This document shows, one piece after another, positions 1-35,572 of a stretch of 35,572 bases of DNA. The stretch is from Spirochaetia bacterium (GTDB lineage Bacteria; Spirochaetota; Spirochaetia; CADAEX01): positions 1 through 35,572 of the forward strand of contig JAKSTW010000016.1 in assembly GCA_024402405.1 (NCBI GenBank), in the 5' to 3' direction. The notes under the pieces were generated by a model, which saw nothing but the letters and a program-made list of their open reading frames with translations, was not told the DNA's origin and made no database searches. Positions within the stretch are counted from its first letter, which is position 1. Each line of letters begins with the position of its first letter. Made by a program: the position numbers and the translations under genes.

Positions 1-466
1 TCTCCACTTCCACTGTAGGTATAGGGATTATATGTTTCCCGGTGGCCCGTTCCTTCAGGGCTGTCTCTATCTCATCCTTGGTGGCTATATCCTCTATTTT
101 TATGACTTTGCTTGGTTTGGGCAGATCAAGGCGCTTGGCCATTTTCTGAACCATAGCCTCTGAAGTTCCCAGCAGCAGGATCTTGGTGAACTGCTCCTCG
201 TGCAGTCTGTTTCTGACTTCGACCCTGTGTTCCATCGTGTCAAAAAGGGCAGTTTTTATGGCTGTCAGGTAGAGCTTCTCATTCTTGGCAGATTTTCCTG
301 CTATGATATTGTCATTCTTTATCAGCAGACCGTCGTCGATGATCAGCTCGATGCCGTACTTTTCCGCAATGAGACGGGCACGGAAGCTTTTTCCTGTTCC
401 GCTGCGTCCTACAAGTGCGAAGACTTTTATTCCGACTAATTTTCTTAAGAAATATGGAAGCTGCAT
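1..466 (-). CDS. P-loop nucleotide-binding protein, partial (C-terminus off the left edge)
   Basis: The frame is open from ATG 466 to the window edge, about 155 residues, with no stop. A Walker A motif, GRSGTGKS, lies near residue 18-25, so ATP or GTP binding is expected. The following segment has short hydrophobic strands (ELIIDDGLLI, KILLLGTSEAMVQKMAKRL) typical of an alpha/beta P-loop fold. I do not recognise the family, and the missing C-terminus may hold the informative part. An in-frame ATG also exists at 472, but a perfect TATAAT sits at 478-473, exactly six bases before ATG 466, and there is no Shine-Dalgarno sequence. I therefore prefer 466 as a leaderless start. The gene lies 43 bases after the FliD-like gene on the same strand, so read-through from it is also possible. 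Confidence 0.7.
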   Translation of the reverse strand, partial: MQLPYFLRKLVGIKVFALVGRSGTGKSFRARLIAEKYGIELIIDDGLLIKNDNIIAGKSAKNEKLYLTAIKTALFDTMEHRVEVRNRLHEEQFTKILLLGTSEAMVQKMAKRLDLPKPSKVIKIEDIATKDEIETALKERATGKHIIPIPTVEVE

Positions 467-472
467 TGCCAT

Positions 473-478
473 ATTATA
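473..478 (-). promoter_or_regulatory. -10 element of possible leaderless promoter for the P-loop gene
   Basis: The minus strand reads TATAAT, then ATGGCA, then ATG. Transcription starting about seven bases after the -10 box would begin at the A of ATG 466. No convincing -35 hexamer is seen at 16-18 bases (TTGTCT is present, but 22 bases away), so this call rests on the -10 box and its spacing. Confidence 0.4.
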
Positions 479-509
479 CTATGCTTTTGCCTGAAAAGGA
501 AGACAATTT

Positions 510-2249
510 TTATTGTCCGAGCTGCTGGTTTTCCAGTAATTTATTCAATTCTGATTCCAGTGACTGGTATTTTTCTCTCAGTATTTTATTTTGTTTTTCC
601 AGATTGGCTTGAATATTTAACAGACGCACCTTCATACGCTGGATCAGATTTCCCAGATAGCTTCCATCATTTATGTCCTCTGATATTCCAGCCATCTCTT
701 TTATTTCTTCCATGGTATTCTTTAGAGTATCATAAAGTTTATAAGCGATGCCATTCTCAGAACAGAATATCTGATAAGCACATTTGCTGTTATCAGCAAG
801 TGCATCATTGAGTTTTGTTTTGTCCATCTGTATAGATCCGCTGCTGTCTACTGAAGATATGCCTATTGATGCCAGCATATTGTATGGTCTGTCTGCAGAA
901 GTGACCACTGTGAGAATATCGCTGTGCATATTGTTTATCATTTTGAAAATTATTGAGTCTCTGTATAGAAGTCCTGATCTTGCCTTTTCATTCCACTTCT
1001 CGATCTGCTCCGGGGTCATGCTTGCTTCATCTTCTTTTGTCAGGACATGATATTCACTTTGCGGTTCTTCTTTGTATAGATAGTTCAGCTTATCCAGCAT
1101 CATGTTGTAATCTTCAACAAATGATTTTGTATTTTCAATTATCTGATCTTGGTCACATGTGACTGTGATAGTTGATTTCCCGATTTTTGTCAGATTATAC
1201 GTCACGTTAGAAACAGTGATTTTATTGCTGCTGCCTGAATACTGTTTTCCATCTATTATCACAGCGGCATCGACTCCATATTGACCTACCATCATTCCGG
1301 ATGCAAAGTTTTTTTCAGACAGCTCTTTTTTGCCATCAACAAGCTCCACACTGCATAAATTCAGACTGTTAAGCAGTGCTGCGGCATTGTCATCTTTTGC
1401 TCTGAAACCGGCAAAATTATCTTTGCCTGCTGCTGTGTTGACAACTGCAAAAGAATCATTTTGTGCATCATATGATGCATGTATCTTCAGACCAGCCTTG
1501 TTGATATTAGACACCAGATCGTTTAGGGTAAAATTTGAGTTATTTATCTTATCTTCTGTAATAGTAATGGTTTTCGTGTCCGTTCCATCAGAAATTTCAA
1601 AGGACAGATTGCCATTTATATAATTTTTGATGATATTTTTCAGAAAGATGCTGCCTGCTTCTGCATTTTCATTGCGTGATATTTTATTCTTTGTGATCAG
1701 AAATGCATTGGATGCCAAAGTCCTTACTTCTACAGCGTGAGATGTTTCAAGGGCATCAGCATTGGCTTCGGCTGTCACGACACCGGTATTTGAGGATGAT
1801 GTCAGCATCGGTGAGAATGTTGTGGATGATCTATATCTGGCTATGGCGGTATTTGTAAAATTACTGATGTCTGCATACAGATCTGTGTATGCCTTTTTCA
1901 GCCATTGTTTTTTTACGATATCTATGTATTGGCTGTCGTATTCTTGCTGTATTTTGACGGTGCTGGCTGTTAACAGAGCTTCTATATCAGTATTTGTACC
2001 TGTATAATAATTTTCTATTCCATTGGAATTAAGTATCAGATTTCCATTTTCATTTATATCTATATTTTCCAGCAGCTCTGGAATTATTTCATTATCTGTG
2101 ATGGCACCTTTCTGTTCGTTTTCAGGCGTGATGTCAAAACCTGCTGGGCTTGAATTGTCACAGCAGATGACTAGAAAAGCAAGCAGCAGTATTGCTGCAG
2201 AAGGAACAGCTATTTTTTTCATATTGAACTTTTTTTTATTATCTTTCAT
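510..2249 (-). CDS. FliD-like flagellar cap protein with N-terminal export (lipoprotein-like) signal
   Basis: The 579-residue protein has the FliD layout. An N-terminal helical part at about 65-185 (VKKQWLKKAYTDLYADISNF, then SSSNTGVVTAEANADALETS followed by VEVRTLAS) is followed by beta-rich middle domains. A C-terminal part (FVEDYNMMLDKLN, ASMTPEQIEKWNEKARSGLL, then a terminal coiled coil) resembles clostridial-type FliD. Normal FliD starts almost directly with the cap domain and leaves through the flagellar export apparatus. Here residues 10-30 are instead a basic-hydrophobic segment ending in LLLAFLVICC, like a Sec or lipoprotein signal (isoleucine at -1 is non-canonical). ATG 2222 (M10) is an alternative start and would give a typical 19-residue signal. 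Sampled 60-base lines contain 20-22 G+C, against 29-34 in the SDR gene, suggesting a different history. It may be a periplasmic paralogue rather than the flagellar cap. Confidence 0.75.
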   Translation of the reverse strand: MKDNKKKFNMKKIAVPSAAILLLAFLVICCDNSSPAGFDITPENEQKGAITDNEIIPELLENIDINENGNLILNSNGIENYYTGTNTDIEALLTASTVKIQQEYDSQYIDIVKKQWLKKAYTDLYADISNFTNTAIARYRSSTTFSPMLTSSSNTGVVTAEANADALETSHAVEVRTLASNAFLITKNKISRNENAEAGSIFLKNIIKNYINGNLSFEISDGTDTKTITITEDKINNSNFTLNDLVSNINKAGLKIHASYDAQNDSFAVVNTAAGKDNFAGFRAKDDNAAALLNSLNLCSVELVDGKKELSEKNFASGMMVGQYGVDAAVIIDGKQYSGSSNKITVSNVTYNLTKIGKSTITVTCDQDQIIENTKSFVEDYNMMLDKLNYLYKEEPQSEYHVLTKEDEASMTPEQIEKWNEKARSGLLYRDSIIFKMINNMHSDILTVVTSADRPYNMLASIGISSVDSSGSIQMDKTKLNDALADNSKCAYQIFCSENGIAYKLYDTLKNTMEEIKEMAGISEDINDGSYLGNLIQRMKVRLLNIQANLEKQNKILREKYQSLESELNKLLENQQLGQ

Positions 2250-2293
2250 TGTTTTTCATACCATTTGGATCAGAATATTAACTGCCTAATATA

Positions 2294-2322
2294 AATTTAA
2301 AATTTTTTTTAACTTGTTTCAA
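2294..2322 (-). promoter_or_regulatory. Weak candidate promoter for the FliD-like gene
   Basis: The minus strand reads TTGAAA (2322-2317), a 17-base spacer, then TAAATT (2299-2294), overlapping the stop of the pseudouridine synthase gene. The predicted start is about 38 bases before ATG 2249. The region is very AT-rich, so chance matches are likely. No GC-rich terminator separates the two genes. Confidence 0.3.
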
Positions 2323-3349
2323 TAACACTATATGGTGAATTTTTGCATATATTACTGCTTTGATGTGTTTCTCCTGCAAAAGAAGCGATGGTATTTTCAA
2401 TGGCTGAGATGACTTTGTTTTTTGAGCAGCACATGAGTATTGATATGTCTGTGATGAAATCCTGTCCGGGCATTCCGGTGTAGGCTTTTCCGTCTGCTAT
2501 GATGCAGCATGAGTGCAGGTAGTAACCGCTGTCATTGGGACTGCCGTGATATTTCAGATCGCCTGTGAGCGGGTGTTTGTGATAGCTGGCCTGAGCTCTT
2601 ATCTGATGTGTCCTTCCTGTCTTTATCTCTACCTGGGCCAGTGTCAGTCCATTGGAACACAGAAATGGAGTGGCTATGGTTATGACCTCGTCTCCCTGTG
2701 TGCTCTTCAGCGGCAGGATCTGTGAATAATTGGCATTGTTATCCCTGAGCAGCCGGTCATGCCACATTGCCTGCTGGCTGAGTGTGCCGTCCAGAAGTGC
2801 TATGTAGCATTTTCTTGTCTCACGGTTCTGGAGAGCCATGGAAAAATCTCTGGCCCCCTGGGCTGTCTTGCCGAAAGCGATCATGCCGGATGTGTTCCTG
2901 TCCAGACGATGCAGCGGACCTGGTGCGAAGGCTATGGAGTCCTCCCTTGAGAATCCCAGATAATCTTTCACTATTCTGTCCAAAGTGGTGAAACTGCCTG
3001 ATTTCCCATCCGGATGCACCAGCTCGCCCTTCTTCTTGTTCAGTATCAGAATATTGTCATCTTCATAGATGATCCTTTTCTGGAATGCACCCCGGTTTAT
3101 GGTCGGCACTGTCTTTTTGGGTTCCTGTGTATGGACAAACTCCATCAGCGGTGCTGCCACGTCTACTGTGTCACCTTCTGCGACTCTTGCATCCTGCTTT
3201 GTCCGTCTGCCGTTTATTCTGAGAAAACCGCTGCGGATTTCCCTGTAGATGCGGCTCAGGGGCATTTCGCCCAGCACTATTCTGAATATTCTGTCGCACC
3301 GTTTTCCGTCATCATCTTTTTTTACTGTGGCAACTGTCTTGAATTCCAT
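2309..3349 (-). CDS. RluA/RluC-family 23S rRNA pseudouridine synthase
   Basis: The protein isomerises uridine to pseudouridine in RNA, most probably 23S rRNA by family. From ATG 3349 (346 residues) it begins with an S4-like RNA-binding domain at about 15-65 (LSRIYREIRSGFLRINGRRT). The catalytic domain contains the signature GPLHRLDRNTSG, with catalytic aspartate D150. The KTGRTHQIRAQ motif near residue 245 is also present. A longer reading from ATG 3385 overlaps the upstream permease gene. ATG 3349 is preferred because the S4 domain needs no extra residues and TATCAT lies exactly six bases before it. Neither start has a Shine-Dalgarno sequence. Substrate position (RluC-like or RluD-like) cannot be decided from sequence reading alone. 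Confidence 0.9.
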   Translation of the reverse strand: MEFKTVATVKKDDDGKRCDRIFRIVLGEMPLSRIYREIRSGFLRINGRRTKQDARVAEGDTVDVAAPLMEFVHTQEPKKTVPTINRGAFQKRIIYEDDNILILNKKKGELVHPDGKSGSFTTLDRIVKDYLGFSREDSIAFAPGPLHRLDRNTSGMIAFGKTAQGARDFSMALQNRETRKCYIALLDGTLSQQAMWHDRLLRDNNANYSQILPLKSTQGDEVITIATPFLCSNGLTLAQVEIKTGRTHQIRAQASYHKHPLTGDLKYHGSPNDSGYYLHSCCIIADGKAYTGMPGQDFITDISILMCCSKNKVISAIENTIASFAGETHQSSNICKNSPYSVIETS

Positions 3350-3355
3350 GCGGCA

Positions 3356-3385
3356 ATGATACTTTAAATTATAGATGTCATGCAA
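3356..3385 (-). promoter_or_regulatory. Candidate leaderless promoter for the pseudouridine synthase gene
   Basis: The minus strand reads TTGCAT (3385-3380), an 18-base spacer, TATCAT (3361-3356), six bases TGCCGC, then ATG 3349. The -10 matches consensus at five of six positions, the -35 at three. Transcription would begin at or next to the ATG. The element overlaps the stop codon region of the AEC permease gene. Confidence 0.4.
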
Positions 3386-4304
3386 TATACAGTGCGGCTG
3401 AGATTATGAGCGGCATGGTGATGATGGACAGCAGACATGTTATGGAGACTATAGATACCGCCAGACTGGTGTCTTTCCTGAAGAGCAGGGAGAACATGAC
3501 TGTATTGGCCGCCGCCGGTGCTGCCGCAGATATGACCATGGAGACCAGAAGCACGTCTCTGAATCCCAGTACATAGAGTCCGGTGATGGCGACTATTGGT
3601 GAGATTATGAGCTTGGCAACTGCTGATACTATTGTCTTGAAGTCACAGAATGGTTTCAGAGATGTCAGCTGTGACAGATAATATCCTATTATTATCATGG
3701 GAATCGGTGTGTTCAGCGCTGTGAAACATTTTACCGGTATGTGTATGGTTGAAGGCAGTGTCAGCGGTGTCATGAAAAAAAGCAGTCCTATTATTATGCT
3801 GAGGTTTCCTGGATTCAGTACTATCTTGAGGGGGTTTATCTTCTCATGTCCGCCTGTCATCAGAGTGAGACCGTAGGTCCAGGTCACCAGGTTGAACACA
3901 CCTATGAATGCAGCACCATAGAAAACTCCCTCGCTGCCCAGAATGGCCTGCTGCAGAGGCAGCCCCATGTATCCGCAGTTGGCAAAGATTATTGCATACT
4001 GATACACACACTGTCTTGACTGGTCATGGTCATGTATCAGCAGTCTGGATATGAATATATTGCAGATATGGACTCCCAGCGCTGCCAGCACTGCCAGTCC
4101 CAGGTTGTGGAGCATGGCCGGGTCATACGGACGGTGGAATGAGTCTATTATCACGCAAGGTGTCACCACATAAAGTATGAACCTTGACAGCTCTCTCATG
4201 GTGGATGCTGAGAAGAAATTTTTCTTTGAGCATATGAATCCTGTGAATATCAGTATGAACAGTATGGCAGTCTGCTGTGCCACGGATAAAAATGTCTGTA
4301 TCAT
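3378..4304 (-). CDS. AEC-family (auxin efflux carrier type) permease
   Basis: The 308-residue integral membrane protein has about ten hydrophobic segments in the AEC two-repeat arrangement. Recognisable features are the N-terminal LFILIFTGFICSKKNFFS segment and FANCGYMGLPLQQAILG in the middle, which carries the conserved asparagine-glycine region and the GLPL motif. The C-terminal segment is AAAPAAANTVMF. Family members export or import small organic acids or auxin-like compounds; the substrate here is unknown. It starts five bases after the stop of the SDR gene, with no Shine-Dalgarno sequence of its own, so it is probably translated by coupling from the SDR mRNA. That pairing suggests its substrate could relate to the SDR reaction (inference). 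Confidence 0.88.
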   Translation of the reverse strand: MIQTFLSVAQQTAILFILIFTGFICSKKNFFSASTMRELSRFILYVVTPCVIIDSFHRPYDPAMLHNLGLAVLAALGVHICNIFISRLLIHDHDQSRQCVYQYAIIFANCGYMGLPLQQAILGSEGVFYGAAFIGVFNLVTWTYGLTLMTGGHEKINPLKIVLNPGNLSIIIGLLFFMTPLTLPSTIHIPVKCFTALNTPIPMIIIGYYLSQLTSLKPFCDFKTIVSAVAKLIISPIVAITGLYVLGFRDVLLVSMVISAAAPAAANTVMFSLLFRKDTSLAVSIVSITCLLSIITMPLIISAALYIA

Positions 4305-4309
4305 GTCTG

Positions 4310-5866
4310 TTACCAGTCAATGGGGAAATAGTCCTTCAGAAATTTCCCGTAAGTATGGACTCCAGTGTTTATTCCGCTGAAAAGTGGATCCAGCACTCTG
4401 GCTGCTCCGTCCACGATATCCAAAGGTGGCTGGAAGTCATGCATCTCCTGTTTCAATGCGGCAAGTTTGGCCGGATCTTCATCCGTAACCCAGCCTGTGT
4501 CCACAGCATTCATGAAGATGCCGTATTTTGCCAGTTCTCCGGCAGAGGTGTGGGTCAGCATGTTGAGGGCGGCTTTTGCCATATTGGTATGAGGATGTCT
4601 GGCTCCTTTCTGGAATCTCAGGAATTTTCCTTCCATTGCTGATACGTTTATTATGTGCTTCATTCCTGTATATTCTTTCTTCATCATCGGCACCAGCCTG
4701 TTGCACAGGACGAAAGGTGCCACTGCATTCACCAGCTGCAGCTCCAGCATCTCCACCGTGGATATCTCTCCCAGTGTCAGCCGCCAGCTGTTTGTTTCCC
4801 GCATATCCACCTGCTGCAGATCTGCATCCAGTTTTCCTGCCGGGAACACTTCTTCGGTTGCCAGTGAATTATCTATTGTATATGGAATCTGGGACAGCAT
4901 CGCCGAGGATGTGATTCCGATTCCTGTCTTCTTTGAGTTCCATGCCAGCTGTATTGCCTTTCCTGCTCCGTGATCCAGCTCATCTTTGGCTGCGGAGAAA
5001 GATTCCAGCTGTCTGACACAATCCTGGTATCCTTCCAGCACAGTCCTTGCCTCGGGCGGAAGTTCTGCCACCGGTTTTGTCTCATTGGGAATCAGGTGTG
5101 CATAAAAAGCGGCCGGACGGCGCACAGTCTGTGCCGCATTGTTTATGAGTATATCCAGCCTTGGGTAATTCTGCTCCACATATCTGCAGAAGATCTCCAC
5201 GCTGGGTGTATGCCTCAGATCCAGTCCGTAGACATGAAGTCTGTGTCCCCATTCTGAGAAATCTGGCTCCTTTGAGAAACGGAGGGCAGAGTCGTGGGGA
5301 AACCTGGTGGTGGCTATTACAGTTGCACCGGCTCTCAGCATCATGAGTGTGGCCTGATATCCGATTTTCAGTCTGGAACCTGTTATGACGGCCACCTGCC
5401 CTGAAAGATCTGCGGTCTGGAACCTTTTCTGATAGTTGTATTCTGCGCATTTCGGACAGAGCTGGTCATAGAAGTGATGCAGCCTGGTGTACATTTCCTT
5501 GCAGATATAGCAGTTCCGGGGAGAGCTCAGCTCTGTATAATCATCCTCGTGCATTCTGGCTTCAGGGGCTGACAGCATTTTAGGAGCCACAAATACGGAG
5601 GCTGCTCTGGCTGTCCTTATTCCTGTGGAGGCTCTTCCGGCCTTGTCCCTGAGAAAATTCTGCCTGTGCTCCTCTTTCTTTATCTCTCTGTTTCTTTTCT
5701 TCAGCTCTTTTCTGTCAGGATGTGCAAACTGACCTGCTGCCTTCAGAAGCGCTATCTTCTGCTCTTCTGTCAGACCTGCCAGCTTGGCTCCATCTTCTGT
5801 CAGTTTCTTCAGGAGACTGATGGTCGTATCAATATCCTGCTGCCTTATTTCTTCGCTGTCACTCAT
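4310..5866 (-). CDS. Zinc-ribbon / short-chain dehydrogenase (SDR) fusion, atypical active site
   Basis: 518 residues from ATG 5866. The N-terminal 110 residues are charged and helical. A four-cysteine treble-clef or ribbon-like motif follows: C119-x2-C122 and C137-x2-C140, the latter within LCPKC. The Rossmann domain starts at [13 protein letters not shown] (158-170), where lysine replaces the usual first glycine of GxG. NNAAQ (242-246) and the active-site serine S409 (INVSA) are present, as is K431 of YxxxK. However, the tyrosine position is threonine (T427 in TNMAKAAL). About 110-120 extra residues separate NNAAQ from the helix with N380. The reaction is therefore unknown, and it may be a nucleotide-binding protein rather than an ordinary reductase. 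An earlier ATG at 5887 lies within the promoter region and is rejected. It is first in a minus-strand run with the AEC permease. Confidence 0.82.
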
Positions 5867-5872
5867 GTGTCT

Positions 5873-5901
5873 AATATAGAACATCATAATTTTCTTTTCA
5901 A
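5873..5901 (-). promoter_or_regulatory. Leaderless promoter for the SDR-permease operon
   Basis: The minus strand reads TTGAAA (5901-5896), a 17-base spacer, TATATT (5878-5873), six bases AGACAC, then ATG 5866. Both hexamers match consensus at five of six positions with ideal spacing, and the predicted start is the A of the ATG. An overlapping alternative, TTGATT-18-TATGAT, would give a leader of about ten bases. Neither allows translation from ATG 5887. Confidence 0.6.
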
Positions 5902-5939
5902 CCTTGAATCAATTTGAAAAAATAAAGTGTTTATCCTGT

Positions 5940-6653
5940 ATGATCGTTTCTGTTATCTTTGAACGACAATGCCTTTTATGCGGTTCCCTTGATCTTTTTT
6001 CATGCCGTTTCGGTCTGTGCCGGCGGTGCTTCTCAAGAATGATGTTCAGCGGACATGATAACTCCTGCATCCGCTGTGCGGTCTGCAGCAGAAAGCTTAT
6101 CTCCGAAAAGAGGATATGCATGCGGTGCCGCAGGGAAAATTTCAGTTTCAGGAGCAATCATTCTTTCTGGGATTATGATGGTGATGCCAAGAGAATGATT
6201 GGCTTCTATAAATTTGACGGCATCCGTGTCCTGTCCAGATTCTTTGCAGTGAAATTATGGCATTATATAAGGAAAAAATATGATCCTGACACGATACTGC
6301 TGGTGCCTGCTCCATGCAGTCATGCCAGAATGAAGAAGTTCGGTTTCAATCATATAGAAAAAATTGCCGGACTTGTAAAAAGAATGTATGGCATCAGGAT
6401 CTTCACAGGGCTCAGACGCCGCAGGGGACTTCAGCTGAAAAAACTGGACAGGGAGCACCGGAAGCTGGAACTGCGAGGAAAGCTCTACATGACTGCGGCA
6501 GACACGGAAAGATTCAGGCGACTTGCAGAGGGAAGGACAGTCATTTTCCTTGATGATATCTTCACAACTGGTACCACAGCCTCAGAAAGTGCGGGAATTC
6601 TGATGGAAAAAGGGGCAGACACAGTTGATATAATCACCTTTGCACTTGATTAA
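5940..6653 (+). CDS. comF: ComF family phosphoribosyltransferase-like protein
   Basis: 237 residues from ATG 5940. The N-terminal zinc-ribbon part has cysteine pairs (QCLLCGS, LCRRC, CIRCAVC, ICMRC). The C-terminal half is a phosphoribosyltransferase fold with the PRPP-binding motif VIFLDDIFTTGTT near residue 205-220. VPAPCSHARMKKFGFNH is the usual ComF segment upstream of it. In naturally competent bacteria ComF works in the cytoplasm during DNA uptake, but its exact activity is not settled, and homologues occur in non-competent species. A TTG at 5904 would add 12 residues; neither start has a clear Shine-Dalgarno sequence. The gene diverges from the SDR gene, and its stop codon overlaps the -35 box of the rimP operon promoter. 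Confidence 0.9.
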   Translation: MIVSVIFERQCLLCGSLDLFSCRFGLCRRCFSRMMFSGHDNSCIRCAVCSRKLISEKRICMRCRRENFSFRSNHSFWDYDGDAKRMIGFYKFDGIRVLSRFFAVKLWHYIRKKYDPDTILLVPAPCSHARMKKFGFNHIEKIAGLVKRMYGIRIFTGLRRRRGLQLKKLDREHRKLELRGKLYMTAADTERFRRLAEGRTVIFLDDIFTTGTTASESAGILMEKGADTVDIITFALD

Positions 6654-6674
6654 TTTTTTTTCTGTAAATATAAT
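6646..6674 (+). promoter_or_regulatory. Promoter of the rimP-nusA-infB operon
   Basis: TTGATT (6646-6651), a 17-base spacer and a perfect TATAAT (6669-6674). The predicted start is near 6681, giving a leader of about 75 bases that contains an intrinsic terminator and then the rimP ribosome-binding site. The -35 box overlaps the comF stop codon. Confidence 0.7.
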
Positions 6675-6703
6675 AAATCAACAATTTAATATTTCATAGT
6701 ATT

Positions 6704-6731
6704 AAGGAGTCGCTCAAACGGCTCCTTTTTT
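6704..6731 (+). terminator. Intrinsic terminator in the rimP leader (comF end or attenuator)
   Basis: AAGGAGTCG (6704-6712) pairs with CGGCTCCTT (6719-6727, one T-G wobble) around the loop CTCAAA, followed by a run of T to 6731. It lies about 23 bases downstream of the predicted transcription start and 25 bases upstream of the rimP ATG. It may end comF transcription, but it would also attenuate transcription from the 6646-6674 promoter. Confidence 0.75.
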
Positions 6732-6756
6732 GTAGGTCAAAGGGGAAATACAGCTG

Positions 6757-7215
6757 ATGGAATTTGCCAATAAATCGGGGAAATATTATGAGATCCTTGC
6801 TCCTGTCGTAGAGGGGCTGGGATTCAGGATCGTGGAGCTCTCTGCCAATAACAGACAGGATGGACTCCATATTGCGCTGGTGCTCTATTCCGAGAACGGA
6901 GTCACAGTCAATGACTGCGAGAGAGTGCACAGGGTTGCCGCTGCCAGAATGGAAGTTGCGTCAGACAGCAGGGATGTCTATTTCGAAGTATCTTCACCTG
7001 GTGTCAACAGAAATATTAAAAGTGCTGACGAATTTGCGATCTTTGTCGGAAAAAGAGTGAAAGTGCTTTCTGAAGGTGAAAGCGAATGGACTGTCGGTGA
7101 GCTTGTTGCTGCCGGCAATGATGATATTACGGTTTTCAGTGAGAAAACAGAACGAAAGATTCCATACAGCCTGATAAGAAAGGCAAAACTGGAATTTTCT
7201 TGGGAGGAGGCTTAA
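6757..7215 (+). CDS. rimP: Ribosome maturation factor RimP
   Basis: The 152-residue cytoplasmic protein assists 30S subunit maturation. It has the N-terminal alpha/beta domain (APVVEGLGFRIVEL, then VTVNDCERVHR) and the family signature YFEVSSPGVNRNIKSADEF at about 75-95. A C-terminal SH3-like barrel (VGKRVKVL to ERKIPYSLIRKAKLEFSW) completes it. The length is normal. AAAGGGG at 6739-6745 is the ribosome-binding site for ATG 6757. It is the first gene of the nusA-infB operon, as in most bacteria, and is separated from nusA by only four bases. Confidence 0.96.
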   Translation: MEFANKSGKYYEILAPVVEGLGFRIVELSANNRQDGLHIALVLYSENGVTVNDCERVHRVAAARMEVASDSRDVYFEVSSPGVNRNIKSADEFAIFVGKRVKVLSEGESEWTVGELVAAGNDDITVFSEKTERKIPYSLIRKAKLEFSWEEA

Positions 7216-7219
7216 GGTT

Positions 7220-8719
7220 ATGGCTTCTGAATTAGCTGAGGCAATTAGAGTTTTTGAAGAGGCGAAGGGAATTCCTCATGATCTGGTTATCAAGACCATC
7301 GAGGGTTTCATGCTGGCTGCATACAAGAAAAAGTATGGTACAACAGAGGGCGTTGAGGTCAAGTTCAACGAGGATGAGTCTGAAGTCATTCTTCAGGTGA
7401 AGAAGAAGATCGTTGATGATGTTATTGATGAAGGCACTGAGATCGATATTGAGGATGCCCTGAAATATGATGACAACTGCGAGATAGGCGATGAGCTTAT
7501 CATTGACATCGATCCTAAGACATTTGACAGAATGGAAGTCCAGAGTGCCAAGCAGCATGCCAAGCAGAAGATAAGGGAGATCAAGGATGACACACTTTAT
7601 ACAGAATATATTGATAAAGTGGGTGAGATGATAGTCGGATATTACCAGCGTGAGCACAACGGAAATATTTTTGTGGATCTGGGCAAAACTGAGGGAATCC
7701 TTCCTAAACGTTATCAGTCACCTAGAGAGACATACAAGGCCAATGACCGCATCAAGGCTCTTATCTATGAGGTCGAGAAGAATGAGTCCAATGTGAATAT
7801 CATCCTTTCCAGAACTCATACCGATTTTGTCAAGAAACTGTTTGAGCTTGAGGTTCCTGAGATCGCTGACAAGACCATAGAGATCTTTAAGATAGTCAGA
7901 GAACCTGGCTACAGAGTCAAGATGGCTGTGTTCACACACCGTGATGATATAGATCCTGTGGGTGCATGTGTCGGACTCAAAGGTGCCAGGATCCAGTCTG
8001 TCGTAAGGGAGATGGAAGGAGAGAAGATCGATGTTCTGAAGTATGATACAGACCCTAAGGTTTATATCAAGAATGCCCTTTCTCCTGCCGAGGTCCTGGA
8101 AGTTTATATTCTGGATCAGGCAAAACGTCAGGCACTGGCAGTTGTCAATGAGAGCCAGCTTTCATTGGCTATCGGAAAGCAGGGTCTGAATGTAAGGCTG
8201 GCCAACCGTCTGGTGGACTGGAATATTGATGTTAAGACCGAAGAGCAGTTCCAGGAGATGGATATCTATGCTGATGTCAAGAAGAAGCTGGATAATCTGT
8301 TTACCGGTGATGAGACTCAGGCTGAAGAACCGGATGAGGAGATCACAAAGATCTCAGAGCTTCCTGGAATTCCTGAGAAGATCGTCAACCTTCTTACAGC
8401 AAATGATATTGTTGATATCGAGACATTCCTTTCTCTCAGTGAGAAGAAACTTCTTGAGATCGAGGGATTTACAAAAGAAGATTTCCAGCTGGTCAATTCT
8501 ATCATTGAGGATAATGTTGAGATCGTTGATGATATGGAACCTGAAGAATCGGATTCTGAGGCGGAAGATGATGAATTCGAGGATGAATATGAATATGAAT
8601 GCCCTGAATGTGGCAAACCTATAACAGCAGATATGACATGCTGTCCTAACTGTGGTGTTGAGCTCAGCTTCGAGGATGAAGATGAGGAAGATGCCGAAGA
8701 GGACAGTGAAGAAAAATAA
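7220..8719 (+). CDS. nusA: Transcription termination/antitermination protein NusA with C-terminal zinc ribbon
   Basis: The protein binds RNA polymerase and nascent RNA and modulates pausing, termination and antitermination. In order: an N-terminal polymerase-binding domain (about 1-125), an S1 domain (about 135-200, GNIFVDLGKTEGILP) and KH1 (GACVGLKGARIQSVVREM, about 253-270). KH2 follows (LSLAIGKQGLNVRLANRLV), then a helix-hairpin-helix-like unit near 385-440 (ISELPGIPEKIVNLL). An acidic linker then leads to a four-cysteine ribbon, C461-x2-C464 and C475-x2-C478, ending in an acidic tail. The ribbon is an addition to the textbook NusA architecture. The ribosome-binding site AGGAGG (7205-7210) lies in the end of rimP. 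Confidence 0.96.
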   Translation: MASELAEAIRVFEEAKGIPHDLVIKTIEGFMLAAYKKKYGTTEGVEVKFNEDESEVILQVKKKIVDDVIDEGTEIDIEDALKYDDNCEIGDELIIDIDPKTFDRMEVQSAKQHAKQKIREIKDDTLYTEYIDKVGEMIVGYYQREHNGNIFVDLGKTEGILPKRYQSPRETYKANDRIKALIYEVEKNESNVNIILSRTHTDFVKKLFELEVPEIADKTIEIFKIVREPGYRVKMAVFTHRDDIDPVGACVGLKGARIQSVVREMEGEKIDVLKYDTDPKVYIKNALSPAEVLEVYILDQAKRQALAVVNESQLSLAIGKQGLNVRLANRLVDWNIDVKTEEQFQEMDIYADVKKKLDNLFTGDETQAEEPDEEITKISELPGIPEKIVNLLTANDIVDIETFLSLSEKKLLEIEGFTKEDFQLVNSIIEDNVEIVDDMEPEESDSEAEDDEFEDEYEYECPECGKPITADMTCCPNCGVELSFEDEDEEDAEEDSEEK

Positions 8720-8739
8720 AAGAGGCGGAAAGGAATTTT

Positions 8740-11361
8740 ATGTCGGAAGAACAGGAAAAAATTGAAAAACCTAAAGTAACTTTGATAAAACAGCCTAAGA
8801 GGGAGGTCGAGAAGACTGAGCCTGTTGAGGTTGAACAGGAAAAGAAAAAGGTTGTTATAAAAAAGAAAAAAGTTGTTGCCAAGAAGAAGCCAGCTCCTGC
8901 TGACATTCCGGCAGATAATATTCCGCAGATAAAAGCAGTGGCTCCGGCGCCAGAGCCTCCGAAGGCAGTGCCTGCTCAGGAGCATGTTCCTGAAGTGTCA
9001 AAACCGGCAGCAGTCACAGAGGCACCTGCTGCACCTAAGGCAGTTAAACAGCCTGAGAATGCTGAACCTGCTGCAGCTCAGCCACAGACTCAGAGTCAGC
9101 CTGCTCCGAGCCAGGGACAGAACCGTGAGGGCTACAGGTCCAGAGACGGCTGGCAGGGTCAGGGCGGCGGTTACAGACCTAGGGGAGAGAACCAGGGACA
9201 GAACCGCGAGGGCTACAGATCCAGAGACGGCTGGCAGGGTCAGGGCGGCGGTTACAGACCTAGAGGCGAGAACCAGGGTCAGAACCGCGAGGGCTACAAG
9301 CCGAGAGATGGCTGGCAGGGTCAGGGCGGCGGTTACAGACCTAGAGGCGAGAACCAGGGTCAGGGCGGCGGTTACAGACCTAGAGGCGAGAACCAGGGAC
9401 AGAACCGCGAGGGTTTCAGACCTAGAGGTGAATTCCGTCCTGAACACCAGAACTCTGAAGTGCCTATGGATATGTCAGGAAGAACAGGCAATAAGAAGTT
9501 CTTCAAGGCTAAGAAAAAAACTGATTATCAGAAAAATAAGAAAGAAAATATAGAAGAGATCGAAAAGAACTTCCAGATAAAGAAAAAGGATGTCCAGAAG
9601 GCAAATCCTGTGCCTAAGAGCATTGATATCATGGAAGTCATCACAGTTGCAGAACTGGCAAAGAAGCTGAATCTGAAGGCTTCTGAGGTCATCACAAAAT
9701 TCATCTCCATGGGTATGATGGTCACCATCAACCAGCAGGTAGATGCTGCTTCTGCTGAGATCATTGCATCTGAATATGACTGCAAGGTCAATATTGTCTC
9801 TCTCTATGAGCAGACGATCGTTGAAGGTGAGAAGGGTGATGATGCTGATATAGTTGAGCGTCCTCCTGTAGTCACCGTCATGGGACATGTAGACCATGGA
9901 AAGACTCATCTGCTGGATGCTATCAGAGAGACCAATGTGGCTGGCGGAGAATACGGCGGAATCACACAGCATATCGGAGCATACAAGGTGGAGGTGAAGG
10001 GACGGAGCATTGTCTTCCTGGATACTCCTGGTCATGAGGCCTTTACACAGATGAGAGCCAGAGGTGCACAGCTTACTGATATTGTAGTTCTTGTTGTTGC
10101 CGCTGATGACGGTGTCATGCCGCAGACCATCGAGGCCATAAATCATGCCAAGGAGGCTAAGGTTCCTATTGTTGTTGCCATCAACAAGATCGACCTTCCG
10201 GATGCCAACCCTGAGAAGATCAAACAGCAGCTTGCTGAGTATGAGCTGATTCCTGAGGAATGGGGCGGAAACACTATTTTCTGCAATATTTCAGCGAAGA
10301 AGAAGATCGGTATTGATGATCTGCTGGACAATATTCTTATTCTGGCTGATGTGCTGGAACTCAAGGCAAATCCTAACTGTCGTGCAGAGGGAAAGATCAT
10401 TGAGTCACGGGTCGACCAGGGACGTGGTATGGTTTCCACAGTGCTTATCCAGCGTGGTACACTGAAGATCGGAGATGCCTTTGTTGCCGGTGTATATGCC
10501 GGAAAAGTCAGGGCTATGTTCAATGATAAGGGAGAAAAGATCGAGTCCGCAGGTCCTGCCACACCGGTTGAGATCCTGGGATTCACAGGTCTGCCTAATT
10601 CCGGAGATCCGTTCCAGGTTACAGAGTCTGAGAAATATGCCCGCCATATAGGTGAGAAGAGACAGGAACTTGAGAGGATCGGAGTTGCCAAGAATGTGAA
10701 GAAAGTCACACTGGACAACCTGTATGATTCTATCCAGGAAGGTGAGATCCAGGAGCTGAAGGTCATCATCAAGAGTGATGTCCAGGGATCTGTTGAGGCT
10801 CTCAAGAGCACACTGGAAAAGCTTTCCACTCCGGAGATCCGTCTCCATATCATCCATGCATCTGCAGGTGCCATTGTTGAGAACGATGTCAACCTGGCTG
10901 CGGCTTCCAATGCAATTATCGTTGGATTCCATGTAAGACCTACATCCAAGGCTCAGGTCCTGGCAGAGCAGGAAAAAGTTGAGATAAAGAAATATAACAT
11001 CATCTATGATGCTGTTGAGGATATCAAGCGGGCTATGGAGGGTCTCCTGGCTCCTGAGCTTAAGGAAGAGCTTATCGGAACAGTTGAGGTGCGTGACATT
11101 TTCAAGGTTCCTAAGGTCGGAACGATTGCCGGTGCTTATGTAACATCAGGAAAGGTCAAGCGCAATGCCATTGCCCATCTGTACAGAGAGGAGATCGAAC
11201 TTTTCAATGGAAAGATCATTTCTCTCAAACGTTTCAAGGATGATGCCAAGGAAGTTGAGAAGGGCTTTGAGTGCGGTATCGGACTTGAGAATTATAATGA
11301 TATCCAGATTGGCGATATTCTTGAAGTCTTCGAGATAAAAGAGATTGCCAAGAAGCTTTGA
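8740..11361 (+). CDS. infB: Translation initiation factor IF-2 with RG-rich repeat region
   Basis: The GTPase delivers initiator tRNA to the 30S subunit. The 873 residues open with a lysine/valine-rich segment and a proline/alanine-rich segment. Residues 126-230 are an RG/Q/G-rich repeat region, followed by a basic linker. An IF2_N-type domain (TVAELAKKLNLKASEVITKF) lies at about 303-350. The G domain follows, with G1 GHVDHGKT at 382-389, DTPGHEAF and NKID motifs. Beta-barrel and C-terminal fMet-tRNA-binding domains complete the protein. The G domain to C-terminus is fully conventional; only the N-terminal repeats are unusual. AAGGA before ATG 8740 is the ribosome-binding site. Confidence 0.97.
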   Translation: MSEEQEKIEKPKVTLIKQPKREVEKTEPVEVEQEKKKVVIKKKKVVAKKKPAPADIPADNIPQIKAVAPAPEPPKAVPAQEHVPEVSKPAAVTEAPAAPKAVKQPENAEPAAAQPQTQSQPAPSQGQNREGYRSRDGWQGQGGGYRPRGENQGQNREGYRSRDGWQGQGGGYRPRGENQGQNREGYKPRDGWQGQGGGYRPRGENQGQGGGYRPRGENQGQNREGFRPRGEFRPEHQNSEVPMDMSGRTGNKKFFKAKKKTDYQKNKKENIEEIEKNFQIKKKDVQKANPVPKSIDIMEVITVAELAKKLNLKASEVITKFISMGMMVTINQQVDAASAEIIASEYDCKVNIVSLYEQTIVEGEKGDDADIVERPPVVTVMGHVDHGKTHLLDAIRETNVAGGEYGGITQHIGAYKVEVKGRSIVFLDTPGHEAFTQMRARGAQLTDIVVLVVAADDGVMPQTIEAINHAKEAKVPIVVAINKIDLPDANPEKIKQQLAEYELIPEEWGGNTIFCNISAKKKIGIDDLLDNILILADVLELKANPNCRAEGKIIESRVDQGRGMVSTVLIQRGTLKIGDAFVAGVYAGKVRAMFNDKGEKIESAGPATPVEILGFTGLPNSGDPFQVTESEKYARHIGEKRQELERIGVAKNVKKVTLDNLYDSIQEGEIQELKVIIKSDVQGSVEALKSTLEKLSTPEIRLHIIHASAGAIVENDVNLAAASNAIIVGFHVRPTSKAQVLAEQEKVEIKKYNIIYDAVEDIKRAMEGLLAPELKEELIGTVEVRDIFKVPKVGTIAGAYVTSGKVKRNAIAHLYREEIELFNGKIISLKRFKDDAKEVEKGFECGIGLENYNDIQIGDILEVFEIKEIAKKL
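9115..9429 (+). repeat. 81-base in-frame tandem repeats in infB
   Basis: Three full 81-base units begin at 9115, 9196 and 9277. A 39-base partial unit follows (9358-9396), then a diverged start of another (9397-9429). Each encodes 27 residues beginning GQNREGY and ending YRPRGENQ, so copy number can change without a frameshift. Near-identity at DNA level suggests recent expansion. Confidence 0.93.
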
Positions 11362-11376
11362 TAGGAAAAATATAAG

Positions 11377-11724
11377 ATGTCAGAATACAGACTGGTAAGA
11401 ATTGAGAATCTGATACAGCAGATCATAAGTGAGCTGATACTCACAGGCAAGATAAAGGATCATAGAGTCAGCAAGATGATTTCTGTCTCCAGGGTCAAAT
11501 GTGCCCAGGATCTTTCTGTGGCAAAAGTATATGTCTCTGGATTTCTCAATGACAATGTGACTAAGAGAAGTGTGGAAGGACTCAACAGTGCAGCTCCTTT
11601 CATACAGGGAATCGTAGGTAAGAAACTGCAGACCAGACTGACTCCAAGGCTGACTTTCTGCTTTGACAGTTCCATCAGGGAAGGCTTTGAGATAAATAAA
11701 AAAATAGAGGAACTTCTTTCTTGA
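11377..11724 (+). CDS. rbfA: Ribosome-binding factor A
   Basis: The 115-residue protein binds the 30S subunit and helps 16S rRNA 5'-end maturation. It has the KH-like fold with RLVRIENLIQQIISELI at the N-terminus and ISVSRVKCAQDLSVAKVYVS in the middle. LQTRLTPRLTFCFDSSI near the C-terminus is the family signature (the usual RxxPxLxFxxDxS pattern). The length is normal. AGGAAAA lies before ATG 11377. The stop codon overlaps the truB start by four bases. Confidence 0.95.
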   Translation: MSEYRLVRIENLIQQIISELILTGKIKDHRVSKMISVSRVKCAQDLSVAKVYVSGFLNDNVTKRSVEGLNSAAPFIQGIVGKKLQTRLTPRLTFCFDSSIREGFEINKKIEELLS

Positions 11725-12593
11725 TATCTGGCTTTGCTCTGATCAATAAAGTGGCAGGTCTTACTTCTTTCACAGCGCTTTCCAGACTGAAGAAAGCAGT
11801 GGGAACCAAACATGTTGGGCACTGTGGCACTTTAGATCCTTTTGCTGAGGGACTCCTGCTGGCACTTACCGGCAGGATGACCAAATTCTTCGACTATGTT
11901 ACCGGTATGCCAAAAGAATATGAGGCAGTCATGTGCTTGGGAAAAGAGACACGGACTTTGGATCCTGAGGGGGACATAATCAATACATGCGAGCATATTC
12001 CGTCCTTTGACGAGATCCTGGAAAAAACATCTGTCTATCATGGAGCCATGATGCAGACACCCCCGGCATTCTCAGCTGTTCATGTGGATGGAAAAAGGGC
12101 TTATGACCTGGCCCGCAGGGGTCGGGAGGTTCAGATTCCTGAGCGCAAGATATTTATATATGATTTTCAGATACTCAGCTATGAGGCTCCATTCCTTAAA
12201 TTCCGTATCAGATGCTCCAGCGGTACTTATATCCGTTCTATAGCCAGGGATATTGCGGCTTCATGCGGTTCCCTCGGGTATCTGACAGCACTGAAACGTA
12301 CAGCCATAGGAAATTTTACCATAGATTCAGTGGAGCCTGACACTTTCAGGATCCTTGATCCTGTTGAGGGGATCCAGAAGTGCGGAGTGAAGACTATGAT
12401 AATCGAGGATCCGTATTTCAGCATGCTGAAGGACGGTAAGGAATTCTGCGGTGCTTTCAGAGCTTTTGTGGCAAAACGGCTGGAGGAGCATTCTCCGCGG
12501 GCAGTCTTCGATCCGGCAGGAAATTTCGGTGCCATGGTGGAAAAGCGTGAGGGGCGTCCGTACTATATTTTTGCGGCAGGTAATCTTGCATGA
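11721..12593 (+). CDS. truB: tRNA pseudouridine-55 synthase TruB
   Basis: The enzyme makes pseudouridine 55 in the T-loop of tRNAs. The N-terminal catalytic domain has KHVGHCGTLDPFAEGLL with catalytic D39, preceded by GLTSFTALSRLKK. PPAFSAVHVDGKRAYDLAR and RCSSGTYIRSIARD are further TruB signatures. The start is TTG 11721 in a TTGA overlap with the rbfA stop; GAGGAA at about 11706-11711 serves as ribosome-binding site. There is no in-frame ATG until well inside the conserved domain. At 290 residues the length is normal. Confidence 0.95.
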   Translation: MISGFALINKVAGLTSFTALSRLKKAVGTKHVGHCGTLDPFAEGLLLALTGRMTKFFDYVTGMPKEYEAVMCLGKETRTLDPEGDIINTCEHIPSFDEILEKTSVYHGAMMQTPPAFSAVHVDGKRAYDLARRGREVQIPERKIFIYDFQILSYEAPFLKFRIRCSSGTYIRSIARDIAASCGSLGYLTALKRTAIGNFTIDSVEPDTFRILDPVEGIQKCGVKTMIIEDPYFSMLKDGKEFCGAFRAFVAKRLEEHSPRAVFDPAGNFGAMVEKREGRPYYIFAAGNLA

Positions 12594-13339
12594 ATGTATT
12601 GTCCTGGAATGATTTTCTGGCTGATTCTCCGCTGAAAGGGATAAAGTGTGCCTTCACTGTCGGGGTTTTTGATGGAATCCATCTGGGGCATCTGGAATTG
12701 CTGAAACGCATTATTAACTGCGGAGCAGAGAAGACAGCAGTGTTCACTTTCTCAAAAAATCCTGCTGCTGTCATTGCAGGAGACAGATTTCCCGGTGATG
12801 TTCTGACGCTGAATCAGAAGCTGTCGTTTCTGAAAGATATTGGTATAGATGATGTCATACTGATTGACTTTTCCTATGAATTTGGTAAACTGACTGGAGA
12901 GCAGTTTTTTTCAGCTATAGACCGTAATCTTATTCCTGAAAAAATTGTTATAGGATATGACTTTAAGTGTGGATGTGACAACAGCTCCACTGCTGAGGAT
13001 ATCTACAGAAGATATTCGGATGCGGAAATCGGCGCTGAGATCGTTCCTGAGTTCAGATACAGGGGATACACAGTCAAGAGCACGCTTCTGAGGGAACTTA
13101 TCCGACAGGGAAAGACAGAGTTTCTGGCTGATTTCATGTATATGGGATATTCAGTGGATGTTTCCGGTATTTCCCATATAACTTATGACGGTGAGTACTA
13201 TATGGCCGCAAGGTCTGATGTATCACAGATCTTACCTGACTACGGCAGATTCTCCGTAAGGATGTTCCAGAACGGAACATACCGTGACGCTGAGGCTGTT
13301 GCAGATATTGAATTTTTCAAGTGGAAGTATAAGGCATAG
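12590..13339 (+). CDS. ribF: RibF-type FAD synthetase lacking a recognisable riboflavin kinase domain
   Basis: The N-terminal nucleotidyltransferase (FMN adenylyltransferase) domain is clear: TVGVFDGIHLGHLELLKRI at about 23-41, then PEKIVIGYDFKCGCDNSSTAEDI and YTVKSTLLRELIRQG. Bifunctional RibF is usually about 300-330 residues with a C-terminal flavokinase. This protein has 249 residues, and its last 75 show no flavokinase PTAN-type motif. It probably makes FAD from FMN, with FMN supplied by another enzyme (inference). It starts with ATG 12590 in an ATGA overlap with the truB stop. Confidence 0.88.
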   Translation: MNVLSWNDFLADSPLKGIKCAFTVGVFDGIHLGHLELLKRIINCGAEKTAVFTFSKNPAAVIAGDRFPGDVLTLNQKLSFLKDIGIDDVILIDFSYEFGKLTGEQFFSAIDRNLIPEKIVIGYDFKCGCDNSSTAEDIYRRYSDAEIGAEIVPEFRYRGYTVKSTLLRELIRQGKTEFLADFMYMGYSVDVSGISHITYDGEYYMAARSDVSQILPDYGRFSVRMFQNGTYRDAEAVADIEFFKWKYKA

Positions 13340-13369
13340 TGCTTCCATCTGAAAACTGCTGATTCACAG

Positions 13370-13420
13370 GCTGTTTTGTAGAGACAGCATGCTACTTGTG
13401 GACCGGCATATTTCCGGACC
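13370..13420 (+). promoter_or_regulatory. Paired hairpins in the rpsO leader (possible S15 autoregulatory or processing site)
   Basis: The 121-base gap between ribF and rpsO holds two inverted repeats: GCTGT (13370-13374) with ACAGC (13384-13388), and GGaCCGG (13400-13406) with CCGGaCC (13414-13420). No poly-T follows, so these are not terminators. I see no promoter here. Feedback by S15 or RNase cleavage is possible but unproven. Confidence 0.4.
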
Positions 13421-13460
13421 TGGTTCCGGGAATAGAAATCAAAATTTTAAGGAGTTGTCT

Positions 13461-13727
13461 ATGTTGACAAAAGAGGAAAAGCTTGAGCTTGTTTCAAAGT
13501 TCGGTGGCAATGAGAAAAACACAGGAGCTACTGAAGTTCAGATCGCAATTTTTACACAGAGAATCAATGAACTCACAGAGCATTTCAAAATTCACAAGAA
13601 GGATCATAATTCCAGAAGAGGTCTGCTCAAACTGGTCGGACAGAGAAGAAAGCTTCTTCAGTATCTGAAGAGAACAAATCTTGATAAGTACAGAGAATTG
13701 ATCAAAGAACTTGGACTGAGAAAATAA
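13461..13727 (+). CDS. rpsO: 30S ribosomal protein S15
   Basis: The 88-residue primary 16S rRNA-binding protein has the usual length and signatures: [39 protein letters not shown] and [20 protein letters not shown]. The start is ATG 13461, preceded by AAGGAG (13449-13454). A longer in-frame reading from 13389 adds 24 residues absent from the S15 family and is rejected. It lies 13 bases upstream of pnp, a common rpsO-pnp pairing. Confidence 0.98.
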
Positions 13728-13740
13728 TAAGGAATAATTA

Positions 13741-15978
13741 ATGCCACAAGTAACAATTAATATTGGCGGCAAAGATCTGATTCTGGAGACAGGTAAGCTG
13801 GCAAAGCAGGCCAATGGTGCTGTATTTGCCACTTATGCAGGTTCTTCAGTTTTGGCTACAGTATGCTGCTCTGAGGACACAATCGAGGGGCTGGACTATG
13901 TTCCTCTCCAGGTTGAATATAATGAGAAATATTACGCCGCAGGAAAGATTCCTGGAGGATTCCTGAAGAGGGAAGGTAAGCCAAAGGACAAGGAGATTCT
14001 TGTTTCCCGTCTGATTGACCGCCCTATGAGACCTCTTTTCTATAAGGAGTTCAAAAGGGATATCCAGGTAGTGCCTACAGTTGTATCTGCTGACCAGATC
14101 ACCCCGCCTGACGTAATTGCCATGATTGCCTCATCTGCTGCCGTAGTAGTGTCAGATATTCCGTATAACGGACCTGCTGCTGCCGTAAGAGTCTGCTATC
14201 TTAATGGCGAATATATCATCAACCCTACATTTGAACAGATCGAACAGGCTGATATGGAGATAGTTGTTGCCGGAATCAAAGACGGAATAACTATGGTTGA
14301 GGGTGGTGCCAAAGAAGTTTCTGAGGATGTGATGCTGGAGGCTATTGACAGAGGAAGCAAAGTGGTTGCGGAGATCTGTAAGGTTCAGGAAGAGCTGAGA
14401 GCTCTTGCCGGAAAGGAAAAACTCCCGCTGCCTCCTTCAGAAGAGGAAACTTTCGCATATTATGACAAGGTGTGGGAATATGCCTACGAGGATTATAAGA
14501 AGGCATGTTTCCTCTCCAGCAAAGTTGCCAGAAACAAGGGCAAGGCTGCTGTCAAGGCTGCCACAGTCGCTCACTTCAAGGAAGAGATCCCTGAAGAGGA
14601 GATCGGCAAGATAGGAGCAGTGTTCGAAGATCTGGAATACAAGATCCTCAGAACATCCATCCTGGAGAACAACCTGAGGTGTGACGGAAGAATTCCTACA
14701 CAGATCAGACCTATCACATGCGAGGTAGGACTGCTGGCCAAGACACACGGATCATCACTGTTCACAAGAGGTGAGACACAGTCTCTCTCCACATGTACAC
14801 TGGGAACCGAGGCTGACGAACAGATGTTTGATGACATCGACGGAGCAAAGAGATATTCCAATTTCATGCTCCATTATAACTTCCCTCCATTCTCTGTAGG
14901 TGAGACAGGAAAGCTGACCACAGGACGCCGTGAGATCGGTCACGGAAACCTGGCTCAGAGATCACTTTCCGCAGTCATTCCTCCAAAGGCTGATTTCCCA
15001 TATACGATCAGAGTGGTTTCAGAGATCGTTGAGTCCAACGGCTCATCATCAATGGCTACAGTATGTGCAGGAACTCTGGCACTTATGGATGCTGGTGTTC
15101 CAATCAGAAAACCTGTCGCAGGTATTGCCATGGGACTTATCACAGAGGGTGAGAAGACAGTTATTCTCAGCGATATCCTTGGCGAGGAAGACCATTTCGG
15201 AGATATGGACTTCAAGGTTGCCGGAACAAGGGACGGTATCACTGGATTCCAGATGGATATCAAGATCGCAGGTGTCTCCAAGGAGATCATGAAGAGAGCG
15301 CTGGCTCAGGCTAATGCCGGCAGAATGCATATCCTTGGAATTATGTGCAATACTATTTCCGAGCCTAGAACTGCTGTTTCTGCCAATGCTCCTCAGATCG
15401 TCCAGATGAAGATCGATGTTGACAAGATCGGTGCTGTCATTGGTACAGGTGGAAAGAACATCAAGAGCATCGCTGATAAGTCTGAGGCTGATGTCAATAT
15501 CGACGATTTTGGAAATGTGAAGATTTACGGCAAAAACCTGGAGAAAGCCCTTATTGCCAAAGCAATGGTTGAGAGTTTCATCGAAAAACCTGAAGTCGGA
15601 AAAGTCTATAATGGTGTGGTAAAACGCATCACTGAGTTCGGCGCTTTCATCGAGTTCCTTCCTGGAAAAGAGGGACTCTGTCATATATCAAAGCTTTCAA
15701 AGGAAAGAGTCGAGAATGTCACAGATGTTCTGAAAGAAGGTCAGGAGATCCCGGTCAAACTTGTTGAGATCGACAGAATGGGAAGACTCAACCTGAGCTA
15801 TATCGAAGCCATTGACCCAGATTATGTTCCTCCTAAGCAGGAGCGGGCACCTAGAGGTGGCAGAGACGGCGGTAGAGACCGTGACAGAGAAAGAGACGGA
15901 AAAGAACGTTTCCGCAGAAGAAGCTTTGATGCTGACAAGTCATCTGATAAGCCGGCTGATAAAGCAGAGAATGTTTAA
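13741..15978 (+). CDS. pnp: Polyribonucleotide nucleotidyltransferase (PNPase) with RG-rich tail
   Basis: The enzyme performs phosphorolytic 3'-5' RNA degradation as a trimer. Two RNase PH-like domains (first about 1-220, second about 300-540, with [11 protein letters not shown] and [13 protein letters not shown]) flank an alpha-helical domain. A KH domain ([19 protein letters not shown], about 560-620) and an S1 domain (about 621-692, [18 protein letters not shown]) follow. The last 45 residues are an RG/D-rich low-complexity tail ([18 protein letters not shown]). The E. coli-type processing hairpin between rpsO and pnp has no room here, because the gap is only 13 bases. Confidence 0.97.
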
Positions 15979-15987
15979 GGTCACGCC

Positions 15988-17259
15988 TTGATTTCACCTG
16001 TTGTTCTCTCTGACGGTGTCAGGCTGGTTTACGAGAGGAACAGATTTTCAAGCGTTATTTCCATAGGGTTCTGGTTTCTCCATGGCTCTATGGATGAGAA
16101 TTTATACGAGAAAGGATGTGCTCATTTTACTGAGCATATCCTTTTCAAAGGTACAGAGAAGTATTCGACAGCCGATATTGCCAAGGCTTTTGACAAAATC
16201 GGCGGCAATGTGAATGCCTTTACTGAAAAAGAGACAACCTGCTTCCATTGCACATTTCCTTCGCGGCATTTTGACTATGCCATTGATATTCTGGCTGATA
16301 TGCTCTTTCATCCTCTTTTCGACTTGGAGGAGATCGAGAAAGAAAAGTCTGTCGTGATCAATGAAATCCGGGAAGGGGAGGATACTCCTGAAGACCTGTC
16401 CTACGAACTCTATATGGAGAGAATGTGGCCCGATCATCCACTGGGCTGCAAGATAACAGGGACAGAAAAAGAAGTTTCAGATATTACCAGAGATACCCTT
16501 CTGGCTTTTTACAGGAAAAGATACATTGCAGAGAACCTTCTTGTCGCAGTGGCTGGGAACTTTGATCCTGATCATCTGGTGAAAAAGCTTGACCAGATAA
16601 TATCACTTCCACATGGGGAGATGGCATCTTTGTCCAGAATTGCTCCTGTGCCGCATACTGATATATCTTTTCTAAATTCATCATCCCAGCAGATACAGAT
16701 TTATGCCGGCACTTCTTTTCCTGTGCCGAAAGATCCCCATGAATATTATGCAGCTCTGGTGTTCAGTACCATGGCGGGCGAGAGCATGAGTTCCAGACTT
16801 TATCAGAAGATACGTGAGGAGATGGGACTTTGCTACGGGATATATTCATTCCGGTCTTTTTTCCCGGGTGCCTCCATGTGGACTGTATATCTCAGCACTT
16901 TTCCTGAGAATGTGCTCACGTCACTGAGGACCATCAGCAGTGAGCTTTCTGACATGAAGAATAATTCTTTCAGGCAGTCTGAGCTTTCTGATGCCATAAC
17001 CCACATGGAGGGTGAGCTGACTGTATCGTGTGAGGATACTGAAGTCAGGATGAAACGGCTGGCACGGCAGTTCATATTTTTCGGATATTCATTTTCCATG
17101 GACGATGCATTCGGATATCTTGAGGAGATCAGCATGTCCGATATTGATTCATTTCTCGGAAATCATATCAGATCGGAAAATTTCAATGTCATGGTATATG
17201 GACGGATGAAAAAATCACTGATAAATGAGTCCGGGAAAAAGCCTCTCCTTGATTTTTAA
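15988..17259 (+). CDS. M16-family (insulinase/processing peptidase-like) zinc metalloprotease
   Basis: The 423-residue protein carries the inverted zinc-binding motif HxxEH (HFTEHILFKGT, about residues 47-57). The downstream glutamate region EKSVVINEIREGEDTP completes metal binding, so the protease should be active. The second-half M16 domain includes SSRLYQKIREEMGLCYGIYS. There is no signal peptide, so it is probably cytoplasmic; its substrate is unknown. The start is TTG 15988, with AAGG at 15977-15980 overlapping the pnp stop. M16 proteases directly after pnp are also common in Firmicutes. Confidence 0.92.
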   Translation: MISPVVLSDGVRLVYERNRFSSVISIGFWFLHGSMDENLYEKGCAHFTEHILFKGTEKYSTADIAKAFDKIGGNVNAFTEKETTCFHCTFPSRHFDYAIDILADMLFHPLFDLEEIEKEKSVVINEIREGEDTPEDLSYELYMERMWPDHPLGCKITGTEKEVSDITRDTLLAFYRKRYIAENLLVAVAGNFDPDHLVKKLDQIISLPHGEMASLSRIAPVPHTDISFLNSSSQQIQIYAGTSFPVPKDPHEYYAALVFSTMAGESMSSRLYQKIREEMGLCYGIYSFRSFFPGASMWTVYLSTFPENVLTSLRTISSELSDMKNNSFRQSELSDAITHMEGELTVSCEDTEVRMKRLARQFIFFGYSFSMDDAFGYLEEISMSDIDSFLGNHIRSENFNVMVYGRMKKSLINESGKKPLLDF

Positions 17260-17277
17260 TACAGATTATTTTAAAAT
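17249..17277 (+). promoter_or_regulatory. Internal leaderless promoter for dut
   Basis: TTGATT (17249-17254), a 17-base spacer, TAAAAT (17272-17277), six bases ATTCTC, then ATG 17284. It starts in the last codons of the M16 gene. dut has no Shine-Dalgarno sequence, so a transcript starting at its ATG fits well. Confidence 0.5.
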
Positions 17278-17283
17278 ATTCTC

Positions 17284-17724
17284 ATGGAAACAGTGAAAGT
17301 TTTATGCAGAGCGACAGATGATTCTTTCCTGCCGGTTTATTCATCTCAGGAAGCTGCCGGAGCAGATCTTAAGGCATGTGTGGATTCTGATATGGTCATC
17401 AGGGCTGGAGACCGTGCGCTGGTGCCTACCGGGCTGTTCATACAGCTGCCGTCAGGATATGAGGCTCAGATCAGACCCAGGTCAGGTCTTGCCATAAAAC
17501 ATGGAATTTCATTGGTCAACTCCCCGGGAACCATAGATTCAGATTACCGGGGTGAGATAAAAATTATCATGATAAATCATGGACATGAGGATTTTGTCAT
17601 CCGGCGCGGCGACAGGATTGCTCAGATGGTTATAGCTCCTGTGAGCAGAGGCATCTTCACTTCGGCTGAGACTCTGGATCCCACAGAACGTGACACAGGC
17701 GGTTTTGGCTCCACTGGTATATGA
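17284..17724 (+). CDS. dut: Deoxyuridine 5'-triphosphate nucleotidohydrolase (dUTPase)
   Basis: The enzyme hydrolyses dUTP to dUMP, preventing uracil incorporation into DNA. The trimeric dUTPase motifs are all present: [41 protein letters not shown] and the C-terminal [10 protein letters not shown] that closes the active site. The 146-residue length is normal. ATG 17284 has no ribosome-binding site but has a -10 box six bases upstream. The stop overlaps the lptF start (ATGA). Confidence 0.97.
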
Positions 17725-19004
17725 AAAGTCGTTTTTCTCTTCTGTTCAGATATATAGCCCGTGAATTTTTCTTCTCATTCGTGGTGTGCTTTTTCTTCTT
17801 TTTCTTCATTTTCTTCGTGAACCAGATCCTGTTCCTGGCCGAGAAGATCCTGGAGAAACATGTGCCGGTCAAGGATGTTTTCATGCTGCTGGTGTATTTC
17901 ATGCCATCCATGATATCACTTTCTTTCCCGTTTGCGGCTTTGGTGGCCTGTCTTATGACTGTAGGACGGCTTTCTTCTGACAATGAGGTTATGGCTATGC
18001 AGGCGCTTGGAATCAGACATGTGAAGATCTTTGCTCCTCTTATCATTCTCGGGCTGGTTTTCTCACTTTCATCTTTTTATATCAATGACTATCTGATGCC
18101 TTATGGCACCATAAAATATACCAAACTGTACAAAGACCTTATTTTCTCCAATCCGGCTCTGGAGCTGGAGCCTTTTTCTGTCAAAGAATATCTGGACACA
18201 TTCATTGTCACCGGAGAGATCAAGGACAATGTTATCCACGATATTGTTATCTTTGACAAGGATAATGACGGCAACAAAAGGATAATCACTGCAGATGAGG
18301 CCTGGTTTCTGGGCAGCAATGATGGCAACGGTCCGGGTGTCATATCTCTGGAGCTTTCCAATGTCTTCTCCCATTCCACAGATGTGAAGAAAGAGTATGA
18401 CTATAATTATTTCTCAGCAGAGAAGATGGTGTATAATATTCTTTTCTCCAATATGTCGTCTTCTGTCAGGACACTGGGACCAAGGGAAATGAGTGCGGCA
18501 GATGTCTATAAAGGAATCAGAGAGATGGAAAGGGAAGCTGCCATGGATCAGGAGACCCGTCTGGAAGGGTTCAATTCCCGTATAAAGGATATCTGTGAGA
18601 ATTATTATCTCATGTGCAATGACCATCCTGTTTCCAAGAGCACTTATGAGAAGAATGTCCGTGAGGGATTATCAAGATATAAGGATATATTGATCGGTGA
18701 GGAGGAAGACCGAAACCTGCGTATCTACAGGCTGGAATTCTATAAGAAATTCTCACTTCCGTTCTCATGCCTGTGCTTTGTCCTCTTTGCTTTTCCTGCT
18801 GGGCTCTTTTCCAAAAGGAGCGGTAAGACTGTGGGATTCGGTGTGGGACTGCTTTTCTCGCTGTTCTACTGGTGCATGATGTTTGCCGGGCATACCATTG
18901 GTGTCAGAAGCGATGTCAGTCCGTTCCTGTCCATGTGGATGCCTGATATTGTCATACTGGCCATAGCACTGATCCTGTACGTGGTGAGGTTCGTAAAAAG
19001 ATGA
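17721..19004 (+). CDS. lptF: LptF/LptG (YjgP/YjgQ) family permease, first copy
   Basis: The inner-membrane subunit belongs to the family of the lipopolysaccharide-export ABC transporter. Three N-terminal membrane segments (a phenylalanine-rich one at about 15-35, then near 55-80 and 95-120) carry the family pattern [18 protein letters not shown] periplasmic domain and three C-terminal membrane segments follow. The length, 427 residues, is above LptG and normal for LptF-type. Many spirochaetes lack classical LPS, so the cargo could be another glycolipid (inference). Four-base ATGA overlaps join it to dut and to lptG. Which of the pair is F or G is assigned by order only. Confidence 0.88.
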
Positions 19005-20086
19005 AGCTGCTTCATAAGATGTCCCTGGGACTTTTCCTGAAATATCTGATCTCCTCTGTCCTGTTCTTTGTGCTGATTCTGGAGCTGCTGGATATTTTTT
19101 CAAACCTGTGGCGGTATATCAACAATGAGGTTCCATTCAGGGAGATAATGCATGTGGCGCTTCTTTATCTTCCCAAGTGCATTATTTTCTCACTTCCTAT
19201 ATCTATACTTTTCTCAGTCTCCTATGCATTGGGAAATTTCTATGCCAACAATGAGCTCATAGCTGTATTCGGATGCGGTGTCTCTCTGTATAAATTCGTA
19301 TTTCCGTTCATTTTTGCCGGTATCATCCTGAGTCCTCTCTCTTTTTTCTTCGAGGAAAGTGTGGTGATAAAGACTTACAGGCAGAAATCAGATCTGACTT
19401 ATGAGCTTCTTAACAGCAAGAAGAATTTCAATAACAATAATGTGACAGTGGCTGATCATATAAATGCCAGGATCTATCATGCAGACTTCTATAATGATTC
19501 TGCCAAATCGCTTTCCGGGGTCATAATAATTGAGAACCGCAGCGAGAATTCTGTTCCTGTGCGCATTGATGCCAAATCTGCCAAATGGAACGAAGAGGAA
19601 GGATACTGGGATTTCTATAATGCCAGGATCTACAGTTGGGATGAGGAGAAGAAATTCTATGATCTCACATGCCATGATATTTTCTCTGACCACAGCTACC
19701 AGCAGGATCCTGAGAGCTTCAGAAATGTGGTGAAGGATGTGGAGGAGATGGAGATGGCTGATGCCAAGGCATGGATCGCCACCCTGAAAAATGCCGGACT
19801 TCCATACCGTGAGGCGCTGACTGAGTATTACAAGCGTTTCTCCTTTACTCTGACTCCGCTGATCGTGGCTCTTATCTCTGTGTCCTTCACTGGAAAATTC
19901 AGAAAGAATGTGCTGCTTATGAGCCTTCTTATGAGTATGATGATGGCTGCCGCATATTATATTCTCCAGATGGTGCTGGTGCTGTTTGCGAAAATGGGAT
20001 ATATCCATCCTGTCATAGGTGCATGGGGTGCTTTCATAATTTTTCTTATTATAAGTCTTATAATGTTTAAATATGCCGATACTTAA
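19001..20086 (+). CDS. lptG: LptF/LptG (YjgP/YjgQ) family permease, second copy
   Basis: This is the partner permease of the preceding gene, 361 residues. It has an N-terminal membrane segment (SVLFFVLILELLDIFSNLWRY) and the family region LPKCIIFSLPISILFSVSYALG followed by FYANNELIAVFGCGVSL. A beta-rich periplasmic domain and C-terminal membrane helices follow. The two proteins are expected to form the membrane part of one ABC exporter with an LptB-type ATPase encoded elsewhere. ATG 19001 overlaps the lptF stop. Confidence 0.88.
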   Translation: MKLLHKMSLGLFLKYLISSVLFFVLILELLDIFSNLWRYINNEVPFREIMHVALLYLPKCIIFSLPISILFSVSYALGNFYANNELIAVFGCGVSLYKFVFPFIFAGIILSPLSFFFEESVVIKTYRQKSDLTYELLNSKKNFNNNNVTVADHINARIYHADFYNDSAKSLSGVIIIENRSENSVPVRIDAKSAKWNEEEGYWDFYNARIYSWDEEKKFYDLTCHDIFSDHSYQQDPESFRNVVKDVEEMEMADAKAWIATLKNAGLPYREALTEYYKRFSFTLTPLIVALISVSFTGKFRKNVLLMSLLMSMMMAAAYYILQMVLVLFAKMGYIHPVIGAWGAFIIFLIISLIMFKYADT

Positions 20087-20103
20087 TAGGTAGGGATTTG
20101 CCG

Positions 20104-21237
20104 ATGGAATTTGAGATAATAAAGAACAGCCTTTTTTCCAGGGCCAGACGTGGTGTCATGCGGTTGCCTCATGGGGAGGTTCAGACTCCTGTGTTCATGC
20201 CTGTGGGAACCAACGGCAGTGTCAAGGCCATGAAGCATCAGGATGTGTCCGATATGGGGGTGCGGCTGATTCTGGGAAACACATATCATCTTTATCTCCG
20301 TCCTGGTATAGAGGTCATAAAGCAGGCTGGGGGACTTCATGAGTTTACATCCTGGCCGCACAACATACTTACAGACAGCGGCGGTTTTCAGGTGTTTTCC
20401 CTGGCACCGTTCAGAAAGATAAAAGAAGAGGGAATCTATTTCCGCTCACATATAGACGGTTCATACCATACTCTGACTCCTGAGGGAGTGGTGGATCTGC
20501 AGCGTGGTTTTCGCAGTGACATACTGATGCCGCTGGACTGCTGCACAGCTCCTGGAATCACTGAGAAAGAGGCAGTGAAGGCCATGAACATCACCCACAG
20601 GTGGGCAGTCAGGAGCAAGAATGCCTGGCTGGGCTGCAGGGACGAGTGGGGCGGAAGCCTTTTCGGCATTGTCCAGGGCAATTTCTTCGAGCATCTGAGG
20701 ACAGAAAGTGCCGGATTCATCAATTCACTGGATCTGCCTGGCATAGCTATCGGGGGACTTTCGGTAGGTGAGGAACCTGCCCAGTTCTCACATTTTCTGG
20801 CACATACTGCATCACAGCTGGATGCTGCCAAACCTCATTATCTTATGGGTGTGGGCACTCCTGAATATATCCTGGATGGTGTGGAGAACGGAATAGATAT
20901 GTTTGACTGCGTATATCCTACAAGAATTGCCAGAAACGGCGCTGTGTTTACCAGGAACGGCAAGCTGACCATAGACAAGCAGAAATATGCTGACCAGTTC
21001 ATTCCTATTGACGAGCACTGCCAGTGCTTTGCCTGCCGCACTTATACCAGGGCGTTCATACGGCATATGTTCAAGACCGGTGAGATCCTTGGACCTATGC
21101 TGGCTACAGAGCATAATCTGCAGTTCATGTATGACCTTATGTCAGATATAAGGAGCAGCATTGAGAATGGCTGTTTCGAGACTTTCAAGAAAGATTTTTT
21201 AAGCAGGTATACAGGTGGAAACAGAGAAGAGCAGTAA
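20104..21237 (+). CDS. tgt: Queuine tRNA-ribosyltransferase (tRNA-guanine transglycosylase)
   Basis: The enzyme exchanges guanine-34 for preQ1 in GUN-anticodon tRNAs, a step of queuosine synthesis. Signatures are NTYHLYLRPG, LTDSGGFQVFSL (active-site aspartate), GIAIGGLSVGE, MFDCVYPTRIARNG (nucleophile aspartate) and the zinc site CQCFACRTYTRAFIRH. The 377-residue length is normal. ATG 20104 has AGGTAGGGA at 20088-20096. A TTG at 20098 is too close to that site to be the start. The 3' end overlaps the murJ start by 23 bases. Confidence 0.97.
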   Translation: MEFEIIKNSLFSRARRGVMRLPHGEVQTPVFMPVGTNGSVKAMKHQDVSDMGVRLILGNTYHLYLRPGIEVIKQAGGLHEFTSWPHNILTDSGGFQVFSLAPFRKIKEEGIYFRSHIDGSYHTLTPEGVVDLQRGFRSDILMPLDCCTAPGITEKEAVKAMNITHRWAVRSKNAWLGCRDEWGGSLFGIVQGNFFEHLRTESAGFINSLDLPGIAIGGLSVGEEPAQFSHFLAHTASQLDAAKPHYLMGVGTPEYILDGVENGIDMFDCVYPTRIARNGAVFTRNGKLTIDKQKYADQFIPIDEHCQCFACRTYTRAFIRHMFKTGEILGPMLATEHNLQFMYDLMSDIRSSIENGCFETFKKDFLSRYTGGNREEQ

Positions 21238-22786
21238 CAGCAGCTCACGGAAGCTGAAGCTGAGTACGATTTCTGTCATGCTCTGCACATTGCTGTCCAG
21301 ACTTCTGGGCTTTGTGAAGATCGTGATAATAGGTGCTATTTTCGGTGCATCCGGAAAGGCTGATGTACTGAATGCAGTATTTGCAATTCCTAACAATTTG
21401 CGTAAGCTTATGGCCGAGGGGGCACTTTCCTCTGCATTCATACCGGTTCTGTCCTCTTCGATAGTTAAGGATAAAGATCATAATGTGACCAAAAAAATTG
21501 TGAACAACATCATGGCTTTTCAGATCCTGGTGTTGGTTCCTCTGTGCATAATCTCAATTATCTATGCCGATTTTCTGGTTAATAAAGTGCTGCTGAACTT
21601 CAGTGATCCTGGGCTGCGTATCCTGGCTGTCGATCTTTTCCGCTGGTTCATCAGCTATATACTGCTTATCAGTATCAGTGCTGTGCTTATGGCGGTACTG
21701 AATTCCTACGGATATTTCACTGTTCCTGCACTGACTCCAATTCTTTTCTCAGTGGCAGTCATTATCAGCATCCTTTTCCTGCATAAGGATCTGGGTGTTT
21801 ATTCCATGGCTGTAGGTGTGCTGGCCGGCGGTGTCATGCAGATATTTTTCCAATATCCAAGGTACAGAAAACTGGGATTTGACTTCAAGCTTTCTTTTGA
21901 CCTGAAGAATGAGAATTTCCGCAAGATCATAACCAACTGGCTGCCTGTTGTGGCAACGTCCTCGATTTTTGCCATAAACCAGCAGATCTCCATGCGTTTT
22001 GCCTCCGAACTGGAGACTGGAAGTTCCTCAGCCATCAGCTATGCTCTTGTGTTCTGGCAGCTTCCTTTCGGAATTTTCTCAGCAACCATCACTACTGTGC
22101 TTTTTCCTAAGATGAGCCGTGAGGCTGCGGCTGGAAGCTTAAAGGAACTGATCTCAACATTCACTACCGGAATAATCTCTCTGATGGCTCTGCTGGTGCC
22201 GTCTTCACTGATCATGTATTTCTTCGGTTACGATATCATATCCATAGGTATGCAGCGGGGATCCTTCACCGTGGAGAACACTGCTATGGCCGGATTCGTT
22301 CTGCAGGCTTATGCCTTCGGACTTTTCGGTACAGGTGCATTCAACTTCATACAGCGGTATTATTATTCCATCGACAGCTACAGGAAACCATTTATGTTCG
22401 CATTGATGTGTGCGGCAATGGATGTGGGACTCTCACTGTGGCTGAAGGAAACGCCGCTCCGTGTTGCCGGACTGGCATGGGCCAATACTATAGCATTCAC
22501 AGTGGGGACATGCATAATGCTGGCTGATGTCAAGCGTTCGGCTCCTGACCTCTCAATTCTCCGCATGGTGCGTGAGCTGCTTCTTATACTGGTGGCTCTG
22601 GCTGGCGGTATGCTGCCTATAGTGTTTTTCCGTTTCAAGTGGGGTGATCTGTGGCGCGGTGGCGCTACTCTGGGATATTTTACACTCTTTATGCTGACCA
22701 TGGCTGTGTTCTCTGTGATAGTGCTGGGACTGTACAAGGTGCTGGGTGTGGACTCCATATTCCAGCTGCGCAGAAGACGCCGCTGA
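21215..22786 (+). CDS. murJ: Lipid II flippase MurJ (MviN family)
   Basis: The multi-spanning membrane protein flips lipid II for peptidoglycan synthesis. The N-terminal KLSTISVMLCTLLSRLLGFV and AIFGASGKADVLNAVFAIPN are MurJ hallmarks, as is AEGALSSAFIPVLSS. About fourteen hydrophobic segments are visible over 523 residues. The start is GTG 21215 inside the end of tgt; the first ATG, at 21278, would cut into the conserved first helix region. This is the last gene of the rimP-to-murJ run. No terminator is evident in the 73 bases before the next gene. Confidence 0.94.
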   Translation: METEKSSNSSSRKLKLSTISVMLCTLLSRLLGFVKIVIIGAIFGASGKADVLNAVFAIPNNLRKLMAEGALSSAFIPVLSSSIVKDKDHNVTKKIVNNIMAFQILVLVPLCIISIIYADFLVNKVLLNFSDPGLRILAVDLFRWFISYILLISISAVLMAVLNSYGYFTVPALTPILFSVAVIISILFLHKDLGVYSMAVGVLAGGVMQIFFQYPRYRKLGFDFKLSFDLKNENFRKIITNWLPVVATSSIFAINQQISMRFASELETGSSSAISYALVFWQLPFGIFSATITTVLFPKMSREAAAGSLKELISTFTTGIISLMALLVPSSLIMYFFGYDIISIGMQRGSFTVENTAMAGFVLQAYAFGLFGTGAFNFIQRYYYSIDSYRKPFMFALMCAAMDVGLSLWLKETPLRVAGLAWANTIAFTVGTCIMLADVKRSAPDLSILRMVRELLLILVALAGGMLPIVFFRFKWGDLWRGGATLGYFTLFMLTMAVFSVIVLGLYKVLGVDSIFQLRRRRR

Positions 22787-22810
22787 AAGAATAGAAATCA
22801 GTATTGTTTA

Positions 22811-22839
22811 TATACATAACAAATACTTCATGCTATATT
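22811..22839 (+). promoter_or_regulatory. Promoter of the 136-residue exported protein
   Basis: TATACA (22811-22816), a 17-base spacer and TATATT (22834-22839), preceded by TGC as an extended -10. The transcript would have a leader of about 15 bases with AAGGA (22850-22854) as ribosome-binding site for ATG 22860. Confidence 0.5.
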
Positions 22840-22859
22840 CTGTTTGAAGAAGGAAAAAA

Positions 22860-23270
22860 ATGAAAAAGATTATTTTAGTGTTATTTGCATTTTTGCTTAC
22901 AGCAGGGGCTTTTGCTCAGGAAGTAAAATCTGTCGGTATCACAGACAGTGATGTTAAGAATTTTGCAAAGAATTTCAATGCAATTGCAAAAGAAATTGAT
23001 AAATTAGGTGATGATGATGCATCTAAATTAGAGTCAATTCTTGAGAAGTATGGCATCTCAGGTCCTGGCAGATTCCAGAAATTTGTTATGATGATGAAAT
23101 GTTCCGAAGTTGCAGTTTTTGATAAAACAATGGCAGATGATCCTGAAACTGCAAAAATTATGAAGTCAATGGGGATGGATCCTATGGCAAAGACAAGAAG
23201 TCTGATCAATCAGAAGGATTTTGATGTGGTTAATGCCAATGTTGATCTTTTGAAGGATCTGATAAAATAG
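22860..23270 (+). CDS. Small exported protein of unknown function
   Basis: 136 residues with a clear Sec signal peptide (about 1-19, cleavage after the second alanine of GAFA, before QEV). The mature part is mostly helical and lysine/aspartate-rich (VKNFAKNFNAIAKEIDKLGD, MKSMGMDPMAKTRSLINQKD), with one cysteine and no membrane segment, suggesting a soluble periplasmic protein. I do not recognise the family. The gene has its own promoter and a strong terminator, so it is monocistronic. Its composition is very AT-rich (17 G+C in the 60 bases 22981-23040), unlike the murJ gene before it. Confidence 0.85.
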   Translation: MKKIILVLFAFLLTAGAFAQEVKSVGITDSDVKNFAKNFNAIAKEIDKLGDDDASKLESILEKYGISGPGRFQKFVMMMKCSEVAVFDKTMADDPETAKIMKSMGMDPMAKTRSLINQKDFDVVNANVDLLKDLIK

Positions 23271-23294
23271 TTTTTACAGATCTGAAGTTTGCAG

Positions 23295-23329
23295 ACACCA
23301 CCGGAAGATATTCCGGCGGTGTTTTTTTT
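23295..23329 (+). terminator. Strong intrinsic terminator after the exported protein
   Basis: ACACC-A-CCGGAA (23295-23306) pairs with TTCCGG-C-GGTGT (23311-23322), with one A-C mismatch, around the loop GATA. Eight T follow. Confidence 0.92.
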
Positions 23330-23344
23330 GCTCTGTACGAAAAT

Positions 23345-23375
23345 AAAAAAGGCATCCGCAATGGATGCCCTTTTT
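23345..23375 (-). terminator. Terminator of the greA unit (bidirectional)
   Basis: The perfect 7-base stem GGCATCC (23351-23357) / GGATGCC (23363-23369) has A-run and T-run flanks on either side (A 23345-23350, T 23371-23375). It works in both directions: it ends greA on the minus strand and backs up the terminator of the plus-strand gene. Confidence 0.88.
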
Positions 23376-23397
23376 ATTGATCTTGTATTCTGAGTTA

Positions 23398-26106
23398 TCA
23401 GATCAGCTCTGACTTCTCTATGGAAATTACCTTGAAGTTGTAAGCTGTGCCATTGATGCTGAAGTGGATCTCCTCATTCTTCTCAGCTCCCAGCAGCTCT
23501 GCGCTGAATGGTGCGATATATGAGATGATGTTGTCTTCCGGTGATGATTCCCATGGTCCCAGGATAGTATATGTCTCTTCTTTCTTTGAGTTCAGGTTCA
23601 GCAGTGTGACCTTTGTACCGAATGAGATCTTGTCCAGTTTCAGATTTTCCGGGTTGAATACCTGAGCATTGTTGATCTCTTCCTGGAGCTTTGCCACAGT
23701 GATGTTCAGCATTTCCTGCTTCTCTTTGCCTGACTTGTACTCGTAGTTCTCGCTCAAGTCTCCCAGCTGTATAGCAGCACCGATCTCTGCGGAGTTCTTC
23801 GGGATCTCCACATCCAGAATATATTTGAGCTCTTTCTGTTTCTTTGCCATTCCTGCTGCTGTGACCAGTGTGAGGGAATTATCCTTGGATACGACTTCAA
23901 TGGCTTTATCTCCGGCGAATTTGATGTCAGGATATTTCTTTCTCAGCTTCTTCTGGATATCCAGCTTCATGTTAGGATCCAGTGAGTCAACTCCGGCCAG
24001 AAGTGTGTACATATTCTGTGCTTCTTTTTCTCCGGCTCTCAGCATGAAGTTCTCCAGCCTGTTCTCCTTGAAAAGATACAGCTGGATCTGTCTGTTTATC
24101 TTTCTGCTGGTGTTGAGGTTTCTCTTGCCGTTTATATCTCTGAATGTGATGTCCAGCAGGTGCAGCATCTGTGTGAGGATCTTCTTCTCTGCAGGTTTCA
24201 TCTCCTTGTAGCAGGCATAATTATCGCCGTTCTTTATCAGCCATACATAGGCTTCCTTGAAATTCTTGTCCTTGTATTCATCAAGTATGGTCTTGAACAC
24301 AGCCTTCATTTTGTCTGTGAATCCGTTCTTTACCAGTGTGTCAGGAATATAGCTGGAGAGGTAAGAAGGGAAGAGTGAGCAGAATATGTCGGCCCATTCC
24401 GGAATGTCGCTGTCCTCTTTGACTGCATCCAGGAATTCTCTCTTTATCTCTGTATCCAGAATTTTTCCGAAGGTGGATTCCAGATCAGTTATCATTCTGA
24501 AAAGTTCTGTGAATGTTATGCTGATGCTCTTGTCATCCAGGTGTGAATGCTGGGCTGCCAGTTTCTTGAGGAAAATGTAGCTGCTGATGACTTTTTCATC
24601 TGTGCATGACACAGGTTTGAGGAATGATCTGAAATAACCCAGCATCTCAGGCAGGTATTCTGAATCGACTGCGGTCTCCTCTGTAAGAAATTCCTCCACT
24701 GTCTTCAGCTTGTGGAAGAACAGAGACTCGCTCTTGAATCTGTCCAGGGCTTTTTCCTCATAAGATATAGGATTCTGACGAACTTCATAGAATCCCTCTT
24801 TTTCTGCGATAGGTCCGAACTGAGGATCTGTCTTCAGAACTTTCTTGGCTTCTGTGCTCCATGCTGTCCACTCGCCAGGAGTCAGGATGCTTGGCACCAG
24901 CTCCAGTTTCACCAGCTTCAGGTCAGCCTCATTGTTCAGGCTCTGTATGATGGTTTTCAGTGTCCATGAGATGTCTTCTTTTATTTTCTTTCTCAGCTCT
25001 GATTTCTTGTGGGTGCACTTGATGACTCTGATATGTTCCTTATCAAGTATTGTAAGGGCATTCACAGCCATTTTTATGGACATGGAGTGGTTTTTCTTTG
25101 TTATGAAGTCAATGATGATGTTCTCACCCTTGAGCTCTGCGATCTTTCCTATGCCCCAAGTCTTGTGGAAAACGAAATTGCCTGCATCGAAAGAGATATG
25201 TTTCTCAAAATCATTGATGGCATCCGGAAGGTTCTTCCATGTCTGAGAGAGGTTGGATACTGCTATGAATTCCTCAAGCTGGCTGTGGCTGCTGTATTTC
25301 TGTCTGTAACAGAAGATGATCTCTGTCCTTGCGTCTGCATTCTTAGGATCCAGCTCGACGATCTGCTTCAGAATTCCGATGGCCTGATCCCATTTGCCTT
25401 CTTTCTTGCAGCTCTGGTACAGAGCTTCCATCAGCTGGACTTCCTTATCAGGAGTCATGGTCTTGTTGAATTTTTTCAGGAAATGGCAGAAGAACTCAAA
25501 GTCCTCAGGTGTGTATTCCAGAAGTTTGGCCCATATATCCTTCACATTGGCAAAAAGCTTTTTGTTTGCATATCTGTGGATGGCTTTCTTATAATAATTT
25601 ATAGCCTTTTCTTTGTTTCCCTCAGATTCATACTTCTCTGCCAGGCTCTTTACGATGTCAGTCTCATCGAAATCGACTCTTATAAGTCTTTCCCAGACAG
25701 CCACTTTCTTGTCTTCCTCGTTCTCATTGTGATAGCAGTTTGCCAGAGCCTTAAGAACCAGCTTGTTCTCTCCGAACTGAAGCATTCTGTCGCAGAGGAA
25801 CTCGACCACATTCCATTTTTCGATATCCTGGAACATGGAGATGAGCTGGAGCATGTTTGAATCGTCCAGCATGTGTTTGGAAAGTGTGATTATTCCTGAT
25901 ATATAAAGAGCTATTATACTGTTTCTGCTCTTGTCCAGATGCTCGTCTGTTATTCTGAGAATCTCATCTTTGGTCTCATCATCGATGTTATCTATGTAAG
26001 AATCAAATTCTCTGAAATTGGCTACCGAGTAGTTGTTCATGACTGCTCTTGTCCATTTTTCCTCGTTCAGAATGTTGCTGATCTTTTCCACTTTTTCTGA
26101 ATCCAT
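23398..26106 (-). CDS. greA: GreA-type transcript cleavage factor with ~750-residue N-terminal extension
   Basis: The C-terminal 150 residues (about 755-902) are a complete GreA/GreB. The coiled-coil tip GDLSENYEYKSGKEKQ carries acidic residues D783 and E786, needed to stimulate RNA polymerase transcript cleavage, and the FKBP-like domain follows. The N-terminal 750 residues contain TPR-like helices (AEKYESEGNKEKAINYYKKA near 160). A short beta segment near 310-350 (FVFHKTWGIGKIAEL) is followed by long helical regions. Ordinary GreA has about 158 residues; the long form is known from spirochaetes (for example the ~900-residue GreA of B. burgdorferi, from memory). GGAGAGG precedes ATG 26106. 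It lies 24 bases after the TPR gene, so the two are co-transcribed. Confidence 0.93.
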   Translation of the reverse strand: MDSEKVEKISNILNEEKWTRAVMNNYSVANFREFDSYIDNIDDETKDEILRITDEHLDKSRNSIIALYISGIITLSKHMLDDSNMLQLISMFQDIEKWNVVEFLCDRMLQFGENKLVLKALANCYHNENEEDKKVAVWERLIRVDFDETDIVKSLAEKYESEGNKEKAINYYKKAIHRYANKKLFANVKDIWAKLLEYTPEDFEFFCHFLKKFNKTMTPDKEVQLMEALYQSCKKEGKWDQAIGILKQIVELDPKNADARTEIIFCYRQKYSSHSQLEEFIAVSNLSQTWKNLPDAINDFEKHISFDAGNFVFHKTWGIGKIAELKGENIIIDFITKKNHSMSIKMAVNALTILDKEHIRVIKCTHKKSELRKKIKEDISWTLKTIIQSLNNEADLKLVKLELVPSILTPGEWTAWSTEAKKVLKTDPQFGPIAEKEGFYEVRQNPISYEEKALDRFKSESLFFHKLKTVEEFLTEETAVDSEYLPEMLGYFRSFLKPVSCTDEKVISSYIFLKKLAAQHSHLDDKSISITFTELFRMITDLESTFGKILDTEIKREFLDAVKEDSDIPEWADIFCSLFPSYLSSYIPDTLVKNGFTDKMKAVFKTILDEYKDKNFKEAYVWLIKNGDNYACYKEMKPAEKKILTQMLHLLDITFRDINGKRNLNTSRKINRQIQLYLFKENRLENFMLRAGEKEAQNMYTLLAGVDSLDPNMKLDIQKKLRKKYPDIKFAGDKAIEVVSKDNSLTLVTAAGMAKKQKELKYILDVEIPKNSAEIGAAIQLGDLSENYEYKSGKEKQEMLNITVAKLQEEINNAQVFNPENLKLDKISFGTKVTLLNLNSKKEETYTILGPWESSPEDNIISYIAPFSAELLGAEKNEEIHFSINGTAYNFKVISIEKSELI

Positions 26107-26130
26107 TTTACCTCTCCATTTCTCTATATG

Positions 26131-27057
26131 TTAATTCGTATAAAGTTCATAAACAGCAGGGTTCAAATCCCTTATTTTCTTCAGCGTATTTTCTATCACA
26201 CCGCTGTTGTTCCTGAGCATCTGATAAAAATCTATGTACCACATATACTTGTTTATCAGCCTTGGGATGATCATCTCCTTGGTCTTGTCGTCAGAAGTGA
26301 GTGAGTCCTCCAGTGTCACGATGCTCTGCTTCAGCTGGGCAAACTCCAGCCCTTTCAGTTCCCGCCTGATGTTGAAGATCCCGTCCAGGGCTCCGTAGAC
26401 AGGTATCCATTCTTTCATCACTTTCTCCGGATATCCCATCTGTGAGACCCTTGCCACAAGATTCTGCAGCATTTTTGACTCCAGAGTCTCCAGCTCTATT
26501 TTCTGGGGATCCAGATAGAAGGCCTCTCTGAAAAAAAGCTTTGCCTCCATGGAATGGTTCTCCAGGTCATAGCAGTCTGCCAGCTCTGCCAGTATGGCCG
26601 CATCATTGTTCTTCTTGGCATTGGCCGCCTCCAGGTTTTTTATGGCATCATCATAATTTCCCATGTTCTTGTAACAGGTACCTGTATAATACAGCACCGA
26701 TGCATCCATTATCCTGGATTCACCTGCAAAACGGTTGAAGTAATAAAGCGCCTGCTGAAAAATCTGCATTTTTATGCTGAAAAAAACCTGCTCGTCCTTC
26801 TCACTGTCTTTTATAAAACCAAGAAATGTCTTCCACTGCTTCAGAAGATATATTCCGCGTTTCCGATTGTCCTCGATCTCAGCAAACCTTGAATTGCGTG
26901 CCAGCCAGAAGTTGACATACATCATGTCAGCCCTTATTCTGGTGTTGTAAAGGTCGTCATGGAGTATCCTGTTGAAGATATCCCGGGCCTCTCCAAAGTT
27001 TCCTCTGCTGATTGAATTGACTGCATCTTTGCGCAGCTTGTCTTCCAAAGTTCCCAT
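26131..27057 (-). CDS. TPR-repeat protein of unknown function, upstream of greA
   Basis: 308 residues, helical throughout, with no signal peptide or membrane segment. Two adjoining TPR-like units are visible at about 125-195 (YTGTCYKNMGNYDDAIKNLE, then LAELADCYDLENHSMEAKLF). The N-terminus (NSISRGNFGEARDIFNRIL) looks like another. TPRs usually mediate protein-protein contacts. The close coupling to the giant GreA, itself TPR-bearing, suggests a shared complex (inference). Transcription comes from a near-consensus promoter, with a leader of about ten bases and no clear Shine-Dalgarno sequence. Confidence 0.82.
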   Translation of the reverse strand: MGTLEDKLRKDAVNSISRGNFGEARDIFNRILHDDLYNTRIRADMMYVNFWLARNSRFAEIEDNRKRGIYLLKQWKTFLGFIKDSEKDEQVFFSIKMQIFQQALYYFNRFAGESRIMDASVLYYTGTCYKNMGNYDDAIKNLEAANAKKNNDAAILAELADCYDLENHSMEAKLFFREAFYLDPQKIELETLESKMLQNLVARVSQMGYPEKVMKEWIPVYGALDGIFNIRRELKGLEFAQLKQSIVTLEDSLTSDDKTKEMIIPRLINKYMWYIDFYQMLRNNSGVIENTLKKIRDLNPAVYELYTN

Positions 27058-27073
27058 TTCTCTACAAATTTAT

Positions 27074-27102
27074 ATTATACTATAAAATATGAATGAGGTC
27101 AA
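27074..27102 (-). promoter_or_regulatory. Strong promoter of the TPR-greA operon
   Basis: The minus strand reads TTGACC (27102-27097), exactly 17 bases, then TATAAT (27079-27074). This is the best sigma-70-like match in the window (five of six and six of six). The predicted start is near 27067, ten bases before ATG 27057. Confidence 0.8.
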
Positions 27103-27116
27103 ATAGGAATGAGGAA

Positions 27117-27797
27117 TTACAGTGATATTTTTACCGGTTTTCCTATTTCCATGGTCCCGGGGGTCACATGACAGTCGAAAGCCAGTACGGATACTCCAGC
27201 TTCTGAGGCCTGTCTGAGTGCTTTCCCGAACTCAGGATGTGTGATGTCATTGGGAGAAAATGAAAGCACCTGACTCATCTGTATGACAAACATTATTATG
27301 GCTTCATATCCCTCTTTTTTAGCCTGCATCAGTTCATGTATGTGGCGTACTCCTCTTTCTGAGGGGGCATCACGCAAAAATCCTTTTCCATCCTGTTCCA
27401 GCGTGCCTCCCTTGACTTCCATGAAGATCCTGTGGCCAGGCCGTTCCATGTAGAAATCAAACCGGGAGCTGCCATAGCATGTCTCTGGTCTGATCAGCGT
27501 CAGGTCAGGGTAGAGGTTTCCCTGTTCCAGCCATTCCTTCACTGCCTTGTTTGGTGCCTGTGAGTCCATGTTTATCAGTCTTCCGTTTTTGTACACCTGT
27601 ATCAGGTCAAAGTCGGTTTTTCTCCCTTTCCCGCGGAGATCCTCCAGTATCACATCTGCTCCCGGAACCAGCAGTTCTCTGCACCGGCCGGTATTCTTCA
27701 CATGACACAGCACTTCCTGCCCGCCGATATTTATGATGGCTATGAAGCGGTTGGGCCGTGACAGGAAAGTTCCGTGCAGTATGTTACCGTAATGCAT
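27117..27797 (-). CDS. sfsA: SfsA family protein (sugar fermentation stimulation protein homologue)
   Basis: 226 residues with the SfsA pattern: an N-terminal OB-like part (GTFLSRPNRFIAIINIGGQEVLCHVKNTGR) and a nuclease-like core. The core includes SRFDFYME, IFMEVKGGTLEQDGKG and RDAPSERGVRHIHEL; acidic residues and EVK resemble a PD-(D/E)xK arrangement. E. coli SfsA was reported as a DNA-binding regulator, but the biochemical role of the family is unclear. GGGAGAAGG lies just upstream of ATG 27797. The gene start overlaps the Pr6Pr gene by 14 bases, so the two are coupled. Confidence 0.92.
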   Translation of the reverse strand: MHYGNILHGTFLSRPNRFIAIINIGGQEVLCHVKNTGRCRELLVPGADVILEDLRGKGRKTDFDLIQVYKNGRLINMDSQAPNKAVKEWLEQGNLYPDLTLIRPETCYGSSRFDFYMERPGHRIFMEVKGGTLEQDGKGFLRDAPSERGVRHIHELMQAKKEGYEAIIMFVIQMSQVLSFSPNDITHPEFGKALRQASEAGVSVLAFDCHVTPGTMEIGKPVKISL

Positions 27798-28413
27798 GCC
27801 TTCTCCCTGAGATTATTCTGTCTGCCGCCACATATATGCAGGAAAGTATGAAGAAAGCTGCTGCTATTATCAGTATCCATAATGCCACTGCCGGTGATCC
27901 TACCTGTTCTGCATCCAGAAAAAAATATGGCATGGGTCTGATCTCTCCGCTGACGATGAAAGTTCCTCCGCAGAATGAATAGATATGCACATAAATGATG
28001 TACATGGCAGGATACAGAAGCCATATCAGCGGATGCCTGCGGCTGAACTGACCTTTTGGACATAAGAAAAAATAATTGCATATTGCTGCTGCCGGAACCA
28101 GGTAATGGTTGAAGAAGTCTGACAGCACTTTCATGTTGCCCAGGTTGGACAGTGCCATGTCAGGGGAACGGAGCAGAAAGTGGTAGACAAGGAATGTCAG
28201 CGTTATGGCTGTGATGGCGCATCCTCGGAGGATTATTTCCGGTCTGGTGTCCGGTGCCAGTACGATCAGCAGGAAGCTCAGGAGGCACAGCACATTGCTC
28301 TGCAGCGTAAAATATGAGAACAGCTCGCCGAAGTGAGGATAGACATATAGATTTATGGCCAGTCCTGCCATGGTCATGATGAGACATGACAGTGCAAAGA
28401 TTTTCCGTACCAT
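27784..28413 (-). CDS. Pr6Pr family membrane protein
   Basis: 209 residues with six hydrophobic segments. The conserved FTLQSN motif lies after the first segment (about 34-39), followed by LVYHFLLRS and a histidine (FNHYLVPAAA). A YIIYVHIYS segment lies in the second half. These are marks of the poorly characterised Pr6Pr (FAR-17a/AIG1-related) membrane family; no function is established for bacterial members. ATG 28413 has no Shine-Dalgarno sequence, but TAGACT lies exactly six bases upstream. It is first in a two-gene unit with sfsA. Confidence 0.82.
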   Translation of the reverse strand: MVRKIFALSCLIMTMAGLAINLYVYPHFGELFSYFTLQSNVLCLLSFLLIVLAPDTRPEIILRGCAITAITLTFLVYHFLLRSPDMALSNLGNMKVLSDFFNHYLVPAAAICNYFFLCPKGQFSRRHPLIWLLYPAMYIIYVHIYSFCGGTFIVSGEIRPMPYFFLDAEQVGSPAVALWILIIAAAFFILSCIYVAADRIISGRRHALR

Positions 28414-28419
28414 GGTGAA

Positions 28420-28449
28420 AGTCTAACATGATTCATGATGTGACTGCAA
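28420..28449 (-). promoter_or_regulatory. Candidate leaderless promoter for the Pr6Pr-sfsA unit
   Basis: The minus strand reads TTGCAG (28449-28444), 18 bases, TAGACT (28425-28420), six bases TTCACC, then ATG 28413. Hexamer matches are modest (three and four of six). The case rests on position and on the lack of a ribosome-binding site. Confidence 0.35.
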
Positions 28450-28482
28450 TGGGACTTTTATGCGGTTGCTTAAAGATAGTTT

Positions 28483-28513
28483 TTGATATATAACTTTAGA
28501 TGACTTTTATATT
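28483..28513 (+). promoter_or_regulatory. Possible promoter of the PAP2-like gene
   Basis: TTGATA (28483-28488) and TATATT (28508-28513) are separated by 19 bases, longer than ideal. They lie in the 123-base divergent gap. AGGA (28525-28528) precedes ATG 28537. Confidence 0.35.
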
Positions 28514-28536
28514 GGGCTTTTAACAGGATTTTAAAA

Positions 28537-29016
28537 ATGCAGTCAGGATTAAGTATTTATGATTTCGGTTTTCTCCATAACCCTGTGTTCTGGTCTGGTG
28601 TCTCCAGCTGGTTCATAGCCCAGTTTCTGAAAGTTGTCATTGCGCTTTTCCAGAGAAAAAAATACAGCCCTCTGTATTATCTGAATCTTTTCCTGTGGAG
28701 TACCGGCGGTATGCCTTCCAGCCATTCAGCGCTGGTCACATCGATTGCTGCCGCCATAGGTTATACTGAAGGTATGGATTCTTCTCTTTTCATAGCCATG
28801 GCATGTTATGCCGGTCTTACTGTCCGTGATGCTGTGGGTGTCCGCCGTTCGGCAGGCATTCAGGCCCGGGTCCTGAATACACTGGGCTCGGAACTTAAGG
28901 AAAAATATGGGATTCCCTACAAGCCTGTAAAAGAAGTGAACGGACATACAGTCACTGAATCTCTCATGGGAATGGCACTGGGATTTTTCATCGCCACTGC
29001 CTACTGTAACCTTTGA
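28537..29016 (+). CDS. Divergent PAP2 family (DUF212) membrane protein
   Basis: 159 residues with the three motif blocks of the divergent PAP2 / acid phosphatase-vanadium haloperoxidase-related family. These are GGMPSSHSALVTS (about 57-69), RDAVGVRRSAGIQARVLN, and a C-terminal NGHTVTESLMGMALG. Three or four hydrophobic segments suggest an inner-membrane location. The histidines and arginines of the motifs resemble a phosphatase site, and a lipid-phosphate substrate is plausible, but no activity is established for the family. The stop overlaps the next start by four bases. Confidence 0.88.
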   Translation: MQSGLSIYDFGFLHNPVFWSGVSSWFIAQFLKVVIALFQRKKYSPLYYLNLFLWSTGGMPSSHSALVTSIAAAIGYTEGMDSSLFIAMACYAGLTVRDAVGVRRSAGIQARVLNTLGSELKEKYGIPYKPVKEVNGHTVTESLMGMALGFFIATAYCNL

Positions 29017-29702
29017 GAAAATATTTTTCCGTGCTGGTCTCTGCCGCTGTCCTTTTTGTGTCAGTGTGCGGAACTGCTGTGTCCGCAGAGCCTAATGGCA
29101 GTGTCTGGAAGGGTGGGTATTGGGCTGTCTGTCTGCCTGCTGACAGACTGTCTGCCGCAGAGTCGGTCGTCAGGTCTCTTGGGTTTGACGAGGTCTTCAC
29201 GATTTATGATATCTCGGTCCAGTATACTGACTGGCACAGTCTGGTGGAGATCCCGCTGGTGGATATGCCTCAGGCCCTTCTTGCTGATGATCCACGGTAT
29301 GATGCGTATCTGAAGCAGCTTCCCATGTATTTTAGATGTAGGCATGGCGGTGTTGATTATGAGAAGATTTATTTCAAGACAGATATTCCATTAAAGAAAT
29401 TAAAAAAAATATTGGACAGAGGTCTCAGCGGCATCACATGGCATTTTACTGCTGAAAGGGATTATCCTGATTTTCAGCGGATGCCTGATGCGGCAATGCT
29501 GGAAAATCATTACAGGTATCAACTTGGACTTCCTTATGGAAATAAGGAATATGTCTCTTTTTATCATCTGGATAAAAATAAGGTTACAGAAGAAAATATC
29601 CCCCTGACCCAGTTTACCTTTTCTCTTTTTAAAGATATTATGGTTAAAATTGGAAAAAGTGGGGTGACAGGACTTATTTTGTCACAGACTGATTCAAATT
29701 AA
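29013..29702 (+). CDS. Exported protein of unknown function
   Basis: 229 residues. An N-terminal signal peptide (about 1-25, ending VSAEP) fits only the TTG 29013 start, which sits in a TTGA overlap with the preceding stop. The mature protein is soluble-looking, with aromatic and basic residues (YWAVCLPADRL, KIYFKTDIPLKKLKKILDRG). I do not recognise the family. Base composition shifts inside the gene: 36 G+C in the 60 bases 29101-29160 against about 20 in 29581-29640. No terminator separates it from rnfC, 57 bases downstream. Confidence 0.75.
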   Translation: MRKYFSVLVSAAVLFVSVCGTAVSAEPNGSVWKGGYWAVCLPADRLSAAESVVRSLGFDEVFTIYDISVQYTDWHSLVEIPLVDMPQALLADDPRYDAYLKQLPMYFRCRHGGVDYEKIYFKTDIPLKKLKKILDRGLSGITWHFTAERDYPDFQRMPDAAMLENHYRYQLGLPYGNKEYVSFYHLDKNKVTEENIPLTQFTFSLFKDIMVKIGKSGVTGLILSQTDSN

Positions 29703-29759
29703 TTTTTATTTTTCAAAAAAATAAAATACTTCTAAAAACAGGAGAAAACGGTAATCGGC

Positions 29760-31085
29760 ATGAAATCGTTAGAAACTTTTTCAAAAGGCGGTGTCCATCC
29801 GGGGGATAATAAGGCTCTGAGCAATAAGATTGCGATCCGCAGTCTTGGTGTCAAAAGCACATTGATCATTCCTATGTCCCAGCATATCGGCGCTCCCGCA
29901 GAATGTCTGGTCAATGTGGGTGACGAAGTTAAAGAAGGTATGCTTATTGGAAAGTCTGCTGGCTTTGTTTCTGCTAACATTTATTGTTCAGCAGCCGGAG
30001 TTGTCAAGGAGATCAAAGACATTTACCTGGCAAGCGGTATGAAAGTCAAAGCAGTTGTTATTGAGACTTCAGGTGAGCAGGAAGCTGTAAAGTATGAAGA
30101 GTCAGACTGGCAGCAGCTCTCTCCTAAAGAAATTATCGACAAGGTCGCTGCGGCAGGTATTGTCGGTATGGGCGGTGCAACATTCCCAGTACATGTTAAA
30201 TACATGGTTCCACCTGATGCAAAGGTGGATGCTCTGGTGATCAACGGTGTTGAGTGTGAGCCTTACCTGACAGCTGACCACAGACTCATGCTTGAGAAAG
30301 GCGAGCAGCTTATCACAGGTATGAGAATCATTGCCAAGGCTATCGGAGCTCCTCGTATCTGTATTGGTATTGAGGAAAACAAGCCTGATGCGATCAAGAA
30401 TCTGGAAGAGCTCATTGCAAAGAATGGCGGCGGAATTGAAGTTCATCCTCTGATGATGAAATATCCTCAGGGTGATGAGAAGCAGCTTCTCAAGGCCATC
30501 CTTAACAAGGAGATTCCTTCAGGAAAACTTCCTATCGCCATCGGCGGTGTAGTTTCCAATGTCGGAACAGTGAATGCAGTTTATGAGGCAGTTGTTCTTA
30601 ACAAACCTCTCTATGAGAGAGTTGTCACTGTTACAGGACGCGGTGTCAAGAATCCTGGTAACTTCATTATCAAGGTCGGTACAAGGGTTGGTGATGTCAT
30701 CGAAGAGTGCGGCGGATTCACAGATGATGCTGTAAAACTTATCATGGGCGGTCCTATGATGGGATTCACATTCTGTGATCTTGATACACCTGTGATCAAG
30801 GGAACATCTGGAATTCTTGTTCTTTCTGCTGCTGAGGCAAAGAAGAGCACAAGAACTGCATGTCTCTCCTGCGGAAGATGTCTTAAGGCTTGCCCTACCG
30901 GACTTCAGCCTACAAAGATGTTCAAGAAGATCAGCATGGAAAAATATGCCGATGCTCTTAAGCTTAATTTATTGGATTGTAAGGAATGCGGATGCTGTGC
31001 TTTTGTCTGCCCTGCTAACATACCACTTGTACAGGGTTTCAGACTCGGTAAGAGAATGGCTCCAAAGCCACCAAAGAAGGGTTGA
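29760..31085 (+). CDS. rnfC: Rnf complex subunit RnfC
   Basis: This is the peripheral Fe-S/flavoprotein subunit of the ferredoxin:NAD+ oxidoreductase, predicted to bind NADH and FMN (GMGGATFPVHVKYM and NGVECEPYLTADHRLM regions). 441 residues. An N-terminal sandwich domain (GGVHPGDNKALS) leads to the nucleotide-binding core, an SLBB-like region and two C-terminal 4Fe-4S motifs. The motifs are CLSCGRCLKACP (about 369-380) and CKECGCCAFVCP (about 408-419). GGAG at 29741-29744 precedes ATG 29760 at a rather long distance. No convincing promoter is seen in the 57-base gap. It is first of rnfCDGEAB. Confidence 0.96.
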   Translation: MKSLETFSKGGVHPGDNKALSNKIAIRSLGVKSTLIIPMSQHIGAPAECLVNVGDEVKEGMLIGKSAGFVSANIYCSAAGVVKEIKDIYLASGMKVKAVVIETSGEQEAVKYEESDWQQLSPKEIIDKVAAAGIVGMGGATFPVHVKYMVPPDAKVDALVINGVECEPYLTADHRLMLEKGEQLITGMRIIAKAIGAPRICIGIEENKPDAIKNLEELIAKNGGGIEVHPLMMKYPQGDEKQLLKAILNKEIPSGKLPIAIGGVVSNVGTVNAVYEAVVLNKPLYERVVTVTGRGVKNPGNFIIKVGTRVGDVIEECGGFTDDAVKLIMGGPMMGFTFCDLDTPVIKGTSGILVLSAAEAKKSTRTACLSCGRCLKACPTGLQPTKMFKKISMEKYADALKLNLLDCKECGCCAFVCPANIPLVQGFRLGKRMAPKPPKKG

Positions 31086-31087
31086 AA

Positions 31088-32128
31088 ATGAACGCTGAAA
31101 ATAATTTTATAATTGAAAGCTCTCCTCATTTACACCATCCTGATTCCACAGCCAGGATCATGCTTGATGTTATCATCGCACTGATTCCTGCAGGTATCTG
31201 GGGTATATTTGTATTCGGATTTAGAGCTGTTGCTGTTCTGGCTGTCTCCATCATCGGAGCTGTCCTGGGCGAATATCTGATGAACAAGGTTTTCAAAAGA
31301 TTTACTCTTTCTGATTTCACCGCTGTTCTTACTGGTCTTCTGGTTGGCTATAACATGCCTCCTGCAGTTCCGCTGTTTATTCCATTTGTCGCATCACTCT
31401 TTGCCATCATCATTGTTAAATGGACATTCGGCGGTCTGGGAAATAACTGGATGAACCCTGCTCTCGGTGGAAGACTCTTTGTATTCTTCTCCTGGACAGG
31501 TATGATGACAAAATGGTCTGCACCTTGCACAAAAGCATTCCCTGATGCTATCGGAGGTGCTTCTCCACTGGGATTCGTAAAGACAGGTATGATGGATTTC
31601 ACAGGATCTGTAAGCGGACCTGTCGAGTATATGCATCAGCAGGGATATCCGCTGAATGGATATATGGATCTGTTCCTTGGTAACTGCTCCGGATGTATCG
31701 GTGAGGTTTCAGCACTTCTCCTTATCATTGGCGGTCTCTACCTCCTTTACAGAAAAGTTATCACATGGGAAATTCCTGTATGTTATCTTGTTTCTTTCTC
31801 ACTGTTCATCTGGATTTTCGGCGGACTTAAATTCAATGGAAATCTTTTTACAGGTGATGTGCTCTTCAACCTCCTTTCCGGTGGTCTGATGCTGGGTGCT
31901 ATCTTCATGGCAACAGATATGGTAACTTCACCTCTCACATCAAAGGGACAGATCATCTTCGGTATCGGATGTGGTTTCCTCACATTCCTTATCAGAGTTT
32001 ACGGTTCTTTCCCGGAAGGTGTCTCACTGGCAATCGTTCTTATGAACATGGTTGTTCCTCTGATTGACAAATTCAGCCATCCAAGAGTATTTGGTGTGGA
32101 GCCTGCAAAGAAGGGGGCAAAAAAATGA
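31088..32128 (+). CDS. rnfD: Rnf complex membrane subunit RnfD
   Basis: The integral membrane subunit carries covalent flavin. 346 residues from ATG 31088, with GAAGGG just upstream; a TTG at 31082 in a TTGA overlap is an alternative. About ten hydrophobic segments are visible, with NWMNPALGGRLF and the C-terminal TDMVTSPLTSKGQIIFGIG typical of the RnfD/NqrB family. The flavinylation motif reads DAIGGAS, so the acceptor would be serine S159 rather than the usual threonine. It overlaps rnfG by four bases. Confidence 0.95.
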   Translation: MNAENNFIIESSPHLHHPDSTARIMLDVIIALIPAGIWGIFVFGFRAVAVLAVSIIGAVLGEYLMNKVFKRFTLSDFTAVLTGLLVGYNMPPAVPLFIPFVASLFAIIIVKWTFGGLGNNWMNPALGGRLFVFFSWTGMMTKWSAPCTKAFPDAIGGASPLGFVKTGMMDFTGSVSGPVEYMHQQGYPLNGYMDLFLGNCSGCIGEVSALLLIIGGLYLLYRKVITWEIPVCYLVSFSLFIWIFGGLKFNGNLFTGDVLFNLLSGGLMLGAIFMATDMVTSPLTSKGQIIFGIGCGFLTFLIRVYGSFPEGVSLAIVLMNMVVPLIDKFSHPRVFGVEPAKKGAKK

Positions 32129-32682
32129 TTAAGACTGTAATTTCAATTGCTCTTAGACTTATGATCATCTGTCTTGTTGCAGCTGGTGCGCTGGCATATG
32201 TAAACGGAATCACAGCACCACAGGTTGCTGCTTCCAAGGCACAGGCTGAGCTGGATGCGCTTTCTGTCATCAACCAGGCTGGTACTATCGGTAAAAAGGT
32301 TGAAGGTGACGGAGCTGGAGTAAACTATTATTTCCCTGTTACTGACAACGGAACAGTTACAAACTATATCCTGAGCCTCAAGAGCCAGGGATATGGCGGA
32401 GACCTGATCATCCTTGCCAACTTCAAGGCAAATGGCGAGATCATCGATGCAAAGCTTATGGAAGATGCAGAGACTCCTGGACTTGGAAAGAAGGCTGAGG
32501 AATCTTGGTATATGAACAAATTCAAGGGAACAGGTGCTTCTACTCCGGTTCCTGTAAAGAAAACAATGCTTGCTGCTGCTGATGCTGATGTGATCAGTGG
32601 TGCCACAATCACATTTACAGGAGTTTCAAAGGCTCTTGAATATGGCAGTGACTTTGCTAAAAAATTAGGAGGCCAGCAGTGA
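32125..32682 (+). CDS. rnfG: Rnf complex subunit RnfG
   Basis: A single N-terminal membrane anchor (about 4-27) precedes an extracytoplasmic FMN-binding domain; 185 residues in all. The covalent FMN motif DVISGAT near residue 155 ends in the expected threonine. YGGDLIILANF and ETPGLGKKAEE are also family patterns. It starts with ATG 32125, overlapping the rnfD stop. The ribosome-binding site for rnfE (TTAGGAGG, 32665-32672) lies in its last codons. Confidence 0.96.
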   Translation: MIKTVISIALRLMIICLVAAGALAYVNGITAPQVAASKAQAELDALSVINQAGTIGKKVEGDGAGVNYYFPVTDNGTVTNYILSLKSQGYGGDLIILANFKANGEIIDAKLMEDAETPGLGKKAEESWYMNKFKGTGASTPVPVKKTMLAAADADVISGATITFTGVSKALEYGSDFAKKLGGQQ

Positions 32683-33275
32683 TTAAGGAATTCACAAAGG
32701 GTCTTTTTAAGGAAAACCCAATTTTCGTTATTGCACTCGGTCTTTGTCCTACATTGGCAACCTCAACAATGGTTATCAATGCATTGGGTATGGGTGCCGG
32801 TGTAATTTTCGTACTTGTCTGCTCAAACATTTTTATCTCTCTGCTGAAGGATTTCATTCCTGATACAGTCAGAATTCCTGCTTACATCGTTGTTATTGCG
32901 GCATTTGTAACAATCGTGCAGATGGTTATGGAAGCTTACTGCCCGGCACTTTATGCTGCCCTGGGTGTATTCGTACCACTTATCGTTGTAAACTGTATCA
33001 TTCTCGGACGTGCTGAGGCATTCGCCAACAAGAACAAGGTTCTCCCTTCAATTCTTGATGGTCTTGGAATGGGTATCGGTTTCACAATAAGCCTTACTCT
33101 CATCGCTCTTATCAGAGAGGTGCTGGGTTCCGGTACAATCACACTTCCTGGTTGTGTGATCACAGTTCCTGGTATCTCACTTGCTCCGATCAGAGTCATA
33201 GCTTTCCCAGCTGGTGCGCTTCTGGTTCTCGGACTTCTGAGAGCATATTTCCAGCATCGTTCAATCAAGAAATAA
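32679..33275 (+). CDS. rnfE: Rnf complex membrane subunit RnfE
   Basis: The 198-residue integral membrane protein has six hydrophobic segments. It has the N-terminal FKENPIFVIALGLCPTLATS motif with its conserved cysteine, and IVVNCIILGRAEAFA in the second half, which carries the second conserved cysteine. RnfE and RnfA are homologous and face opposite sides of the membrane, holding an Fe-S centre between them. It starts at GTG 32679 in a GTGA overlap with the rnfG stop. Confidence 0.96.
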   Translation: MIKEFTKGLFKENPIFVIALGLCPTLATSTMVINALGMGAGVIFVLVCSNIFISLLKDFIPDTVRIPAYIVVIAAFVTIVQMVMEAYCPALYAALGVFVPLIVVNCIILGRAEAFANKNKVLPSILDGLGMGIGFTISLTLIALIREVLGSGTITLPGCVITVPGISLAPIRVIAFPAGALLVLGLLRAYFQHRSIKK

Positions 33276-33286
33276 GGAGTTAAAAA

Positions 33287-33877
33287 ATGACATTTATTGC
33301 AATTATCATTACATATGTTTTTATTAACAACTTTATTCTGAACCAGTTCATGGGAATGTGTCCTTTCATCGGAGTTTCCAAGGACTATGAGTCTGCTGTG
33401 GGAATGGGTTTTGCAGTAACATTCGTAACCAGTGTCGCATCACTGGCAACATGGTGTGTTCAGCACTTCCTGCTTATTCCTTTCGGACTCACATACCTCC
33501 AGACAATTACATTCATTCTTGTAATTGCAGCTCTGGTTCAGTTCGTAGAAATGGTAGTACACAAGGTTTCACCTTCACTGTATAAATCATTGGGTATTTT
33601 CCTCCCACTTATCACAACAAACTGTGCTGTACTTGGTATCGCACTTATTGCTGTAGGTAAGAACTACAATGCTCTTGAAAGCTTTGTTGCCGGCCTTGCT
33701 GCTGGTCTTGGATTCCTTCTTGCGATCGTCCTTATGTCATGCATCAGAGAGAGACTTGCTGATGAAGACATTCCTAAGGCATTCAAAGGTGCTCCAATTG
33801 CTTTCATCACAGCAAGCCTCATGGCTCTGGCATTCATGGCATTTGATGCTGCATTGTTGAATAATTTGATTGGTTGA
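33287..33877 (+). CDS. rnfA: Rnf complex membrane subunit RnfA
   Basis: The 196-residue integral membrane protein is homologous to RnfE, with NNFILNQFMGMCPFIGVSKD at the N-terminus and LPLITTNCAVLGIAL in the second half. The conserved cysteines of both halves are present. Six hydrophobic segments are visible. The ribosome-binding site AAGGAG lies before ATG 33287. Confidence 0.96.
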   Translation: MTFIAIIITYVFINNFILNQFMGMCPFIGVSKDYESAVGMGFAVTFVTSVASLATWCVQHFLLIPFGLTYLQTITFILVIAALVQFVEMVVHKVSPSLYKSLGIFLPLITTNCAVLGIALIAVGKNYNALESFVAGLAAGLGFLLAIVLMSCIRERLADEDIPKAFKGAPIAFITASLMALAFMAFDAALLNNLIG

Positions 33878-33890
33878 TCGGGGTAATTAA

Positions 33891-34706
33891 ATGGTACAGA
33901 ATATTATTTATGCTTGTGTGATCGTAACAGTTCTCGGTGGTATTTTTGCTGCCGGACTGGCTATCGCTTCAAAGTTTTTCGCAGTTAAGAAAGATGAGAA
34001 ACTGGAGGCTCTCGAGGGAGCTCTTCCAGGATATAACTGTGGTTCCTGTGGATATGCAGGCTGTTCAGGTTATGCTGAGGCAATTTTCAATGGTTCTGCC
34101 ACTGAATTGACAAAATGTGCTCCTGGCGCTGCTAAGTCTGCTGCCAAGATTGCTGAGATCATGGGTGTTACACTGGATCTTTCAGCTGAGAAGATGGTTG
34201 CTCATGTTCATTGCCGCGGAGGTAATGAAGAGGCAGTCAAAGCTATGAATTATCAGGGTATCAAAGACTGTAACGCTGCGTTTGCAATGTTCCAGGGATA
34301 TAAGGCATGTAAATATGGTTGTCTTGGATTCGGCAGCTGTATGAAAGTATGTCCTGCCGGTGCTATCAGCAAGGCATCCAATGGTCTTGTTGAGGTTGAC
34401 AAGGACAAATGTATCTCTTGTGGTGCCTGTGTTAAGGTATGTCCTACAAAGGCTATGAAGCTGATTCCTTATTCCGCATCCCATATTGTGGCTTGTAACT
34501 CACATGATAAGGGACCTGCTGTCAAGAAGGCTTGCAAAGTAGGTTGTATCGGCTGCAAGATGTGCGAAAAGAAGTCACCTGAAGGCGGCTTTGTAGTAGA
34601 CAAGTTCCTTGCTTCCATTGATTACACAAAGACTGGCGACAGAACCGCAGCTTGCGAGGGATGTCCATCTAAGTGTATTGTTGATTTGACTAAAGCTTCC
34701 AAATAA
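33891..34706 (+). CDS. rnfB: Rnf complex ferredoxin-like subunit RnfB
   Basis: The electron-entry subunit accepts electrons from reduced ferredoxin. A single N-terminal membrane helix (about 5-27) is followed by a four-cysteine cluster domain (LPGYNCGSCGYAGCSGYAEA and a later cysteine). Ferredoxin-type motifs then follow: GFGSCMKVCPAGAI, CISCGACVKVCPTKAM and a third cysteine-rich block CKVGCIGCKMCEKKSP. Cysteines continue to CEGCPSKC at the C-terminus. At 271 residues this is the long, multi-cluster clostridial-type RnfB rather than the ~190-residue proteobacterial one. It is last in the Rnf operon; the next gene begins 19 bases on without a terminator. Confidence 0.96.
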   Translation: MVQNIIYACVIVTVLGGIFAAGLAIASKFFAVKKDEKLEALEGALPGYNCGSCGYAGCSGYAEAIFNGSATELTKCAPGAAKSAAKIAEIMGVTLDLSAEKMVAHVHCRGGNEEAVKAMNYQGIKDCNAAFAMFQGYKACKYGCLGFGSCMKVCPAGAISKASNGLVEVDKDKCISCGACVKVCPTKAMKLIPYSASHIVACNSHDKGPAVKKACKVGCIGCKMCEKKSPEGGFVVDKFLASIDYTKTGDRTAACEGCPSKCIVDLTKASK

Positions 34707-34724
34707 CCCAGCATTGGAGTTTTC

Positions 34725-35572
34725 TTGAAGCTTATAATAGGATTGTCCGGAAATCTGCCACCGCATATTTCCGGCAATTCTTTTGATTCCGACTATCAGT
34801 CAGTCTACCGTCCTTATTTTCAGATCCTTTATCAATATCCTGCAATATCATCTGTCATTTATTTTTCAGGTATCTGGTACCAGTGGTTTCAGAAGAATCA
34901 TCCTGAGGTGATAACACTTCTCTCTGAGATGGCCAGAAAACGTAAACAGCTGGAGTTTATCGGCGGAGGTTTTTATGAGCCTGTCCTTTCCATAATCTCA
35001 AGTCAGGATCGGGTTGGACAGATGGATGAGCTGAATACTCTCATACGGCAGTATTTCGGCAAACGGCCGAGAGGTTGCGTGCTTATTGATAACAGCTGGG
35101 ACAATTCGCTGATAGCCAATCTCCATAATTCAGGTATAGACTATATATTCATGGACCGGGATGCTCTGTCAGGATCATCCAGGAGAAAAACACCAGATTA
35201 CTGTCTTTCTGTTACGGAAGATCAGGGAAAGCTGGTGACTGTTTTTCCTGTTTCCGGCTTGCTTTTCAACAAGGCCACTGAACTTTCACCTGAAGAATTT
35301 GCGGCATATCTTTCAAAGGTAAAATCAGCAGATGGGGCAGTTACCCTTATGTTTGATGCTGATATCCTGAAAAAACTGGGATTCCAGTGGCTGAATGATT
35401 TTTTCAAGATTATCTCCCAGGATAAGAATCTTGAGATAAGTTTTCCATCACAGATCGTCGGAACATTTCCTGCCGGAAAAGAATTTTTTTCAAGCAGCCT
35501 GCAGTTCAAAAACAGAATTCTGGATTCTCAGGAATCTTATAATTTGTACTGCAAGATGATTTTTGTGCAGAA
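34725..35572 (+). CDS. GH57-like (alpha-amylase/4-alpha-glucanotransferase family) protein, degenerate active site, partial
   Basis: Open to the right edge, 282 residues visible. The start is TTG 34725 with GGAG at 34716-34719. It follows the GH57 barrel: YRPYFQILYQYP, IYFSGIWYQWF, QLEFIGGGFYEPVLS and a SGIDYIFMDRD segment. However, the first GH57 motif (usually HNHQP) is GNLPPH here. The nucleophile position (glutamate in the usual TERVW region) is aspartate D122 in LIDNSWDNSL. The later DGEKFG-type motif is also altered (FDADILKKLGFQW). A glucan-binding or regulatory role is more likely than normal catalysis (inference). The missing C-terminal half could change this view. Confidence 0.8.
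   Translation, partial: MKLIIGLSGNLPPHISGNSFDSDYQSVYRPYFQILYQYPAISSVIYFSGIWYQWFQKNHPEVITLLSEMARKRKQLEFIGGGFYEPVLSIISSQDRVGQMDELNTLIRQYFGKRPRGCVLIDNSWDNSLIANLHNSGIDYIFMDRDALSGSSRRKTPDYCLSVTEDQGKLVTVFPVSGLLFNKATELSPEEFAAYLSKVKSADGAVTLMFDADILKKLGFQWLNDFFKIISQDKNLEISFPSQIVGTFPAGKEFFSSSLQFKNRILDSQESYNLYCKMIFVQ

Follow-up and report, generated by a model that had tools for sequence, protein, structure and literature searches.

A flagellar cap protein (FliD) gene of Selenomonadaceae type was found in a spirochaete genome without detectable filament or hook genes, and the encoded protein carries a Sec/lipoprotein-type leader in front of its FliD part. The window, that is, the whole stretch of DNA that was analysed (35,572 nucleotides), is an entire contig of this 1.52 Mb, 96%-complete genome. 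The leader, donor type, insertion site, lack of filament and hook matches and decayed D0 ends were read from the sequence, and the fold was predicted from it. A flagellar cap has no Sec leader, has conserved D0 ends and belongs to a genome that also encodes flagellin, hook and junction proteins, and the window protein departs from this on every point, so it is probably a FliD variant that serves as a flagellum-independent envelope protein. On balance we favour the reading that a captured Selenomonadaceae-type cap protein now serves a filament-less spirochaete as a binding protein that is anchored in the membrane, probably by a lipid.

Reading frame and leader

The frame of 579 codons is unbroken by any stop or frameshift, and the gene and its N-terminal additions are located as follows:

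510..2249, minus strand: fliD-like gene with a Sec/lipoprotein-type leader, 579 aa, one open frame with an ATG start
2160..2249, minus strand: leader, residues 1-30, with a basic n-region, a hydrophobic h-region and Cys29-Cys30
2022..2159, minus strand: polar linker, residues 31-76, from the double Cys to the ancestral FliD start, of low model confidence

The leader sequence is MKDNKKKFNMKKIAVPSAAILLLAFLVICCDNSS, which closes on Cys29-Cys30 (ICC); its hydrophobic peak covers residues 13-30, and the best 15-residue Kyte-Doolittle mean was 2.7. The initial annotation had described a FliD-like protein with a basic-hydrophobic Sec/lipoprotein-type leader closing on a double cysteine, and the open frame, the Kyte-Doolittle profile and the Pfam matches all agreed with this. 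The extra segment that it had put at about 35 residues does exist but is somewhat larger, as about 46 residues separate the double Cys from the canonical FliD start.

The in-frame start-codon scan found no ATG, GTG or TTG between codons 10 and 148, and in-frame FliD homology begins near codon 76-77, which means that the FliD part would always be translated together with the leader. A start downstream of the hydrophobic segment, which had been considered as a way in which the leader could be spurious, is thus ruled out up to codon 148 unless a rare start codon is used. No clear Shine-Dalgarno sequence was seen 5' of codon 1 or codon 10, and a promoter-like site at 2322-2294 scored no better than chance. 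The G+C content of the gene (37.4%, GC3 0.357) is the lowest among the genes of the window.

The leader has the layout of a lipoprotein signal, and like the spirochaete envelope lipoproteins it has a basic n-region, an h-region, a Cys directly after it and then a polar linker. But the lipobox would be LVIC for Cys29 or VICC for Cys30, so the residue preceding the Cys is Ile or Cys where Gly, Ala or Ser is usual, and the boxes of other candidate lipoproteins in the same genome are canonical (for example LAGC and LTGC). Spirochaete lipoboxes are said to be looser. Because Ile or Cys stands in the place of Gly, Ala or Ser, a signal anchor without lipid is possible, and the protein might face the periplasm from an N-terminal signal anchor that stays uncleaved, in a structural or scaffold role with no lipid and no outside ligand. 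This would fit the non-canonical lipobox, and many spirochaete envelope proteins do face the periplasm, but lipoproteins usually show just this order of a short hydrophobic run, a Cys directly after it and a polar linker, and the other candidates in the genome share that layout, albeit with canonical boxes; we give the unlipidated anchor a small but real chance. No report of a lipoprotein FliD or a leader-bearing FliD was found in the literature searched.

Origin of the FliD part

A conserved-fragment scan of the genome collection gave one outstanding match, the FliD of Mitsuokella sp. oral taxon 131 (L107), whose gene is located inside a flagellar gene cluster. Matches to the window protein were found in 163 of the 189 Selenomonadaceae genomes, and the best of them (G218, L189) had 44% identity over residues 76-571 (E 3e-107), that is, over the whole FliD chain and in the same domain order. 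Nearly all of the Selenomonadaceae matches listed start at residue 60 or later, and none of those listed covers the hydrophobic leader. In a quick tree the window protein was placed inside the Selenomonadaceae clade (SH-aLRT 100), on a long branch and apart from the spirochaete FliDs. Since Selenomonadaceae stood alone for the Negativicutes in this sampling, a close relative of that family could instead have been the donor.

The spirochaete FliDs (about 650-690 aa, NCBIfam PRK06664 type) have FliD_N and FliD_C in common with the window protein, but they form a separate clade (support 100), their similarity is far weaker (phmmer E 1e-5 to 1e-12), and the leader is absent in those examined. The survey of spirochaetes held 395 genomes of 133 genera, the window's genome included, and no FliD of the window type was found in the 394 others at E 1e-15 or better; the spirochaete type itself has been lost from the window's genus. 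Judged by tree and scores, the FliD part is foreign and of Selenomonadaceae type, and the same data rejected a native spirochaete FliD with an added signal. The domains had been called clostridial-like at first, which is refined by the scores and tree to Selenomonadaceae (Negativicutes). Acquisition had also been suggested from the low G+C, which is consistent with it, and a gain from Bacillota is indeed indicated, but the sampled Selenomonadaceae loci have 46-56% G+C, so low G+C was rejected as a signature of the donor.

In the alignment, residue 73 of the window protein corresponds to the start Met of the Selenomonadaceae proteins, which means that the leader would have been joined almost exactly before the old start codon. 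Relative to the Selenomonadaceae FliD (HAP2) filament cap, leader and linker add about 72-76 residues. No leader-bearing FliD relative was found among the Selenomonadaceae matches listed, the 394 spirochaete genomes, plasmids, phages or viral contigs, and the source of the leader gave no convincing match in the examined parts of the same genome and no Pfam match.

Conserved core and decayed D0 ends

Pfam FliD_N matched residues 86-181 (8.6e-10) and FliD_C matched residues 326-571 (1.3e-29), both over the curated cut-off. The AlphaFold model of the single chain was confident over about residues 88-576 and disordered N-terminal to that, and its significant PDB matches were flagellar cap proteins, the best of them all at prob 1.00 and the longest spanning nearly the whole FliD chain. 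By sequence and predicted fold the window protein is a FliD, in line with the complete FliD-like domains that the initial annotation had recognised. Conservation along the chain was counted in columns conserved in at least 90% of Selenomonadaceae FliDs, and it differed between three parts:

1902..2021, minus strand: N-terminal D0, residues 77-116, decayed, 9/23 conserved columns kept
615..1901, minus strand: FliD core, residues 117-545 (rest of leg, D1, D2-D3 head), kept, 90/111 columns
513..614, minus strand: C-terminal D0 helix, residues 546-579, decayed, 5/14 conserved columns kept

Both D0 ends together kept 14 of 37 columns, and the difference from the core was significant (Fisher p 1.9e-6). 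In columns that are also conserved in other Bacillota, 44/54 were kept in the core, 3/10 in the N-terminal D0 and 1/6 in the C-terminal D0, while the FliDs of other Bacillota themselves showed a far milder drop over the same columns, from 0.52 in the core to 0.44 at both D0 ends.

The cap structure of Campylobacter shows the 17 N-terminal residues wrapped round neighbouring subunits; the contact of the C-terminal helix is thought to mimic filament docking, and the D0 N-terminal stretch and C-terminal helix form the pentamer and filament contacts (PMC7316729). The decay thus appears to strike the cap-specific parts (pentamer lock and flagellin docking) and to leave the rest intact. The long branch bears neither stop nor frameshift, and together with the kept core and decayed D0 this speaks for selection having continued on a new use, as far as a gene known from one genome only can tell.

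Flagellar gene content of the genus

The initial annotation had proposed a search for a second, signal-less fliD, and none was found, so the window protein is the only FliD in the 96%-complete genome; no FliD was found in any of six sibling genomes of the same genus either. Flagellin was not found in the window's genome, where 96% completeness leaves some chance of a missed gene, and the siblings agree. With the concatenated flagellar proteins of a motile sister genus (from G008) as query, FlaB, the junction protein FlgK, the hook protein FlgE, the rod protein FlgC, FliE and the stator proteins MotA and MotB had no match in any of the genus's 7 genomes, while all seven were found in the sister-genus genome G007 as a positive control. 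The window's genome keeps FliF, a short FliG, FliO, FliP, FliR, FlhB, FlhA, FlhF and a FliA-like sigma factor, and gave no matches to FliH, FliI, FliJ and FliM; the siblings additionally keep FliH, FliI, FliJ and a FliM/FliN-like protein, and their FliG and FliI are separate genes.

The genus retains flagellar inner-membrane export genes in remnant loci at G000:C6:3002-10314 (L034) and G000:C2:16950-19400 (L219) and, in the siblings, L065-L070 and L220, while genes for rod, hook, filament and stator were not detected. Its flagellum may have been cut down to the export apparatus, and this reduced apparatus, to which the fliD-like gene draws attention, may be the more interesting find. In the described non-spiral spirochaetes the motility genes are almost absent (PMC12236494), and the literature searched contained no report of a spirochaete that lacks filaments but has retained its export genes.

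The shortened FliG (221 aa, L219:10365-11030) still matches FliG_N, FliG_M and FliG_C, and is followed by a 107 aa protein (L219:11076-11399) with a weak FliK C-terminal match; similar FliK-like proteins lie within the FliM-FlhA cluster of the siblings. Just upstream of the siblings' FliM/FliO-FlhA cluster are an FtsK gene (L065:6847-9180) and a 103 aa lone FliG_M-like protein (L065:9182-9493).

Export specificity is set by FlhB. Its loci are L034:6940-7986, L065:14341-15072 and L067:7549-8280, with orthologues in L066 and L068-L070. The entire cytoplasmic C-domain is gone in the sibling FlhB, while in the window genome's FlhB this domain is present with NPTH replaced by TGKD. From these sequences the export specificity switch has probably been lost in the genus, and an FlhB without a working NPTH motif argues against late-substrate type III export.

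The kept genes raise the possibility of an accessory to the export apparatus, in which an anchored FliD would plug the FliF-FliPQR-FlhAB gate at its outer face or act there as a chaperone for exported proteins. The gate is kept and intact in 7/7 genomes, and FliD normally acts as a chaperone at an export exit, but the apparatus is fuller in the six siblings, which have no FliD, the window's genome has no FliH, FliI, FliJ or FliM matches, and the fliD-like gene is unlinked to the remnant flagellar genes, so we regard this role as unlikely though worth keeping in view.

Spirochaete filaments are periplasmic, and the initial annotation had offered a cap that still caps such a filament and arrives by Sec instead of type III. 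The FliD chain is complete and its D0-D1 helices are confident in the model. However, with no flagellin, hook, rod or stator match in the genome a Sec-exported cap has nothing to cap, no junction protein was detected in the genus, the D0 contacts are decayed, and the FliD is foreign and unlike the family's own type, which leaves this reading very improbable. A membrane-anchored protein unrelated to motility, which had been named as the other option, would be the better reading given the missing filament genes and decayed D0 ends, with the anchoring itself predicted from the leader.

Insertion site

The genes and edges around the insert are as follows:

2309..3385, minus strand: upstream flank, RluA-type pseudouridine synthase gene, conserved in six siblings
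473..512, minus strand: stop codon and 3' stretch resembling the siblings' pseudouridine-synthase gene end/intergenic stretch
1..472, minus strand: downstream flank, P-loop/AAA-type gene, truncated at the contig end and conserved in six siblings

In the 6 siblings the pseudouridine-synthase gene (62-66% identical) directly adjoins the P-loop gene (80-83% identical), and the fliD-like gene occupies exactly the site that is left empty there. This rejected a contig chimera or mis-joined genes, so the artefact joining two genes that had been feared at first is excluded for this locus. Nesting in the Selenomonadaceae clade together with the empty sibling sites indicated that the transfer was into the spirochaete. 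Both edges of the insert resemble the siblings' short stretch between the two flank genes, which suggests that a short duplication was created on insertion; compared directly with each other, the edges were only marginally alike (p 0.046). A passenger gene that was acquired recently and has no function, or else an artefact of assembly, would account for the presence in one genome only and the lowest G+C in the window, but with 579 codons intact on a long branch, a selectively preserved core and native flanks around a site empty in six siblings we hold it to be most implausible.

Proposed use as an anchored binding protein

For Sec export, anchoring, lipidation, surface location, oligomeric state and binding function we infer the following course. 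A Selenomonadaceae-type fliD would have entered a spirochaete lineage without hook and filament, landing as a single gene between the pseudouridine-synthase gene and the P-loop gene, and would have gained a Sec/lipoprotein-type leader and linker just before its original start codon. The leader would direct Sec export, and the protein would be retained in the cell envelope by lipid on Cys29 or Cys30, or by an uncleaved hydrophobic helix. The linker may hold the FliD domains off the membrane with the head exposed to the periplasm or the outside. As the D0 ends decayed and the core was kept, the FliD head would be the part in use, its most likely role that of an adhesin that binds glycans, mucus or neighbouring cells. 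Of all the steps this one is the weakest, with the export-gate accessory and the periplasmic scaffold as live rivals. In its full form the proposal is a tentative one: after cross-phylum transfer and signal peptide capture, a cap protein would have been domesticated in a filament-less spirochaete as a lipid-anchored surface adhesin independent of the flagellum.

The use of the head for binding surfaces or cells has also been proposed for the FliD adhesins of P. aeruginosa, C. difficile and Pelotomaculum: FliD was implicated in mucin adhesion of P. aeruginosa, recombinant C. difficile FliD bound mouse caecal mucus, and Pelotomaculum FliD bound methanogen cells, and the review collecting these cases notes indirect and conflicting data (PMC4009794). 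But those adhesins sit on the flagellum tip, which they reach by type III secretion, whereas the window protein would be membrane-anchored, and the parallel is one of proposed function only. An adhesin role has been proposed for FliD in several bacteria, but it is difficult to tell apart from effects of the flagellum on which the protein sits. A leader-bearing FliD with its docking ends lost, in a filament-less cell, is a natural separation-of-function case, and its ligand would reveal the role of the head alone; the same gene illustrates how a type III substrate could turn into a Sec substrate.

In contrast with the Selenomonadaceae fliD, the window gene has no flagellar gene neighbours and its genome has no flagellin or hook. 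A 722 kb Aneurinibacillus plasmid (NZ_CP116888.1) likewise has a complete FliD gene (498 aa, L101:1501-2997) surrounded by non-flagellar genes.
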